From: Sulfoacidibacillus thermotolerans
GTDB taxonomy: Bacteria > Bacillota > Bacilli > Alicyclobacillales > SLC66
Length of the DNA stretch: 64,000 nucleotides
Reading direction: 5' to 3'
Assembly: GCF_003144315.1 (NCBI RefSeq)
Contig: NZ_MPDK01000008.1
Coordinates: 1 to 64,000 of the forward strand
The notes under the pieces were generated by a model. That model did not search any database, was not told the DNA's origin, and saw only the letters and a list, made by a program, of their open reading frames with translations. The stretch's first letter is position 1, and each line of letters begins with the position of its first letter. Made by a program: the position numbers and the translations under genes. Shown in pieces: positions 1-64,000 of the stretch.

Positions 1-68
1 ACGGTAGGTTTGTCGCCAACCCCCGTTCGGGACTTACACCCTAAAGATTCCGCCCATGCCGGGCGTAC
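1..68 (-). mobile_element. Class C group II intron, 5' end (partial)
   Basis: Read on the minus strand, the intron appears to begin at 68 with GTACGCCCGGCATGGGC, followed by a segment containing AGGGTGTAAGTCCCGAAC. Both match, from memory, the first ~60 nt (domain I) of class C group II introns such as the Oceanobacillus iheyensis intron, which starts GUGUGCCCGGCAUGGG and has AGGGUGAGAGUCCCGAAC. The rest, including any reverse transcriptase gene, would lie left of the window. Insertion directly behind a terminator hairpin (74-106) is the known target preference of class C introns. The third base is A where G is usual. Confidence 0.75.
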
Positions 69-106
69 AATAAACTTTGGCGCCCAGATACACTTGGCGC
101 CAAAGT
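69..106 (-). terminator. Intrinsic terminator of the SpoIID-like gene
   Basis: A perfect 11-bp inverted repeat, ACTTTGGCGCC (74-84) and GGCGCCAAAGT (96-106), has an 11-nt loop. On the minus strand it is followed by TTTATT before the intron boundary. It lies 7 nt after the stop codon of the SpoIID-like gene. Confidence 0.8.
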
Positions 107-112
107 AATCTG

Positions 113-739
113 TTAAGGTCCCTGCAACAACGTCCTGCCCGTATAATAAAATCCGAGGATCTGTATGTAATTCATCCCTGCATTAGCCAGATATTCCGAT
201 CCCCACTGTGCCATTTTTTGTGAGTGGTTGTACATCCAGTTCGCGTTATTAGGAATCCCTGCGCGGAAATCCAAAGGGCCAATTCCCCCGTTGGTATACA
301 CATACGCATAAGGCCAAATGTTTCGCACCGCTTGATCTGTTTCAAAACGACCACTCATATACTTATATTCCTGAAAATTGGTCGTATTATCCACATCAAA
401 CGTAAAACCATCAATCGTCACAGGGTGCAAAACATGATACCACCCAAACATTTTGACAGCCATCGCTCCAGCCTTCAACGCTTCTGGCTTCCAATTTGAG
501 AACCATTCATTGGGTAACACGTCCGAGCAATACTCCTGAAAACCAACCGTTTGGACCCACAAAATTTGCCCGCGCGGATCATTATTCGCTCGAATGGCTA
601 CATGAATGACGCTTGGCAGGGGAGTATTGTAAATCGTATGATAGGCATACACTTGCCCATGAGCACTTGGTACAACCACAGCGCCACCCCAAAGTAGTAC
701 GGCGAATAAAGCCATCGCGGCAATCCATGGCCTTTTCAT
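113..739 (-). CDS. Secreted SpoIID/LytB-domain-like protein
   Basis: The 208-residue protein has an N-terminal signal peptide (hydrophobic residues ~6-27, ending SAHG). Residues 62-98 resemble the SpoIID core: a VGFQEYCSDVLPNEW stretch with Glu78 at the place of the catalytic Glu of SpoIID, then a KPEALKAGAMAVKMF helix matching the family's EALKAQAVAARTYA. The C-terminal part (HSQKMAQWGSEYLANAG, then YIQILGFYYTG) resembles the usual GHGVGMSQYGA...YREILAHYY end. SpoIID proteins are lytic transglycosylases acting on denuded glycan during engulfment. This one is shorter and more divergent, so a role in peptidoglycan remodelling is inference. It lies 71 nt downstream of another secreted protein and probably shares its transcript. 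Confidence 0.7.
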   Translation of the reverse strand: MKRPWIAAMALFAVLLWGGAVVVPSAHGQVYAYHTIYNTPLPSVIHVAIRANNDPRGQILWVQTVGFQEYCSDVLPNEWFSNWKPEALKAGAMAVKMFGWYHVLHPVTIDGFTFDVDNTTNFQEYKYMSGRFETDQAVRNIWPYAYVYTNGGIGPLDFRAGIPNNANWMYNHSQKMAQWGSEYLANAGMNYIQILGFYYTGRTLLQGP

Positions 740-810
740 CTATCCGAGCCCTCCTTGAATAAGGCATAGCAAAAAGCGCAAGTCCCTGAACATACGGATC
801 ACAGATGACC

Positions 811-1371
811 TCACCGTGTCCGTGGACTCCATGGCGCATAATTTAACTCCCCAGGAATCGGTGGCTGTTTCTTCAATTTTTGCATCTCTGCGTAATGATT
901 GATTAACCCTATGATCGTCAAGCGGTGAATTGCACCTAACTCTGCGTGCGGTTCATTGCGTTGATTCGGCACAATCGGATTTAGCGTAACCGGTTGAATT
1001 TGCCCTTGCTCAACGGGTACATCAAAGACGATTGTCTCGTTATAGCCGTCAGCAAATAACAAGGCCGTCACAGTGCCCATTTTTCGAACTGGAGCAAATC
1101 TGCGATCTGTTGGTGTCGCAATCCGCGCGTCCCAAACCCCTTCACGATTAGTCAAACCTGTTTCAATAATTTTGCCGCGGTTGTCGACGACCGTAACGCG
1201 AGCCCCTTCAATTTTTTTCATTTGTACATTTGCTACTCGAAACTCAACTGTCACGGCCCCTCCCGAAGAAATCTTTAACTCTTTTGCTTGAACCCTGGCA
1301 TCCTTTGCAGAGGCAAGATTCATGCCCATCATCACGATGAGAACAGCGAATACAGATCCCCATTTTTTCAT
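811..1371 (-). CDS. Secreted protein with carboxypeptidase-regulatory-like (Ig-type) domain
   Basis: The protein has 186 residues from the start chosen here; an upstream in-frame start would add 18 residues but lacks a good ribosome binding site, whereas AGAAGGGA precedes this ATG. A signal peptide (MKKWGSVFAVLIVMMGMNLASA) is followed by a beta-rich region (~25-130) with the look of a carboxypeptidase-regulatory/Ig-like fold: GARVTVVDNRGKIIETGLTN and a later FADGYNE. The C-terminal 50 residues are basic and proline-rich. No catalytic motif is seen. Its position just upstream of the SpoIID-like gene suggests a joint exported or cell-wall role; function is unknown. Confidence 0.65.
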   Translation of the reverse strand: MKKWGSVFAVLIVMMGMNLASAKDARVQAKELKISSGGAVTVEFRVANVQMKKIEGARVTVVDNRGKIIETGLTNREGVWDARIATPTDRRFAPVRKMGTVTALLFADGYNETIVFDVPVEQGQIQPVTLNPIVPNQRNEPHAELGAIHRLTIIGLINHYAEMQKLKKQPPIPGELNYAPWSPRTR

Positions 1372-1484
1372 ATGGCCATCCCTTCTTTCCTTTGATATCG
1401 CTTCCAACCACACACTCCCTATCATTCCAATGTACTTTCATCCCTATTCCACGCGTGTTTCTCCAACATTCGACACGCGCTACA

Positions 1485-1526
1485 CGTGAAACAAAAATAG
1501 CGTTCAAGCGCAAAATCGCTGAACGC
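1485..1526 (-). terminator. Terminator downstream of csoR
   Basis: Hairpin GCGTTCAAGCG (1500-1510) with CGCTGAACGC (1517-1526), loop caaaat with one bulged base. Read on the minus strand it is followed by TATTTTTGTTT. It sits 70 nt past the csoR stop. Confidence 0.7.
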
Positions 1527-1595
1527 GTTGTCATTCATATAGAGGTGACATACCCTATAACTAATTTTCAAAATTACAGTAACTGGTTCGTACTG

Positions 1596-1868
1596 TTATT
1601 TCAAGTGTACCTTTAACACTTGCATCAGTTCTTCAATTTTTTCGTCCCCTTGATTTGTGCGGATGGCGTCCGCCACACAACCACGCGTATGACTTTCGAT
1701 CAACGCTAACTCCACCTTCCCAAGCGCCGCTTTGATCGAAGAAATTTGTGCGAGGATATCTACACAATAGCGATCATCCTCCAGCATTTTTTGAATTCCG
1801 CGCACTTGCCCCTCAATGCGCCGCAAACGAACCAACAGGTCGTCACGGTTTTGCTGATACAAATGCAT
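1596..1868 (-). CDS. csoR: CsoR-family copper-sensing repressor
   Basis: This 90-residue protein of the CsoR/RcnR family (DUF156) is an all-helical DNA-binding metal sensor. The RRIEGQVRGIQKML helix is characteristic. The Cys35-His60-Cys64 triad matches the Cu(I) ligands of CsoR (C36, H61, C65 in the M. tuberculosis protein), so copper is the likely signal rather than nickel, formaldehyde or persulfide. Copper binding would release the operator. No copper gene is adjacent; a copper P-type ATPase lies about 38 kb away at 40346-42811, so the regulator may be autoregulated and act elsewhere. It has its own promoter with a palindrome in the spacer and a terminator. Confidence 0.9.
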   Translation of the reverse strand: MHLYQQNRDDLLVRLRRIEGQVRGIQKMLEDDRYCVDILAQISSIKAALGKVELALIESHTRGCVADAIRTNQGDEKIEELMQVLKVHLK

Positions 1869-1890
1869 CTACCCACCCCCATCCTAATTT

Positions 1891-1919
1891 ATAGTATACC
1901 CATGTACCGTATATGTCAA
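1891..1919 (-). promoter_or_regulatory. csoR promoter with overlapping operator-like palindrome
   Basis: On the minus strand, -35 TTGACA (1914-1919), a 17-nt spacer and -10 TACTAT (1891-1896). The spacer overlaps TATACCCATGTACCGTATA (1895-1913), with TATAC/GTATA arms and inner CC/GG pairs, similar to the G-tract pseudopalindromes bound by CsoR. Binding here would block RNA polymerase, consistent with autoregulation. Confidence 0.65.
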
Positions 1920-1966
1920 AACGGCGCAGATTATCTATCTACGTCGTAGTACTTGTGAAGGATCGA

Positions 1967-4144
1967 TTATAACCCATAGTTTTTCCGCACAAAATCGCGA
2001 AATTCATTCAGTGGCATGGGTTTACTCAACAAATAACCTTGAATTTCATCACATCCGTGTTGCCGTAAAAAGTCGAGTTGCGCTTCAGTCTCTACTCCCT
2101 CCGCAATCACATGCATTTGCAATTGATGGCCAAGGGCAATCATCACTGTAACGATCGCTGCAGTACTCTCATCATGTACCTCACGAATAAATGATTGATC
2201 GATCTTTAAGGCATTAACAGGAAACCGCTTCAAATATCCTAGAGAAGAATACCCCATTCCAAAATCATCAATTGCGATCCGAACACCAATCTGCTTTAGG
2301 AGCAGCAATTTGTTCAACGTTTCTTCTGTATTATCCATCAGTGTCGTCTCAGTAATCTCAACTTCAACAAAACTAGGATCCACGCCAGTTTCTTCAAATA
2401 TTTGTCTGAGTTTATAGATGAACTGTGGATGTTGAAATTGTTTTGGCGAAACATTGACTGCGATCGGCAAAAGAGGGAGCCCTAATTCAGTCGAACGGGT
2501 AAGATGCTCACACACTTTTTTTACTACCCACTCCCCAATAGCGACGATCTGACCGGTCTGTTCCGCAATCGGAATAAATTCACCTGGTGAAATTAACCCT
2601 CTCACTGGATGAAACCACCGCAAAAGTGCCTCGGCACTCGTGATATGCCCCGTTGCAATGTGCATTTTCGGTTGATAAAACACCCTAAATTGTTGTTCTT
2701 TTAATGCATAGTCAAGTTCTTCCTCAATCCACATTCTTTCTTGAATATTTGACTCCATAACTTGTGCATAAAAACGCACAGTGTTGCGACCGCTGTCTTT
2801 TGCAACATACATAGCCGTTTCCGCATTTTTTGTTAGGACATAAACGTCCTTCCCATGCTGTGGGTACATAGCTACCCCCATACTGACTGTAAGATGGATA
2901 ACTTGTCCTTGCGCTAAGACAAACGGTTGTGCGAGAAGTTCATGAATCCTCTGCGCAAATTCTAAGACATCCTGTTCTAATAACGTGTCTTTCAGGATTA
3001 CAACAAATTCATCGCCACCGATACGAGCAGCAAAGCGCTCTTCGCCAATTGATTGCTTGAGTCGTTCTGCAATCGTTTTAAGCAACAGATCCCCTGCTTC
3101 ATGTCCAAGTCCTTCATTAACTGTTCGAAATCGATCGACATCAAAAAACAATATAGCAAATTGAGTGTTCTGCTTTTCAATTGCTTCTGTCAGTTCGCGC
3201 GTCGCCGTTTCCCAATATAACACGCGATTCGCAAGCCCAGTAATCGAATCAAAACATGCGAGTTCTTGAATCTTCTGCTGTCTATACTCACGTTCTACAG
3301 CAAGACCTGCCAAATGGACGAGCATCTCTAAAAGCCGTAAATCACTAGGAGCAGGTTCCCGATTTTGACCAAACACAAGCACGAAAATCCCCAGTATTTT
3401 ATGGTCTCTTGTAGCAAGCGGGTACGTGCAATAAAAAGCTGGATCTTGGATCGAAGAGGGTACAGATGATGTAAAGACCGACCGCCACAGTGATTCCCCT
3501 GCCTGATAACCCCCTTCTCGCTCATAAACAGCTGCATGTTCTGCGATGGCTGTGTAAAAGTCCTTGGGCAGGTTGTTTCCTACATACTCTTGCAACCCTT
3601 GTTTTACAGCGTCATAGAGCAAAATTGAACTTTTTGCACCAGGAAATAACTGATCCACATATTCAGACAACTTCTCCATAATCGCGCGGAGATTTTCACC
3701 TTTTGCAATTCTTTCTAGTAGTTGATTTTGGAAAAATAAAATCGTATCTGCCCGTACGAATGTGTCTAATGGGCGACAAGACACCAGCAGACCGCTCACT
3801 AACCCGTCTTTTGTAACCCGCAAACTCGTGCAATCCACAATTACAGGAACGCCATGTTTCGTCCAAAATCGTTCATAGTGAACACGTTGCACACCTTCGT
3901 CATCTCGCAAGCGACAAAGAGCACATTCTGCTTCTGCAAGTACCTCACCCGCTGCTGTGCGATCGTGAAATAAGCGATGTGCGTGCTGACCTACCAATTC
4001 CTTTTTGGAATATCCGAGAATGCGAGTAAATTCATCATTGCAAAACTCGATGCAACCTTGTGCATCGACTCCATAAACCCCCAGGTCAATCGCCTGCAGA
4101 ATAAATTCAGTATTGTATGTGAATGGTGTAGTCCGTCTCCCCAT
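1967..4144 (-). CDS. PAS-GAF-GGDEF-EAL cyclic-di-GMP turnover protein
   Basis: A 725-residue soluble signalling protein. An N-terminal PAS domain (~10-120; AIDLGVYGVDAQGCIEF, then ILGYSKKELVG) is followed by a GAF-like region (~135-285), a GGDEF domain (~300-455) with intact GGDEF at 376-380, and an EAL domain (~475-720) with intact EALLRW at 505-510 and the DDFGMGYSSLGYLKRFP segment of active phosphodiesterases. The RxxD inhibitory site expected five residues before GGDEF is absent. The protein could both make and degrade cyclic-di-GMP; intact EAL motifs make phosphodiesterase activity likely. No transmembrane segment is visible. It is transcribed alone, and Spo0A-box-like sites lie 120-196 bp upstream of the start. 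Confidence 0.9.
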   Translation of the reverse strand: MGRRTTPFTYNTEFILQAIDLGVYGVDAQGCIEFCNDEFTRILGYSKKELVGQHAHRLFHDRTAAGEVLAEAECALCRLRDDEGVQRVHYERFWTKHGVPVIVDCTSLRVTKDGLVSGLLVSCRPLDTFVRADTILFFQNQLLERIAKGENLRAIMEKLSEYVDQLFPGAKSSILLYDAVKQGLQEYVGNNLPKDFYTAIAEHAAVYEREGGYQAGESLWRSVFTSSVPSSIQDPAFYCTYPLATRDHKILGIFVLVFGQNREPAPSDLRLLEMLVHLAGLAVEREYRQQKIQELACFDSITGLANRVLYWETATRELTEAIEKQNTQFAILFFDVDRFRTVNEGLGHEAGDLLLKTIAERLKQSIGEERFAARIGGDEFVVILKDTLLEQDVLEFAQRIHELLAQPFVLAQGQVIHLTVSMGVAMYPQHGKDVYVLTKNAETAMYVAKDSGRNTVRFYAQVMESNIQERMWIEEELDYALKEQQFRVFYQPKMHIATGHITSAEALLRWFHPVRGLISPGEFIPIAEQTGQIVAIGEWVVKKVCEHLTRSTELGLPLLPIAVNVSPKQFQHPQFIYKLRQIFEETGVDPSFVEVEITETTLMDNTEETLNKLLLLKQIGVRIAIDDFGMGYSSLGYLKRFPVNALKIDQSFIREVHDESTAAIVTVMIALGHQLQMHVIAEGVETEAQLDFLRQHGCDEIQGYLLSKPMPLNEFRDFVRKNYGL

Positions 4145-4262
4145 TTAAGATCCTCCTGGTGCCAATTCTCGCACTTTACTGCACCGCAAAGTGCATTCAC
4201 ATACAGCATCAAGCTGCCATGGCGATCTATTACAGTGGTATAAAAAATTTGCTCAAAGAAAA

Positions 4263-4340
4263 CTCGACAGCATTCTTGCTAATTCGACAATTTTTACCCA
4301 TTTGTTTTCGACATAAGAAAGAAAAAACCCTGCTGTCGAG
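4263..4340. promoter_or_regulatory. Cluster of Spo0A-box-like sites
   Basis: Two exact TTCGACA heptamers (4283-4289, 4307-4313; the reverse complement of the 0A box TGTCGAA) are flanked by two one-mismatch copies, CTCGACA (4263-4269) and TGTCGAG (4334-4340). The outer copies also form a 10-bp inverted repeat, CTCGACAGCA/TGCTGTCGAG. The cluster lies in the intergenic region (4145-4487) between the divergent cyclic-di-GMP gene and the marR operon. Binding by Spo0A is inference. Confidence 0.5.
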
Positions 4341-4428
4341 ATGAAAAATTTAACTCACTATGCAGAGATCACGGCCCCCTGTTAATCTTTATCTATTAAG
4401 TATCCCATTTTTTCTTTGCGAGTGGCAT

Positions 4429-4462
4429 TTGCAGTTAGAATCTGCTTAATTATATAATTAAG
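4429..4462 (+). promoter_or_regulatory. marR-MFS promoter with 18-bp palindromic operator
   Basis: -35 TTGCAG (4429-4434), 18-nt spacer, -10 TATAAT (4453-4458). The -10 lies inside the perfect palindrome CTTAATTATATAATTAAG (4445-4462), which fits the AT-rich TTA/TAA sites of MarR-family repressors. A repressor here would occlude RNA polymerase and give autoregulation. Confidence 0.6.
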
Positions 4463-4487
4463 TTACTTAAATAAATTGGGGGAGACT

Positions 4488-4925
4488 ATGGACTCTGTTC
4501 ATGCAATTGCACGCGCACTCTTCATCATTCACCATCGACTAGCTGGACGTTATGGTCCCCTTACACGACCGCAATTGAGAATCTTATCGCTTTTAGCGCA
4601 GAGTAGCAAAACGGTTTCCGAACTCGCAGATCAGCTGCAGATCTCATCCCCCGGGGTGACACAAGCACTGGATAAATTACAATTGCAAAATTACATCCGA
4701 CGTGAACCTGTTCTTGAAGATCAACGAGCAGTGCGTATCTTTTGTACTCCTGCAGGCGCCGAGGCTTTACACGAAGCTCTGCGCCATTATGAGCAGCGCG
4801 TCGCGACACTTTTAACAAACTTGTCTAACACGCATCTGGAAACTCTATCGGGAATTTTGCAACTTGTTGTATCTGATGACAATGACACGTTAGAAAGATA
4901 CGAAACAAAGGAGAGAGAACAATGA
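4488..4925 (+). CDS. MarR-family transcriptional regulator
   Basis: The protein is 145 residues from the ATG at 4488, which follows a GGGGGAG site; an in-frame TTG 12 nt earlier overlaps that site. It is a winged-helix dimeric regulator: the recognition region SELADQLQISSPGVTQALDKL (about residues 43-63) is followed by the wing (RREPVLEDQRAVRIFCT), where DQRAVRI matches the conserved DxR wing tip. Such proteins usually repress a neighbouring efflux gene and respond to small aromatic or lipophilic ligands. It overlaps the following MFS gene by 4 nt (ATGA), so the two are translationally coupled. Confidence 0.88.
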   Translation: MDSVHAIARALFIIHHRLAGRYGPLTRPQLRILSLLAQSSKTVSELADQLQISSPGVTQALDKLQLQNYIRREPVLEDQRAVRIFCTPAGAEALHEALRHYEQRVATLLTNLSNTHLETLSGILQLVVSDDNDTLERYETKEREQ

Positions 4926-6232
4926 ACCCAACCTCCATACCGTACACTTGGAGTGGTTTTAAATCTCTCCACAACAGCACGCGTCGACTCATATCTGCGC
5001 GCTTTTTACGCAGTATTGCGCAGGGGGCACTGGCCGTAGACTTCACCTTGTATCTGCGCGCTCGCGCTTGGACTGCGCCAGAGATTGGCCTCTTACTCAT
5101 GGCAGCAGGACTCTCTGGGGCAGTCCTAAGCCTTTTTATCGGAATTGCCAGCGACCAAATTGGCAGACGTCTCTTTCTTTTAATTTACGAAGCCGGTCTC
5201 ACACTGGGTACAGCACTCCTTTTAATCAATCACAGCGTTTGGTTATTGGTATTAATCGCCGTGTTATTTGGATTCGGCCGGGGAGCAAATGGTGCATCAG
5301 GTCCTTTCGCCCCTGCCGAACAAGCATGGCTTGCCCAGCATATTCCTAGTACAATTAGGGGATCTGTATTTAGTTTAAATGCAGCTCTTCAATTTTGGGG
5401 TATGGGGATTGGCGCTCTGCTTAGTGCCTATCTCGTACATCTTTTGCCTGGCGAAACAGGGCCTCACGCTTTTTACCCCGTGTTTTTCCTCAATCTCGTC
5501 ATCGCACTCATTAATTACTTGCAAATTTTCACACTCAAAGAAACACCAATAAATCATGGTTCGAATCCACGGACTATACTCAAAACAGACGCAACGACAA
5601 CAAAATCGACCGAACTCACGACAATTGTGGAAAATGAAGACTTACTGCGTAAAAAAGAAAACAGGGCATTATTTTTGCTCATCATCGTCAATAGTGTAAA
5701 TTCCCTCGGAGTGGGCCTCATTGCACCGCTCTTGCCTTATTGGTTTTCAGTGCGCTATGGGGTTGGTCCAGAAGCGATTGGCCCCGTTTATGGTCTCACC
5801 TTCTTCTTAACTGGTGCCTCCTCTTTACTTGTAGGAAAATTATCTCAAAAAGTGGGACTCACAAAATCAATTATACTCCCGCGCTTACTAGGTGTTGCCA
5901 CACTCATTGCATTGCCTTTTATGCCCACCTTCACTCTCGCTGCAATTTTGTATATTATTCGTTCAATTGTCAACCGGGGTTCGATGGGAGCTCGACAAGC
6001 TTTTAGTGTCGGCCTTGTTCGCGATCAAAGGCGTGGATTGGCGAGTAGTTTAAATTCAGTTTCATGGAATATCCCCTCTGCCATCGGCCCAGCTATCGGC
6101 GGTTGGCTACTTGGAATGGGAACCCTCTTCTGGCCGTTTCTCCTCGCTTCACTCCTACAGTTTGCTTACATCATCATGTTCAGTACGATGATGGGAAAAT
6201 ATGAGCCGCAAACACACACCTCACTCCCCTAA
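4922..6232 (+). CDS. MFS efflux transporter
   Basis: A 436-residue major facilitator with about 12 transmembrane segments and a central cytoplasmic loop (~205-240). The loop 2-3 motif GIASDQIGRRLFLLIYEAG matches MFS motif A (GxxxDxxGRR). The start follows GGAGAG. Pairing with a MarR regulator in a coupled two-gene operon under a palindromic promoter suggests a drug or toxic-metabolite exporter; substrate cannot be read from sequence. A hairpin terminator follows about 45 nt after the stop. Confidence 0.85.
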   Translation: MNPTSIPYTWSGFKSLHNSTRRLISARFLRSIAQGALAVDFTLYLRARAWTAPEIGLLLMAAGLSGAVLSLFIGIASDQIGRRLFLLIYEAGLTLGTALLLINHSVWLLVLIAVLFGFGRGANGASGPFAPAEQAWLAQHIPSTIRGSVFSLNAALQFWGMGIGALLSAYLVHLLPGETGPHAFYPVFFLNLVIALINYLQIFTLKETPINHGSNPRTILKTDATTTKSTELTTIVENEDLLRKKENRALFLLIIVNSVNSLGVGLIAPLLPYWFSVRYGVGPEAIGPVYGLTFFLTGASSLLVGKLSQKVGLTKSIILPRLLGVATLIALPFMPTFTLAAILYIIRSIVNRGSMGARQAFSVGLVRDQRRGLASSLNSVSWNIPSAIGPAIGGWLLGMGTLFWPFLLASLLQFAYIIMFSTMMGKYEPQTHTSLP

Positions 6233-6276
6233 TCCAATGAAGTCCTTATCTATTCTTTAAATTTACATATTTCTAC

Positions 6277-6322
6277 ACTCGGACGCTGCATCTGTATAGA
6301 TGAGGGTTCGAGTTTTTATTTC
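6277..6322 (+). terminator. Terminator of the marR-MFS operon
   Basis: ACTCGGAC pairs with GTTCGAGT (one G-U), with an inner CATCT/AGATG stem and a GTAT loop, followed by TTTTTATTT. Confidence 0.7.
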
Positions 6323-6447
6323 AGAGAGAAAGATGCGGTTCTATATTGCAGATCTATGTTCCATAATCCATAATAATTTGCTATGATGAGCATAGAAAAT
6401 TCGATCTACTCTATCATCCGTGCACACGCATAGGAGGTTATGTCCAC

Positions 6448-8049
6448 ATGTCAAAATATCAATGCCCCACAGGAGTTACGATAACTGGTACGTACACCCC
6501 TGAATATGCAGAAATTCTTACTTCTGACGCACTGCATTTTGTCGCTTCCCTCGTTCGAAAGTTTAATCCGACTCGCAAAAATCTCTTACAAAGGCGGATC
6601 GAACGTCAAAAGGAAATCGATAGCGGCATTCTCCCCGATTTTCTGCCTGAAACCGAAGAAGTTCGCAACAGTGATTGGACGATCTCCCCGTTGCCAGCTG
6701 ATCTTTTGGATCGTCGCGTGGAAATTACTGGACCTTCAGGTGACCGTAAGATGGTAATTAACGCCCTTAACTCAGGGGCTAAACTGTTTATGGCTGACTT
6801 TGAAGATGCAAATTCGCCAACGTGGGAAAATTCCATTGGCGGACAGATTAACTTGCGCGACGCCATTGATCGCACGATTTCATTTACGAGCAACGAAGGA
6901 AAACGGTATCAGTTAAAGGATCAAGTTGCTGTTTTGATTGTGCGTCCACGTGGATGGCATTTACTTGAAAAACATATCCAAATCGACGGCGAAGCAGCTC
7001 CTGGAGCCCTTGTTGATTTTGGCCTCTATTTCTATCACAATGCAAAAAAACTTTTGGAAAAAGGGTCTGGACCGTATTTCTATTTACCAAAGTTAGAAAG
7101 TCACTTAGAAGCGCGACTGTGGAATGATGTCTTTGTGTATGCTCAAGAAATGCTGCAGATTCCACGTGGCAGTATTAAAGCCACTGTACTGATCGAGACG
7201 ATCCTTGCCACATTTGAGATGGATGAAATCCTCTATGAACTGCGCGAACATTCTGCAGGGTTAAACTGTGGGCGCTGGGATTATATCTTTAGCTATATTA
7301 AAAAATTGCGCAACCAACCGGATGTCATCTTGCCTGATCGCGCATTAATCACAATGACTGTCCCATTCATGCGTGCCTATACGCAGTTTACTGTGCGTAC
7401 CTGCCATCGCCGCAATGCCCCAGCCATCGGCGGAATGGCCGCCCAAATCCCCATTAAAAACAATCCAGCTGCTAATGAGGAAGCGCTAAATAAAGTGCGC
7501 CTAGATAAAGAGCGAGAAGCAAGAGATGGGCATGACGGAACTTGGGTTGCTCATCCCGCTTTAGTACCAGTCGCTCTCGCCGTCTTTGATGAACTGATGC
7601 CAACGCCAAATCAGATTGATCGCAAACGCGAAGATGTAACCGTTACCGCCGCAGAACTCCTTGAAGTACCAGAAGGACCGATTACAGAAGCGGGCCTGCG
7701 CACAAACATCAGCGTGGGCATCCAATACATCGAAGCGTGGTTGCGCGGTTTTGGTGCAGTACCAATCTTTAACCTTATGGAAGATGCAGCAACAGCAGAA
7801 ATTTCTCGAGCTCAGGTCTGGCAATGGCTCCATCATCCGAAAGGAATTTTACAAGACGGTCGAAAAGTCACTGTCGAGTTATTTGACGCTTTAATGAATG
7901 AGGAACTCAATAAAATCAGGGAAACAATCGGAGAAACAGCATTTGCACAGGGAAAGTTTGAACAAGCAAAAGAGCTTTTCCGTTCTCTGAGCATAGCCAA
8001 TGATTTTATCGACTTCCTCACCGTCCCTGGGTATGAACAACTCGCATAA
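6448..8049 (+). CDS. aceB: Malate synthase A
   Basis: A 533-residue enzyme condensing glyoxylate with acetyl-CoA to malate, second step of the glyoxylate bypass and sink for glyoxylate made from glycolate. The family signature [16 protein letters not shown] is at residues 267-282, and [13 protein letters not shown] and DGTWVAHP are also characteristic. The length matches the A isoform (~530), not isoform G (~720). The start follows AGGAGG. Isocitrate lyase is not in the window. The gene converges on the glycolate oxidase operon with a shared terminator, suggesting joint use in C2 metabolism. The 215 nt upstream hold the preceding terminator and a possible weak promoter (TATGAT at ~6390). Confidence 0.96.
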
Positions 8050-8055
8050 CCTCTA

Positions 8056-8098
8056 GATAAAAAGCGCCAGTAACATGTCGAAACTGGCGCTTTTTATC
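8056..8098. terminator. Bidirectional terminator between aceB and glcD
   Basis: Perfect 16-bp inverted repeat GATAAAAAGCGCCAGT (8056-8071) and ACTGGCGCTTTTTATC (8083-8098), loop of 11 nt, with A-runs and T-runs placed to terminate both convergent transcripts. Confidence 0.9.
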
Positions 8099-8100
8099 TG

Positions 8101-9594
8101 TTATCTTTCCCCTTTTACCAAAAGTGCTTGCGTTTGCTCTCCAAAACTCGAAAAAATTTTCTCATGTCGTTCAATCGTGGCTGGAATCTTTTTTATTTCG
8201 GCGCAACGTCCGGGTTTGGGAATTAACTTACCTGAATTACATAAATCCTCCGGGTTAAAAACGGTTCGAATCGCGATTTGCGCACATAATTCCGCCTCTG
8301 AAAACAAGTATTTCATTTCTTCAATCTTCTCAATTCCAACACCGTGCTCTCCTGTGATAGAGCCTCCGACATCAACACACACCTTCAGGATTTCTGAGCC
8401 AGCACGCATCGCCCGTTCCATCTCTCCCGGAACACTCGCATCGTAGCAAATGAGCGGATGTAAATTTCCGTCTCCCGCATGAAATACATTCGCAATCCTA
8501 AGCCCCGAAGCCTCACTGATCTCATGTATTCTCTGAAGCACCTCGGTAAGTTTGGTGCGCGGAATCACCCCATCTTGCACTAAATAATCTGGTGATATCC
8601 TCCCCATAGCGCCAAACGCCATTTTACGACTACTCCACCACAAGGCACGCTCTGCGTCTGAAGCGGCAACTTGCACTGTCCGCACGTGATGTTGCTCACA
8701 AATCGCCACAATCTGCTCTGACTGTGCAATGACACCTGCCGTCAACCCATCCACCTCAATAAGCAATACGGCTTCTATATCAGAAGGGTAGCCAACGTGA
8801 TAATTGCTCTTATCGACAGCCTGCATCGCCAATTGATCCATCATTTCCATCGCCGCTGGAATGATTCCCGCTCCAATGATGGCTGTCACTGTGTCTGATG
8901 CATCGGCAACCCGATCAAACATCGCGAGTATCGTTTTCACAGCTTGTGGTTTTTTCAAAATACGAACAGTAATCTCAGTTGCAATACCCAGTGTGCCTTC
9001 AGATCCGATGAGCAAGCCAAGCAAATCATAGCCTACCGCCTCACCAAATGCTGCGCCTAACTCAACAACATCTCCAGTTGGCAACACCACTTTTGCCGCC
9101 ACAATGTGATTCGTTGTCACTCCATATTTAAGGCAATGTGATCCTCCTGCATTTTCTGCTAGATTACCTCCAATTGTGCACGCTGATTGACTAGATGGAT
9201 CTGGTGCATAATAGAAATTCTTCTGTGCGATCTGTTTTGTTAATTGCAAGTTAATATAGCCCGGTTGTACAACTGCACGCATATTTTCAAAATCAACATG
9301 CAGTAAATGATTCATGCGTACTAAACTGATCACGACCTCCCGATTCATAGCTGTCGCACCACCACTTAATCCCGTACCTGCTCCACGCGGTAAAAATGGA
9401 ATTTTTGCGCCGTGCAATAGCCGTACAATTTGCGCCACTTCTTCCGTCGTCTCAGGAAAAACAACCGCTCGGGGACGTCCGCGCTCTGCGACATAGCCGT
9501 CGCATTCATATGCAATGAGCTCATATTCTTTATACAGGACTCTCTCGGGTCCAAGTATTGCAAGTAATTCATGAATGAGTTCTGATTGATTCAT
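8101..9594 (-). CDS. glcD: Glycolate oxidase subunit GlcD (FAD-linked)
   Basis: A 497-residue FAD-dependent 2-hydroxyacid dehydrogenase of the GlcD/D-lactate dehydrogenase family. The N-terminal PCMH-type FAD-binding domain (~38-215) contains PFLPRGAGTGLSGG and the AENAGGSHCLKYGVT segment; the C-terminal FAD-oxidase domain has NVFHAGDGNLHP and GSITGEHGVG, typical of substrate and metal binding. It oxidises glycolate (or D-lactate) to the 2-oxoacid, passing electrons to GlcF. The ATG overlaps the glcF stop by 4 nt (GGAGGCATGA), indicating coupling. It is the last gene of lctP-glcE-glcF-glcD. D-lactate as substrate is an alternative. Confidence 0.92.
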   Translation of the reverse strand: MNQSELIHELLAILGPERVLYKEYELIAYECDGYVAERGRPRAVVFPETTEEVAQIVRLLHGAKIPFLPRGAGTGLSGGATAMNREVVISLVRMNHLLHVDFENMRAVVQPGYINLQLTKQIAQKNFYYAPDPSSQSACTIGGNLAENAGGSHCLKYGVTTNHIVAAKVVLPTGDVVELGAAFGEAVGYDLLGLLIGSEGTLGIATEITVRILKKPQAVKTILAMFDRVADASDTVTAIIGAGIIPAAMEMMDQLAMQAVDKSNYHVGYPSDIEAVLLIEVDGLTAGVIAQSEQIVAICEQHHVRTVQVAASDAERALWWSSRKMAFGAMGRISPDYLVQDGVIPRTKLTEVLQRIHEISEASGLRIANVFHAGDGNLHPLICYDASVPGEMERAMRAGSEILKVCVDVGGSITGEHGVGIEKIEEMKYLFSEAELCAQIAIRTVFNPEDLCNSGKLIPKPGRCAEIKKIPATIERHEKIFSSFGEQTQALLVKGER

Positions 9595-10958
9595 GCCTCC
9601 TCACGCTCCAACCGATAAGCTTCATCAAGTAATTCAATTGTATGAACTACCTCCATATCTAACTGTCCAGCTTGAATCCCTGCTTTTATTTGCAACATAC
9701 ATCCCGGATTCCCCATCGCCACAGCTTCTGCCTCGCGAGGTAAATCTGCAATCTTGCGCTCGCGCAATTGTAAAGCCATCTCCTTATGCGTGAGATTATA
9801 GATCCCAGCACTGCCACAACACCTGTCCGAATCTTTCATCTCAATGAGATGAATCCCCTCAATCGCTCGCAAAAGTTCCCGCGGCTGAGAACGAATCTGC
9901 TGGGCGTGAGCCAAATGACATGCATCGTGATAAGTCACTGTCCGCTTTAAGCGGGCTTTTGGCGGATCGAACCCCACTTCTATTAAAACTTCCGCTATAT
10001 CACGTACTTTTTGTGCAAATTTCTGAGCTTTTGCAAAATATTCGGGATCATCGTTAAACAGTTCCGGGTACTCCTTCATTGCTGCGCCACACCCTGCAGC
10101 ATTGATCACGATATAGTCAACTTCTGCCTCGAGAAAAACATCAATATTGCGGCGCGCCATTTTACGAGCCTGCTCACGATCTCCTGCATGTACCTGAAGC
10201 GCTCCACAACAAATTTGCTCTTTGGGCACTTTGACGCGCAGTTGGTTACGCTGCGCTACCCTTGCTGTAGCAAGGTTGATTTCACTGAACAATACGTCCA
10301 TCACGCAGCCTGTGAAAAGCCCTACCGTCGCTTTCGCCTGTACAACAGGTTCTTGTACCTCAACTGAAAGTGCCGTCCGCGCGCTCTGTGCCGAGACCTT
10401 GGGTAACACTGCTTCCATCTCCCTCAAATGTTTGGGCAGCAACCGCAGTGCACCAGAATTACGCAACGCGCGCTGCAATCCCGATCGCTGATAAAAACGC
10501 AGAAGTTTGCGCGCGACACCTAGTTTACGAGGAGAAGGGAAAACACCATGCAAGAAGAATTCATGTGTCAATTTTGCCGCACCTGTTTTCGGTTGAGCAT
10601 ACAACGCTTGCCCCCGCGCTTCTTCGATGAGTGTTCCAACTTTTACTCCTGAGGGACAAACAGTTTCGCAGGCTCGGCAGTCTAAACAATTAAATACTGG
10701 GTCAATTACCGCTTGATCAAGCGGCATAATTCCTTGCCCCACGGCTTTAATCAAGTATACTCGGCCGCGCGGAGATTCATTTTCATTCCCTAGTTGTTGA
10801 TAAGTTGGACAAACTTCTAGACAAAAGCCACAGTGGACACAAACCGAATATAAATCTTTTTCAGGGGCATCAGGCCAAACAAAAAAACCTTGATTTTGCA
10901 TGTTCTCCGCTCCGTCAAATGACTCCACCGTCGCCGCATATGATGGCACTTTCTCCAT
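9591..10958 (-). CDS. glcF: Glycolate oxidase iron-sulfur subunit GlcF
   Basis: A 455-residue electron-transfer subunit. The N-terminal region carries two 4Fe-4S ferredoxin motifs: CVHCGFCLEVCP (~41-52) and CLDCRACETVCP (~91-102). The C-terminal half has two CCG domains (ICCGALQVHAGD, then RCCGSAGIYN), as in GlcF and heterodisulfide reductase subunit B. It passes electrons from the FAD subunits GlcD/GlcE toward the membrane quinone pool. The start follows GGAGGG and lies 2 nt past the end of glcE. Confidence 0.93.
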   Translation of the reverse strand: MEKVPSYAATVESFDGAENMQNQGFFVWPDAPEKDLYSVCVHCGFCLEVCPTYQQLGNENESPRGRVYLIKAVGQGIMPLDQAVIDPVFNCLDCRACETVCPSGVKVGTLIEEARGQALYAQPKTGAAKLTHEFFLHGVFPSPRKLGVARKLLRFYQRSGLQRALRNSGALRLLPKHLREMEAVLPKVSAQSARTALSVEVQEPVVQAKATVGLFTGCVMDVLFSEINLATARVAQRNQLRVKVPKEQICCGALQVHAGDREQARKMARRNIDVFLEAEVDYIVINAAGCGAAMKEYPELFNDDPEYFAKAQKFAQKVRDIAEVLIEVGFDPPKARLKRTVTYHDACHLAHAQQIRSQPRELLRAIEGIHLIEMKDSDRCCGSAGIYNLTHKEMALQLRERKIADLPREAEAVAMGNPGCMLQIKAGIQAGQLDMEVVHTIELLDEAYRLEREEA

Positions 10959-10960
10959 GA

Positions 10961-12259
10961 TTAGATCCCTCCAATAAAGCGTCCTGGACTTAAAATGCGA
11001 CGAGTGTCAACTATTTCCTTTACCTGGTTACAGAGTCGCTGTACCTCCACTGCAACAGGCCCAAAAGTGTCAATCTCCGCATCATGCACTGTCGTTTTCA
11101 GTAACACAGCGGTTCCACCTACCGCGTGAACGAGATCACGACACTGTTGAATAATTTGCGCAATCTGCGTGGAAGTACGTAACTCTAAGTAAAGATGACC
11201 GACTCCTGCAGGCACTGTCATTGAGAGCGCGACAAGACCCTCTTGTGCAAAGCGCACCTTTAATTCATCAGCGAGTTTTGGCATTTGTTCAGGAGGACTC
11301 GAGATCCGAATCGCAGTCGAGATTTCCCCTAATTGTTGGCGATATTGGTGCCAAAATTCATCTGCAGCCGCATTTACTAAACGCATAAAAGTTAGTCCAT
11401 AACTTTTGGCAAGCGACTCTAAAAATTCCGCCTGTACATCTGATGCAGCCATGGGCTCATCGCACCCAAGTGCAAGTAACCATTGCGCTCCTTCTGTAAA
11501 CGAACCCCCGCTGATCCACTCACATCGACTAAAGACAGCTTCCGATTCCCTAAGTGTATTTAGCAATTCTTTCATCGCAAGAAAGGTTCCACTAAGTAAA
11601 CTCAAATCACTTCGCGGCGGGAGAGGTTTTAGTTTAAATACGACTTGTGTAATTACGGCAAGCGTACCCAATGATCCAATAAATAACTTGGTCATGTCGT
11701 AACCAGCTACATTTTTCACGACATTTCCACCTGTTCTGATGACCTGACCATCTGGGTATACAACAGTGAGTCCAATCGTAAAATCGCGTAAGCTCCCATA
11801 GAGAGCTCGTAACGGTCCACTTGCATTTGTTGCGACAAGACCACCGATTGTTGCCTTAGGATCACATGCAGGATCAAGGGGCAGCATTTGTCTTTTGGCA
11901 TTCACGATCTGTTGCAATTGTTCAAGTGTTACACCCGCCTGAACGCGGATCGTCAAATCTGCCGGAGAATATTCGATCACTTGATTCAGATGACTCAAAG
12001 AAAGAACAATATCAATTTTTTCACCCGCTTGCCCCATTTGAAACTGTGTCTTTGAGCCTAATGGCATCACGGTCCACTGACGGTCAAACGCGAGGTGTAA
12101 AAGCGCGGCAACTTGGGTTTCTACGACGGGTGAAACACAGACGACAGGGCTACTTTGCCCTGTCAATGTGTGCGCCAGCTGTTCGTCTATTTGTGCTTCT
12201 ATGTGTAGTAAGCGTTTAATTTCATCGCGTATTTGAACAACTGCATCTTGCGCAAGCAC
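10961..12259 (-). CDS. glcE: Glycolate oxidase subunit GlcE (FAD-binding)
   Basis: A 432-residue paralogue of GlcD with one PCMH-type FAD-binding domain (~45-215: VMPLGSKTQFQMG, ATIGGLVATNASGPLRALYGSLRD, GGNVVKNVAGYDMTK in order). The C-terminal half is shorter and more divergent, as usual for GlcE. GlcD, GlcE and GlcF form one membrane-associated complex in characterised systems. The start is GTG after AAAGGGGAG. It sits second in the operon, 30 nt after the permease. Confidence 0.9.
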   Translation of the reverse strand: MLAQDAVVQIRDEIKRLLHIEAQIDEQLAHTLTGQSSPVVCVSPVVETQVAALLHLAFDRQWTVMPLGSKTQFQMGQAGEKIDIVLSLSHLNQVIEYSPADLTIRVQAGVTLEQLQQIVNAKRQMLPLDPACDPKATIGGLVATNASGPLRALYGSLRDFTIGLTVVYPDGQVIRTGGNVVKNVAGYDMTKLFIGSLGTLAVITQVVFKLKPLPPRSDLSLLSGTFLAMKELLNTLRESEAVFSRCEWISGGSFTEGAQWLLALGCDEPMAASDVQAEFLESLAKSYGLTFMRLVNAAADEFWHQYRQQLGEISTAIRISSPPEQMPKLADELKVRFAQEGLVALSMTVPAGVGHLYLELRTSTQIAQIIQQCRDLVHAVGGTAVLLKTTVHDAEIDTFGPVAVEVQRLCNQVKEIVDTRRILSPGRFIGGI

Positions 12260-12289
12260 TACTTACTCTCCCCTTTCCTTTCATTCACT

Positions 12290-13939
12290 TTACTTTGGCA
12301 CCATAAACGACAATACGTGCGTCTGTAATACGACTAAAATTCCGAGTAATGCTGTTAGCACAAGACTATGGATGAAAGTCCTGCGAATAACTTTCCCTTC
12401 TTGGTTGCGTAAAGCTCCTGTCGATACGCCTGTCGACACGTTTTGCGGCGAAATCATCTTACTCATCACCGCACCACTTGAGTTCGTCGCAGCCATGAGG
12501 GTTGGACTAAGATGCAGCTGTTTTGCAGCGACAACCTGAAGATTCCCAAATAAAACATTTGAAGAAGTATCTGAACCCGTAAGAAAACATGCAATCCAAC
12601 CAAGAAAACCGGAGAAAAAGGGGAATAAGGCGCCGAGTGTCGCTACTGCGAGACCAAGGGTGTAAGCCATGCCCGAGTAGTTATACAGATAGGCCAATGC
12701 AACAATCTCCATCACGGTGAGAATCGGGAATTTTAATTGCTCCCATGTATCTGCTGCCGCTAACCAAAATGTCTTCCATCCCGTTTTTAATACCAGTGCT
12801 GTAATGATTAAAGCAACAAGAATGGGTGTCCCAGATCCTAATGGTTGAAAAGACCAGACAGCCACATAGGATTTATGATAAAGAGTTAAATAAATGAGTT
12901 TATTCAACCCTGGCCATTTGACGTTCTGCACACCAATGCTCGCAATACCTAAAAATGTCCACACAATGACTGTAGCGGTGATGAGAATCCAGGGTGCCCA
13001 GGCACGCCATATCTGATTGCCACTTAATCCAGTTGCCGCTTGTTGCGATGAAAGTTCTGTTGCAGCTGCTGTCTCAAGGTTCGCTTGATGAATATAGGAT
13101 TGGAACTGATCTGAATCTTTCGGCTTCCAAATACGCGTAAAAAGAACTAAAGAAACCAAAGCGACCATTGCAGCAAGTACATCAGGCAGCTGTGGGCCAA
13201 TAAAATTAGATACGAGAAATTGGGTTGCAGCATAGGCAAAACCGCCTACGAGCGCTGCTGGCCAAGCTCCTTTGAGGGATTTCCAACCGCCCATGACAAG
13301 CAAAACATAAAAAGGAAGAAGGAACGCAAAAAGCGGCAATTGTCGCCCTACCATGGCAGACAAATTCGCAACAGGTAACCCTGTAACGGCACCAAGTGAG
13401 ACAATTGGCACACCAAGTGCACCAAAAGCAACTGGAGCCGTATCAAAGATCAGCGTCAAAACGACCGCTTCAAGAACAGGGAAGCCTAAACCAACAAGTA
13501 GTGCTGATGCAATCGCTACTGGTGTCCCGAATCCGGCGATCCCTTCCATCAGGGCTCCAAATGCGTAAGCAATAATCAACACTTGCAACCGTCTATCATT
13601 CGTGGCATTTTTGTACATCCAACGACGAAACAGTTCAAACGATCCTGTTCGTTGACTAATGTTGTACAACCACATCGCTGCAAAAACAATCCACATGATT
13701 GGCCAAACGGCAAATACCGCTCCCAAGGCAACGGCAGAGAAGGCGAGGTGCGCTGGGATCTGCCACACAGTGAATGCCACAATCATTCCTACGACAAGTC
13801 CGCTAAGCGCTGCAATCCACGCAGGAGTACGAATGATGCCTAGTAAAACTAATACAACAGCGATCGGAATAAACCCAACCAGAAATGATCCAAACAGCGA
13901 ATGCCCTACTGGCGTAAGCAGTTGATCGAACAAGCGCAC
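12290..13939 (-). CDS. lctP: L-lactate/glycolate permease (LctP family)
   Basis: A 549-residue protein of the LctP family with about 13-14 transmembrane helices. Characteristic stretches are AYAFGALMEGIAGFGTPVAIA (~128-148) and FLGWIACFLTGSDTSSNVLFGNLQ (~450-473). The family includes E. coli LldP and GlcA, which carry lactate and glycolate in symport with protons. As first gene before glcEFD it probably imports the substrate of that oxidase. The start is GTG just after GGGAGAAGG. A promoter and a cre-like element lie about 165-225 nt upstream. Confidence 0.92.
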   Translation of the reverse strand: MRLFDQLLTPVGHSLFGSFLVGFIPIAVVLVLLGIIRTPAWIAALSGLVVGMIVAFTVWQIPAHLAFSAVALGAVFAVWPIMWIVFAAMWLYNISQRTGSFELFRRWMYKNATNDRRLQVLIIAYAFGALMEGIAGFGTPVAIASALLVGLGFPVLEAVVLTLIFDTAPVAFGALGVPIVSLGAVTGLPVANLSAMVGRQLPLFAFLLPFYVLLVMGGWKSLKGAWPAALVGGFAYAATQFLVSNFIGPQLPDVLAAMVALVSLVLFTRIWKPKDSDQFQSYIHQANLETAAATELSSQQAATGLSGNQIWRAWAPWILITATVIVWTFLGIASIGVQNVKWPGLNKLIYLTLYHKSYVAVWSFQPLGSGTPILVALIITALVLKTGWKTFWLAAADTWEQLKFPILTVMEIVALAYLYNYSGMAYTLGLAVATLGALFPFFSGFLGWIACFLTGSDTSSNVLFGNLQVVAAKQLHLSPTLMAATNSSGAVMSKMISPQNVSTGVSTGALRNQEGKVIRRTFIHSLVLTALLGILVVLQTHVLSFMVPK

Positions 13940-14101
13940 CCCTTCTCCCTATACAAAGTTGCACAGCGCATACACGCCGGAAACAGCACTCGAACAATCC
14001 GTTCTATGATTTATAATGTTCTGATTTTTATTCCAAAAGTTTAGTATCAATGAATCCTTTTGGAAGTATGTACACTTCACCTCCAACAACTTTCGAATAA
14101 A

Positions 14102-14115
14102 TGGAACCGCTTTCT
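14102..14115 (-). promoter_or_regulatory. cre-like element (candidate CcpA site)
   Basis: AGAAAGCGGTTCCA on the minus strand matches the Bacillus cre consensus TGWAANCGNTNWCA at 12 of 14 positions. It lies about 20-33 nt downstream of the -10, where CcpA typically blocks elongation. CcpA binding is inference. Confidence 0.35.
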
Positions 14116-14134
14116 ATATAGTAGAACTAGAGTT

Positions 14135-14163
14135 ATTATACTTAAACAAATCAAATATTTCAA
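14135..14163 (-). promoter_or_regulatory. Promoter of lctP-glcEFD
   Basis: On the minus strand, -35 TTGAAA (14158-14163), 17-nt spacer and consensus -10 TATAAT (14135-14140). It implies a ~190-nt leader before the lctP GTG. Confidence 0.65.
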
Positions 14164-14192
14164 TCACAATTTTGTAACGAATGTGCCATATT

Positions 14193-15884
14193 TTATGATC
14201 GGAAAAGGTTGACTAGAAAAGAGAGCAAGGAAATACTCGAAGCAACAAGTGCGACCCCTTGCGCAATCGGCCAGTGACGCATGTGAAACCAAGCAAATGC
14301 ACTACTTCCGAGAAGAAAAAACACAAACCACAGCAACCGCTCTGAACGGCGGTGCTGTCTATCCAAGCGTTTTAAAATCTCGCGCATTTCAATCTGTACG
14401 ACAAATTCATCGCGTTCAATTTTTTGTAACACTCGGTCTAACTCAGGTGGGATTCGCACGAGGGAGAGACCGATCTCGCGCGCTTTGACCAGTGTGAATT
14501 CAGCCGCAGTCACTCCTTTTTCGCCGAAGGCATTGCGAATGACCTCAAATAACGGATCCTTCCAATTTGGCGCAGATTGCTCTGCCTCGTCGTGAAGTGT
14601 GCGATTCAATAACGGCAACGCTTTTTGCTCGATGATCTCAAGCCAATTTATTTGTGGCCATAAGGTGGTTACCACACCACTAGCCAAACCGAGCGCTCGC
14701 CCGATGAAAAGGTATTTTCCCTGCATAATCAAGGGCTCATCATGCAAAAATGATTGAAACTCTTCGAGAAACGCATCAAGCTCAGGGCCACGCGTTAAGC
14801 GCAGGCCACTCATGCGATCAAGCATGAATGCAATCGCCTTTTTAAGCACCTCACGATCAGCATACGGCTGTAAAAATCCAAGTTCATCGATTACTCGCAC
14901 GACTCCATCTAAATCTCGAGCTAACGCAGCAGTGACTAAAGCAGCAAAGCGTTTTACATCTTGTCGCTCAAAATCAACCATCATCCCAAAGTCAATAAAA
15001 GCAACGCGACCATCAGCAAGTACAAGTAAGTTACCAGGATGCGGATCGACATGCACAAATCCAAACTCTAAGACTTGCTGCAGATAAGCGTCGATAAGTC
15101 GTTTAGCCACGTCAATCGGGCTGATTCCAAGGGGAAGATAATGATGGACATCTGTCACGCGCACACCATCTATAAACTCCATCACGAGCACGCGACGGCT
15201 AACTAACGTTTGAATTAAAGCCGGGATGACAAATCCTTTATCTTGAAAGTGCTTCCGAAAACGCTGTAAATTCTCTGCTTCGATTCGATAATCTAGTTCC
15301 CTCATTGTGATACGAGAGAATTCTACGTAGAGTTGCCATACTTGTAGGCGACGGCCAAACTTTGTAAAACGCTGCATAAAGCGAGCCAAACTGCGCAAAG
15401 CAGACAAATCAATTTCTGCCAACCGCTCAATACCCGGCCGCAAAACTTTGACTGCAACAATTTGACCGCCAGGCAACGTAGCCTTGTGTACTTGACCGAG
15501 AGAGGCAGCGGCTAACGCAGTGCGCTCAAAGGTCACAAAGAGCGTCGACAACTTAGCACCTAGTTCAGACTCAATCCGCGCTTCAATGGAGGAAAAGGAA
15601 TTCGGGGGAACTGCATCTTGCAGTTGATTTAACTCACGTGTAAATGAAACTGGGAAGATGTCTGCACGCGCACTCAAATACTGTCCAACTTTGACAATTA
15701 GTCCTTTACGACGCAATGCAAAGCGGCGAAAACGCGTACCAGCCCGAGAAAAAACACGCGCTTGCGCACGTTCCCGCCGCTCTCCTTTTGAAAAACGACG
15801 AATTGCGCGCAAGCGCCAGTGGTCTAGCACAAAGGAAAGAGCCAACATAAAGATAGAGAACGAACGTACCCATTGTCTCAACAC
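14193..15884 (-). CDS. ABC1/AarF/UbiB-family atypical kinase
   Basis: A 563-residue protein. The KxGQ signature (GLIVKVGQYLSARADIFP, ~59-76) is followed by the Ala-rich nucleotide loop AAASLGQVHKA and catalytic Lys in VAVKVLRPG. The catalytic loop HVDPHPGNLLVL and metal-binding AFIDFGMM (DFG) are intact. Two hydrophobic C-terminal helices (~510-560) anchor it to the membrane. In E. coli, UbiB supports ubiquinone synthesis or distribution; Firmicutes make menaquinone, so the role here is less clear (isoprenoid-lipid homeostasis is inferred). A 66-codon ORF lies 16 nt upstream on the same strand. Confidence 0.9.
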   Translation of the reverse strand: MLRQWVRSFSIFMLALSFVLDHWRLRAIRRFSKGERRERAQARVFSRAGTRFRRFALRRKGLIVKVGQYLSARADIFPVSFTRELNQLQDAVPPNSFSSIEARIESELGAKLSTLFVTFERTALAAASLGQVHKATLPGGQIVAVKVLRPGIERLAEIDLSALRSLARFMQRFTKFGRRLQVWQLYVEFSRITMRELDYRIEAENLQRFRKHFQDKGFVIPALIQTLVSRRVLVMEFIDGVRVTDVHHYLPLGISPIDVAKRLIDAYLQQVLEFGFVHVDPHPGNLLVLADGRVAFIDFGMMVDFERQDVKRFAALVTAALARDLDGVVRVIDELGFLQPYADREVLKKAIAFMLDRMSGLRLTRGPELDAFLEEFQSFLHDEPLIMQGKYLFIGRALGLASGVVTTLWPQINWLEIIEQKALPLLNRTLHDEAEQSAPNWKDPLFEVIRNAFGEKGVTAAEFTLVKAREIGLSLVRIPPELDRVLQKIERDEFVVQIEMREILKRLDRQHRRSERLLWFVFFLLGSSAFAWFHMRHWPIAQGVALVASSISLLSFLVNLFRS

Positions 15885-15899
15885 AAATACCCCTGCCGC

Positions 15900-16100
15900 T
15901 TACGACGTTAACGAAGAATCATCCGCAGCGCGATCGGTTGTTGCACCTTGTAACTCCTCATCGTCCCACACATCAAACGCCTCACGTAACTTGCGCCGAA
16001 AAGCTCTACGTTTTGCTCGAAATTCTGTGTGATCACACTCTTTATTCGAACGTCGGCTAAACCAGCGAAATCCACACAGTAACAAAAGGAATCTAAACAT
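15900..16100 (-). CDS. Small basic protein upstream of UbiB, unknown
   Basis: A 66-residue ORF with an AGGTGG site before its ATG and a 16-nt gap to the UbiB-family gene. The N-terminus (MFRFLLLLCGFRWF) is hydrophobic but short; the middle is very basic (RAKRRAFRRKLREAFDVW) and probably helical; the tail is acidic and serine-rich. No family is recognised. It may be membrane-attached and translated with the kinase. Confidence 0.5.
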   Translation of the reverse strand: MFRFLLLLCGFRWFSRRSNKECDHTEFRAKRRAFRRKLREAFDVWDDEELQGATTDRAADDSSLTS

Positions 16101-16250
16101 AGGGTCACCACCTGATCTATGATTGAAGAACAAGATCACTTCAACGCGGATGCTCTGATTCGACCATAGCGTGTATACAAATGAAAGTCAACAGTTGTCA
16201 GCTGATCTGATCAAACTGTAACAAAAGCAATGATAAACTACTGCAAACTC

Positions 16251-17408
16251 CTATACGTGAATGAGCGTCGTACCGAGTACCCCAATACCATACGATACAA
16301 TCCCGACAATAATGCCAGCTGCCGTCATTTCAAGTCCACTTGCCCACCAACTGCGCGCAGTCACAATACTTTTCGCAGCACCAACCGCAAAATGCGCAAG
16401 TATACTCACAATAGCAGCCGCAACCATACCTGGAACACCACTTAAAAAGAGAAAAGGGATGAGTGGTAACACCCCGCCAATAAATGTCGACAAGCTGCCA
16501 ACCGCCGCTGAAGTCCAGGGATTCCCTTTGGCATCCTCTTGGAAACCTAATTCCTCCTGAATCATAGCCTTCGTAAATTGGTCTTCGTCCACAGCTAATC
16601 GCTCCGTAATTTCCTCAGCCTCCGCTTGCGTAAACCCTTTTAATTGGTAGAGCAGTGACAACTCTTCACGCTCAAGCGCCGGATCTTCCTTGATTTCTCT
16701 TCGTTCATGCTCAATTTCACTATGGTGCAGTTCATTCTCTGACCGCGTTGCAAGCCAGGCGCCTGCCCCCATTGAAAGTGTACTTGCAACAGCACCAAAA
16801 AATCCACTTACAAGTACCGTATGGCTGTTGGCCGTATATCCTGCCACACCCGCAATAATGCCAAAAATAGCGCCAAGTCCATCATTTACCCCATAGATTG
16901 CATCGCCAAGCCAACCAGTCGATGCACGTTTGTGCCATGTTTCTCGACCAAGAATGCGTTGTAAAGACTCCGCCAGATGTTCTGTTGACATAGTGAAAAA
17001 ACGGCGAATCGTCGCATCGTGGTTAGACTCGTCTTCATCAATTTGCTCAATTAACTCACGGATTTCCCCCTCCGGAACCAATTGGCGCAACGATTCATAC
17101 CATTTGGCATTGCTTTGTTCAATTTCATCCAGCTTACGATAAATCTCTTCTGAACTCATCTCATTTGCAAGTTGACTTAGCCCCTCAAAACGCGGACTTC
17201 CAGCGCCCATTTCCTTTAACTTAGTCGCCCACACGCGCGCGTGCTCACGCTCAATCAACTCTAGTTTTTTCAAAATTTCTTTGCGCTTTGGATCTTGTTC
17301 TACACGCGCTGCGAGTTCATAAAAAGCAGCCGCTTCTTCCTCTTTTCTATAACTCTCAGCAAATGCCCGCCGCATCGTCTCATCGGCAGGCGACATTGGA
17401 ACGGCCAA
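16251..17408 (-). CDS. Ferritin-like/VIT1 fusion membrane protein (MbfA-type)
   Basis: A 385-residue two-domain protein. Residues ~10-145 form a rubrerythrin/ferritin-like four-helix domain with EEEAAAFYE and EREHARVW providing Glu/His ligands for a di-iron site. Residues ~165-385 are a VIT1/CCC1-type transporter domain with about five membrane segments (GDAIYGVNDGLGAIFGIIAG, then GSLSTFIGGVLPLIPFLF). Related MbfA proteins export iron and protect against iron-dependent peroxide stress. The start is TTG after GAGGAGG; an internal ATG four codons later is less well placed. It is transcribed alone. Confidence 0.85.
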   Translation of the reverse strand: MAVPMSPADETMRRAFAESYRKEEEAAAFYELAARVEQDPKRKEILKKLELIEREHARVWATKLKEMGAGSPRFEGLSQLANEMSSEEIYRKLDEIEQSNAKWYESLRQLVPEGEIRELIEQIDEDESNHDATIRRFFTMSTEHLAESLQRILGRETWHKRASTGWLGDAIYGVNDGLGAIFGIIAGVAGYTANSHTVLVSGFFGAVASTLSMGAGAWLATRSENELHHSEIEHERREIKEDPALEREELSLLYQLKGFTQAEAEEITERLAVDEDQFTKAMIQEELGFQEDAKGNPWTSAAVGSLSTFIGGVLPLIPFLFLSGVPGMVAAAIVSILAHFAVGAAKSIVTARSWWASGLEMTAAGIIVGIVSYGIGVLGTTLIHV

Positions 17409-17579
17409 GCTTCCATCCTCCTCGCTTTTTTCTCTGAACCAAATTAATTAGATGTCTGACATTTTTTTAGCCAAAGGAAACACAAAACTGTTTTAAGTAT
17501 ATTACAAGTTACTTGCTTTGTGTATAGTCTTTATAGAATTCCTCCCCCAGTTCCTCCTCATTCGCCGCATTTACATATA

Positions 17580-17623
17580 TAAGAAAATCCGCACCCATGA
17601 CATCCCCTCATAGGTACGGATTT
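17580..17623 (-). terminator. Terminator after the 57-residue ORF
   Basis: Minus-strand hairpin AAATCCGTACC with GGGTGCGGATTT (one G-U pair), then TTTTCTTATAT. It lies in the 250-nt stretch 17409-17660, which otherwise shows no gene. Confidence 0.7.
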
Positions 17624-17660
17624 ACACGTGCTCGCCAGTTCTTCGCTCTGGGTCCATTCC

Positions 17661-17834
17661 TCACACCTGCCCATGAGCAAATCCAATGATCACAAGCACG
17701 ATCATAATGAGAATATATAAGCGCAATCCCCAAAAGACAGCACGCACCCATCCACGAACTTTCGCTCGCGTAAGCTCTACTGGCTGCATGTAGTCATCCG
17801 TACGCGAAACTAAATACACGCTGTCCTTCTTCAT
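17661..17834 (-). CDS. Small single-pass membrane protein linked to the Nramp-related transporter
   Basis: A 57-residue protein starting at the ATG preceded by AAAGGAGGGG; the longer reading frame upstream overlaps the transporter and has no ribosome binding site. An N-terminal polar segment (KKDSVYLVSRTDDYMQPVELT) is followed by a basic stretch and one transmembrane helix (~34-53, LRLYILIMIVLVIIGFAHG). It begins 16 nt after the transporter stop, so it should be co-transcribed under the same M-box riboswitch. No family recognised; an accessory or regulatory subunit is inference. Confidence 0.7.
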   Translation of the reverse strand: MKKDSVYLVSRTDDYMQPVELTRAKVRGWVRAVFWGLRLYILIMIVLVIIGFAHGQV

Positions 17835-17850
17835 CGTATTTCCCCTCCTT

Positions 17851-19212
17851 TTAAAATAGGTGTGGCATGACGACAGATAAACCATAAATGCCATTAAGCA
17901 CAACCAACAAACCAACGATTGAAAAGGCGGCGATATTTTGCCACTTGCCATTCGTATATTTTCCCATGATTCCTTCATCGTTCAGTAGCAGCAACAAGAA
18001 CATCATCGCTGCAGGCATAAAAATCGATGCGACAACTTGTACTGTCAAATTTAAAAATCCAAGTGGTGCATTGGGAATCAGTACTACTCCTGCAGCAATA
18101 ACCGCGCTTAACAACCCTGGCAGATAGAAACGCCATGCCTTACGCGCTGGCATATTGATACTCTTTGGCCAGTGAAACGCCTCTCCCATCGCCCAGGAAG
18201 TACTCGCCGTAAGTGCAATCGCCGCAATCGTCCCCGCTTCGACTAATCCCAGTGCAAAGAGGTCTTCTCCAACAGAACCCAGACGTTGTCCGAGAACCGT
18301 CAAGATTTGCTGAATATCAAAATTTCCAGCCCCTGGCATACCATGCACTAAACTTCCGGTCAAAATTACTAAAGCCAGTGCAACAGCCACCATCGCAGCT
18401 GTGCCAATCGCCGTATCGATGCGACCATGGCGAATATCGCGAACCGTCAATCCTTTGTCGACCACTGCAGATTGTTGGAAAAAGAGCATCCAAGGAGCAA
18501 TCGTCGTACCAAAATTTGCAAGCACAACAAATAGAAATGAAGGAGTGAAGCCGCCAGGAATATTCCAATTAGAAAAAGCAGCAGTCACAGACGACCAATT
18601 TGGATGTGCCATGAGGGCAAGTGGAATAAAGATAAGATTACCTAAAGCAATCCAAAGCGACACTCGCTCCCATGTATAGTAGCGAAGCACTAGAAGAACA
18701 AGCGCATCCACCAGAATCGCAGCAATCGCACTGATCACATGAGGTACCCCAAAAACGCCAAGACCAAGCGTAATCCCAATAAATTCTGTAATCAGCGTCA
18801 AAACATTGGCCAGTACCAAATCAATCAGGGAAAACCAACCCCAAAATGCCCCATAGCGTCCCCAAATCATCTCCGCATGCCCGCGATGCGTCACAGCGCC
18901 TAATCGCACTGTCATTTCTTGTACGACGTACGCGATGACCCCAGACAACAATAAAGCGGGGATAAAAAAACCGATGCCGTAAGTGGCTCCCGTTTGTGCG
19001 TATGTGATCACGCCGCCCGCGTCATTGTCAGCAATCATCACTAACACTCCTGGGCCAATCAACACAAGCCCAAGCATCAGGCGAAAAAACCATCCCTTTT
19101 TTTGACGTAACGCCAAGACCCTCGCCTGATCTTTCGCGCGAATTTTTGCATCGTCATCAAATTCGATAAACTGGGCTTCCATCCCTTGGTTGTATGCAAG
19201 TTTTTTGTTCAT
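17851..19212 (-). CDS. Nramp-related (NRMT-type) divalent metal transporter, probable Mg2+ importer
   Basis: The protein is 453 residues from the ATG preceded by AAGGAGG, with about 11 transmembrane segments. Nramp residues are changed: the TM1 metal motif DPGN reads DAGG (Asp64 kept, Asn replaced by Gly67), and the TM6 MPHN region reads APWM (Ala239, Trp241). Loss of the TM6 Met, which selects transition metals, is the hallmark of Nramp-related magnesium transporters (NRMT) from Firmicutes and Actinobacteria. The M-box magnesium riboswitch upstream agrees. So Mg2+ rather than Mn2+ or Fe2+ is the likely substrate, although automatic annotation would call it MntH. Confidence 0.82.
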   Translation of the reverse strand: MNKKLAYNQGMEAQFIEFDDDAKIRAKDQARVLALRQKKGWFFRLMLGLVLIGPGVLVMIADNDAGGVITYAQTGATYGIGFFIPALLLSGVIAYVVQEMTVRLGAVTHRGHAEMIWGRYGAFWGWFSLIDLVLANVLTLITEFIGITLGLGVFGVPHVISAIAAILVDALVLLVLRYYTWERVSLWIALGNLIFIPLALMAHPNWSSVTAAFSNWNIPGGFTPSFLFVVLANFGTTIAPWMLFFQQSAVVDKGLTVRDIRHGRIDTAIGTAAMVAVALALVILTGSLVHGMPGAGNFDIQQILTVLGQRLGSVGEDLFALGLVEAGTIAAIALTASTSWAMGEAFHWPKSINMPARKAWRFYLPGLLSAVIAAGVVLIPNAPLGFLNLTVQVVASIFMPAAMMFLLLLLNDEGIMGKYTNGKWQNIAAFSIVGLLVVLNGIYGLSVVMPHLF

Positions 19213-19370
19213 CACACATTCCCTCCTTAAGGTGTAGTAGGCCGAATAACGGCAAAACAAATCCAATCCCCGTTCTCACAACGCAACGTTCTCGTCGACT
19301 GCCCGGGTCCGAATCCAAACCTACCACCACCTTTCGGAAGGAATTTTTTACTTTAGATTTGGACATAATA

Positions 19371-19615
19371 AAAACCCCTGAATATTACTCCAGAGGCATT
19401 GTAACAAACGCACCAAAAAATCAGCGCAGAAGTTTTCACAATCCCCCTGGTTGAGCTTTGGCACTATACGACTTAGAGCAATGCTCAGCCACATTAAGTA
19501 AAGCCTTAAGCCGGCAATACCTGTTCAACCCATTGGCGTCTTTCGACGTTTCCGGGCAGTGGCATATATTCGTATAGAAGCCTCGCCTAACGAGGACTGG
19601 TTATATGCAGTTCAA
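19371..19615 (-). ncRNA. M-box (ykoK) magnesium riboswitch with terminator
   Basis: On the minus strand the leader contains the M-box core in order: CGTTAGGCGAGGCTTCTATA, GCCACTGCCCGG, GTCGAAAGACGCCAATGGG, GGCTTAAGGCTTTACTTAAT, GTGGCTGAGC and TAGTGCCAAAGCTCAACC. These match the ykoK leader closely, by memory alignment. A hairpin CCTCTG/CAGGGG followed by TTTTTATT (19371-19400) is the likely off-switch terminator. High Mg2+ would fold the aptamer and stop transcription of the transporter. Confidence 0.92.
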
Positions 19616-19642
19616 TACAACTGAAAACGATCTTACGTGAGA

Positions 19643-19671
19643 ACTATACCATCGGCATGAATCACTGTCAA
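19643..19671 (-). promoter_or_regulatory. Promoter of the M-box transcript
   Basis: Minus strand -35 TTGACA (19666-19671), exact 17-nt spacer, -10 TATAGT (19643-19648), about 28 nt upstream of the aptamer. Confidence 0.8.
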
Positions 19672-19734
19672 TGGACATTCGCCGTCATTTTGTAAAGAAA
19701 CGATAAAGTTAACTCCTTACATCGAATAGTAGAA

Positions 19735-19764
19735 TTGACCGAACTTAACAAACATTGCTATACT
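19735..19764 (+). promoter_or_regulatory. Promoter of the PAS-GGDEF gene
   Basis: -35 TTGACC (19735-19740), 18-nt spacer, -10 TATACT (19759-19764). It would give a leader of about 175 nt; no known riboswitch is recognised in it. Confidence 0.55.
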
Positions 19765-19947
19765 ACTACTAAATTTCTGTTGTTGCAATCCATCATCTAT
19801 TTACATTAGGCTATCACATCCTTTCTTTCATCATACGCGACACCCTCCTAAAGGTGACTGAACAGAGTAGCGATCGTGTGTCATCGTGACTTCCTGCTTT
19901 TCATTAAAATAGATGATCACTGCCTGCAGAGAGGGGTTTACTCGCAC

Positions 19948-21651
19948 ATGGACAAGGAAATCACTCCTGCGCTTCCTTATGACTGCGATCCTTTTTATGC
20001 TGCATTCACCTATGCCCAAACACCAAGCGCAATTGTAACAGCCAACGGAAAAATCACCCATGCAAACAAAGCCTTGCATACGTTACTCGGCTATGAGACA
20101 CCTGCGTTACAAGATATAAACTTCTTTACAGAGCTTTTATATCCTGAGGATGATCAGGAGTTGACTGCTTTTTTCTCCGAGCAAATTACAGCAAAAACAT
20201 CAACCGAACTGAAAACAGAGAAACGATGCTTACGCCAAGACGGAACCGCTCTTCTCTGTCAGCTCTCCATCTACCCATTCATGAGTAGAGATGGACAACT
20301 GCGCTATTTTTACTTGCAATTTGAAAAAGGTGCTTTTATCCCAACCCATCTGCGTGAAACGCAGAGTGTATCCCCTTCTCTAGATGAAACTTTCAATCGC
20401 ATGACTGACGCCTTTTTTACACTAGATCACTCGTCAAAGTTTATCTATCTCAACCGCAAAGCTAGCGAACTATTCGATCTGTCTACAGCCACTTTGCTCG
20501 ATCGCTGTATTTGGGATGTTTTCCCCACTTGTGCATTTCGCCCTTACTTTGAGTTTTGCTCAAAGAGTCAAACAGTAGTTACGTTTACAGAGTATAGCGA
20601 TTTCCACCAAAAATGGTTTACCGCTCGGCTTTATCCACTATCTACTGGCATCTCCGTCTATTTTCGCGACGTTACAGAAGAAAAGAATCGCGAAGAACTC
20701 CTGCGGGAACAAGAACGTCGCTTTCGTTTTATCGTAGAACAATCGACCGATCTCATTACACAAATTTCACCTCATGGCGAGATGACGTTTGTATCACCTG
20801 CAAGCCTTGAACTGCTCGGCTATACACCAAACGAACTTGTGGGGAAAAACTTCCTATCTTTTGTCAGCGCAGAGGACATATCGAAACTTACTGCACGCCT
20901 CACTGAGTTCAATGGACACCGTTCAATGGGGCGATTTACCTACCGTGTACAAGCGAAATCTGGACAGTTGATCTGGTTAGAATCTACCGTCCGCGCTATC
21001 TATGATAAACAGTCTACACTCACTGGCTTTATGACAGTATCGCGCGATGTCACACAACGCAAACGCTCAGAACAGCAATTACTTACCGAAAGCGCTGCCT
21101 TGCGTCGCCTTGCTGAACTAGATGGGCTACTTGCGATTGGCAATCGCCGCAATTTCAATCGTCAACTTGAAACACAGTGGATGCTGCACGCGGCCGCCCA
21201 ATCACCGCTGTCCTTGATTTTACTCGATATTGATTACTTTAAAAATTATAATGACACGTATGGTCACCTCGCTGGCGACGATTGCTTAAAGCAAATTGCT
21301 GCAGCAATTGCATCACTGTTTCCAGACGATCTAGCGCTCGTTGCTCGCTACGGCGGAGAAGAACTCGCCGTCCTGCTACCAAATACGGATCTTCATACAG
21401 CTAAGGCGGCAGCCGAGCAAATCCGTAACTATGTAGAAGAATTGCAAATCGTCCATCGCTCATCTCCCGTATTTCCTTATGTGACAATCAGTGCTGGTGT
21501 AGCATGCGTTTTTCCAAGCGACTATCAATCTTCGTCTACAATCGTTAGTTTTGCAGATCAAGCACTGTATTTAGCCAAACGGAAAGGGCGCAACCAAATA
21601 GCACATTTTCACGTGCAGGACTTCGCAAAACGCAACACTGCCCCGCAATGA
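19948..21651 (+). CDS. PAS-PAS-PAS-GGDEF diguanylate cyclase
   Basis: The protein is 567 residues from the ATG at 19948, preceded by GAGAGGGG; a GTG 72 nt upstream is in frame but poorly placed. Three PAS-like segments (~10-120, ~140-240, ~255-380; the third ends in TVSRDVTQRKRSEQQL) precede a GGDEF domain (~395-560). The signature is GGEEL (469-473), where position 5 is Leu instead of Phe; catalytic Glu residues are present, with ILLDIDYFKNYNDTYGH binding metal and substrate. The RxxD inhibition site is absent. It should make cyclic-di-GMP in response to a small ligand or redox cue; no membrane segment is seen. Confidence 0.88.
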   Translation: MDKEITPALPYDCDPFYAAFTYAQTPSAIVTANGKITHANKALHTLLGYETPALQDINFFTELLYPEDDQELTAFFSEQITAKTSTELKTEKRCLRQDGTALLCQLSIYPFMSRDGQLRYFYLQFEKGAFIPTHLRETQSVSPSLDETFNRMTDAFFTLDHSSKFIYLNRKASELFDLSTATLLDRCIWDVFPTCAFRPYFEFCSKSQTVVTFTEYSDFHQKWFTARLYPLSTGISVYFRDVTEEKNREELLREQERRFRFIVEQSTDLITQISPHGEMTFVSPASLELLGYTPNELVGKNFLSFVSAEDISKLTARLTEFNGHRSMGRFTYRVQAKSGQLIWLESTVRAIYDKQSTLTGFMTVSRDVTQRKRSEQQLLTESAALRRLAELDGLLAIGNRRNFNRQLETQWMLHAAAQSPLSLILLDIDYFKNYNDTYGHLAGDDCLKQIAAAIASLFPDDLALVARYGGEELAVLLPNTDLHTAKAAAEQIRNYVEELQIVHRSSPVFPYVTISAGVACVFPSDYQSSSTIVSFADQALYLAKRKGRNQIAHFHVQDFAKRNTAPQ

Positions 21652-21704
21652 AAAATCGTACAATAGATTAAAGATGATATGCTATAATTACAATCACTAA
21701 GTAA

Positions 21705-21778
21705 CAGTCGCATAACTGGCGGAAGTAGTGGAAAACCACTAGGGAGTGCGACTGCAACAACGCCGACCGCCTGGGCAT
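21705..21778 (+). ncRNA. ZTP riboswitch (pfl motif)
   Basis: P1 is CAGTCGCA (21705-21712) with TGCGACTG (21747-21754). Inside are ACTGGCGGAA, a TAGTGG-AAAA-CCACTA hairpin and GGGAG. The 3' domain GCCGACCGCCTGGGCA carries the conserved loop, and GGCGG (21718-21722) can form the family pseudoknot with CCGCC (21767-21771). This matches the pfl/ZTP consensus. It senses ZTP/ZMP, which accumulates when 10-formyl-tetrahydrofolate is short, and precedes purT. Confidence 0.93.
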
Positions 21779-21806
21779 CCTATGATGTTCAGGCGGTATT
21801 TGTGTT
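21767..21806 (+). terminator. Expression-platform terminator of the ZTP riboswitch
   Basis: CCGCCTG (21767-21773) pairs with CAGGCGG (21790-21796) followed by TATTTGTGTT. The 5' arm is the same CCGCC that the pseudoknot uses, so ligand binding would prevent the terminator and switch purT on. Confidence 0.85.
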
Positions 21807-21833
21807 ATCTCGATAAGATAAAGGAGAATGAAA

Positions 21834-23012
21834 ATGTACGGACCCCCATATCGCCCTCATGCAAAAAAATTAATGATTCTTGGTGCGGGAGAACTCGGCA
21901 AAGAAGTTTTGATCGAGGCGCAGCGCTTAGGTGTGGAAACTATTGCCGTCGATCGGTATGAGCACGCTCCTGCCATGCAAGTTGCACATCGCTCGTATGT
22001 GATCGATATGCTAGATGCATCGTTACTACGCGATGTCATTTTGCGCGAGCAACCTGATCTGATCGTGCCTGAAATTGAAGCGATCGCCACATCCGTTTTA
22101 ATTGAGTTAGAAAATGATGGATTTCACGTCATCCCTACTGCAAATGCAACTCGTTTGACAATGGATCGCGAAGGAATACGCCGCCTTGCCGCAGAATCCC
22201 TTCACTTGCGCACCGCCCGTTTTGCATTTGCGAACTCTATGGAGGAATTACACAGCGTTAGCGAAAAAATTGGATTTCCTTGTGTTATCAAACCAATTAT
22301 GAGCTCATCAGGTAAAGGGCAGAGTATTTGTCACTCTCGCGATGATTTATCTCATGCATGGCAGTACGCAATGACAAGTGGTAGAGCAAAAAATACGCGT
22401 GTGATTGTGGAAGAATTTATTCACTTCGATTCTGAAATTACACTCCTAACCGTTCGCTCAATTTCAGGCACAGCATTTTGTGAAGCCATTGGACATCGCC
22501 AAGCTGACGGAGATTATATTGAATCGTGGCAACCACATTTTTTAACGAAACAGCAACAAGATGAAGCAAAATCGATCGCCAAAAGTATCACTGATGCGCT
22601 TGGAGGATTTGGCGTTTTTGGTGTGGAACTTTTCATCGCAGGCGATCAGGTGTTTTTTAGTGAAGTTTCTCCTCGACCGCATGATACAGGACTTGTTACA
22701 CTAATCACACAAAACTTATCCGAGTTTGCTCTTCATATTCGCGCAATTTTAGGATTCCCGATCCCCACAATCGAATTGTTAACTCCAGGTGCTAGTCATG
22801 CAATCAAAGCAGAGACTGCGAGCGATGTCTATGAAATCGCAGGAATTGAACAGGCGCTCGCAATTGAAAACTCACAGTTGCGCATTTTTGGAAAGCCCAA
22901 TACAACCAAAGGACGACGCATTGCCGTCGCGCTCGCAAGCTCCACAGATCCTGTGACGGCACGTCAAAAAGCAGCGCAAATCGCGTCTAAACTTCGAATC
23001 ATCAGTCACTGA
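21834..23012 (+). CDS. purT: Formate-dependent GAR transformylase PurT
   Basis: A 392-residue ATP-grasp enzyme that forms formyl-GAR from GAR, formate and ATP, bypassing the folate-dependent PurN step of purine synthesis. The N-terminal domain has KLMILGAGELGKEV; the ATP-grasp core has FPCVIKPIMSSSGKGQS, VIVEEFI and GVFGVELFI, ending with FSEVSPRPHDTG for metal and ATP binding. The second of two close ATGs (21834) is chosen because AAGGAG then sits 7 nt away rather than 1 nt. It is a single gene behind a ZTP riboswitch, so it should be made when folate one-carbon units are short. Confidence 0.95.
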   Translation: MYGPPYRPHAKKLMILGAGELGKEVLIEAQRLGVETIAVDRYEHAPAMQVAHRSYVIDMLDASLLRDVILREQPDLIVPEIEAIATSVLIELENDGFHVIPTANATRLTMDREGIRRLAAESLHLRTARFAFANSMEELHSVSEKIGFPCVIKPIMSSSGKGQSICHSRDDLSHAWQYAMTSGRAKNTRVIVEEFIHFDSEITLLTVRSISGTAFCEAIGHRQADGDYIESWQPHFLTKQQQDEAKSIAKSITDALGGFGVFGVELFIAGDQVFFSEVSPRPHDTGLVTLITQNLSEFALHIRAILGFPIPTIELLTPGASHAIKAETASDVYEIAGIEQALAIENSQLRIFGKPNTTKGRRIAVALASSTDPVTARQKAAQIASKLRIISH

Positions 23013-23089
23013 CATTGACTTTACTCTATGTAAAAACTAATCTAAGAATTGCTTGCAGTTAAAATAGAAAGATAAGAGGGGGCCATATC

Positions 23090-24334
23090 GTGTCAAATTG
23101 GAAACGTATTCTTGTAACCGCTGCCAGTGCAACGACTGCACTCGCAGTGCTCGCAGGGTGTGGCACAAACAGTGCCACTTCTACATCACAGAGCACTACA
23201 AGCACAACTGGAGCTTCATCAGGGAATGTCATTACAGTAGGAACACTCTACGCTTCTACGGGCGCCTTTGCCACATCGTCCATGCCAGAATATCAAGGCC
23301 TACAATTTTGGGCTCATGAGGTCAATGCAAAGGGAGGCGTGCTTGTCAAGGCTACAGGAAAAAAAGAAAAGATTCAGCTTGTCTCTTATAATGATCAAAG
23401 TAGCGCCTCGACAGCAATCAACCTTTATAACCAACTCATTACCCAAAATCACGTCAATGTTTTAGTTTCCGATTTTGGATCCGTGTTGACTTCGGTCGCT
23501 GTGCCGATTGCACAAGAAAATAAGATGGTCCTGTTCGACCAAACGGGAACAGGGGCCTCATTCTTTACCCCAAACAATCCTTACATTGTGCTTACTTCTT
23601 TACCAACGTCACAGATTTGGCCAAACAGTCTCGCAAACTACATCATTCAATCTGGAATTAAAAAAGTAGGAATTTTATATTGCGAGAATGACTTCGACCA
23701 ATCGCAAGAAGCTACACTCGTTCAAAAATTGCAGGCTGCTGGCATCACCCCTGTTTATAATACGGGTGTACCTACATCTACGTCTAATTACAGTGTACTC
23801 GTTCACAATCTCGCCGCTACCAATCCGCAAATGGTCGTGGAACTCGGATATCCCAATAATGACATTGCTTTTTTACAGGCTGTACAATCAACAGGCGTGA
23901 AGTTTAACAAAACCTTTATGATCTTCCCGGGACAACTTCCTACGATGTTTGAAAAAGATTTTTCCAAACAGCAATTAAGCGGCCTCTATACTTATCCGAC
24001 GCCGCCATACATCAACTACACAAACGTCAATTACGGACTCCCACTCCCGCAATTTGAACAGAAATTCGAACAATTCTCAGGAAAGAACCACATCAATTTT
24101 CTAAATGTAGCTGGGTACACAACCGGTTTAGTCATTCAAAAAGCACTTGAAACTTCACCAAGCCTCAGTCAAAGTGCATTGCGACAAGCTGTCTCAAGCT
24201 TCTCTGGACAAATGAATACACTTGATGGAACTTTCCAAATTAACAGCGAAGGTGCGCAAACAGGGGAAACACTTCCTGTCGGCCAGTTCACGCTCAATAG
24301 TTCTGGTAATTTAGCAATGAACATCTTGAAATAA
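23090..24334 (+). CDS. ABC transporter substrate-binding lipoprotein (LivJ/amide-urea type)
   Basis: A 414-residue periplasmic-binding-type protein of the Leu/Ile/Val family (Peripla_BP_6). The signal peptide ends in a lipobox (VLAGC, Cys24), followed by a Ser/Thr-rich linker. The mature domain begins VITVGTLYASTGAF, a typical first strand with a ligand-binding Ser/Thr loop. The start is GTG after GAGGGGG. It heads a five-gene set (binding protein, LivH, LivM, LivG, LivF). Substrate may be branched-chain amino acids, short amides or urea; sequence alone does not decide. A strong hairpin separates it from the permease genes. Confidence 0.9.
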   Translation: MSNWKRILVTAASATTALAVLAGCGTNSATSTSQSTTSTTGASSGNVITVGTLYASTGAFATSSMPEYQGLQFWAHEVNAKGGVLVKATGKKEKIQLVSYNDQSSASTAINLYNQLITQNHVNVLVSDFGSVLTSVAVPIAQENKMVLFDQTGTGASFFTPNNPYIVLTSLPTSQIWPNSLANYIIQSGIKKVGILYCENDFDQSQEATLVQKLQAAGITPVYNTGVPTSTSNYSVLVHNLAATNPQMVVELGYPNNDIAFLQAVQSTGVKFNKTFMIFPGQLPTMFEKDFSKQQLSGLYTYPTPPYINYTNVNYGLPLPQFEQKFEQFSGKNHINFLNVAGYTTGLVIQKALETSPSLSQSALRQAVSSFSGQMNTLDGTFQINSEGAQTGETLPVGQFTLNSSGNLAMNILK

Positions 24335-24336
24335 TC

Positions 24337-24387
24337 AGTACAAACACCGCCCGACACTTCATTGAGCGTGCGGGCGGTGTTTGTACT
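24337..24387 (+). terminator. Intercistronic hairpin between binding protein and permease genes
   Basis: A perfect 17-bp inverted repeat, AGTACAAACACCGCCCG (24337-24353) and CGGGCGGTGTTTGTACT (24371-24387), has a 17-nt loop. No T-run follows, so it may be a partial terminator or an mRNA-stabilising structure favouring expression of the binding protein over the permeases. Confidence 0.7.
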
Positions 24388-24425
24388 CATGCTGTCACCC
24401 CCTTTCGTTCGGAGGTTAAACCCTT

Positions 24426-25298
24426 ATGTTGTTCACATTGATCTCAGGAATTCTCATTGGCATCTTTTATGGGTTAATGGGTCTTGGCTTAAATTTTATC
24501 TTTGGCGTTATGAAAATTGTGAATTTAGCTCACGGAGACTTTGTAATGCTCGGTGCATTTGGCGTATATCTCGCCTACTCTGTATGGAATTTAAATCCAC
24601 TTATAGCTCTTGGGATTGAACTGGTTATCTTTTTAGCCATTGGCATTCCCCTTTACTATGGGTTTGTTCCACGACTTTTAAAATCGCGCGATCCAGAGAT
24701 GTTATCGCTTATTTTGTTTTTTGGCCTCTCGCAAGTGATCGAATCACTGGCAAGTTTTGCTTTTGGAACGAATCCTGATACGGTCAATCCGACCGTATTC
24801 GGTTCACAACCTGTAAACATCTTCGGTCAATCCATTCAAATGTCCTGGATTGTAGCCGTCCTTATTAGCTTGCTCGCAATGGCATTTATGTACGGATATC
24901 TTTATCACACGAAAATCGGCATCGCCACACGAGCAATCATGGGACATCGCACAGAAGCGATGAGTAGCGGCATCAATGTTCATCGCGTCTCTGCGATCGC
25001 ATTTGCCATCGGTATTGCACTTGCCATCACCGCGGGTTCTATGACACCTTTTGTCCTTGGGGGAATCTATCCGTCTATGGGAGTCGATCTGACAACAACT
25101 TCTTTCGCGGTCATCGTAATTGGATCACTAGGAAATCCACTAGGAACAATTCTTGGCGGATTAATTTACGGCATTTGTTTAATGCTCATGCAAACGTACC
25201 TTCCTAGCTGGTCGAGTCTAGTCCCCTACTTACTCCTAATTTTAATTTTATTGTTTCGCCCGAGTGGATTACTTGGCAGGAGGGAACGCAATGCGTAA
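24426..25298 (+). CDS. livH: Branched-chain amino acid-type ABC permease (LivH)
   Basis: A 290-residue inner-membrane permease with about 8 segments. Family features: GLGLNFIFGVMKIVNLAHGDFVMLGA (~15-40) and the late loop GSLGNPLGTILGGLIYG. It forms the channel together with LivM. The ATG follows CGGAGG. The last codons overlap the livM start by 8 nt, indicating coupled translation. Confidence 0.93.
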   Translation: MLFTLISGILIGIFYGLMGLGLNFIFGVMKIVNLAHGDFVMLGAFGVYLAYSVWNLNPLIALGIELVIFLAIGIPLYYGFVPRLLKSRDPEMLSLILFFGLSQVIESLASFAFGTNPDTVNPTVFGSQPVNIFGQSIQMSWIVAVLISLLAMAFMYGYLYHTKIGIATRAIMGHRTEAMSSGINVHRVSAIAFAIGIALAITAGSMTPFVLGGIYPSMGVDLTTTSFAVIVIGSLGNPLGTILGGLIYGICLMLMQTYLPSWSSLVPYLLLILILLFRPSGLLGRRERNA

Positions 25299-26211
25299 AC
25301 GAATGCTCGCCAATGTTTTGATTATCTTGCTATTATTCCTCCTTTTCGCCGTCGGGCCCTCCATCTATCAAAATCAGTCCTTGATTTTTCAAATGATGGT
25401 TTTCATGGCTTTGGCACAAGGAGTAAATATTTTATATGGCTTTACAGGATATCTCCCCTTTGGTTATGTAGGTTTTTTTGGAATAGGTGCCTATGGGGCC
25501 GCGATCGCTGTAAATTTACTGCATGTACCCGCTCTCGTGGCTGTCATTCTTGGAGGTTTCTCCGCACTGCTTGCGGGCCTCGTACTCTCCCCTTTATTGC
25601 GACTTTCAGGCGCCTATTTTTCCATTGGATCACTCGCGGCCTCTGAAATTCTCTATAATGTGGTATCTAATGACAGTTTACAACCCATAACGGGTGGACC
25701 TTATGGAGTGAACTTAGCGGGTATTTTTGACGAACAGACAAGCTACGTCGTGATGCTACTACTCTTAGTGTTAGCTACTGCGTTTGTAACCTATTTGCGT
25801 AGTTCGCGATTTGGCATGTCGCTGATTGCCATACGCGAAGACCCCGTAAGCGCAGAAATGGCAGGAATTCACGTCGTACGCACACGCGTATTTGTTTGGC
25901 TTGCCACGGCTGTGCTCGCTGGTCTGGTCGGCGCCACATACGCTTGGCATATCTCTGTATTTTATCCGAATACTGTATTTGACCTATCCGTCAGTATTTT
26001 CGCGATTGTCTTCACGCTATTTGGTGGAGGGACTACCGTTCTTGGCCCCGTAGTGGGGACGATCTTACTCTACGGGCTCTATAACGCGATTGGAATTTCT
26101 TCGCCTCAATACTTCCAATTAATCTATGGCGTACTTATCATGGCTCTCGTTCTCTTCCTGCCAAATGGCTTAATGTCGCTACTCACAAGGAGGGGGATTT
26201 ATGTCCCGTGA
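25291..26211 (+). CDS. livM: Branched-chain amino acid-type ABC permease (LivM)
   Basis: The protein is 306 residues from the ATG at 25291, chosen because AGGAGGG precedes it by 6 nt; an earlier in-frame start at 25264 is inside livH with no site. About 8-9 membrane segments. Family segments are GFTGYLPFGYVGFFGIGAYG (~50-69) and FGMSLIAIREDPVSAEMAGI, the EAA-like loop contacting the ATPase. It overlaps livH by 8 nt and livG by 11 nt. Confidence 0.93.
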   Translation: MRKRMLANVLIILLLFLLFAVGPSIYQNQSLIFQMMVFMALAQGVNILYGFTGYLPFGYVGFFGIGAYGAAIAVNLLHVPALVAVILGGFSALLAGLVLSPLLRLSGAYFSIGSLAASEILYNVVSNDSLQPITGGPYGVNLAGIFDEQTSYVVMLLLLVLATAFVTYLRSSRFGMSLIAIREDPVSAEMAGIHVVRTRVFVWLATAVLAGLVGATYAWHISVFYPNTVFDLSVSIFAIVFTLFGGGTTVLGPVVGTILLYGLYNAIGISSPQYFQLIYGVLIMALVLFLPNGLMSLLTRRGIYVP

Positions 26212-26902
26212 ACCACTATTAGAGGTAACAAACCTTGTAAAGACATTTGGCGGATTTCGCGCACTTGACGGGGTCACATTTACTTTACACAAAGGAGAAA
26301 TTATGGGTTTAGTCGGACCTAATGGGTCTGGAAAAACTACTTGTATCAATGTGATTTCTGGATTGTATAAGCCTGACAGTGGAAACCTGCGCTTTCTTGG
26401 CAAAACCATCGCCGGACAAGCCCCTCACAAAATGGCTAGATTAGGAATCAATCGAACGTTTCAAGTCCCTAAGCCATTTCGTGAACTCACGGTCGCGGAA
26501 AATATTCTCGTGGTCCATGCCACGAACAAACACACAGAGATCGGAGATCCTTTAGAATTTGTCGGTCTAAAAAACGTAGCCCATCGCAAAGCAGGCAGCC
26601 TGACAAGTGGACAGCAAAAATTGCTTGATCTCGCGCGCGCACTTGCCAGTGGACCTTCCTTGTTATTAATTGACGAATTAGCAGCTGGATTAAGCCCCTC
26701 TGAGTTAGACGATGTAGCGGAAAAACTACTCACACTCGCTACCCGGGGCATCTCTTTATTAGTCGTCGAACACTTGCTAGGATTTGTTAATCAATTGACA
26801 CAACGTGTCATTGTCATGAATGCCGGAAAAGAAATTTTCGAAGGTGACCTCGCCTCCGCAGCAAAAGACGAGCGTGTAGTAGAAGTATATCTAGGCAGAT
26901 AA
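26201..26902 (+). CDS. livG: ABC transporter ATPase (LivG)
   Basis: A 233-residue ATP-binding subunit. Walker A is GPNGSGKTT (~39-47), the signature is TSGQQ instead of LSGGQ, and Walker B is LLLIDELAAGL with the catalytic Glu. LivG-type proteins normally have DEPAAGL, so the Pro-to-Leu change after the Glu is unusual. At 233 residues it is slightly shorter than typical LivG (~255). Start at ATG after AAGGAGGGG, overlapping livM. Confidence 0.9.
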   Translation: MSREPLLEVTNLVKTFGGFRALDGVTFTLHKGEIMGLVGPNGSGKTTCINVISGLYKPDSGNLRFLGKTIAGQAPHKMARLGINRTFQVPKPFRELTVAENILVVHATNKHTEIGDPLEFVGLKNVAHRKAGSLTSGQQKLLDLARALASGPSLLLIDELAAGLSPSELDDVAEKLLTLATRGISLLVVEHLLGFVNQLTQRVIVMNAGKEIFEGDLASAAKDERVVEVYLGR

Positions 26903-26924
26903 AACAGGGAATGGAGGTGTTAAG

Positions 26925-27644
26925 ATGGCGAAGTTATTTCGTGCCACGCAACTTGATGTGGGATATGGGAAAATGCAAATATTATGGGATATTGAACTTG
27001 AAGTGAATCAAGGAGAGCGCGTGCTTGTACTAGGACCAAACGGTGCAGGAAAGAGCACTTTGCTCCAGTCGCTTGTTGGTCTTATGCAAATTTGGCGCGG
27101 GCAAATTTTCTATCATGAAGACCCCATTCAGAACTTACGCATTGATCATCGAATTCGTAAAGGGATTTCCTTTGTCTCGGAACTTGGCGTGGTTCCAAGC
27201 CTGACTGTAGAAGATAATTTACGACTTGGCGGCTACTATTCTTCAAAGCGCGAAGTGCTGCAGCGAATGGAGGAAATGTATGAGGAATTTCCTGCCATTA
27301 AGGAAAAACGAAAAGCACTTGCAGGCAGTTTGAGCGGTGGACAACGCAAGATGCTAAGCACTGCAAAAGCCTTAATGAGTCACCCACAACTATTAATTAT
27401 GGATGAACCCTCATCGGGGCTTGCTCCTTTGCTGGTCACGGAAGTCATCCAAATTTTATCTCGATTCCAAAAACAAGGATTATCCTTTCTTATCGCGGAA
27501 CAAAATGTAAAATTTCTTGACATTGCAGACAAAGTCTATGTGCTTGATGCAGGACACATCGCTTTTTCCGGTACAGTCGAGGAACTAAAAATGAACGACG
27601 CCTTAAACCGCGCTTATTTTGGTGTCTCTGGACACTCCTCATGA
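26925..27644 (+). CDS. livF: ABC transporter ATPase (LivF)
   Basis: A 239-residue ATP-binding subunit. Walker A GPNGAGKST, signature SLSGGQRKMLSTAKALM and Walker B LLIMDEPSSGLAPLL are intact. It pairs with LivG to drive the LivH-LivM pore. The start follows ATGGAGGTG, and a terminator follows the stop after about 30 nt, closing the operon. Confidence 0.93.
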   Translation: MAKLFRATQLDVGYGKMQILWDIELEVNQGERVLVLGPNGAGKSTLLQSLVGLMQIWRGQIFYHEDPIQNLRIDHRIRKGISFVSELGVVPSLTVEDNLRLGGYYSSKREVLQRMEEMYEEFPAIKEKRKALAGSLSGGQRKMLSTAKALMSHPQLLIMDEPSSGLAPLLVTEVIQILSRFQKQGLSFLIAEQNVKFLDIADKVYVLDAGHIAFSGTVEELKMNDALNRAYFGVSGHSS

Positions 27645-27673
27645 TAACAGCAACAGCACAATCTATCAAAAGT

Positions 27674-27717
27674 GACGGTCTGATGCGGGGCACCTGCCCT
27701 TTTAGACCGTCCTTTTT
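27674..27717 (+). terminator. Terminator of the liv operon
   Basis: GACGGTCT (27674-27681) with AGACCGTC (27704-27711), an inner GGGG/CCCT stem and a following CTTTTTC. It abuts the stop of the convergent methyltransferase. Confidence 0.75.
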
Positions 27718-28341
27718 CTAGCGTCTCTGTTTGCTGGAGCGAGATGCAACCGCCCTCCCTACAATCATCGGCGCAATCAGGTTGGGCTTAACCACGCGGT
27801 ACTCCTCTAAAATCAAAGGCGACTCAAGAATTTCACTGCGAACGTCCCGATTCAACTGACACCCACCGGCTACCTTGCGCCATAGTGGATTCACTAGATT
27901 TTGTACACGCCTCGGCCATGTCGATTCATGTTGCACATGTTCAAAAAAGAGGTAATTTCCATTCCCCTTTAAAACGCGCCAAACTTCATGAAGAGTTTGC
28001 GCCACATCCTCTACAGAGCACAAAACGAGACTTGTAATTACAGTATCAAACTGGTCACTTGCAAGCTCCATACACTCTGCAGAAGATTGCACCACCATGA
28101 AATCTGGATAATGTTTACGCAAATAACGAGTCATCGCTGGATCAGGTTCGAGGAGTACAACCTCTGTCACTCCAGGATTTAGGGAATGTAGATCTAATCC
28201 GGTACCAGCCCCCACGATCAACGTTCGACCAATGGCGCGCTGATTTTGCAGTGCGCGTATGTCTCCCACATAAGCCTCCAATATGCCTTGTCCCCAAATA
28301 TATAATTTAGTAAATTGTGGGTGATTCACTTTATTTTTCAC
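27718..28341 (-). CDS. SAM-dependent methyltransferase, class I
   Basis: A 207-residue Rossmann-fold methyltransferase (type 11/UbiE-like). Motif I is LIVGAGTGLDLHSL (~39-52), an acidic LLEPDPAM strand-2 end follows, and motif IV is FDTVITSLVLCSVEDV. The segment LKGNGNYLFFEHVQ is like UbiE/phosphatidylethanolamine-methylase relatives. Start appears to be GTG after AAAGGA. It is transcribed alone, convergent with livF; substrate unknown. Confidence 0.8.
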   Translation of the reverse strand: MKNKVNHPQFTKLYIWGQGILEAYVGDIRALQNQRAIGRTLIVGAGTGLDLHSLNPGVTEVVLLEPDPAMTRYLRKHYPDFMVVQSSAECMELASDQFDTVITSLVLCSVEDVAQTLHEVWRVLKGNGNYLFFEHVQHESTWPRRVQNLVNPLWRKVAGGCQLNRDVRSEILESPLILEEYRVVKPNLIAPMIVGRAVASRSSKQRR

Positions 28342-28473
28342 ACTTCCACGATCCTTTCACGATCCTTATAAACAAACCATTGTTTTCCGTCAAGATCAAG
28401 TCTTTTATTCCCCGTTTACTCATGCTACCCTACAAAAGGTTGAGAAAACAGAAAGCAAGACATGGAGGTTGAA

Positions 28474-30618
28474 ATGGCAGTCCTTCACCCAACATCTCAG
28501 ATTGATCCTTCATCTATCACATCTGGATTAAATCCAGAACAAAAACTTGCCGTTGAGACAACGGAAGGGCCGCTCTTGATCATCGCTGGCGCCGGCTCAG
28601 GGAAAACAAGTGTAATGACTCGCCGCATCGCATTTTTATTAGGCGTTCGGAAAGTGGAACCATGGAATATTCTAGCCATCACCTTTACAAATAAATCGGC
28701 CAAAGAAATGAATGAGCGCGTACGTAAGTTAGTCGGTGATCGCGCACAAGATATGTGGATGAGCACATTCCATGCCATGTGCGTAAAAATCCTGCGCCGT
28801 GAAGCAGAACAACTCGGCTATGAAAATAATTTTTCCATTCTCGATGCGCAAGATCAAAGTGCTGCTATCAAACAATGCATGCTTGATTTAAATTACGACA
28901 TGAAAAAATTCGATCCTGCGATATTACAATGGAAGATTTCTTCCGCCAAAAATGAATTATTGTCTCCAAAACAAATGAAACAAACCGCGAGTAGTACGTT
29001 GCTTGACTCAATCGCAGCAAATGTCTATCAAGCATACCAAGAAAAACTCGCCAGCATCAACGCCTTTGACTTTGATGATCTGATCTTTCATACGGTTCAT
29101 CTATTTTCAACACGTCAGGATGTTCTTGAACGCTACCAAGAGAAGTTTCTTTATCTTCATGTCGATGAATATCAAGATACCAACCGTGCACAGTATCAAC
29201 TAGTGCGTCTACTGGCAGATAAGCACCGCAATCTATGCGTAGTTGGCGATTCTGATCAGGCGATCTACAGATGGCGCGGAGCGGACATCTCAAATATCTT
29301 GAACTTTGAACGCGATTATCCTGAAGCGACCATCATCAAATTAGAGCAAAATTACCGTTCGACAAGTACCATTCTCGAAGCTGCAAATGCTGTCATAGCG
29401 CACAATCAACAGCGTAAAGAAAAAAGGCTGTGGTCCGCCAATGGACAAGGAGAAAAAATCTCCGTCTATGCTGCACTCGATCAGACAGACGAAGCCGTTT
29501 ATGTGATCGCAAAAGTACAAGAACATGTTGGGGCAGGGGGACAGTATCGTGATTGTACGGTCCTCTATCGCGCCAATGCTCAATCACGAGCCATTGAAGA
29601 AGCTTTTTTACAAGCAGCGATTCCCTATAAAATCTTGGGAGGCTTGACTTTTTACGATCGACGTGAAATTCGTGATGTCATGGCTTATCTAAAAACAATC
29701 GCCAACCCTCAAGATGAGATCTCACTTTTGCGCATCGTAAACGTCCCAAAGCGTAACATTGGCGAGGGAACCATTCGACGCATGTTAGATTTTGCACATG
29801 ATCATGAGCTAAGTCTTCTCGAAGCCATGGGACGCGTAGAGGAAGCTGAGGTCGGCGCAAAAGCTACTGCAGCAATTAAGAAATTCTACTCACTCATTGT
29901 TGACCTTCATGATATGCAAGAAGGATTATCTGTCACCGAATTTGTGGAAGAAGTACTGCGCAAAACTGGGTATCGCGAAATGTATGAAACAAGTCATAAA
30001 GAGGAAGATCAAAATCGCCTAGAAAATTTAGCCGAATTATTGACGGTAACACGCGCCTTTGATCGTCGACGTCGCGGTACACTTGCCGATTTTTTAGCTG
30101 AAACCTCCCTGTTGTCCGATCTTGACAAGGAGTCAGGGAAAACGGAAAATGCTGTCCACATGATGACAATGCACGCTTCTAAAGGTCTTGAATTTCCTGT
30201 TGTTTTTCTCGTAGGCGCAGAAGAGACGATCTTTCCTCATGCGCGATCCATGGATACTCTGGAGGGGATTGAAGAAGAGCGCAATCTCTGCTATGTAGCG
30301 ATTACGCGCGCGCGGGAAAAACTGCACATCAGTTATTGCACAGAACGATCCATCTTTGGCCAATTGCAAATGAATGATCCTTCCCGTTTTTTAGAAGAAA
30401 TCCCTGCTGACTTCATAGAACGTTCTGGGCATGATGGTCATGTCACCCCACACTTTACGATCGGGCTTACAGTCCGTCATCCTCAGTATGGAACAGGTGT
30501 GATTACAGACCTAAACGGGGCTGAAGAAGACTTATCAATCGCTATCACCTTCCACTCGCGCCATGGCACAAAATGGGTAAAGCCGAGCCTCACAAAACTA
30601 CGTGTGCTCGACTCGTGA
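28474..30618 (+). CDS. pcrA: ATP-dependent DNA helicase PcrA (UvrD family)
   Basis: A 714-residue SF1A helicase. Motif I is GAGSGKT (residues ~41-47), motif Ia FTNKSAKEM, motif II DEYQDTN, motif III GDSDQAIYRWRGAD, motif IV EQNYRST, motif V MTMHASKGLEF and motif VI YVAITRAR. The C-terminal ~50 residues (LTVRHPQYGTGVI...) form the Tudor-like module that contacts RNA polymerase in PcrA. The start is the ATG 12 nt inside the longest frame because GGAGG then lies at proper spacing. Unlike the B. subtilis pcrB-pcrA-ligA order, it stands alone here. Confidence 0.95.
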   Translation: MAVLHPTSQIDPSSITSGLNPEQKLAVETTEGPLLIIAGAGSGKTSVMTRRIAFLLGVRKVEPWNILAITFTNKSAKEMNERVRKLVGDRAQDMWMSTFHAMCVKILRREAEQLGYENNFSILDAQDQSAAIKQCMLDLNYDMKKFDPAILQWKISSAKNELLSPKQMKQTASSTLLDSIAANVYQAYQEKLASINAFDFDDLIFHTVHLFSTRQDVLERYQEKFLYLHVDEYQDTNRAQYQLVRLLADKHRNLCVVGDSDQAIYRWRGADISNILNFERDYPEATIIKLEQNYRSTSTILEAANAVIAHNQQRKEKRLWSANGQGEKISVYAALDQTDEAVYVIAKVQEHVGAGGQYRDCTVLYRANAQSRAIEEAFLQAAIPYKILGGLTFYDRREIRDVMAYLKTIANPQDEISLLRIVNVPKRNIGEGTIRRMLDFAHDHELSLLEAMGRVEEAEVGAKATAAIKKFYSLIVDLHDMQEGLSVTEFVEEVLRKTGYREMYETSHKEEDQNRLENLAELLTVTRAFDRRRRGTLADFLAETSLLSDLDKESGKTENAVHMMTMHASKGLEFPVVFLVGAEETIFPHARSMDTLEGIEEERNLCYVAITRAREKLHISYCTERSIFGQLQMNDPSRFLEEIPADFIERSGHDGHVTPHFTIGLTVRHPQYGTGVITDLNGAEEDLSIAITFHSRHGTKWVKPSLTKLRVLDS

Positions 30619-30665
30619 TATAAAAATTACGCTTATCGCAACATCTGTGTAGTATGAGTAGACGT

Positions 30666-32117
30666 TTAGAGCAATTGGGGTGAAATCCGATGCCTTGTCG
30701 CCTGTTCAAAAGCATAACCAAACTGCAATAGCTTATGTTCACTAAACGCTGGACCACAAAATGTAACGCCGATGGGGAACCCTTTGTCATCATATCCTGC
30801 CGGGACGGTCAGGGAAGGGTAACCAGCTTTTGCTGCTATATCCGCGCCAAAATGTGCGGGGAAAACGACCGCTTCAAAACCCTGCTCGAAAAATGCCACA
30901 TCGAGACCACGCTCTCTAGACTGGCGCAAATCACGCAATCGACTATAAATATACTTAGGCTCTACAAGCGTTCCACTCGTCATTTCAGACTGCTTTAGGA
31001 TTGTCTGGCCATATTTTAGTGCAATCGCAGCATGTTCTTCGTTAAAAGCAATCACGTCGGCCAATGAATGTACTGGAACTGTAGACGGAAGTCGTTGCAG
31101 ATAAGCGTTTAAGGCTACTTTAAACTCATAGACCAAAACCTCATAATCTGTTTCTTCATTCGCACTAGGGAGTACGACCGGATCTTGTACGCGGGCTCCA
31201 CAGTCTTTCATCACTTGGATCGCCGCATCAAGCAGTGCCACTTGGCTCTTCGTAAGTTCATGGAAATACGGTTCGCGCGCTACGCCAATGCGCGCACCGT
31301 TTAAGCCAGCCGTCGTTAACCCGAAAGAGTAATCTGCCAATCGCAGCCTCTCACCCGCATACGTCGCTGAATCTTGCTTATCCACACCTGTTAAAGCGCC
31401 TAGCACAAGAGCAACGTCTCGCACTGTGCGCGCCATAGGCCCAGCTGTATCCTGACTAAAAGCAATCGGAATCATTCCTCTGCGGCTAATCAATCCTATT
31501 GTAGGTTTCAATCCTACGATCGAATTTTGACTTGCAGGACTCAAAATCGACCCTGAAGTTTCCGTCCCTATTGCAAATGCGGTAAAATTAGCGGAGACAG
31601 CTGCTCCAGAACCTGAGCTAGAGCCACCCACATCATGCACACCTGGCCCGTACGGATTTAAGACCTGTCCACCGCGCGAACTATATCCATTTGGCATGTT
31701 TTCGGTCATAAAATTTGCCCATTCTGTCATATTCGTCTTGCCTAAAATGACTGCGCCTGCCTTTCGCAACTGTTCCACAACAAATGCGTCTGCTTGTGCA
31801 TAAGAATTTGCCAGTGCCACAGAACCAGCACTCGTATGCATTTTATCCGCCGTGTCAATATTGTCTTTGAGTAAGACAGGAATCCCGTGTAAAGGACCGC
31901 GCAAAATCCCGCGAGCGCGTTCTTCATCGCAGGCGTTTGCAAGAAAGAGGGCATCAGGATTGACTTCGAGTACCGAGCCTATGTGTTTTCCCTGTTGATC
32001 AAATTCAGCAATTCGCTGCAAATAGAGCAAAGTGATATCAACTGCCGTCATTTCCCCTGCACCCATCGCCTGCTGTAGATCAGAAATCGTCCATTCTTCA
32101 AATTGTGATGCATCCAT
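30666..32117 (-). CDS. Amidase-signature family amidase
   Basis: A 483-residue serine amidase. The Ser-cis-Ser-Lys triad is visible: Lys84 in GIPVLLKDNI, Ser166 in the GGSSSGSG loop and nucleophile Ser190 in GTETSGSILSP. The family includes GatA, but GatB/GatC are not adjacent, and the C-terminus (GFPIGVTFCGPAFSEHKLLQFGYAFEQAT) is of the standalone amidase type. It hydrolyses an aryl or alkyl amide; the substrate is not evident. Convergent with pcrA, with no obvious terminator in the 47 nt between. Confidence 0.9.
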   Translation of the reverse strand: MDASQFEEWTISDLQQAMGAGEMTAVDITLLYLQRIAEFDQQGKHIGSVLEVNPDALFLANACDEERARGILRGPLHGIPVLLKDNIDTADKMHTSAGSVALANSYAQADAFVVEQLRKAGAVILGKTNMTEWANFMTENMPNGYSSRGGQVLNPYGPGVHDVGGSSSGSGAAVSANFTAFAIGTETSGSILSPASQNSIVGLKPTIGLISRRGMIPIAFSQDTAGPMARTVRDVALVLGALTGVDKQDSATYAGERLRLADYSFGLTTAGLNGARIGVAREPYFHELTKSQVALLDAAIQVMKDCGARVQDPVVLPSANEETDYEVLVYEFKVALNAYLQRLPSTVPVHSLADVIAFNEEHAAIALKYGQTILKQSEMTSGTLVEPKYIYSRLRDLRQSRERGLDVAFFEQGFEAVVFPAHFGADIAAKAGYPSLTVPAGYDDKGFPIGVTFCGPAFSEHKLLQFGYAFEQATRHRISPQLL

Positions 32118-32155
32118 AAACAGCCTCTCCCTTCACAGTTACACCCGGCGACGCA

Positions 32156-33754
32156 TCACGCCTGCAGCAGAACATCGCGCTTTGTAAGATACTCATCATA
32201 CGGTCCTGTAAAATCAATCAATCCCTTAGGCGTGAGCTCGATGATCCGCGTTGCCACATCAGCAACAAGTTGTCTGGCATGTGACACAAAGATCACAGCG
32301 CCAGAAAATTCGGCAAGAGCTTTTGCAAGTGCATCAATGGATTCCAAATCTAGATGGTTTGTAGGTTCATCAAGAACAAGCACATTGCCTTCGAGCAATA
32401 ACATTTTAGCGAGCATCAAACGTGCAGTTTCTCCTCCCGACAATACCTCTGTAGATTTGTGCACCTCATCTTTAGAAAATAACATGCGCCCGAGAATGCT
32501 GCGAATCGTCTGCTGATCCGCTTGTTCATCAAAGCTGCGCAGCCATTCATAAACTGTCGTATCTTTAGGAATTGTCTCATGGTGATCTTGGGTAAAGTAA
32601 GTCGGTTGAGCGGACTTTCCCCATGTCACAGTCCCCGCATCTGGAAGTAGTTCCCCCATCATGATATTTAGCAGAGTCGTTTTGCCAATCCCGTTCACCC
32701 CTAGGAGAGCAACTTTTTCACCATTTGCAATCTCCAGTTTCACACCTTTTAACACGTGTAAATTGCCAAATGACTTAGAGACTTGATCGAGCGCGACCAC
32801 TTGTTTGCCAAGAGGTTGTTTGGAAGTAAACTTGATGTACGGAGACACGCGCGAGGAAGGGCGAATTTCTTGAATCTCAATTTTCTCGATCTGTTTTTGT
32901 CTGCTAGTAGCCTGCTTTGCCTTACTTTTATTGGCAGAGAAGCGCGCGACAAACTCCCGTAATTCTGCCACCTTTTCAAGATTGCGCGCATTTTCTGCGA
33001 GCAATTGTTCTCTTGCTAACGTACTAGCCGCCACAAAATAGTCATAATTTCCTGAGAACATGGAGATCTGCTTGTAATCCACATCTACCATATGAGTACA
33101 TACAGTATTTAAGAAATGTCGGTCGTGTGAAATAATTACCATTGTTCCTTTATGTGCCAACAAAAAGTTTTCTAGCCAGCGAATCGTATCGAGGTCCAAA
33201 TGGTTCGTCGGTTCATCAAGCAATAAGATATCTGGTCGCGAAAACAGTACTTGCGCTAGCAAGACGCGTAATTTAAATCCACCGATCATAGAACTCATGA
33301 GCACACTGTGTTTTTCAACAGGAATCCCCAATCCTTCGAGTAACTCAGCTGCAAAATACTCAGCAGAGTACCCATCCATATCAGCAAACGCACTCTCAAG
33401 TTCACCGATGCGCATTCCTTCTTCATCTGTCATCTCTGGTAATGCGTACATTCTCTCGCGCTCTTGCATGACACTCCACAATTCTTGATACCCCATTAAA
33501 ACCGTATCTAATACCGTAAACTGATCGTACTGATAGTGATCTTGACGCAACACACCTACACGCAACCCTGGAGCAATCGTTACGGATCCTGTGCTGGGTT
33601 CAAAATCACCCACGAGAATTTTCATAAAAGTAGACTTTCCAGATCCATTCGCGCCGATTAATCCATAACGATTCCCAGCGTCAAAACTCAAATTTACATC
33701 TTCAAACAAAATCCGACTGCCAAACGACACCGAAACATTCGATACACGAATCAT
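32156..33754 (-). CDS. ABC-F ATPase, YbiT-like
   Basis: A 532-residue soluble protein with two ABC domains and no membrane part. The N-terminal domain has GANGSGKST and LLLDEPTNHLDLDTIRW, with a degenerate signature (SSMIGGFKLR) typical of YbiT; the C-terminal domain has GVNGIGKTT, LSGGETARLML and LVLDEPTNHLDLESI. Residues LIGANGSGKSTFMKILVGD and ERMYALPEMTDEEG resemble E. coli YbiT closely. ABC-F proteins act on the ribosome. The C-terminal H-loop reads SHAR where SHDR is usual. It has its own start with a 170-nt upstream gap that contains the terminator of the preceding gene. Confidence 0.9.
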   Translation of the reverse strand: MIRVSNVSVSFGSRILFEDVNLSFDAGNRYGLIGANGSGKSTFMKILVGDFEPSTGSVTIAPGLRVGVLRQDHYQYDQFTVLDTVLMGYQELWSVMQERERMYALPEMTDEEGMRIGELESAFADMDGYSAEYFAAELLEGLGIPVEKHSVLMSSMIGGFKLRVLLAQVLFSRPDILLLDEPTNHLDLDTIRWLENFLLAHKGTMVIISHDRHFLNTVCTHMVDVDYKQISMFSGNYDYFVAASTLAREQLLAENARNLEKVAELREFVARFSANKSKAKQATSRQKQIEKIEIQEIRPSSRVSPYIKFTSKQPLGKQVVALDQVSKSFGNLHVLKGVKLEIANGEKVALLGVNGIGKTTLLNIMMGELLPDAGTVTWGKSAQPTYFTQDHHETIPKDTTVYEWLRSFDEQADQQTIRSILGRMLFSKDEVHKSTEVLSGGETARLMLAKMLLLEGNVLVLDEPTNHLDLESIDALAKALAEFSGAVIFVSHARQLVADVATRIIELTPKGLIDFTGPYDEYLTKRDVLLQA

Positions 33755-33840
33755 CTACAAACTGCTCCCTTAGCTCAGTAATCTATACGTGTTTACAACT
33801 ATACCATGAAGACGTCCGATATATTGCAGCCATGAGCATA

Positions 33841-33893
33841 TAACAAAACAATAAGCCACACCAACTCCTTTTGAACGAGTGGCATGGCTTATT
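33841..33893 (-). terminator. Terminator of the YhcN-like gene
   Basis: Minus-strand AATAAGCCA/TGGCTTATT stem (33850-33858 with 33885-33893) extended by an inner CCAC/GGTG-like stem, followed by GTTTTGTTA. Confidence 0.7.
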
Positions 33894-33925
33894 TTTCATA
33901 CAATTTCTTTTTACAAATCCCTTGC

Positions 33926-34504
33926 TTACGAATAACTAGGAAACACCCGATTAATATCATGTAGGACAAGATCGCTGCTCGTCGGACGCCCCGTAGCTTG
34001 ATCGCCAGTGAACATGTGAAAATGATAAGTCAGCGTCTCATCATTGGTCACGTAGATTGCTTTTGCGTGGGGGATCATTTTGTGAACTACGGCTGCAACT
34101 TGTTGCTTGACACTATTCGTTAGCGGCTTGGGAGACGCTGTACGCTTAGGAACAAGCGGGCGATTGTCTTTCGCACCATTTTTTGGCCTTTGTGTCATAC
34201 CCGCTGTGTGAGAATCATCTGGCGTCTGCAAAGTGACTCCGACAAAAATACGCCCTTCACGTTCAAGTACCTCCGCCGTCTCCACTTCAGGGACATCACG
34301 TATGATCAATTGCGAAAGATCAGTACGTGAAACAAACGATGTCGGCGTCACTTGTACATGATTTAATACTGCATTGTTCTGTGTCTTCGCATCTTTAAAA
34401 TTTTGCGAATCAGCTTGCGGAAGGGTGGTACATCCTGCGCTTACAAAACAACAGAGGGCAAGCGCGATTCCAAAGGCTAAATGATGATAACGAATTCGAT
34501 TCAC
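33926..34504 (-). CDS. YhcN/YlaJ-family sporulation lipoprotein
   Basis: A 192-residue lipoprotein: signal peptide with lipobox SAGC (Cys24 from the chosen start), then a family domain with VETAEVLEREGRIFVGVTL and, after a basic Pro-rich insert, VKQQVAAVVHKMIPHAKAIYVTND. The family is found in spore-formers, often in the spore inner membrane or cortex. GTG at 34504 is preferred for its GAGGTG spacing; TTG at 34507 is one codon earlier. It follows the oxidase genes on the same strand, 65 nt after the small membrane protein. Confidence 0.8.
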   Translation of the reverse strand: MNRIRYHHLAFGIALALCCFVSAGCTTLPQADSQNFKDAKTQNNAVLNHVQVTPTSFVSRTDLSQLIIRDVPEVETAEVLEREGRIFVGVTLQTPDDSHTAGMTQRPKNGAKDNRPLVPKRTASPKPLTNSVKQQVAAVVHKMIPHAKAIYVTNDETLTYHFHMFTGDQATGRPTSSDLVLHDINRVFPSYS

Positions 34505-34571
34505 CAACTCTCACCTCATCCATCTCTGTTTGCGCAACTGTGTCAGTTCATCTAAGTACAAAGAATTTGAA

Positions 34572-34757
34572 CTAAGAAGGATCGCTTTTTGATTCATCGT
34601 TCCCCACTTGATCTTCACGTGTCGCGACGAGATGGAGTATGAGCAATAATGCTGACATGATCACTAACTGAAAAATCCACCAGACTAGATCCCACCAATT
34701 TGGCATCCCAGGGCTATAAGGAATATAAAACGGGATGCTTGGCCAAAATCCGTTCAT
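34572..34757 (-). CDS. Small membrane protein, putative oxidase subunit IV-like
   Basis: A 61-residue protein with a tryptophan-rich N-terminus (PNWWDLVWWIFQ) and one transmembrane helix (~22-45), acidic C-terminal tail (EDQVGNDESKSDPS). GGGGGAAGG precedes its ATG. It lies 57 nt after the subunit III gene on the same strand. Small single-helix subunits are common at the end of oxidase operons; the assignment rests on context. Confidence 0.6.
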   Translation of the reverse strand: MNGFWPSIPFYIPYSPGMPNWWDLVWWIFQLVIMSALLLILHLVATREDQVGNDESKSDPS

Positions 34758-34814
34758 TTGCCTTCCCCCTTGATCTTCCTTGTCCTATACGTCACTGCTG
34801 ATAGGCTGACCATG

Positions 34815-35399
34815 TTAGATAAAGTACACGGCAATGTACAAAACTAACCAAGCAATTGCATTAAAAGTCCATACCCACGCAGACGCCTCGACAGAAAAAT
34901 AATGTTGCGGCCCAATCACTCCTTTAGTAGCACGAAGCAACACACTACCAAGAACGAATAAAGCAGCGAGTGTAAAGAACCCTCCGAGGCCGAGCGAAAC
35001 TAAGTGAATCTCACCAAAGGGAGAGATTGCGTCATAACGATGACTGAACATCGGCCACACCATGACAATGAGTGCGAGTACGCCTAAAAGTCCGGTCAAT
35101 TGCAACTGACGTTGCATCTGTAAAAGCGCATTGCGCGCAATTGCGCGAACGGCAAGCCATGATGGAAGGACTCCTAAAAGCAGTAACAGCGTTGGCAAAA
35201 ATCCCCCTAACAACGGGTCTACGCGCCGCGAGACATATGTGTCCGCTAATACAAACCGATCGTTGATTAACATGAAATAGGGAACCATCTGCGACGTTAC
35301 AAATAAGATTAAGCCAAAGCGATTTTGACGCAGTTCCTTCGCTGTCGAAGCTTGCTTAAACGAGGGCGCCGAAGCCTTCTGATCCGTAACTTCTGACAT
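34815..35399 (-). CDS. Heme-copper oxidase subunit III-like
   Basis: The protein is 194 residues from the ATG that follows AAGGAG; the upstream start is excluded because its codons form this ribosome binding site. About five membrane segments (FGLILFVTSQMVPYFMLINDRF, GGFLPTLLLLLGVLPSW, ...). Length and helix count fit the short subunit III of quinol and cytochrome oxidases. Subunit III holds no metal and supports stability of subunit I. It lies 49 nt after subunit I. Confidence 0.8.
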   Translation of the reverse strand: MSEVTDQKASAPSFKQASTAKELRQNRFGLILFVTSQMVPYFMLINDRFVLADTYVSRRVDPLLGGFLPTLLLLLGVLPSWLAVRAIARNALLQMQRQLQLTGLLGVLALIVMVWPMFSHRYDAISPFGEIHLVSLGLGGFFTLAALFVLGSVLLRATKGVIGPQHYFSVEASAWVWTFNAIAWLVLYIAVYFI

Positions 35400-35448
35400 A
35401 GCCGTACACTCCTTTCTCACTGTTACTTCTACTCAATTCTTTAATAGA

Positions 35449-37326
35449 CTAAGAAGTCGGCTCTTTTTGCGGACTGTTTCTGATCGGCAAACGCTGATCA
35501 CGATAATCGTAAAAACCACTTATCACTTTTGGAATGGGATCGAAGTTTTGCTCTCCTGGAGGTGACGCTGTTTGCCATTCAAGCGTTTTTGCCTGCCAAG
35601 GATTATCTTTGGCTACTGGTCCCTTATTCCACATCCAAGCGATATGCAGGAAATTGAATACAAATCCAAGCCCTAACAAAAATGCAAAGAGTGAAACCTC
35701 AAAATTCATCGGTTCAAGATACGACGGATAAACTGGTACCCAGCGATTCATCCCATGCAATCCGAGGAAAAAGAATTGTCCAAAAGTCATATTAAATGCA
35801 ATAAAAACCCAAATTGCACCAACTTTCCCCCAAAATTCGTTGTACATCCGACCAGATAATTTAGGAAACCAATAGAAGAAAGCTGCAAACCAAGAGAAGA
35901 CCATGGCACCAATTACTGTATAGTGAAAATGCGCGACAACAAAAAAGGAGTCATGCACCTGAAGGTTTACGACCGGGTCCGCCAATAAAACTCCAGTCAC
36001 TCCTCCAATTAGAAAGTTAAACATGCTCATAAGCGTATACAAAGTCGGAGTATTGAGCTTCAAATTGGCTCGCCACATCGTACCTAACGATACGAGATAA
36101 GCAAAACCTGTCGGAATCGAAATCATCTCTGTAAAAAAAGAGAAAGGGAGCATTTGACTGTTGCGCATATTAGTAAACATATGGTGAGCCCAGACCAGTC
36201 CACTTAAAATCATGACGAAAACCAACCCGATGATTCCCCACTGGCGTGCAAATAGTGATTTCTGTCCCATTACAGGGAGAATTTCTTGCCATAACGCAAA
36301 GGCAGGTACAACAATGATATACACTTCAGGATGTCCAAATAGCCAAAACATCTCCATATAAGTAAGCGGACTCCCAATTTGCGCAAAGTACGGAAGGGGG
36401 ATCACAGCATTTAAAAGTGCCATCACAAAGGTCATTTGAATTTCAGGCAGCCAAATTAAGTTCAGCAAACTAACCGCAAGAATTCCCCATGCATACATAG
36501 GAATACGATTCCAAGTAAGTCCTGGCGCCCGCTTAAAAAGAATGGTAGCTGTTAGATTGATGGCCACAAGCAAGGAAGACGTCGTTAAAGCAAAAACCCC
36601 GAGATAGTAAAACAAAATGCCTGCAGGGTCTTGTCCAGCAAGAGGTTCATACCCACGCCATCCTGTCGTCCATTGCCCAAGAACAGGACTAATGACAACC
36701 GTTGCGATCCCCGCGGGAACTAACCATTGGCTGACACCAGACATACGAGGAAAAGAAGTAGAATTAGCACCGATCATTAAAGGGATAAAATAGTTCCCAA
36801 ATCCCCCCACGAGAGCCACCGTGCCAACAGAAAACATCATAACCGTCCCATGAACCCCAACGGTCGACAGGTATGCGCCAGGGTTGTTAAAAATCCACAT
36901 TTGCCCTTTCATGAGTTCTAATCGCATGAGCATTGCAGCAAAGCCCGCGATTAAAAAGCCTCCTAACGAAGAAAAAATATACTGTAAACCAATCACTTTA
37001 TGATCTGTGCTGTACATAAAATATTTTCGCCAATCTTGAGGCACTACCCATTCTTCTGGGTATCCTAAGTAGGGTTTAACAGCACCTTCCCATGCACCAA
37101 CTCCTAATATCCATCCCCCTACAGCAGCAACCCACCCGAGTGTCACAGACGCCCTTGTTATAAACGGATGATAGGGCATTCGATCAAAAACTTCGCTTAC
37201 AAGCGTGTTCATCACTAGAAATCCTATCAGCGCCCACAGCAACCCTCGTACCACGGGAGGCAGCATACGTTTTACGCGCGCATGTTCTGAGCGGGCACCG
37301 TGCATATCAGAAACGACTGAACTCAC
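35449..37326 (-). CDS. Heme-copper oxidase subunit I
   Basis: A 625-residue catalytic subunit reducing O2. All metal ligands are present: heme a His159 (GVHGTVMMF) and His468, CuB His332 (GHPEVY, cross-linking Tyr336), His381, His382 (WAHHMF), heme a3 His466 (VVAHFHY). Glu334 of the helix VI HPEV motif is kept. Two usual proton-channel residues appear changed: the D-channel Asp in GAPDMAFPR is Ser189 in GANSTSFPR, and the K-channel Lys in PTGIK is Ala409 in PTGFA. Residues 1-100 form an extra N-terminal part with two hydrophobic helices (~25-42, ~60-78) before TDHKVIG. Start is GTG after AAAGGAGGG. Confidence 0.93.
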   Translation of the reverse strand: MSSVVSDMHGARSEHARVKRMLPPVVRGLLWALIGFLVMNTLVSEVFDRMPYHPFITRASVTLGWVAAVGGWILGVGAWEGAVKPYLGYPEEWVVPQDWRKYFMYSTDHKVIGLQYIFSSLGGFLIAGFAAMLMRLELMKGQMWIFNNPGAYLSTVGVHGTVMMFSVGTVALVGGFGNYFIPLMIGANSTSFPRMSGVSQWLVPAGIATVVISPVLGQWTTGWRGYEPLAGQDPAGILFYYLGVFALTTSSLLVAINLTATILFKRAPGLTWNRIPMYAWGILAVSLLNLIWLPEIQMTFVMALLNAVIPLPYFAQIGSPLTYMEMFWLFGHPEVYIIVVPAFALWQEILPVMGQKSLFARQWGIIGLVFVMILSGLVWAHHMFTNMRNSQMLPFSFFTEMISIPTGFAYLVSLGTMWRANLKLNTPTLYTLMSMFNFLIGGVTGVLLADPVVNLQVHDSFFVVAHFHYTVIGAMVFSWFAAFFYWFPKLSGRMYNEFWGKVGAIWVFIAFNMTFGQFFFLGLHGMNRWVPVYPSYLEPMNFEVSLFAFLLGLGFVFNFLHIAWMWNKGPVAKDNPWQAKTLEWQTASPPGEQNFDPIPKVISGFYDYRDQRLPIRNSPQKEPTS

Positions 37327-37353
37327 TTTGAATCCCTCCTTTAATTCGATGGT

Positions 37354-38169
37354 CTATGATTGTCCAGCTTGTAATTTTTGTTGCTGTTTGATCCAATTCA
37401 TAAAGTCGACATTGGAAACCACATGAACAGGGGCTTCCATAAATGGATGTCCAGGACCACATACTTCAGCACATTGGACGCGAACCATCGGATCTACGTT
37501 GTAGGAAGTCACCTTGTTGGTGTGAACGTACATATATCGCGTTTCTCCAGGGATGATATCTTGTTTGACACCAAACGCTGGGATCCAAAAACTATGAATC
37601 ACCCCGGCATACGGATCATACATATGCATCGGATCATAGGAGCGTAAAACAAATCGCACGGTCCGATCGACCGGTAAGTACAAAATACTGTTGCCATTCG
37701 CATCCTGAGCTTGCGTGATATTGTACTGTGGGTAGTCAAACAACCACTGCCATTGCCGCGCCGTCACATTGATGATCAGATCGTGGCGGTTGTACCGCTC
37801 TTTTTCACTGTTAAACATCTGTTCGACGGCAGAAGCTGTCGGATGAACGAAAAATAATAGATTTAACGCGATACTCACCAAAATCCAAATGCTCACAAAC
37901 ACCTTATTATTGTAAAATTGCCTAGGACTAGGCCGCATACCAGGTTCACGAGAACGAAAGCGAATCATGTCGTAACCGATCATCACAACAATAAAAGCAA
38001 AGACTGGAGTAAGCACCGTAATGATAAACGCAAAAGCAGCTTCGCCGTCGAGCGCTTGCGTAGTTGCTGTATAATAGTAAACTCCGTGATGAATCAAGGA
38101 CTGTATGCCTATCTCGCCAAGTGCAGATACAAGAATCCACACGAGCGTAAAAGCTAGGATATCTCCCAC
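37354..38169 (-). CDS. Heme-copper oxidase subunit II (CuA)
   Basis: A 271-residue subunit with three N-terminal membrane helices (~3-20, ~45-70, ~88-110) and an external cupredoxin domain. The CuA site is complete: His192 (VIHSFWIPAFG), Cys233, Glu235, Cys237, His241 and Met244 (CAEVCGPGHPFM). No heme c motif (CxxCH) is found, so electrons come from a soluble or membrane donor, perhaps one of the adjacent cupredoxins. Start is GTG after AAAGGAGG. Confidence 0.93.
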   Translation of the reverse strand: MGDILAFTLVWILVSALGEIGIQSLIHHGVYYYTATTQALDGEAAFAFIITVLTPVFAFIVVMIGYDMIRFRSREPGMRPSPRQFYNNKVFVSIWILVSIALNLLFFVHPTASAVEQMFNSEKERYNRHDLIINVTARQWQWLFDYPQYNITQAQDANGNSILYLPVDRTVRFVLRSYDPMHMYDPYAGVIHSFWIPAFGVKQDIIPGETRYMYVHTNKVTSYNVDPMVRVQCAEVCGPGHPFMEAPVHVVSNVDFMNWIKQQQKLQAGQS

Positions 38170-38198
38170 TTACTATGTCCTCCTTTGCCTTATCCGCT

Positions 38199-38828
38199 CT
38201 ATTTAGCTGGTAATATCGTAATCGTCCCATTCATTCCAGCCACATAGTGCATGTATTGTTGCACAAAGCATCCATACTGCCACTCACCTGGCTTATTGGG
38301 GACTGTAAAAGTCAAATTGATCGACCCACCAGGTTGTAGTGTTGGACTAAAATCTCCTCCAGTAGCCAAATTGGGCTTAGAACCGACAAAGGTTGCACGC
38401 GCCTTATTGAGCACTAAATTGTCCACGTGATGTGCATTGCTGATTCTCACAGGGACCCCATCCCAGAAATCTGTCTTAAATTGTGTCGCAATGGCGCCAA
38501 AAGCGCTCGGAACCGTATCATATCCCCTGCCGATTACCATCTCATGCCAATGTGTATCACTCATATTGCGCAGCGCAATCGTCACGCGATCCCCAACACG
38601 CCAAGTGATGTGACGCGGCTCATAGGCATAATCAAATTGAAAGACATGAACTGTGCCTTGCGTTGGCACGCGGTCAAATGCTTTTTGAAAGATCCCTGCA
38701 ATCCAGAAACGGCCAAATAAAACAGCCACCCCAATCAACAGGACAAGTGCGAGTACACCGAAAAACACTCCTGGTTGCCAATCTGTATCCCTATGAAAGC
38801 GCCCCTCAGAATCTACAGTCTTACTCAT
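38199..38828 (-). CDS. Membrane-anchored cupredoxin
   Basis: A 209-residue protein with one N-terminal helix (~19-38) and an external cupredoxin domain (~57-208). Candidate type 1 copper ligands: His93 or His95 (DTHWHEMVIG), Cys187 (YGCFVQQYMH), His194 and Met199 (HYVAGM). The Cys-x6-His-x4-Met spacing is wider than in plastocyanin. It lies directly before subunit II, so it may be the electron donor to CuA. It could instead be a copper chaperone. Confidence 0.8.
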   Translation of the reverse strand: MSKTVDSEGRFHRDTDWQPGVFFGVLALVLLIGVAVLFGRFWIAGIFQKAFDRVPTQGTVHVFQFDYAYEPRHITWRVGDRVTIALRNMSDTHWHEMVIGRGYDTVPSAFGAIATQFKTDFWDGVPVRISNAHHVDNLVLNKARATFVGSKPNLATGGDFSPTLQPGGSINLTFTVPNKPGEWQYGCFVQQYMHYVAGMNGTITILPAK

Positions 38829-38876
38829 CTACATCATTCGCGTCCTTATCTATTAAAATTTTCACTACTTTACTGC

Positions 38877-39407
38877 TTACATGACTGAGACATTTGGATT
38901 GCCACTCGGAACTATGCGCAGCGTATCCCACATACCTAACGCCACATTTGTAGGTTGATGGGAGGGAAACCGATATAAATAATTCGCAATGTAGAAAGTG
39001 CCAATCTGACTTGCAGTAAATGAGTACGTTGCTGAATCGCCTGGCACAATGCCAAGAGTCGGATTGAAATCATAGTCTGCAATTGAATTCCCCGCACCTT
39101 TAAATGCAACGCGCTGATTTGCATCATAAATGCCCACTGAGTAAGGAATTCCTCCATCATTGGTAAAGTGGAGACGAACACGATAGCCAAGTGGAACCGT
39201 GACGATCATCTTGCCGTGTGCATATCCGTCATAGTTATTCCACATATTGTTGCTGTTATATCCTGCCGTCAGATACAGATCGACTGTTCGTGTCACTGAA
39301 TTTGCTGATAACACGCTTGCAGGATCCGCTGCTGGCGTGTAACTGCAAGCAGTGGCTACTAGTGAAAGAAGACCTGTGCCTACCAAGAGAAGCGATCGTG
39401 AGATCAC
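38877..39407 (-). CDS. Sulfocyanin-like lipoprotein lacking two copper ligands
   Basis: A 176-residue protein with a signal peptide and probable lipid attachment Cys21 (VATAC). The rest follows the sulfocyanin pattern: LYLTAGYNSNN, YDGYAHGKMIVTVPLGYRV, LHFTNDGGIPY, then SATYSFTASQIGTFYIA and GMWDTLRIV. Sulfocyanin ligands are His, Cys, His, Met. Here the first His is Tyr89 (IPYSV), the Cys position is Asn142 (YIANY), while His150 and Met159 remain. So a normal type 1 blue-copper site cannot form. It sits between ctaG and the intact cupredoxin; the start is GTG after GGAGG. Confidence 0.72.
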   Translation of the reverse strand: MISRSLLLVGTGLLSLVATACSYTPAADPASVLSANSVTRTVDLYLTAGYNSNNMWNNYDGYAHGKMIVTVPLGYRVRLHFTNDGGIPYSVGIYDANQRVAFKGAGNSIADYDFNPTLGIVPGDSATYSFTASQIGTFYIANYLYRFPSHQPTNVALGMWDTLRIVPSGNPNVSVM

Positions 39408-39522
39408 GTCAGTTCGTTCCTCCGTTCTGAAGCGAGATATGGAAGTTCAACCCATATGATGCACAAAGAATTCGGAACTATACCTTTGATTTGTAATTTA
39501 TTCGCTACACAAGAGAACTTTT

Positions 39523-40317
39523 TTAGACATACCAAATTGATTCATCTTGGTGGAAATATAAGCGCAGGGCAATTGTTCCATACACGACATACATCGTGAC
39601 AAGCATCACTACACTGCCCAGTTGTTGATCTGCGAGCGCGTCAATCGCGTGATAGAAAGGAAACCAAGGGGAGGTGGAAAAGAAAAGAAAGAAAATGATC
39701 GGCATCATAAAATTTGCTGAATAAGTAATATAAAAAAGTTTTTGCCCAAGGGTAAGTGCAGACACTTTTGACAAAGGCGCCGCAAGGGGCCACCAGAAGC
39801 AAATGGCAGCAAGAAAAATGAAAAATTGCGCAATCATATGCACCCAATTCACAGTCAACATCAAGGGAAGAATAGGAGGCAACAATGTAACACTGACTAG
39901 TGCATTAAAAGTCACAAGTGCAAAAGCTGGTTGTACTAGAAATTGCAGCGTCCGAGCCACCCAGGAGATCGTAAGCCATGGAGAAAACGCACTTGGCGGC
40001 AAACTAAAGACGAGCAACCAGGGCAATGCCATCGTCATAATCAACATTTGAGCGATATACGCTGTGAAAAAGCGCGTCTGTGCATAGAAGGCAAGTGGAC
40101 CATATGCGATATAGAGCAACACAATTCCAACAAAAAACGCGACATAGCGAGCAGGTGTAGACCAGCGTCTGCGCTTTTCTTGTTGTGGATCTGCAGCAAC
40201 TTGACGCACAATACGCACTTCAAACAATACAAATGTCAATGCGAGTAGAAAAACCAAAAGTACAACGTCTGGGCGCCATAGCAACCATTGCTCATGCATG
40301 TTCTCTAGCCATGCCAT
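39523..40317 (-). CDS. ctaG: Cytochrome c oxidase assembly protein CtaG (caa3 type)
   Basis: The protein is 264 residues from the ATG preceded by AGGAG; a GTG 12 nt earlier overlaps that site. About seven membrane segments; typical stretches are LAFYAQTRFFTAYIAQMLIMTMALPWLLV and MIAQFFIFLAAICFWWPLAAP. CtaG of Bacillus is needed for caa3 oxidase assembly, probably in copper insertion. It lies between the copper ATPase and the cupredoxin genes, supporting an assembly role. Confidence 0.9.
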   Translation of the reverse strand: MAWLENMHEQWLLWRPDVVLLVFLLALTFVLFEVRIVRQVAADPQQEKRRRWSTPARYVAFFVGIVLLYIAYGPLAFYAQTRFFTAYIAQMLIMTMALPWLLVFSLPPSAFSPWLTISWVARTLQFLVQPAFALVTFNALVSVTLLPPILPLMLTVNWVHMIAQFFIFLAAICFWWPLAAPLSKVSALTLGQKLFYITYSANFMMPIIFFLFFSTSPWFPFYHAIDALADQQLGSVVMLVTMYVVYGTIALRLYFHQDESIWYV

Positions 40318-40345
40318 GAAATTTCTCACTCCTGTAAGTCAACTT

Positions 40346-42811
40346 CTAAACGCGATAAAATGCCAGCAACCATAGCACCACTCCAAAACTTCCAATCAAT
40401 GTGACACGCAAAAGATAATGCCGCACTGAAAAATCGGACACACGCAACGAATTTCCAAGCACAAAAACACTCGATAACATCATGGCCAGTGCAGCCAAAG
40501 CAGGAGAAGCGATTCCTGTTACGGCTAACAATTGCGCAAGCAAGTTATAGGAAATTGCCCAAAGTAAATTCTGCCGAATCACAGTAAAAGTGAGTCGTGC
40601 GGTCGTTAGAATGCGCGAAATAGCCTGGATGTCATTGTGAGCGAGCACGAGATGACCCGCTTCGAGTGCGATATCGGGGCTAGAACCTAAGGCGATCCCG
40701 AGATCTGCTTCCACTAAAGCTGGTGAGTCGTTAACCCCGTCCCCCACAAACGCAACGCGAATCCCCCTATTTTTAAAACTGCAAATCAAATCCGCTTTTT
40801 GTAAAGCAGTCTGCCGCGCATAGAAGTGCTGGACCTCCAGCCTTTGTGCGACAAGGGATGTTGCTGATTCTGAATCCCCGCTCGCAATCGCAAGTTCGAT
40901 TCCCTTCCCTTTTAGTTCCCTGATGAGAGGTAACACGCCAGTCCGCAATTCATCGGACAAACTAATCGCCGCAAAAACTTCTCCATTCATAACCGCGTAG
41001 ACTATAGTCAACCCCTGAGTACGCCAACGCGCTAGCACCGCGTCCCATTCACAGGGTACCACTCCACTCGTGACGGATGCCCCAACTTGCAGCGTACGCC
41101 CTTCTACAACCGCTTGAATTCCCCAACTTGTCAGTTCCTTAAAAGAGGTGACTGGGTAGAGAGTCAGTCCTAATTCTTTTGCTTTTCTCACGAAGGCATC
41201 TGCGATAGGATGTTCTGAAGGTAATTCAGCTGAGGCAATCCATTTGAAAATTTCTGATCGCTCTTTAGGCAAATAGTCAAACACACTGAGTCGACCAGTG
41301 GTGATTGTCCCAGTCTTATCAAAAACAACCGCTTGTATTTGTCCCGCACGTTCTAAGGCGTCAGGACTGCGCAGCAAAACGCCCAAAGAGGCCAATTTTT
41401 TTGCGCCATTTAAGATTGCAAGCGGCGTGGCAATGCTAAGTGCACATGGACAACCGATGACAAGCACTGCAATTGCTCGCAAAAGAGCAGTTGCAAAATC
41501 AATATGGCGTATCAAATCCCAGTAAAGAAACGTAAGCAATCCCATCGCGAAAACAAAAGGGACAAATACCTGCAAGATGCGGTCGGCCAACCTCTTCCAA
41601 TGTGATTGTTTTGCCTGTGCCATGCGCACATACTGTGCAGTTTGCTCAAGCAAAGTCTGAGTGCTACGAACCACTTCTAGAACAGCCCTTTCGCCAAACA
41701 GCCTCGATCCAGCATAAACGAGATCGCGCACTCCTTTCTCTACGCGCTTTGCTTCCCCTGTAAGGATGGATTCGTCTGCCAACACTGCTCCTTCGATAAG
41801 ACGCGCATCTACCGGTACTACTTCACCATGTCCACAGACAAAATGTTCTCCACTCAAGACATGCTCTACGCGTTTTGTGACTATTTCTCCATTTTGCAAG
41901 ACTTGCATTTCTTCCGGGATCAAGCGTTTTGCTACGTGTAAAATTTGAAGGGCCCGCAACCGTGCGGCGTATTCAAGATTGCGACTGAGGAGTAAAAAGG
42001 TGATTAGTAACCCCACCGTGTCAAAGTAGAGGAAGCGTTGCGTAGTCAATAAACTCGCCACACTATATCCGTAAGCAGCAATACTCCCGATGGAAACAAG
42101 CAAATCCATCGTTGGAATGCGATTGTGTAGACTAGCAAGCGCACCACGTAAAAATGGCCATCCGCTATAAAATAGCACAATCGATGTTAATCCGAGTAAA
42201 AAACCCACTACTAGTGTTCGTAAGGCGTGTGGAAACTGTGGCAAGTACTCCGACCAGATCGGAACACTCAACATCATCATGATTGCAGTGAGGATTAACG
42301 CAAGCAAAAAGCGCCGCAAGAGTTTCGCTCCTGCAAAGTCCTCTTCCTCTGTCTCAATTACAGAGTGAGCAGTATATCCAAGTTTTTCAATTTCTGCTTG
42401 CACTCGTTCCTTAGAAATGCAACTTGCGTCTAAAGCAATCTCTGCAATGCTTTCAGTAAAATCTAACTTCGCGGAAATGACGCCATGTTGCCGTAATAAC
42501 ACCTGTTCGATCAGGATCGCACAAGATGGGCAAGTTATCCCCTCGATGCGAAATGCCGTACGCTGTGGATCGATCGCCTGTAATAAAGAGGGTGCTTGTG
42601 CGTTTGCTGATTCTTTCTTTATAGACTCTAATCGAAGACCCGGCTGTTGTTTTAAGATTGCTACTTGCTGTTCGCCAAGTACCTCGTACAGCTCTTTACA
42701 TCCATGACAACAAAACACGTGATGCCCTGACGGAATTGGCAACCGCACCGTTTGCCCACACATATCACATAATCCCGTTGCAGACTCCTTCACTTTTAGC
42801 CACTCACTCAC
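40346..42811 (-). CDS. Copper P-type ATPase, FixI/CcoI type
   Basis: An 821-residue P1B ATPase. The N-terminus holds a cysteine-rich module (CDMCG..., FCCHGCKELYEVLG) characteristic of FixI/CcoI, then an HMA domain with CPSC (Cys94, Cys97). About eight helices carry the metal-transport motif CPC in IGCPCALSIATP; the phosphorylation motif is DKTGT, the SEHP motif is at SAELPSEHPIADAF and the hinge at GDGVNDSPAL. FixI-type pumps supply copper for oxidase assembly rather than detoxification. Start is GTG after GGAGGAG. It precedes ctaG by 28 nt. Confidence 0.93.
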   Translation of the reverse strand: MSEWLKVKESATGLCDMCGQTVRLPIPSGHHVFCCHGCKELYEVLGEQQVAILKQQPGLRLESIKKESANAQAPSLLQAIDPQRTAFRIEGITCPSCAILIEQVLLRQHGVISAKLDFTESIAEIALDASCISKERVQAEIEKLGYTAHSVIETEEEDFAGAKLLRRFLLALILTAIMMMLSVPIWSEYLPQFPHALRTLVVGFLLGLTSIVLFYSGWPFLRGALASLHNRIPTMDLLVSIGSIAAYGYSVASLLTTQRFLYFDTVGLLITFLLLSRNLEYAARLRALQILHVAKRLIPEEMQVLQNGEIVTKRVEHVLSGEHFVCGHGEVVPVDARLIEGAVLADESILTGEAKRVEKGVRDLVYAGSRLFGERAVLEVVRSTQTLLEQTAQYVRMAQAKQSHWKRLADRILQVFVPFVFAMGLLTFLYWDLIRHIDFATALLRAIAVLVIGCPCALSIATPLAILNGAKKLASLGVLLRSPDALERAGQIQAVVFDKTGTITTGRLSVFDYLPKERSEIFKWIASAELPSEHPIADAFVRKAKELGLTLYPVTSFKELTSWGIQAVVEGRTLQVGASVTSGVVPCEWDAVLARWRTQGLTIVYAVMNGEVFAAISLSDELRTGVLPLIRELKGKGIELAIASGDSESATSLVAQRLEVQHFYARQTALQKADLICSFKNRGIRVAFVGDGVNDSPALVEADLGIALGSSPDIALEAGHLVLAHNDIQAISRILTTARLTFTVIRQNLLWAISYNLLAQLLAVTGIASPALAALAMMLSSVFVLGNSLRVSDFSVRHYLLRVTLIGSFGVVLWLLAFYRV

Positions 42812-42868
42812 GTGGTCTCCTCCAAGCGAACCTCTTTTGACCTAAAGCAACCTCTGCACATTGCTTGA

Positions 42869-43393
42869 TCACCACGCATTTTCACTTAAAACATTCGTAA
42901 TGACCATCAACATCCCAATCGAACTTAAGAAAAAACCAAACCACGCATAGGATTGTAAGAGAATAACCCATGCCACCCCTGTGAACAATCCCATCCCATA
43001 TAACAAAAGATCAGACTCAAATAACAACACAGGATGATGGTCAACAAAAAATTCAAGTGCTGGGAGACCCCAAAAAACACTCGCACTCATTGCAAGTACA
43101 ATCACGAGCGCGGCAATTGAATGGAGGAGGGATTGCACGCGCTTTGGCGGCCACTGTGGCAAAAGTACCGCAAGCATTTGCTGTGCACCGTTTGCCGTGC
43201 TGACACCAATACCAAGTCCAAGTAAAAGTCCTGAACTCACGAGCAACCAATTGATTAATGCATGCAAAACGATGGCACCACGCGCGTCTAAATTCGTATA
43301 AAGTGACACAACCTTGCCGTTAACAGCAAGGACATAACTAGATATTGAAAAAATAAACAGTGCAAAACGACTGTGCAAGATCAACCGTTCCAC
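42869..43393 (-). CDS. Membrane protein, unknown, head of oxidase locus
   Basis: A 174-residue protein with about four membrane segments and short loops; His44, His91 and His119-His120 are near membrane ends. No recognised domain. It lies 57 nt before the copper ATPase on the same strand and is preceded by GAGG before a GTG start. A role in oxidase assembly or copper or heme handling is inferred from context alone. Confidence 0.65.
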   Translation of the reverse strand: MERLILHSRFALFIFSISSYVLAVNGKVVSLYTNLDARGAIVLHALINWLLVSSGLLLGLGIGVSTANGAQQMLAVLLPQWPPKRVQSLLHSIAALVIVLAMSASVFWGLPALEFFVDHHPVLLFESDLLLYGMGLFTGVAWVILLQSYAWFGFFLSSIGMLMVITNVLSENAW

Positions 43394-43540
43394 TGCATTT
43401 TACCTCGCCTTTGTAGAATTCTTGAGGAACTCAATGCACAGCATAGACTTTTTTATGATGCCCAAATTTTGTATCTCTATGGCTCGCACTTTGCAGAATC
43501 TTTATGAACAGGGAAAAGTGTATCGCACAAGTGTGCCGAG

Positions 43541-45337
43541 TCACTCGAAGTGGGGATTCGCATCTTCACGAACGATCTGCAGTACCTCACTGCCATAACG
43601 CGCTAACTTTATTTCGCCAATGCCTTTTACTTTTTGCAGCGCCTTCGCAGTCACTGGTCGCAAAGCAGCGATCTCGCGCAGCGTATGATCCGAGAAAATC
43701 ACATAAGGGGGAACGTTCTCTTTTTGCGCTAGGCTTTTTCGCCACGCACGTAACCGTTCAAACAATTCATCATCAAAAACCTCCGCATTTCTTTGCGCAA
43801 ACACTTTAATATAGACTTTTTCTTCATTTTTCAATACAGCGAGCGCCTTTTGTTGCAATAATAAAATGGGATATTTTCCAGCAGTCACTTGAAGATATCC
43901 ATCAGCAATTAACTTTTGAATATAACCTACAATCTCCTTTTCCGGCCTCCCCCGCATGAGTCCATACGTCGTCAAGCGATCTAACCCTAATTGAAGAATA
44001 CGCTTGTCTTTCGAACCCTTCAGAATGGCCGCAATCATCTGGATTCCAAAACGTTCCTTGACACGAAAAATACAAGAAAATATTTGCTGCGCTAGCACCG
44101 TGATCTCTTCGCGCTCGCTGTCATCCGCACAGTTGGCACAATCATTGCAGCGATCTTTTGGCTGCTCTCCAAAATAACGCAAAATGTATGCGCGCAAGCA
44201 TTGCGACGTATGACAATAGTCGACCATCGCCTGCAACTTTAGATATTCGTTCTGTTTGCGCTCTGGTATTAGTTCACTTTGTTCAATTAAAAATTTTTGT
44301 ATCTGAATATCCTGCGGACTATAGAGAAGAATACATTCTCCAGGATCGCCGTCACGGCCCGCGCGACCTGCTTCTTGATAATACGCTTCAATATTCCTTG
44401 GCATGTTATAGTGAATCACAAACCGCACATTCGACTTATCGATCCCCATACCGAATGCGTTGGTTGCAACCATCACTCGCGTCTCATCGTACAAAAATTG
44501 CTCTTGATTCATACTGCGTTCTTCATCATTCATCCCTGCGTGATAACGCCCTACCGCATAACCTTGCTTGTGCAACCACGTGTAGATTACATCAACTTCT
44601 TTGCGCGTTGTCGCATAGATAATGCCTGAATCTGCACGGTGTTGTAAAAGATAATTTGCGACAAATGCGCGCTTATCTTGCCCGGTCAAAACAGAAAAAC
44701 GCAAATTCGCGCGATCAAATCCTGTCACAACAAGATGAGGATCGCGCAACTGTAATTGTTGACAAATATCTTCCACGACTTCTGGCGTTGCCGTCGCTGT
44801 GAACGCAGCAACAACGGGACGTGGACTTAGTTTTTGCAAAAACGGTGCGATCGCAAGGTAGCTTTTACGAAAATCGTGCCCCCACTGTGAAAGACAATGT
44901 GCTTCATCAATCGCGAGTAACGCAGGCTGCAGTATTTGCAATAAAGCGCTAAATTCTTCCGACTCCAACCGTTCTGGTGCAATATAAAGAAGTCGATAGG
45001 CTCCTCTTGCAGCATTTCGCAAACGTTCACGCACTTCAGTAAAGGCAAGTGTGCTATTTATAAATGTGGCCGCGATGCCAAGGTGTTGCAATGCATCAAC
45101 TTGATCTTTCATAAGCGAGATCAACGGAGAAATAACCACTGTCAAACGGTCATAGAGAAGCGCAGGTATCTGATAGCAGATGGATTTCCCTCCTCCAGTC
45201 GGCATAATGCCTACTGTGTCACGCCCTTCTAAAATCCCTTGAATGGTCTTCTCCTGACCTGCACGAAACGCATCATAACCATAGTACTCAAAAAGCTTAG
45301 CGCGCGCCTCTTGCATCCGCCCATCTATTTTCTGCAT
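43541..45337 (-). CDS. recQ: ATP-dependent DNA helicase RecQ
   Basis: A 598-residue SF2 helicase. Motif 0 and Walker A (MPTGGGKSICYQIPAL), DEAH box (AIDEAHCLSQWGHDFR), motif V/VI (GMGIDKSNVRFVIHYNMP..., YYQEAGRAGRDG) are present. A zinc site (Cys residues in CHTSQCLRAYILRYFG and RCNDCANC), an RQC winged helix and a C-terminal HRDC domain (~520-598) follow, matching full-length RecQ. It maintains stalled forks and recombination intermediates. ATG at 45337 is preferred over a GTG two codons earlier. Confidence 0.94.
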   Translation of the reverse strand: MQKIDGRMQEARAKLFEYYGYDAFRAGQEKTIQGILEGRDTVGIMPTGGGKSICYQIPALLYDRLTVVISPLISLMKDQVDALQHLGIAATFINSTLAFTEVRERLRNAARGAYRLLYIAPERLESEEFSALLQILQPALLAIDEAHCLSQWGHDFRKSYLAIAPFLQKLSPRPVVAAFTATATPEVVEDICQQLQLRDPHLVVTGFDRANLRFSVLTGQDKRAFVANYLLQHRADSGIIYATTRKEVDVIYTWLHKQGYAVGRYHAGMNDEERSMNQEQFLYDETRVMVATNAFGMGIDKSNVRFVIHYNMPRNIEAYYQEAGRAGRDGDPGECILLYSPQDIQIQKFLIEQSELIPERKQNEYLKLQAMVDYCHTSQCLRAYILRYFGEQPKDRCNDCANCADDSEREEITVLAQQIFSCIFRVKERFGIQMIAAILKGSKDKRILQLGLDRLTTYGLMRGRPEKEIVGYIQKLIADGYLQVTAGKYPILLLQQKALAVLKNEEKVYIKVFAQRNAEVFDDELFERLRAWRKSLAQKENVPPYVIFSDHTLREIAALRPVTAKALQKVKGIGEIKLARYGSEVLQIVREDANPHFE

Positions 45338-45436
45338 CCTCACACCTCGCCATTTTACCTCCTTGTAAGACTACCTCCAGAGGCAAAATCGCGCAACTTC
45401 TCATCTCCGATAAAACGCGCGAAATCTAAAAGATCA

Positions 45437-46852
45437 CTAGACAATCTCAGTAGCAAGGCCATCCGCACCTGCCAATGCAGATCTGTGATGCCTTTGTAAA
45501 TATAAAATATAACCTGCGATTGCCATCCCAAAGATCAAAAACAATACAGACGAAATCCACAAAGGATACACAATCGGCCAAACCGACTCATAAAGCACGA
45601 CCCACAAAATGAGTGTAGAGAGAATAGGTAAGAGAAAATGTCGAACGACGTGCAGTTCCTTCATTTGCCAATACAAGCGAATCACCGCAAGATTAAGCAA
45701 AGTATGAGCCGCGACCAATCCAAACAGCACCGCCGTTGTAAGCATCGTAAAAGCGTTATTTGCGCCTAGTAGAAAGCCTGATATAAGCCCCACAGCCATC
45801 GCAAGCAGCGCAAGCAACACAATACTCGCACGTGGTGCCGCTTGACCGTTGACCTGGGCGAAAGACTCGTGTGCAAGTCCATCTCGACTAATCGCATACA
45901 AAATGCGCGATGAACTTGTAATCAGCGCAATTCCATCAGCTAACGCACTATTTAATGCAAGCACAATCAGCGCAATCGCACCAACAGGTCCTAAATAGTG
46001 TAAAAACACCACGACCCCCGGTGCACCATTTGCGGCAAAACTAGCCATGCGATTCACACCCCAGCCTACTGTCAATGCATACGCAGATAAAGTGAGTGCC
46101 GTGCCAACAAGCGTAAGTGAGATCATCGCAGCACGCCCGACAACTTTTCCGCGAGTTTGTGCGCGGCTACGAAGTTCTTCTCCCAGCGGTGCATGACTGC
46201 CCACTCCAATAAAACTCGTAATTGCAAAAATCATCCCGAGCGCCACACCTTTTATTCCTACTGGAAAAGGAGAGAATGGCATCCACGGACTTGCTGGGTG
46301 GACACGAGCAATAATTAGAAGCGAGGCAACAACTAAAAATGCGATTTCGATCAGACTTGTGAGCACAATAAAGCGAATCGTAGGTCGAATCCCCGAAATC
46401 CCTAGCAGCAAAGGCACCCCAATAAAGAAAAAGATCGAGACAATCCACATCCAATTAGGGACTGTCACATGGATCATCGCAAATAAGCCAGGTAAAAATA
46501 CGCCACCGATATACACTGGAATCCCTGCAACACTTACAATTTGATAAAAAATCACCATAAAAGCAGTAAAAACTGCAGTTCGCGGGCCTAGTCCAGCGGC
46601 GACATATCCATAGTACCCGCCCGCTGTCGTCCTGTGCTTAGAAAGGTGATACAATGTATTGACTTCTATAAACATGACGAGAAATGCAAGCAAATAAGAG
46701 AGGGGGAGAGCAGCCATCGCAAACGCAGCACCGGCCGTCATAAAGGCTACCACGTCACAAGAAGGTGCCATTCCACTAATACTTTGACTGACTAAACCCC
46801 AAAAACCAACTGCATCTTTCGCCAATTCTTGGGTTGCATTGACTCTACTCAT
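45437..46852 (-). CDS. APC-family amino acid permease
   Basis: A 471-residue transporter with about 12 membrane segments, of the amino acid-polyamine-organocation superfamily. N-terminal GLVSQSISGMAPSCDVV (~19-35) fits the family's unwound first helix; TTAGGYYGYVAAGLGPR matches the second. Substrate not determined. Start at ATG after GTGGAGGG. A minus-strand promoter (46890-46916) precedes it, divergent from the MFS gene. Confidence 0.88.
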   Translation of the reverse strand: MSRVNATQELAKDAVGFWGLVSQSISGMAPSCDVVAFMTAGAAFAMAALPLSYLLAFLVMFIEVNTLYHLSKHRTTAGGYYGYVAAGLGPRTAVFTAFMVIFYQIVSVAGIPVYIGGVFLPGLFAMIHVTVPNWMWIVSIFFFIGVPLLLGISGIRPTIRFIVLTSLIEIAFLVVASLLIIARVHPASPWMPFSPFPVGIKGVALGMIFAITSFIGVGSHAPLGEELRSRAQTRGKVVGRAAMISLTLVGTALTLSAYALTVGWGVNRMASFAANGAPGVVVFLHYLGPVGAIALIVLALNSALADGIALITSSSRILYAISRDGLAHESFAQVNGQAAPRASIVLLALLAMAVGLISGFLLGANNAFTMLTTAVLFGLVAAHTLLNLAVIRLYWQMKELHVVRHFLLPILSTLILWVVLYESVWPIVYPLWISSVLFLIFGMAIAGYILYLQRHHRSALAGADGLATEIV

Positions 46853-46889
46853 TCTTGCCCTCCACTAAATCGTATTAATTACTAAAAAC

Positions 46890-46916
46890 ATTATAGCTTC
46901 ACACCCAATTTGTCAA
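46890..46916 (-). promoter_or_regulatory. Promoter of the APC permease
   Basis: Minus strand -35 TTGACA (46911-46916) and consensus -10 TATAAT (46890-46895); the spacer is 15 nt, shorter than usual, so activity may need help. Confidence 0.5.
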
Positions 46917-46996
46917 TCGTAACAATTACGTATTTTTTCATACAAGACAATAATTTTCACAATAGTTTTGATTCATTTTAATCGGAAAGAATACGG

Positions 46997-47029
46997 TTTA
47001 CCCGCCGCGCTTGTTAGTATATACTAACA
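46997..47029 (+). promoter_or_regulatory. MFS promoter with 18-bp palindromic operator
   Basis: Perfect palindrome TGTTAGTATATACTAACA (47012-47029) contains a -10 TATACT (47020-47025) paired with a weak -35 TTTACC (46997-47002) at 17 nt. This is a typical arrangement for a TetR- or GntR-type repressor, but no such regulator gene is adjacent. Confidence 0.5.
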
Positions 47030-47095
47030 TCATTCACGAGTTGTTCTACAAAATGTCATAGCTTCGACAGACGGCACCCATTGCGGAGGTTCTCT

Positions 47096-48397
47096 ATGAA
47101 ATTATCTATACGTTTTACTGATCGCCTCATGATTCTCCTCACCGCCTGGGGAATCTTAGTAGGAACATATGATCTGGGTTCGATCTCCATCTCATTGCCA
47201 AAATTGATCGTCCTTTGGCATCTTTCAGGTTGGCAGCAATCACTTTTGGGATCGTCCTCACTTTTAGGGATGATCATCGGTAGCCTTGGCGCGGGCATTT
47301 TGGCAGACCGTTTCGGGCGGCGCAGTGTTTTAGTTTTTGACTTTGCGACGTTTGTTGTAGCAGAAGCAATTAGTGCAGTCGCTCCGAATATCACCATTTT
47401 CATTGCTGCTCGATTCATTGTTGGTGTGGGAATTGGTGCAGACTTTGCAACGGCATTCCCCTACCTTTCTGAGATGCTGTCAGAAACTACGCGTGGCAGG
47501 ATCATGGCCGCAGTCATGTGGGCTGCAAATTTTGGAATGCTAGGGGCTTATGGTGTAGGCGCTTTCTGTCTGTTGCTTGGTGCAAATGGATGGCGCTATA
47601 CATTAGCACTTGGGGCTTTATTCGCATTGCCCCTCCTTTATTTCCGTTCTGCTCTCCCGGAATCGCCACTCTGGCTACGCGGTCATGTAGCCACTTTTAC
47701 TGAATTAAAAACCACCTGGGGGCATCTCAGGATGCGCAGAATGATTGCGATAAATGGGGTTAACTGGTTTTTATATCAAATTAGCGATCAAGGGTTATCC
47801 CTCTTTTTACCGACCTTTCTCGTAGGTCAACTCGGTGCATCGGTTGCACGCGACGTAGCAGCGAGCCTCATGGTCAAAACCGTGACCATTCCGGCTGCAC
47901 TTCTAACTATTTTCCTCATTGATCGCAAAGGGCGTCGCCCCTTGCAAATTTGGGGTTTTTTAGGTCGCGCGCTTGGGCTTTTTACATTAGCAGCTCTCAC
48001 TTTCTCAACAGCGGAAGACAACAAATTCTGTGTAATCCTTGCACTCATAGCGACGTATGCATTTGGCGCCTTGGGTCCGGATAAGACAACGGTCATTGTT
48101 CCGGCAGAACAATTTCCAACGGAGATGCGCGCTTCAGGCCAAGGAATCACCGAGGCCATTGGACGCATTGGGGGGGTTGTCGGTGTAATGGGATACGCTT
48201 TGCTGTCGACAAGTCTTGGTGTAAGTGCAGGACTGCTCTTATTTGCAATGGCAGCATTCACAGGGTTTATCGTCACACTGTATACTACACGCGAAACGAA
48301 TCAGCAACCGGTTGCCTTTCTACAAGATAGCGACTGCATCTCTACAAACCTCGGAGACGAAAACCACAGAATCAAGACTTATGACACCTATAAATGA
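47096..48397 (+). CDS. MFS transporter (sugar/aromatic acid:H+ symporter type)
   Basis: The protein is 433 residues from the ATG that follows GGAGG. About 12 membrane segments. Motif A is GAGILADRFGRRSVLV (~58-73); ARFIVGVGIGADFATAFPYLSE and the mid-loop IDRKGRRPLQIWG match sugar-porter/AAHS-type MFS proteins. The C-terminus (FPTEMRASGQGI) is the sugar-porter PETKG-like region. Probably an uptake carrier for an organic acid or sugar. The end overlaps the convergent perR by 10 nt. Confidence 0.88.
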   Translation: MKLSIRFTDRLMILLTAWGILVGTYDLGSISISLPKLIVLWHLSGWQQSLLGSSSLLGMIIGSLGAGILADRFGRRSVLVFDFATFVVAEAISAVAPNITIFIAARFIVGVGIGADFATAFPYLSEMLSETTRGRIMAAVMWAANFGMLGAYGVGAFCLLLGANGWRYTLALGALFALPLLYFRSALPESPLWLRGHVATFTELKTTWGHLRMRRMIAINGVNWFLYQISDQGLSLFLPTFLVGQLGASVARDVAASLMVKTVTIPAALLTIFLIDRKGRRPLQIWGFLGRALGLFTLAALTFSTAEDNKFCVILALIATYAFGALGPDKTTVIVPAEQFPTEMRASGQGITEAIGRIGGVVGVMGYALLSTSLGVSAGLLLFAMAAFTGFIVTLYTTRETNQQPVAFLQDSDCISTNLGDENHRIKTYDTYK

Positions 48398-48831
48398 GTA
48401 TCCGCTTTGTGTAAAGTGTGTTCACGACAAGTTTTACATACCCCTCGGATCTCCACGTGGTATCCGCTCATTGCAAATTCATGTTCGCGTAAAACTTGTG
48501 CTACGTCTACCTCTGGTAGATAGATATCGATTAGATCGCCACATACTTCACAAAGTAAGTGATGATGCGCCTGCGTATTCAAATCATAGCGACTCGCCTT
48601 ATCGCCAAAACGCAACTCATGGAGTAACCCTGCATCAAGAAAAGATTTTAGGGTATTGTACACTGTAGCAAAACTAATTGCAGGGAATTCCTGCTTGAGG
48701 GCGACATAAATTTCTTCTGCTGTCGGATGTGCCTGCCCCAACATTTTTAGCACATTGAGGACAGCAATTCGCTGCGGTGTCGCACGCAAATTCACATCCT
48801 TTAGAACTTCCATTGCGTCCCAGTGATCCAT
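48388..48831 (-). CDS. perR: Peroxide-sensing repressor PerR (Fur family)
   Basis: The protein is 147 residues from the ATG following AAAGGGG. The winged helix (TPQRIAVLNVLKMLGQAHPTAEEIY...) is followed by the regulatory site: the Asp in RYDLN and the His pair in AHHHLLC correspond to D85, H91 and H93 of B. subtilis PerR, and LPEVD supplies D104. The Asp after RY distinguishes PerR from Fur. Zn site: CEVCG and CKTCR. Divergent from the peroxiredoxin gene, with a PerR box between them. Confidence 0.9.
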   Translation of the reverse strand: MDHWDAMEVLKDVNLRATPQRIAVLNVLKMLGQAHPTAEEIYVALKQEFPAISFATVYNTLKSFLDAGLLHELRFGDKASRYDLNTQAHHHLLCEVCGDLIDIYLPEVDVAQVLREHEFAMSGYHVEIRGVCKTCREHTLHKADTHL

Positions 48832-48907
48832 ACAAATGTCCCCTTTCAGATGCAAAATTGCTGCTTGCTATTCCCTTAGAGGTTAGTTATAATGCCTCTA
48901 GTATAGA

Positions 48908-48922
48908 TTATAATTATTCTAA
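48908..48922 (+). promoter_or_regulatory. PerR box
   Basis: TTATAATTATTCTAA matches the PerR consensus TTATAATNATTATAA at 14 of 15 positions. It lies 22-36 nt upstream of the peroxiredoxin ATG in the perR-prx divergent region, so it could control both. Confidence 0.8.
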
Positions 48923-48943
48923 TTACAAAAGGAGGTCATTCTC

Positions 48944-49600
48944 ATGACTACAGGAGAACAAACCGTAACACTTCCCCGTTTGAATGAACCAGCCCCCGAC
49001 TTCGAAGCACTCACGACACAAGGCAGAATCAAACTCAGCGACTATAAAGGCAAGTGGATCGTGCTCTTCTCACATCCCGCTGATTTTACACCTGTATGCA
49101 CCACAGAATTTCAAAGCTTTGCCGTTCGTGCTAATGAATTCGAAAAACGCAACGTACAATTAATCGGTCTCTCTATTGACAGCGTACACTCTCACCTTGC
49201 TTGGCTGCAAGAGATCGAGCGCGTATTTGGAATAAAAGTCCCTTTTCCCGTCATCGCTGATCTAGACATGAAAGTGGCCACACTGTATGGCATGATCCAT
49301 CCCAAAGCAGCTACCACAGCAGCTGTTCGTGCCGTATTCGTGATTGACGACAAAGGCGTACTGCGTGCAATGTTATATTATCCCTTAAGCGCAGGAAGAA
49401 ATATTTCGGAAATTTTACGCCTCATCGATTCTCTACAAACGACTGACAAATATGGAACTTCAACACCCGCAAACTGGAATCCCGGCGACCCCGTGGTCGT
49501 TCCTGCTCCAACTGAAGCTGATCAGCTTGAGAGTGAGCAACAATCAGAAGCTAAAGGATACGATTATAAAACCTGGTACCTACGGCTAAAAAAACTGTAG
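48944..49600 (+). CDS. 1-Cys peroxiredoxin (Prx6 type)
   Basis: A 218-residue peroxidase. The peroxidatic Cys52 is in DFTPVCTTEF; no second Cys is present, so a resolving partner must be external. The C-terminal extension (GTSTPANWNPGD..., ~165-218) is typical of Prx6. It reduces hydrogen peroxide or organic peroxides. The ATG follows AAAGGAGG. PerR box upstream predicts peroxide induction. Confidence 0.93.
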   Translation: MTTGEQTVTLPRLNEPAPDFEALTTQGRIKLSDYKGKWIVLFSHPADFTPVCTTEFQSFAVRANEFEKRNVQLIGLSIDSVHSHLAWLQEIERVFGIKVPFPVIADLDMKVATLYGMIHPKAATTAAVRAVFVIDDKGVLRAMLYYPLSAGRNISEILRLIDSLQTTDKYGTSTPANWNPGDPVVVPAPTEADQLESEQQSEAKGYDYKTWYLRLKKL

Positions 49601-49641
49601 CAAATAAACGGTTGACAGACAGCACAACAAAAGCTACTTAC

Positions 49642-49695
49642 GAAAACAGGCAAAGCGCGCGACTTATTAATGAGTTGCGCGCTTTGCCTGTTTTC
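49642..49695 (+). terminator. Terminator of the peroxiredoxin gene
   Basis: Perfect 19-bp inverted repeat GAAAACAGGCAAAGCGCGC (49642-49660) with GCGCGCTTTGCCTGTTTTC (49677-49695); the TGTTTTC end gives a T-run. The 16-nt loop holds little pairing. The rest of 49696-49852 shows no gene. Confidence 0.85.
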
Positions 49696-49852
49696 ACATA
49701 GAAACGAAAGACTAGTCTGAATGAACTCGTCTCGTACAGTCTAAATGGGGCATGAACTGAAGCGCGTTTGCCGCTACACTTGCGAGAGAAGACGATCAAG
49801 AGAATCTACCTAGGGCAAGCAAAGATCCGTTTTTACACTGGAGGAAAACGCG

Positions 49853-51007
49853 ATGACAACGATAAATTTCAATGAACGTCCGATTCTCGTGTTTTGGGAG
49901 TCAACGCGCGCCTGCTTGTTGGCATGTAAACATTGCCGTGCCGAAGCGATTGCAACACCGATGAACGGAGAACTTTCCACCGAGGAAGGAATTCGTTTTA
50001 TTGAAAGTCTGACAGCATTTGGCCGACCTTATCCGGTGTTGATCGTAACTGGCGGTGATGCCCTGATGCGCGATGACGTCTTTGAACTCGTGGCAAAAGC
50101 ACGTGCTCTTGAAATTCCAGTCGGAATGGCGCCCAGTGTAACTCCGCGATTGACAGATGAAAACATTCAAAAGATGCGTGACCTCGGTGTGAAAGTCGTA
50201 TCACTCAGTCTAGACGGAGCAACAGCAGAGACACACGAAACGGTTCGGGGAATCCCAGGACACTTCGAACAGACACTCACCGCATTACGCAAACTCGTTC
50301 AAGTTGGCTTTGAAGTACAAGTCAACACGGCGGTCATGCGCGACAATGTCACAGAACTCCCCCATCTACTCCAACGATTAAAAGAAATCGGCGTGCACAT
50401 ATGGGAAGTATTCTTTCTCATTCACGTAGGCCGTGGGAAGGACTCACAAGAAATTTCAGCAGTGGAGTGTGAAGATGTCTCCCACTTGCTTTACGAAGCT
50501 TCCACCTATGGAATCACTGTGCGTACTGTCGAAGCTCCTTTTTTCCGACGAGTAGCCTTAGAACGCCAATCGTTTGATCCCGAAAATACAGCGATCACAG
50601 CAGACATCGCGAAACACTTTCACCTCGGTCCACTATACCGACGACTATCTGCTGAGCTAAAACAGCGACTTGGCTCCCCAACATCTCTGCCAAAAGCCCA
50701 GACAAGGGGTACACGCGATGGTAAGGGCATTATTTTCGTCTCGCATGATGGGACTGTATATCCTGCAGGTTTTCTGCCCATTGCTCTAGGCAATGTACGT
50801 CAACAAGCGTTGGTCGACATCTATCGCGATCATCCCACGCTGCAGGCGATTCGTGCGGGACGCTTTCGCGGCAAATGCGGTCTGTGTGAATATCGCGACT
50901 CTTGTGGCGGTTCACGTTCACGAGCCTATAGTTATGAACGCGATCCACTAGGATCTGATCCAGCTTGCAACTATGATCCCCTGACAAAAAAACTGATTAG
51001 CATTTAA
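49853..51007 (+). CDS. Radical SAM/SPASM protein (BA_1875-like family)
   Basis: A 384-residue enzyme. The radical SAM cluster motif is CLLACKHC (Cys21, Cys25, Cys28), preceded by PILVFWESTRA, and TGGDALMR is the SAM-binding GGE-like segment. The C-terminal SPASM region has CGLCEYRDSCGG and a late Cys (GSDPACNYDP) for auxiliary clusters. Its general shape resembles the heme-pathway radical SAM proteins NirJ/AhbC/AhbD and the group TIGR04053; the reaction is unknown. The start follows TGGAGG. It ends 11 nt from the convergent codA. Confidence 0.85.
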   Translation: MTTINFNERPILVFWESTRACLLACKHCRAEAIATPMNGELSTEEGIRFIESLTAFGRPYPVLIVTGGDALMRDDVFELVAKARALEIPVGMAPSVTPRLTDENIQKMRDLGVKVVSLSLDGATAETHETVRGIPGHFEQTLTALRKLVQVGFEVQVNTAVMRDNVTELPHLLQRLKEIGVHIWEVFFLIHVGRGKDSQEISAVECEDVSHLLYEASTYGITVRTVEAPFFRRVALERQSFDPENTAITADIAKHFHLGPLYRRLSAELKQRLGSPTSLPKAQTRGTRDGKGIIFVSHDGTVYPAGFLPIALGNVRQQALVDIYRDHPTLQAIRAGRFRGKCGLCEYRDSCGGSRSRAYSYERDPLGSDPACNYDPLTKKLISI

Positions 51008-51018
51008 CCTGTAAAGCA

Positions 51019-52314
51019 TCAGAGAGAATTCGTCCATGCGCTTGGTTTGCGAAAATCGACTTGTTCCATCCGCTCCGTAAAGACAGTCGTCACTGCTGGC
51101 TCAGTCGTCGCAACCACCCGGCCGCGACTGATCACATAACGCGGCAACGGCTGCCGTCGAATAAGATCAAACGCGTTTTCACCCGGCACAAGGAGTAAGC
51201 TTGCTGGTTTGCCTACGTCAATTCCATAGGACGACTCAATATTCAGTGTGCGCGCTGCACGATTTGTAACCATCTGCAGTGTCTCAGCAATTTCTTGCAT
51301 CCCGGTAAGATGAGACGTATGCACAGCCATATGGGCCACCTGCAACATACTCCCGGTCCCAAGCGGATACCAAGGATCCAAGATATCATCATGACCTAAA
51401 CTTACATTGATTCCCGACTGCCACATTTCTTTGATCCGGGTAACGCCACGCCGCGTTGGATAACTGTCAAAACGCCCTTGCAATGTGATGTTAATCAGTG
51501 GATTGGCCACCATATTGATTCGCGATTTCTTGATTAAGCGCAACAGCTTATATGCATACGCACCATTATATGAATGCATGGCCGTCGTATGGCTAGCCGT
51601 AACCCGCTCGTGCAGTCCTGTTTGTAATGCAAGTGCCGCAACCGTCTCAACAAATCGCGATTGCTCATCGTCAATTTCATCGCAATGCACATCAATCAAA
51701 CGCTCATATTTTTGTGCCAAATTAAAACAGGTGTGCAATGAGTCAATCCCCATCTCACGCGTGTACTCATAGTGTGGGATCGCTCCAACTACATCCGCTC
51801 CGAGGCGCAACGCCTCTTCCAATAGCTCTGTTCCACCTTCATAAGAAAGAATTCCTTCTTGAGGGAATGCGACAATTTGCAGTTGTAAATAAGGCGCCAC
51901 ACTCTCTCGAACTTTTAGCAGCGCTTTTAGCGCAGTGAGATTAGGATCACACACATCGACATGCGTCCGCACATGCAAGATCCCTTGAGCTACTTGCCAC
52001 TTTAAAGCGACAAGCGCCCGTTTCATCACATCTTCAACACTGAGAGAAGACTTACGCTCTGTCCAAACCTGAATCCCTTCAAATAAGGTGCCACTTTCAT
52101 TGTAACGTGGTTCCCCTGCAGTTAAGACAGAATCCAAGTGAATATGGGATTCTACAAACGGGGGTAAAAGTACATTTTCCTTCGCATCGATCTCTTCTTT
52201 TGCTTTTTCATGACTGTGAGGCGCGATCTCTACAATCACGCCATCGCGTATCCCGATGTCTACCAATTCATGTGAATCTAACATACGCGCCTTTCGGATC
52301 AGTAAATCGTACAA
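51019..52314 (-). CDS. codA: Cytosine deaminase
   Basis: A 431-residue amidohydrolase closely similar to E. coli Cod[11 protein letters not shown] (His57, His59 metal ligands), [41 protein letters not shown] with catalytic Glu, [13 protein letters not shown] and [15 protein letters not shown] with the metal-binding Asp. It converts cytosine to uracil for pyrimidine salvage. The start is TTG after AGAGGGTG. No cytosine permease is adjacent; convergent radical SAM gene and upstream msrA. Confidence 0.95.
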
Positions 52315-52344
52315 TTCATCACCCTCTATGCTTTTTATATTTTT

Positions 52345-52896
52345 TTAGTCTTTAAACTCGCGTTGGTCTTGCCAATACAAAGCGAGAAATTCATCTCTCC
52401 TAGACGCTTCGCGATAACGCATATAGTGAAAAGGGTTTTTCTTATAGTAATCTTGGTGATACGCTTCTGCTGGATAAAATGAGCCCGCTGGCAAAATTGC
52501 CGTGACAATCGGTTTAGAGAAGCGTCCACTCTCAGCGATTTCGCGTTTTGTCGCTTCTGCTTCCAATCGTTGTGTCTCTGTGTGATAGTAGATCGCTGTT
52601 CGATAAGAAGAACCCCGGTCATAAAACTGCCCGTCTGCATCTGTCGGATCGATCTGACGCCAAAATATATCAAGCAGCTCGCGATACGAGATCAATGCAG
52701 GATCAAAGGTGATTTCAACCGCTTCGCAATGACCCGTCGTCTCCGTACATACTTCTTCATAGGAAGGATTTTCTGTATGGCCACCAGTATAGCCGGAGAG
52801 AACGCGGATAACGCCTGGCCATTGATCAAAAGGTTTAACCATGCACCAAAAACATCCACCCGCAAATGTCGCTTTTTCATAGCCACGCGTTTCCAC
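52345..52896 (-). CDS. msrA: Peptide methionine sulfoxide reductase MsrA
   Basis: A 183-residue enzyme reducing methionine-S-sulfoxide. The active-site motif GGCFWC has the catalytic Cys15, with Cys18. [29 protein letters not shown] and [20 protein letters not shown] are family hallmarks. The start appears to be GTG; a GGAGAGG lies 12 nt upstream. Transcribed with codA possible (30-nt gap, same strand). Confidence 0.95.
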
Positions 52897-52980
52897 GCAC
52901 TTTTCACACCTCTCCTGATTGGCTAGCTGTCTTTATTGTACCATGGTACTACATTACATACGATCGATAGAAACGAAGTA

Positions 52981-53009
52981 TTGTAGTTGTCACGATTCAT
53001 CTGTATAAT
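52981..53009 (+). promoter_or_regulatory. Promoter of the sigma-54 activator gene
   Basis: -35 TTGTAG (52981-52986), 17-nt spacer, -10 TATAAT (53004-53009), a sigma-A-type promoter about 70 nt before the TTG start. The 184-nt region 52897-53080 holds no gene. Confidence 0.55.
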
Positions 53010-53080
53010 AAACTTGATTCTCTAACTATTCTGTAATCTCTAGTATTTTCATAGGATCACCGTGGGAGGAGGCAGCCAAC

Positions 53081-55048
53081 TTGCATTCACAATTTCTTGA
53101 TTTGACCCCAGAAAATTTGTATGCATACCGAAATCAATCTGATCAAAACTGGTCACGCTTTCTCTCCGATCCGAATAGTTCTGTCGTTCTACGCCCGTTG
53201 ATCCGTGAGTCGTGGGCGCGTTGTTTACGCGAAGGAATCAACCCACTCTCTAAAGAAACGTATGTTTCACTCGCTTCTAGTGAGATCGAGTCCTTGATTC
53301 AACGATCTCAATTGTATGAACACGCACTCCCCACTCTCCAACAGCTAACCACTCATGCACAGCAAACAGGATATTTAGTCACACTATCCGATAAATTAGG
53401 GAGAATTATTTACTTAGACGGGGACCATCAAGTTTTGCGCCAAGCAGAGCTCATGAACTTCACGCTCGGGGCAGATTGGAGCGAGCAGGCCATAGGAACT
53501 AACGCCATTGGGACCAGTTTGGCTGCAGGAGAGCCTGTCCAAGTGTTTGCAGCTGAACATTTCTGCTCGGGTGTGCATGATTGGGTATGTTCATCTGCTC
53601 CTATTCGCGATCCGCTCACACGCGAAACACTTGGTGCTATTGATGTAACAGGTCCCTGGAAACGAGCACAGTCTCATACACTTGGCATGATCACTACCGC
53701 ATCACGCGTAATCGAAGACAGCGTGTATTCAGAGTCATTGAAACACCGTCTCTCTTTACTCAATGAGTATTCAAATTTGTGTAAGCGTTTCCCTTCTGAT
53801 GGCGTACTCTTGTTTGATAATAGTTTGCATCTTGTAGAGTGTAATTACGCAGCTCAACAACTCACCCTGAAAAAGTTTGGCCTCCCCCTTACAGAAATTT
53901 TAAAGGTGGACGCTTTACACAGTCAGTTACTTGAAAGCGCCCCCAGTTCAACCCGTGAGTCCTATGGAATCTACCTTGAGTCAATTGACGAGTTTGCACA
54001 GGTCTATCGTGTCGCCCAATCTGATCGGCGTCTAGGATTCATTTTAGTTTTATCCCGCAGACAGACACTCAGAACCCCACATCCTAAAAACTCCGGTCCA
54101 TGGTCGAAAATCATCGGACGTTCACCTGTGATTAAAGCTGCCATCAATCAGTGCGATATCGCCTCACAAACTGACATTCCCATCTTACTTCAAGGCGAGA
54201 GTGGTACGGGCAAAGAACTGTTTGCTCACGCAATTCACGAAGCGAGTCCAAAACATGCTGGCCCTTTTGTGGCAATCAATTGTGGAGCAATCCCTAAAGA
54301 CTTGCTAGCAAGTGAGCTTTTCGGGTACGAACCCGGTACATTTACGGGAGCTGCGCGTGAAGGAAGAAGGGGGAAATTTGAAGAAGCACAAAACGGAACG
54401 CTCTTTTTAGACGAGATTGGTGAAATGCCACTTGATGCCCAAGTCTATTTGTTGCGTGTCTTGCAAGAAAAAGAAGTTGTTCGCTTAGGAGGATCTCGTA
54501 AAATTCCTTTGCAAGTACGCATCGTAGCCGCGACCAATCGCAGCTTACAAGAACAAGTGTACGCACAAACTTTTCGCTCAGACTTGTATTATCGCTTAAA
54601 CGTTATCAATATCGCGCTACCCCCGCTACGCGAGCGACGTGACGACATTCCTTTGCTCACCGAACATCTCTTGACACAGCTCGCACAAAAGCATAAGATC
54701 CCGATTCCGGTGATCGCAGACGACGTGCTGGAATACCTCGTTCAACGCTATACGTGGCGTGGCAATATCCGCGAATTACAAAACGTGCTCGAACATGCGA
54801 CTGTTTTTTGTCAAAACAACTGCATTACTTGGGATGACTTGCCGCTTTATTTGCGTCTGCCTACGCAAACAACGGAATTAGCTCCCGAACTGATGCCCCT
54901 CGCCTCAGACACAAGCGAGGAGCGCGCACAACTCGCCCAACTATTAAAAGCTGCAAATGGGAATTTATCAGAACTCAGTCGTAAGTTGGGAGTGGCGCGA
55001 TCTACAGTCTATCGACGACTACGAAAATATGGATTGATCGAATTTTAG
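53081..55048 (+). CDS. Sigma-54-dependent activator, AcoR/AcxR type
   Basis: A 655-residue enhancer-binding protein. The N-terminal ~60-210 is a GAF-like sensor domain (LGADWSEQAIGTNAIGTSLAAG motif of AcoR-type regulators); a PAS-like part follows; the AAA+ domain (~345-575) has Walker A GESGTGKE (372-379), GTFTGA (419-424; usual form GAFTGA), Walker B NGTLFLDEIGEM and an Arg finger region; the C-terminal Fis-type helix-turn-helix is ~610-650 (NLSELSRKLGVARSTVYRRLRKYGL). Start is TTG after GGAGGAGG. It converges on acxABC and probably activates it through the palindromes at 60257-60300. In Xanthobacter the analogous regulator is AcxR. Confidence 0.9.
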   Translation: MHSQFLDLTPENLYAYRNQSDQNWSRFLSDPNSSVVLRPLIRESWARCLREGINPLSKETYVSLASSEIESLIQRSQLYEHALPTLQQLTTHAQQTGYLVTLSDKLGRIIYLDGDHQVLRQAELMNFTLGADWSEQAIGTNAIGTSLAAGEPVQVFAAEHFCSGVHDWVCSSAPIRDPLTRETLGAIDVTGPWKRAQSHTLGMITTASRVIEDSVYSESLKHRLSLLNEYSNLCKRFPSDGVLLFDNSLHLVECNYAAQQLTLKKFGLPLTEILKVDALHSQLLESAPSSTRESYGIYLESIDEFAQVYRVAQSDRRLGFILVLSRRQTLRTPHPKNSGPWSKIIGRSPVIKAAINQCDIASQTDIPILLQGESGTGKELFAHAIHEASPKHAGPFVAINCGAIPKDLLASELFGYEPGTFTGAAREGRRGKFEEAQNGTLFLDEIGEMPLDAQVYLLRVLQEKEVVRLGGSRKIPLQVRIVAATNRSLQEQVYAQTFRSDLYYRLNVINIALPPLRERRDDIPLLTEHLLTQLAQKHKIPIPVIADDVLEYLVQRYTWRGNIRELQNVLEHATVFCQNNCITWDDLPLYLRLPTQTTELAPELMPLASDTSEERAQLAQLLKAANGNLSELSRKLGVARSTVYRRLRKYGLIEF

Positions 55049-55057
55049 TCAACTTAG

Positions 55058-55110
55058 AAAGCAAGAGGCCGAACTCCTCTTGAGAGCCGGCCACTTGCTT
55101 TATCTTTTTT
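55058..55110. terminator. Terminator between the activator gene and acxC
   Basis: AAAGCAAG and GGCC arms (55058-55070) pair with GGCC and CTTGCTTT (55089-55101), with one A/A mismatch, followed by ATCTTTTTT on the plus strand. It serves the activator gene and may also stop acx transcripts. Confidence 0.75.
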
Positions 55111-55612
55111 AACCTGCTGGATCAGGTACAGGACGTCCCAACCATTCCTTATAAAATCCATCAATGTCCGGTTGAAAATCATGAATCACCGGATACCATG
55201 GCGTGACAGCCTCTACCTCAAGCTGCGTTGCACAAGTCGGACAGTAATATTCACGGATCACCTGCCATTTTGGATCCGGCGCCAAATATTCCGGATACAG
55301 TTCCTGTACTCTATCTTCTGTATCTCGCACATAGACCAGTGCGTGCAACTTCCAATTGTCGTTAGCATCACAGAATTCATGCCCACAGTCGCACTTAATC
55401 ATCCGTTTCCCATCTGTCTTTTGCACAACGTACAGATGCAACCCATAGGGCAGTAAGATGCGATCCTGCCATTTTACACGATCCTGTAAAACTTCGATAT
55501 AGGTATCGAAACGCCCAGGATCTTTAAAAGAGGACAGCATTTCTTTCAATTTAAAAAAGTCAATCGTTCCATCAATTAATTCTTCAATCGTCGCGCGATC
55601 ATACTCTGCCAT
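55109..55612 (-). CDS. acxC: Acetone carboxylase gamma subunit
   Basis: A 167-residue small subunit (~20 kDa). Cys-rich segments CDCGHEFCDANDNWKLHA and YYCPTCATQLEVE look like a metal (zinc-type) site. It ends with GRPVPDP. In purified acetone carboxylase (alpha2 beta2 gamma2) it is required for ATP-dependent carboxylation of acetone to acetoacetate. Third gene of acxABC, 10 nt after acxB; ATG after GAGGGG. Confidence 0.92.
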   Translation of the reverse strand: MAEYDRATIEELIDGTIDFFKLKEMLSSFKDPGRFDTYIEVLQDRVKWQDRILLPYGLHLYVVQKTDGKRMIKCDCGHEFCDANDNWKLHALVYVRDTEDRVQELYPEYLAPDPKWQVIREYYCPTCATQLEVEAVTPWYPVIHDFQPDIDGFYKEWLGRPVPDPAG

Positions 55613-55622
55613 TGACGTCCCC

Positions 55623-57938
55623 TCATTTCTGTTTATTTACCATGCGATGGCTCGACCCAAACGTCGGCATTTCCAATTCTTGCTCTAGCAAATTCCAATC
55701 CACAGGCAAATCCCAAAATTCTTTAAATTCTTCGAGGAATTTGGGGGTGATTTCAAAACTCGTCGCATACATATGGCGAACTTGAACCGCCGCGTCTTTT
55801 GCCACGATGCGCTCGCGTTCTGTCTTCATCCATTCGCGCGTAGGCACCCCGCGCGCTAAACGCTCTTTGCGAATCTCCTGTTGACGTTTTTGTGTAGCCA
55901 CTTCATCGACCTGATAATGCCCACGCTCATCTTTTGTAAAGACAGCGCCATAAACCTTTTGCGCGTATTCTGGCAACAAATACCCACCGTTTAGATCTTT
56001 TTCGACATCTTTGGGGTTGCGCTCCAAAGGATCGCCAAATCCCGGACCACCGCGCAGATAGTTAAGATACAGATCGTGATTTTCAAAAATCTGTTCTGTT
56101 GTGATCGCTTGTTTATCCCGCTTGACCACATCCGCCTGTAAGACTTGCTCATATCCTGCATCCGCCGGTCTTGCATCGCCGCCCTGTGGGAACGGCAAAC
56201 GATTAGCAAACCGCTCTTTTAGATCCGTACCATGAGCTTCAAAACGATATCCAGAAGCGGCTGGGTAGCCACCCATCAAACCACAGTCACTTGAAATATA
56301 CCCGTTACCCATGAAGAACATCGTCCAATCTTCTGCTCCCCACACCATACGTAACGATTCATAGCCACATCCGCCACGATACTTGCCATAACCACCAGTA
56401 TTGGGCTTAATACTCCGGCCAAGGTACACGAGCGGTTCCGCTAGCTCCCAGATCTCCATATCGCCCATGTCACCTTCTGGATTCCAGATCGCACAAGCAT
56501 GATCCAGACCATCCTTGACAGCACATGCGCCCATCCCTTCTGCAGCTGCTTCAAAACTATTCACAGCGTGAATGTCCCCATACTGATTGTAGCCGCCACC
56601 TTGCAACCAGTTGCTTGTATTTGCATTTCCAGCATTCACTTCTTCAATATATCCACGGGCAAAATAGGCACGACTTAATCCACGCCACAGAGGGCTCCAT
56701 GCAGACACCAAGAAATGCCATGCATAACTGTGTGCTGTCCGAATGTCATCTGGGTTCATCCAGGCTCCATAGGGCAAATCAAACTTCGTCGCAAAATAAG
56801 CACCGTCATTAATTCGGTCATTGGGGATCAGTGTCTGCGTCAACATCACCCAAATTCCGCTCGTAAAGGAGACTGTAGTTGCATTGTAGCTATGCCATCC
56901 CCATCGACTTGAACCACTAAAATCAAGTTCCATCTGTCCGGAAGGATGTATGGTAATTTCAGACGGCGCATGCATAATCGTGTCCACTTTTGCATAGGGA
57001 GGAACTTCGACATCTTCATGCCGATAAGGAATGTCTACAAAAGACACTTGGCGATATTTACCTGGAATTGTCATCGCTTTGACGCGGTTGATCAACCCGC
57101 GGCGTCCCTCTTCAATCACCTCGCGCGTAAATTGCCTGTAGCTGTCAACCCCTTCTTCGCTGATAATCCCGAGCACGAGATCGCGAATCATATGACAACC
57201 TGCAATGCGCGTCCGTTCGTCGAGTAACCAGTACTTCGTTGTACGCACCGAACGCTGACTTTCGATGACCCAATCCTGAGACAAGATGTCATTTTTTCCG
57301 ATTTTCCTACAGGCAATTTGGTATCCGTCGTCATAGCGTGTCACAGGGCCTACCGTCATACTTCCCGGTCCCGTAGCGCCAGTATCGATAACGTGCGTCA
57401 CGCCCCCAACCCATCCGACCACTTCGCCAGCCCAGAAAATCGGGACGATCGTATGAACATCACAAGGATGGACATTACCAATTTGACAATCATTGTTACA
57501 AAATATATCGCCTGGTTCGATTCCGGGATTTTCCTCATAATTGTGGTTGACCATGTATTTAATGGCCGCTCCCATCGTTCCCACGTGAATGATAATCCCA
57601 GTCGATGTAACGATTGAATCTCCTTCTGGCGTGTACAATGTGAAGCACAGTTCGCCTTCTTGTTCGACGATTGGAGAGGCCGCCACACGTTTTGCAGTTT
57701 CACGCGCATGCACTAACCCACCGCGCAATTTTGAAAAAATCTTCTCAAAGCGAATCGGATCTGACTGCTTAAAGGGCAATTCTTTCAATCCTGCGTAGTA
57801 ACCGCTTTCTTCTGTAAGACGATCCACTTCTTCACGCATTGCTTTTAATGTTTTTCCATTCCAGCCGATCGTTCGACGATACTGTTGGTGTAATAACCCT
57901 TCTGGCTTTACACTGAGATCATCTTGCCGCGTTGCCAT
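55623..57938 (-). CDS. acxB: Acetone carboxylase alpha subunit (HyuB-type)
   Basis: A 771-residue subunit homologous to hydantoinase B (HyuB). Residues typical of the family include the early GDIFCNNDCQIGNVHPCDVHTI and IFWAGEVVGWVGGVTHVIDTGATGPGS, with His/Asp candidates for the Mn site, and the late GGAGGYGKYRGGCGYESLRM-like glycine-rich run (NTGGYGKYRGGCG). With acxA it makes the ATP-dependent catalytic core. The ATG follows AAGGAGG; gap of 31 nt from acxA. Confidence 0.92.
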   Translation of the reverse strand: MATRQDDLSVKPEGLLHQQYRRTIGWNGKTLKAMREEVDRLTEESGYYAGLKELPFKQSDPIRFEKIFSKLRGGLVHARETAKRVAASPIVEQEGELCFTLYTPEGDSIVTSTGIIIHVGTMGAAIKYMVNHNYEENPGIEPGDIFCNNDCQIGNVHPCDVHTIVPIFWAGEVVGWVGGVTHVIDTGATGPGSMTVGPVTRYDDGYQIACRKIGKNDILSQDWVIESQRSVRTTKYWLLDERTRIAGCHMIRDLVLGIISEEGVDSYRQFTREVIEEGRRGLINRVKAMTIPGKYRQVSFVDIPYRHEDVEVPPYAKVDTIMHAPSEITIHPSGQMELDFSGSSRWGWHSYNATTVSFTSGIWVMLTQTLIPNDRINDGAYFATKFDLPYGAWMNPDDIRTAHSYAWHFLVSAWSPLWRGLSRAYFARGYIEEVNAGNANTSNWLQGGGYNQYGDIHAVNSFEAAAEGMGACAVKDGLDHACAIWNPEGDMGDMEIWELAEPLVYLGRSIKPNTGGYGKYRGGCGYESLRMVWGAEDWTMFFMGNGYISSDCGLMGGYPAASGYRFEAHGTDLKERFANRLPFPQGGDARPADAGYEQVLQADVVKRDKQAITTEQIFENHDLYLNYLRGGPGFGDPLERNPKDVEKDLNGGYLLPEYAQKVYGAVFTKDERGHYQVDEVATQKRQQEIRKERLARGVPTREWMKTERERIVAKDAAVQVRHMYATSFEITPKFLEEFKEFWDLPVDWNLLEQELEMPTFGSSHRMVNKQK

Positions 57939-57969
57939 AATAACCCCTCCTTAGACCTTCTATAGTAGA

Positions 57970-60111
57970 TCAGTCAAGTTCCCGAAGATGGAAAATACGA
58001 TGTTGATCGAGCACGGCTTCAAAGCCAAGTGGAACAATAAATGTGGTTGCAGGTGACTCAATAATCGAGAAAGCCTCGATCCGATTTCCTGCTTTTAAAG
58101 CTTCCATTTCCCAAATATCCGCTTGTATCCATTCACCATCCCAGTACACCTCGCGAATTCCACGGTGCGCTTCCTTCGGCGGTGTTTCCCCATAATAAGG
58201 TTCTTCTGGTATTTTTGGTTTCGGCACTTCGACCGACCCACGTACAATAGCACCTGTCACTGTATAACCAAGTTCTGGAGAACGAGCTGCACGCGCATAT
58301 ACCCGTGCATAAGTCTCTTCAAACGTCATTGTGAGTACTTTCCAATCATCCGCAGTAGTTGCAGTGGCCAAAGGAGCCTCGATCTCTAAATCGTTTAATT
58401 GCCCTTGATACTGCATCCGGAAATACATCCGCAATTGCACATCTTTACTTTGGAAGCCATTTTTCTCAAACTCTTGTTGCACTTTTTCAGTGAGTTCATT
58501 CCAAGCTTCTTGCAAAATTCCAGCCGCTTCAACCTGTTCTTTTTGCGTCGCATTTGCCCCAACATTAATGTCGAGTGTCCGATCATAGCGATACTCAAAA
58601 TCTGCAGCGCCACATCCAAATGCTGAGAAACCTGCCGCCCACGCCGGGACGAGTACATCTTCAAACCCTAGACCGCGAACATAGCCAGCTGTGTGTAGCG
58701 GCCCACCTCCACCATATGAGAAGCAAGCAAACTGCGTTGGTGAATACCCTTTTCCCATAACTAGTGACTCCAAATAATTGCGCAACTGTGCTTCCAATAG
58801 CTCAATAACTCCATATGAAGCCGCTTCCACGGAAAGACCAAGCGGATCCGCTAACTGTTCCTTCACTGATTGATAAGCGCGTTCACGATCTAACTTGATC
58901 TGACCCCCTAAGAAATTGTCTGGATTGATCAATCCCAGAACGACATGACAGTCTGAGACCGTGATGGTGTCAAGACCGCCTTCTGGATAACACCCTCCCA
59001 CACGATACCCCGCACTATCTGGACCAAGGACAATCGACTTTGTATAGGGATCAACACGTACAAAGCTACCTGTTCCTGCACCGACGGAGTCCATAGCCAC
59101 AAGCGGAAGCGACAAGACTAAGCGAGCCATATCAGGACTCGTGTCAATCGTAAAGTCTCCTTGGGTAATGAGGGCGATATCAAAGCTAGTACCCCCGATA
59201 TCTGAACATACGATGTTTTGAATACCTAGTGCTTCTCCTAGATATTTACCGCCCACCACGCCACCAATCGGGCCCGAAACCAGCGTGCGTGCGAGTTCAT
59301 TTGCTCTGATACTGATCGTTCCACCATGCGTCGCCATCACGCGCACGTCAAATTTGGCACCTTGTTCTTTCATGCGCTCATCGACAAGCTCCAGCGTACG
59401 CCGAGATGGGTCTGCTGCATAAGCCTCGATGATGGTGGTATTTGTGCGATGTGACTCTTTGCGTACAGGATAATAATCGACCGAAGCAAAAACGGGCAGA
59501 TCGCGTTTCAGCTTGCGCAGTGTCGCTTTTGCAATATCGCGAACACGTCGCTCATGTGTGGGATTTTTATACGAATGCAAAAGCGAAATCACAATCGCTT
59601 CTACACCCTCATCGACAAGTTCACGGACAGCAGGTTCTACTTCATGTTCATAAAGTGGAATCACAATATTGCCAAAAAGGTCGATGCGTTCTGTTACACC
59701 GCGTGTCCATTCCCTCGGTACAAGCGGCGGGTCATAACGGTGCGTATTGATATGCAGCCGATCAGAGTATGAATATCCCAGATAAGATTGGATTGCACGT
59801 CCCATGCGATGAAAATCTTCCATTCCTTTATTCACAATGAGACCAACTTTTCTCCCTTTACGTGATACGAGGCGATTGAGCATCGCGGTCCCAGAGTAAA
59901 CTCCTGTCAACAATTGCGGAAATGCTTCTTCTACCGTCATCCCCCAAAAACTCAGAGCATCGACAGCAGAGTGCAGCAATCCAACGGATTCATCCCCCGG
60001 GGTTGTTTGCGCTTTACCGACGACAAATTCACCCATGTCATCGATAATAAACGTATCTGTCATCGTCCCCCCGGCATCAATGGCGAGGATTTGTGTTTTT
60101 CTACTTGCCAC
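57970..60111 (-). CDS. acxA: Acetone carboxylase beta subunit (HyuA-type, ATP-binding)
   Basis: A 713-residue HyuA-like protein with an ASKHA-type phosphate loop (IDAGGTMTDTFIIDD, ~11-25) for ATP. Further family runs are IVCSDIGGTSFDIALITQGD and the CFSYGGGGPLHTAGYVRGLGF loop. It phosphorylates acetone and bicarbonate with ATP to drive carboxylation. First gene of acxABC; start GTG after GGAAGGAGAG. Closest alternatives are other acetone/acetophenone carboxylase or hydantoinase-type enzymes, but the adjacent acxC fixes it as acetone carboxylase. Confidence 0.93.
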   Translation of the reverse strand: MASRKTQILAIDAGGTMTDTFIIDDMGEFVVGKAQTTPGDESVGLLHSAVDALSFWGMTVEEAFPQLLTGVYSGTAMLNRLVSRKGRKVGLIVNKGMEDFHRMGRAIQSYLGYSYSDRLHINTHRYDPPLVPREWTRGVTERIDLFGNIVIPLYEHEVEPAVRELVDEGVEAIVISLLHSYKNPTHERRVRDIAKATLRKLKRDLPVFASVDYYPVRKESHRTNTTIIEAYAADPSRRTLELVDERMKEQGAKFDVRVMATHGGTISIRANELARTLVSGPIGGVVGGKYLGEALGIQNIVCSDIGGTSFDIALITQGDFTIDTSPDMARLVLSLPLVAMDSVGAGTGSFVRVDPYTKSIVLGPDSAGYRVGGCYPEGGLDTITVSDCHVVLGLINPDNFLGGQIKLDRERAYQSVKEQLADPLGLSVEAASYGVIELLEAQLRNYLESLVMGKGYSPTQFACFSYGGGGPLHTAGYVRGLGFEDVLVPAWAAGFSAFGCGAADFEYRYDRTLDINVGANATQKEQVEAAGILQEAWNELTEKVQQEFEKNGFQSKDVQLRMYFRMQYQGQLNDLEIEAPLATATTADDWKVLTMTFEETYARVYARAARSPELGYTVTGAIVRGSVEVPKPKIPEEPYYGETPPKEAHRGIREVYWDGEWIQADIWEMEALKAGNRIEAFSIIESPATTFIVPLGFEAVLDQHRIFHLRELD

Positions 60112-60165
60112 ACAAGTCTCTCCTTCCCATGAGAAGTTTTATTTGAACCTTTGCAATCTTCATAA

Positions 60166-60181
60166 AGCAAGTTGTGTGCCA
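60166..60181 (-). promoter_or_regulatory. Sigma-54 (-24/-12) promoter of acxABC
   Basis: On the minus strand TGGCAC-ACAAC-TTGCT matches the sigma-54 consensus TGGCAC-N5-TTGCW. The transcript would start near 60155, about 45 nt before the acxA GTG. It agrees with the sigma-54 activator gene convergent with the operon. Confidence 0.88.
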
Positions 60182-60256
60182 CACCATAAAACGCTTCTAT
60201 CCTCTACAAAAACCTTTCGTTACGCCTTCGTCTTTTCCCAAAATTACACATCATGC

Positions 60257-60300
60257 TGTAGCATGCTACAGGTGTAGCGCTACACCTGTAGCGCTACACC
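60257..60300. promoter_or_regulatory. Triple palindromic enhancer (UAS) array
   Basis: Three adjacent palindromes: TGTAGCATGCTACA (60257-60270), GGTGTAGCGCTACACC (60271-60286) and TGTAGCGCTACA (60287-60298). All have TGTAGC/GCTACA arms with 14-15 bp between centres. They lie 76-135 nt upstream of the -24 element, the usual position for binding of a Fis-type sigma-54 activator. The rest of 60112-60426 shows no gene. Confidence 0.85.
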
Positions 60301-60426
60301 TACTACAAACTGTTTACATAGGGATTACAAAGTGCATACACAACACTTACGGAAAATTCAACGAGTGACAACTTGCTATTGCTATGCTGATCACGTTAGG
60401 AACTGTATCGAAAGGAGGAAGTCGTA

Positions 60427-61332
60427 GTGCAGCGATTGACGCCTCGTCAGCTTGGGTACGGACAATACAACACACTAATCGGCTGGCTCTTTGTCGCACC
60501 TGCTGTCGTTCTATTAGGCGTCTTTGGCATAGGTTCGATTGGGTATGTCATGTACTTAAGTCTTCTGCGGTGGAATTTAATCAACCCGCATCCAGTCTTT
60601 GTTGGACTTGCAAATTACGTCGAACTCTTGCACAGCCAGAGTTTTCTGCATGCAATTGTGCGCACATTCATCTATTTTGTCGCGACAACAGGAATTACAT
60701 TGCCGCTAAGTTTGTTATTTGCCGTTTTACTAAATGGTCCATCTCGCCTCTTCAAGTTCTTACGCGCGATCTTTTTTATTCCTTATGTAGCACCAACTGT
60801 GGCAAGTTCGATTTCTTTTTCTTGGTTGTTTGAAGCGCACCACGGATTGATCAACTGGGGTTTGCGTCTGTTTGGGCTCACTCCGCAACCTTGGCTCAGT
60901 AATCCCAGCCAGGCGATGTTTGTCATCGTCCTACTCTATGTATGGCAATTCACTGGATATTTTATCATCCTCTTTTTAAATGGACTGCAAAACGTCCCAC
61001 AGCCACTCTATGAAGCTGCAACAATCGATGGGGCAACGCCTTGGCAGCAGTTTTATCACATTACGTTCCCCCTCATCACACCAACATTGTTTTTTGTGAT
61101 TACAATGTCGATTGTTTTTTCCTTTCTTTCGTTTGACCAGGTGTACGTACTCACCGGTGGCGGCCCCGCCAATAGTACGACGACACTGATCTACTATCTC
61201 TTTTTACAAGGCTTTCAATTCTTTCATATCGGCGTTGCTGCCGCAGTAGCGATTTTGTTGTTCCTGTTCCTTGGGATTGTCACATACGTGCAATTTAGGG
61301 GGGAAAGCAAATGGGTACACCACCAAATGTAA
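60427..61332 (+). CDS. ugpA: ABC sugar/glycerol-3-phosphate permease (UgpA type)
   Basis: A 301-residue permease with six membrane segments. The EAA loop EAATIDGATPWQQFYHITFPLI (~196-217) contacts the ATPase. It resembles MalF/UgpA-type carbohydrate permeases. Start is GTG after AAAGGAGG. The presence of a glycerophosphodiesterase at the end of the cluster favours glycerol-3-phosphate or a glycerophosphodiester as substrate; a sugar is an alternative. An ATPase is not in the visible part. Confidence 0.88.
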   Translation: MQRLTPRQLGYGQYNTLIGWLFVAPAVVLLGVFGIGSIGYVMYLSLLRWNLINPHPVFVGLANYVELLHSQSFLHAIVRTFIYFVATTGITLPLSLLFAVLLNGPSRLFKFLRAIFFIPYVAPTVASSISFSWLFEAHHGLINWGLRLFGLTPQPWLSNPSQAMFVIVLLYVWQFTGYFIILFLNGLQNVPQPLYEAATIDGATPWQQFYHITFPLITPTLFFVITMSIVFSFLSFDQVYVLTGGGPANSTTTLIYYLFLQGFQFFHIGVAAAVAILLFLFLGIVTYVQFRGESKWVHHQM

Positions 61333-62135
61333 TGAAATTTATAGTTCTCGCTGGAGGTGCTACGCTCTTTTGCATTCCTCTGTGGTGGATGATCAACACA
61401 TCACTTTTAGCGAATCAACAAGTATTTATGAATCCGCCGCAATTCTTTCCACTGGATCCACAGTGGAAAAACTTCCTTATCGCATGGCGTCAACCTGATT
61501 TTGCGCGGTATTTAGCAAATTCTCTCTTTGTTGCCTTTGCGATTGTACTAGGCCAACTCATCACCTCATCACTTGCGGCTTATGCCATTGCACGCGTACC
61601 CTTTCGGGGTAAAAGAATCGCATATGCACTGATTCTTACGACGTTCATGATCCCTGTTCAAGTGACGTTTATCCCGATGTTTCTAATGATGAGACAATTG
61701 AACTGGATCGATACCTATCAAGCGTTAATCGTCCCCTTTTTGGGATCGGCATTTGCGACATTCTGGCTCGTCCAAGCGTTTCGTCAAGTCCCACAGCTCA
61801 TTCTCGACGCGGCACAAATAGATGGCGCGAGTCACTGGTGGATTTTATGGCGCATTGTTCTCCCACTTTGTAAGCCATCCTTGCTCGCTGTCGCCTTTTT
61901 AAACTTTGTCTTCCACTTTAACGACCTTTTTTGGCCACTGATCAGCACACAGTCAAACACCATGCGCACAATTCCTGTGGGTTTGACCTACATGGTAGCA
62001 ACAGACGGAAGTGGAACTGCGTGGACTATTCTCATGGCAAGTAGCCTACTGGCCACACTTCCCACCTTGCTCCTCTTTATCGCTGGCCAAAAGTATTTCA
62101 TACAAAGCAACACCCATGCAGGCCTAAAAGAATAA
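61311..62135 (+). CDS. ugpE: ABC sugar/glycerol-3-phosphate permease (UgpE type)
   Basis: A 274-residue permease with six membrane segments. The EAA loop reads DAAQIDGASHWWILWRIVLPLCKP (~175-198). It overlaps ugpA by 22 nt and its ATG follows GGGGGGAAA. It forms the heterodimeric pore with UgpA. Confidence 0.88.
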   Translation: MGTPPNVMKFIVLAGGATLFCIPLWWMINTSLLANQQVFMNPPQFFPLDPQWKNFLIAWRQPDFARYLANSLFVAFAIVLGQLITSSLAAYAIARVPFRGKRIAYALILTTFMIPVQVTFIPMFLMMRQLNWIDTYQALIVPFLGSAFATFWLVQAFRQVPQLILDAAQIDGASHWWILWRIVLPLCKPSLLAVAFLNFVFHFNDLFWPLISTQSNTMRTIPVGLTYMVATDGSGTAWTILMASSLLATLPTLLLFIAGQKYFIQSNTHAGLKE

Positions 62136-62164
62136 GCTCATCTAAATTCCAGGAGGTTAAACGA

Positions 62165-63487
62165 ATGAATAAAAAATCGCGTTGGATTACGATCGGATCT
62201 TTTTTCACACTCAGCACGGTCATCGCTCTCTCAGGTTGTGCGACACAACCTTCGGCAAACTCCCAAACTGTAAATGCAAAGGGGAGTAATACTCCTGTTC
62301 AAGTAACCTTTTGGGAAGGCATGTCCGGACAACTCGGACAAGTTTTACAACAAATGGTGCAGACTTTTAACGCGACACATCCGGGAATTCACGTTAACGC
62401 AATTTATGAAGGTAGCTATTCTGGAAATGGACCGCTCCAACAAAAACTGATGGCTGCGATCGCCTCTGGCAAAGTACCCGATCTTGTACAACTCGAAATT
62501 CATTCTACCCCGCTTTTTGCCTCAAGTGGAGCCTTACAACCACTTGATTCTTATATGGCAAGCAGTACACACGATCAAAAATCTGACTTTTTAACGGGGC
62601 TCTTAAACAATACTTCTTTTCATGACATCACCTACGGGATACCTTTTAATCGCAGTGTCCCTGTCCTTTACTACAATCCGCAGCTATTTGCCGCAGCGCA
62701 TCTCACAAGTGCCCCAACCACCTGGACACAGTTAGCTCAGGACGCTACAAAACTGACGAAAAAAAGTAAGGAAGTGACTTCCGTATACGGTTTTGAGCCC
62801 GTCAACCAATGGTGGTTTTTTGAATCTCTTGTATGGTCAAACGGCGGTCATCTGATGAATCAAAGCCTCACACAAGCAACATTTGATACACCGCAAGCGG
62901 AAGCAGGAATGAAATTGTGGAGTGATATGGAGAAACAAGGAACCTTAGCTGTCGAATCAGGCCCCAATGAATGGACACAAACCATTGAGGATTTTGGTCA
63001 TGGACGTACAGCCATGTACATCGGATCTGCTGGCGACATGGGACAAATCGCACAGACTGGAGTTCCTTATAGGGCTGCATTTATTCCAAAATTTACCCAA
63101 TATGCGGTACCCACAGGTGGTGCGAACGCGGTGATCTTAGCGAAAGCACCCGCTGCACAGAAAGCTGCTGCATGGAAGTTTATCGAATGGTTTACTGCAA
63201 AACCGCAAACGATCTTTTGGAGTGAACACACTGGCTATTTGCCTGTATTAAAGTCAGCCGTACAATCTCCCGAGATGCAAGCTTATTATTCACAACATCC
63301 TAATCACGCAGTACCAGTAAAGGAACTGCAATATGCAAAACAGGCTCCCTTATCTCCAGACTATTTGCAAGTCTATCAATACATCCAAGATGCTATGGAG
63401 CAGATCCTTGACAATCACATCCCTGTTTCAACTGCGCTGCATACCGCCGTGGTAAAAGCGAATCAAGCGCTAAGTCAAGCACAATAA
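62165..63487 (+). CDS. ugpB: ABC extracellular solute-binding lipoprotein (UgpB type)
   Basis: A 440-residue binding protein of family 1. Signal peptide with lipobox LSGC (Cys24), a short polar linker, then a bilobal domain starting VQVTFWEGMSGQLGQVLQQMVQTFN. SGKVPDLVQLEIHSTPLFASSGALQPLD and YGIPFNRSVPVLYYNPQLF are typical of UgpB-like carbohydrate-binding proteins. It follows the permeases by 29 nt (CCAGGAGG). Substrate glycerol-3-phosphate or glycerophosphodiester by context. Confidence 0.88.
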   Translation: MNKKSRWITIGSFFTLSTVIALSGCATQPSANSQTVNAKGSNTPVQVTFWEGMSGQLGQVLQQMVQTFNATHPGIHVNAIYEGSYSGNGPLQQKLMAAIASGKVPDLVQLEIHSTPLFASSGALQPLDSYMASSTHDQKSDFLTGLLNNTSFHDITYGIPFNRSVPVLYYNPQLFAAAHLTSAPTTWTQLAQDATKLTKKSKEVTSVYGFEPVNQWWFFESLVWSNGGHLMNQSLTQATFDTPQAEAGMKLWSDMEKQGTLAVESGPNEWTQTIEDFGHGRTAMYIGSAGDMGQIAQTGVPYRAAFIPKFTQYAVPTGGANAVILAKAPAAQKAAAWKFIEWFTAKPQTIFWSEHTGYLPVLKSAVQSPEMQAYYSQHPNHAVPVKELQYAKQAPLSPDYLQVYQYIQDAMEQILDNHIPVSTALHTAVVKANQALSQAQ

Positions 63488-63526
63488 CGAAAAGTCAAAT
63501 GTGTGACAAAGAAAGGAATGATTACT

Positions 63527-64000
63527 GTGCCAACTGTCCGTGAACTCTTTCACAACACGTCACAAATAAAAATCGCGCATCGCGGCGCAAGCGCAAATTA
63601 TCCAGAAAATACGCTGCCTTCTTTTCAAGGAGCCATTGAATTAGGAGCCCAAATGATTGAACTTGACGTACATCTCACGCTCGATGAGGAATTGGTAATC
63701 ATTCACGATGCAACTCTCGATCGCACCACAGATCATACGGGTGAGGTCGCTATGTTACCCTGGCACACCATGGCAAAGGCAGACGCGGGAAGCTGGCGAG
63801 GTGAAAGTTTCCGTCACACACCGCTACCCAGGCTACAAGATGTGCTTGCTTGGCTTCCAAACGATATAATGTTAAATCTCGAACTAAAAGGTACCCCCCA
63901 CACCGCTGCTCGCTTGGCCGCACACACACTCAATGCATTAAATCAGTTCCATTGTGAAGAGCGTGTGCTACTCTCTTCCTTTAATCACGAACTGCTGGCC
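63527..64000 (+). CDS. ugpQ: Glycerophosphodiester phosphodiesterase (partial, 3' end beyond window)
   Basis: At least 158 codons from the GTG chosen here (AAAGGA lies 9-10 nt upstream; an ATG at 63518 is 1 nt from that site). The GDPD core is clear: IAHRGASANYPENTLPSF, then IELDVHLTLDEELVIIHDATLDRTT with metal-binding Glu and Asp and catalytic His. It releases glycerol-3-phosphate from glycerophosphodiesters. 39 nt after ugpB, so probably the same operon. Confidence 0.9.
   Translation, partial: MPTVRELFHNTSQIKIAHRGASANYPENTLPSFQGAIELGAQMIELDVHLTLDEELVIIHDATLDRTTDHTGEVAMLPWHTMAKADAGSWRGESFRHTPLPRLQDVLAWLPNDIMLNLELKGTPHTAARLAAHTLNALNQFHCEERVLLSSFNHELLA

Follow-up and report, generated by a model that had tools for sequence, protein, structure and literature searches.

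What does a sulfocyanin do in an oxidase operon once the residues that hold its copper are gone? The question is posed by a gene of Sulfoacidibacillus thermotolerans that lies within the first 64,000 nucleotides of contig NZ_MPDK01000008.1 (hereafter the window, meaning this whole stretch) and that an initial annotation had described as a sulfocyanin-like protein with an eroded copper site. The gene and its neighbours are as follows.

38877..39407, minus strand: copper-free sulfocyanin-like lipoprotein, 176 aa (open reading frame list, Pfam SoxE, alignments, tree)
38199..38828, minus strand: AcoP-type cupredoxin with a predicted N-terminal membrane helix and intact ligands His95, Cys187, His194 and Met199 (phmmer to PDB 7z3b, E 8e-21; model)
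37354..38169, minus strand: oxidase subunit II with CuA motif (CAEVCGPGHPFM) (PF00116; motif read from the translation)
35449..37326, minus strand: oxidase subunit I (PF00115, E 2.5e-105)
34815..35420, minus strand: oxidase subunit III-like protein (PF00510, E 2.7e-7)
39523..40329, minus strand: CtaG, an assembly factor for caa3 oxidases, encoded upstream of the copper-free protein (PF09678, E 7.9e-32)
40346..42811, minus strand: copper-type P1B ATPase, with HMA domain and E1-E2 ATPase (Pfam; presumed metal specificity)

On the minus strand the order is copper-type ATPase, ctaG, copper-free gene, cupredoxin, and subunits II, I and III, with intergenic gaps of 16, 115, 48, 29, 27 and 28 nt from the ATPase through subunit III; the copper-free gene does lie between ctaG and an intact cupredoxin, as first read. 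With its 16-nt gap, the ATPase perhaps shares one transcription unit with ctaG. The reading frame at 38877-39407 is intact, starts with GTG 11 nt after a GGAGG (direct reading) and encodes 176 aa with the lipobox at Cys21. Promoter-like sites around the operon numbered 6 against a shuffle mean of 15.9, and terminator-like sites 12 against 9.9, and neither count helps to place the operon's borders. At window positions 42869-43393 we also noted a gene for a 174-aa protein without Pfam match, which is retained near the copper ATPase in several relatives.

Is the protein a sulfocyanin at all? It passes the gathering cut-off of Pfam SoxE (PF06525) with 29.5 bits against 21, as do two clade members from the Sulfobacillus group (26.7 and 31.5 bits), and it shares with sulfocyanin (SoxE; PF06525, TIGR03094) the N-terminal half, the cupredoxin scaffold, Trp160 and, in most rows of the alignment, the motif N-(F/Y)-(N/D)-G-Y-x-x-G. 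The sulfocyanin framework is thus kept, as the initial annotation held. The best PF06525 stretch, residues 32-97, ends ahead of the Cys/His/Met loop, and automatic annotation can therefore hide a loss of ligands. The sulfocyanin equivalog TIGR03094 gave 23.8 bits, far below its cut-off of 168.4, but this cut-off is strict, since even copper-type SoxE proteins miss it (two from the same order reach 76.4 and 63.2 bits). A search of solved structures with the sequence returned weak matches only (best E 0.056). The predicted model is of moderate confidence (mean pLDDT 78, falling to about 60 in the loop that once held ligands) and shows a Greek-key beta sandwich of cupredoxin type; its best fold match had Z 12.2, rmsd 5.0 and 129 aligned residues, its second Z 12.1, rmsd 2.7 and 119 aligned, and the matches listed comprised multicopper oxidases, copper nitrite reductases, nitrous oxide reductases and CuA domains.

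The copper site itself is gone. Tyr89 occupies the position of the first His and Asn142 that of the Cys. In all 48 copper-type rows these two columns contain His and Cys; the rows were sorted by the presence of Cys in the loop, so only their His count is independent. With first His and Cys replaced and no substitute Cys, a normal blue-copper (type-1) centre is not possible, which upholds the earlier reading. A loop to His150 longer by three residues had also been proposed, and this stands if His150 is the second His; the whole loop from residue 142 to Trp160 spans 19 residues in the window protein, seven more than the 12 found in 47/48 copper-type rows.

How old is the loss? A search of 61 related genomes with the window protein gave matches in 40, and 51 different proteins from them went into an alignment; inspection, here and in the 151-genome search described below, stopped short of a number of the weakest matches. 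Matches belonging to the copper-free clade had E values of 7e-33 or better, the next match 2e-16. Window-type proteins were aligned as a set of 31, and copper-type SoxE proteins joined in wider sets, which after de-duplication on the last 90 residues gave 120 SoxE-like rows, 58 of them without the loop Cys; two of these 58 (L203:5737-6210 and L121) have incomplete alignments or are truncated and should not pass as copper-free, yet they are counted among the 58 and in the Fisher test. The tree took 102 of the 120 rows, with ligand columns excluded, and leaves out L203:5737, L121 and L111, the rows of twelve loci treated as redundant (L100, L106, L112, L114, L115, L116, L117, L118, L122, L136, L140 and L166), any row shorter than 90 residues, and any that shared at least 93 percent identity with a retained row. 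This tree unites 50 copper-free proteins in a single clade (support 100/97), although the bootstrap had not fully settled.

Within the clade the type-1 set of His, Cys, His and Met is absent. Residue 142 is Cys in none of the 50 rows (Asn in 24, Asp in 21, Ser in 5), the first His is present in 1/50 as against 48/48 Cys-bearing rows, the loop from residue 142 to Trp160 has 15-26 residues instead of the usual 12, and Met is optional; together with the TIGR03094 score, these features set the clade apart from sulfocyanin. Conversely, Tyr94 is specific to the clade (50/50 rows vs 0/48 copper-type rows). Every clade member carries a lipobox-like pattern, by a permissive pattern, and the lipobox Cys is invariant in the 31 window-type proteins aligned. 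Because no other Cys follows in the mature part of 49/50 members, a second Cys/His pair completing the site is not available, and orthologues keeping both His and Cys, which would have pointed to a sequencing or recent mutation effect, do not occur in the clade. A recent mutation or sequencing error is ruled out by a loss common to the whole clade. By alignment and tree, the loss is fixed in a clade with members in the window's class and in a second group of class rank, probably Sulfobacillus included; the observation is confirmed and stronger than had been supposed, and "eroded" was right as to the loss but too weak a word.

Four further SoxE-like rows outside the clade also miss the Cys (L047:7178-7795, L041:563-1225, L233:11650-12180 and L107:7767-8450), apparently through separate losses; L233 and L041 sit on long branches and their placement is unsure. 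The L233 gene is found some 2 kb away from an AcoP-cox operon and on the opposite strand.

The copper-free protein is strongly constrained and under purifying selection. dN/dS was 0.07-0.10 in four clade pairs, higher than for AcoP and subunit II; the estimate comes from these four other pairs only, because synonymous sites were saturated in the pair formed by the window protein and that of G001, a genome of the same genus.

What does the gene travel with? In 31/31 loci of the relatives' alignments it lies directly upstream of acoP-coxB-coxA-coxC (in L064 the contig breaks off ahead of subunit III). Of the 61 relatives, 19 carry the clade, and AcoP is found in exactly those 19; 2 of 33 strong AcoP matches in the relatives are without the copper-free gene. 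We extended the comparison to 151 genomes of the second class-level group, that of a related MAG (the Sulfobacillus group), where AcoP was found in 13/13 genomes with the clade vs 28/151 overall (two of the 28 match at E about 1e-5 only). Across the 120 de-duplicated SoxE-like proteins, 40 Cys-less ones have AcoP directly downstream (same strand, gap below 900 nt, largest seen 554) vs 0/62 Cys-bearing ones; the Fisher tests on co-occurrence treat rows as independent of shared ancestry. In a search of the class, 42 of 398 genomes matched, and beyond the relatives the sole strong match was in G147 (E 5e-68), where the operon is present (L240).

The neighbour is an AcoP by sequence and fold, with ligands His and Cys-x6-His-x4-Met and an N-terminal transmembrane helix (residues 19-51 of the model); its top fold matches are 7z3i, 7z3g and 7z3b, and the four ligands are invariant in 31/31 aligned AcoP proteins. 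It is this gene next door that is homologous to AcoP of Acidithiobacillus ferrooxidans (PDB 7z3b), and the copper-free protein is not itself an AcoP. We know of no SoxE-like gene at the AcoP locus of A. ferrooxidans. As far as the available text of the two studies goes, AcoP of that species purifies together with the oxidase, whose activity it supports (PMC4059628, PMC5982212), and AcoP homologues in acidophiles lie in cytochrome oxidase clusters, like the window's neighbour gene (PMC4059628).

Which proteins could feed the oxidase? By direct reading, the CuA motif of subunit II is complete. The window's genome holds two SoxE-family genes above the cut-off, both copper-free, and a third SoxE match is weak and confined to the first third of the model, signal region included. 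We found no match there to the cytochrome c models PF13442 and PF00034 (controls positive in 7 and 8 of 14 genomes), to PF00127 (control 5/14 genomes) or to the rusticyanin model TIGR03095 (control 1/14, below its cut-off); the assembly is a draft of 135 contigs, in which absence of matches is no proof. The only complete type-1 candidates found were its two AcoP proteins, although other divergent cupredoxins could have escaped, since the family models did not list AcoP itself. CuA-type oxidases without a detected cytochrome c suggest that a cupredoxin feeds the oxidase, and the finding points to AcoP as the redox partner.

Two further loci of this genome deserve mention. A PF13473 cupredoxin-like protein (L251:1459-1875) has His but no Cys in the ligand region. 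On contig C35 (L031) there is a second complete copper-free SoxE - AcoP - coxB - coxA - coxC operon, whose SoxE-like protein shares 41 percent identity with the window protein.

What, then, is the role of the copper-free lipoprotein? We consider it probable that a former sulfocyanin now serves as an accessory or docking subunit of the AcoP-aa3 oxidase. A sulfocyanin would have permanently lost its copper site and become a lipid-anchored, copper-free accessory subunit of an aa3-type oxidase with CuA, and the neighbouring AcoP-type cupredoxin would be the dedicated redox partner of that oxidase. Most likely placed on the outer face of the membrane, the lipoprotein would dock or hold AcoP against subunit II and perhaps also shape the surface where the electron donor binds. 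It would bind no metal itself and would touch AcoP or subunit II directly. By taking over the redox role, AcoP may have freed SoxE from copper. Among the roles proposed earlier, that of a docking subunit fits best; it draws on the fixed loss in one clade, the lipobox, purifying selection and the tight genetic linkage with acoP-cox, from which we infer a physical interaction.

A domain of this kind losing its metal has a parallel. In the CyoA-type subunit II of quinol oxidases, the cupredoxin domain of a haem-copper oxidase has lost copper and kept a structural role. CyoA, however, is subunit II itself; in the present operon CuA is retained in subunit II, and the copper was lost from a separate lipoprotein. 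The operon may offer a natural case of a redox domain turned probable structural subunit beside a cupredoxin that retains its site.

Alternatively, the protein could act independently as a structural or cell-envelope lipoprotein, in sensing or envelope attachment for example, and just travel with acoP-cox. Several copper-free copies of the Sulfobacillus group lie away from cox genes (for example L203, L211, L215, L221 and L226), and there are AcoP-cox operons without the gene: 13/21 fetched Sulfobacillus-group AcoP loci (chosen, not random) have no SoxE directly upstream. The copper-free gene is therefore not always needed. Yet the co-occurrence with AcoP is exact in the 61 relatives and the gene order is the same in two class-level groups, and we regard an independent role as unlikely.

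Could the protein instead be a copper chaperone that loads CuA or AcoP through residues outside the type-1 set? The gene adjoins ctaG and the copper-type ATPase in the window and several relatives, and the His150/Met159 pair is kept in the window's branch; but the link to ctaG and the ATPase holds in part of the clade only, and no copper chaperone family appeared among the Pfam matches. Nor is a copper-binding motif conserved: no His or Cys is, and Met is in part (His150 12/50, Met159 31/50), Met being lost in 17/19 Sulfobacillus-group rows, those upstream of AcoP-cox included, and the mature part of 49/50 having no Cys. Among His, Cys, Met, Asp and Glu, a search of the 50 rows for conserved replacement ligands found only Met159 and Asp161 (31/50 each) to reach 60 percent, and since Asp161 is also common in copper-type rows (26/48), there is no shared replacement site. 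The chaperone put forward in the initial annotation is disfavoured and quite unlikely, because the clade as a whole conserves no soft metal ligand, and for the same reason its idea of a new way of binding copper finds no support.

A third reading turns the former pocket into a carboxylate site for another kind of metal, a hard one such as iron; in Sulfobacillus and its group, the vacated pocket would then be a Glu/Asp iron site at the cell surface. In that group alone, Glu stands at the His position in 18/19 rows and Asp at the Cys position in 14/19, and both Alicyclobacillus ferrooxydans and S. thermosulfidooxidans respire on iron, according to the available part of PMC5143472. The pair is not clade-wide, however: in the remaining 31 rows residue 89 is mostly Tyr, Phe or Ala, and residue 142 mostly Asn or Asp. 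Carboxylates are, moreover, poor metal binders at very low external pH. We hold a hard-metal site in general, and the surface iron site in Sulfobacillus in particular, to be very improbable.

A decaying pseudogene or sequencing artefact, for which the lost ligands might speak, is a negligible prospect given an open frame in a conserved set, the low dN/dS in four pairs, the invariant residues and a second copy in the same genome likewise without ligands.

To return to the proposed docking subunit, in which organisms would it act? Named carriers of the operon are Alicyclobacillus ferrooxydans, A. tolerans, A. mengziensis, Alicyclobacillus sp. ALC3 and Ferroacidibacillus organovorans, in addition to Bacillota MAGs; A. 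ferrooxydans apart, these named carriers too are known as iron oxidisers. Alicyclobacillus sendaiensis, A. mali and A. fructus showed copper-type SoxE only, by tree and by a scan of genome contigs with one peptide pattern, which missed Sulfobacillus members. At the A. fructus locus L101, a copper-type SoxE lies directly before the oxidase pair, and the locus is without AcoP match, a contrast in keeping with the docking reading. Strain S0AB oxidises iron and has a 'sulfocyanin-like' gene clustered with cytochromes (PMC9387220).

Iron respiration of Gram-positive acidophiles is described as poorly understood (PMC6803676, in the text available), and among the candidate carriers in Sulfobacillus is sulfocyanin (PMC4062416, PMC6315122, likewise). 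The soxE genes of S. thermosulfidooxidans are discussed in the available text of PMC6315122, and we compared its locus tags with G556, a genome of the Sulfobacillus group. At L241 of that genome the order coxA, coxB, acoP, purK, purE, hypothetical, cydB, cydA (names from translations) fits Sulth_0488, 0489, 0494 and 0495, and a cox3-cox1-cox2-acoP-soxE set about 36 kb off fits Sulth_0449 to 0453; Sulth_0452 was not found in the main text of that paper as available. G495 has a similar locus spacing and a copper-free protein there too (L201). By gene order, Sulth_0453 would be the counterpart of L213:5883-6392 and a member of the copper-free clade, most likely with none of the four copper ligands; its tag number places it beside cox genes. 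The same source lists it as 'Sulfocyanin (SoxE)', regulated with the oxidase and among the soxE genes suggested for iron oxidation (PMC6315122). These results indicate that where a sulfocyanin gene accompanies the AcoP-type oxidase, as by gene order Sulth_0453 does, its product is without the copper ligands. Copper-type SoxE proteins are also present in the Sulfobacillus group, so not every Sulfobacillus sulfocyanin is affected.

More tentatively, we suggest that Gram-positive iron oxidisers may have converted a blue-copper carrier into a copper-free adaptor holding a green AcoP-type cupredoxin on the CuA subunit, and that the oxidase-linked 'sulfocyanin' of Firmicutes iron-respiration schemes might then be non-redox; we would not give this wider proposal quite an even chance. 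The archaeal blue-copper proteins studied keep their ligands, as far as the available text of PMC3750248 goes. Our literature search, which left subscription papers mostly outside, found no published statement that these sulfocyanins lack copper ligands. The earlier remark that no such protein had been described thus holds for the missing ligands, but a 'sulfocyanin-like' gene clustered with cytochromes was already in print, in the report on S0AB.

Finally, in two Sulfobacillus-group genomes a copper-free SoxE lies near a second, short SoxE in a locus without cox matches (L211:6812-8808 and L203:5737-7735). In L211 the short SoxE keeps its Cys, and a small protein with a below-cut-off TusA match is encoded between both SoxE genes.
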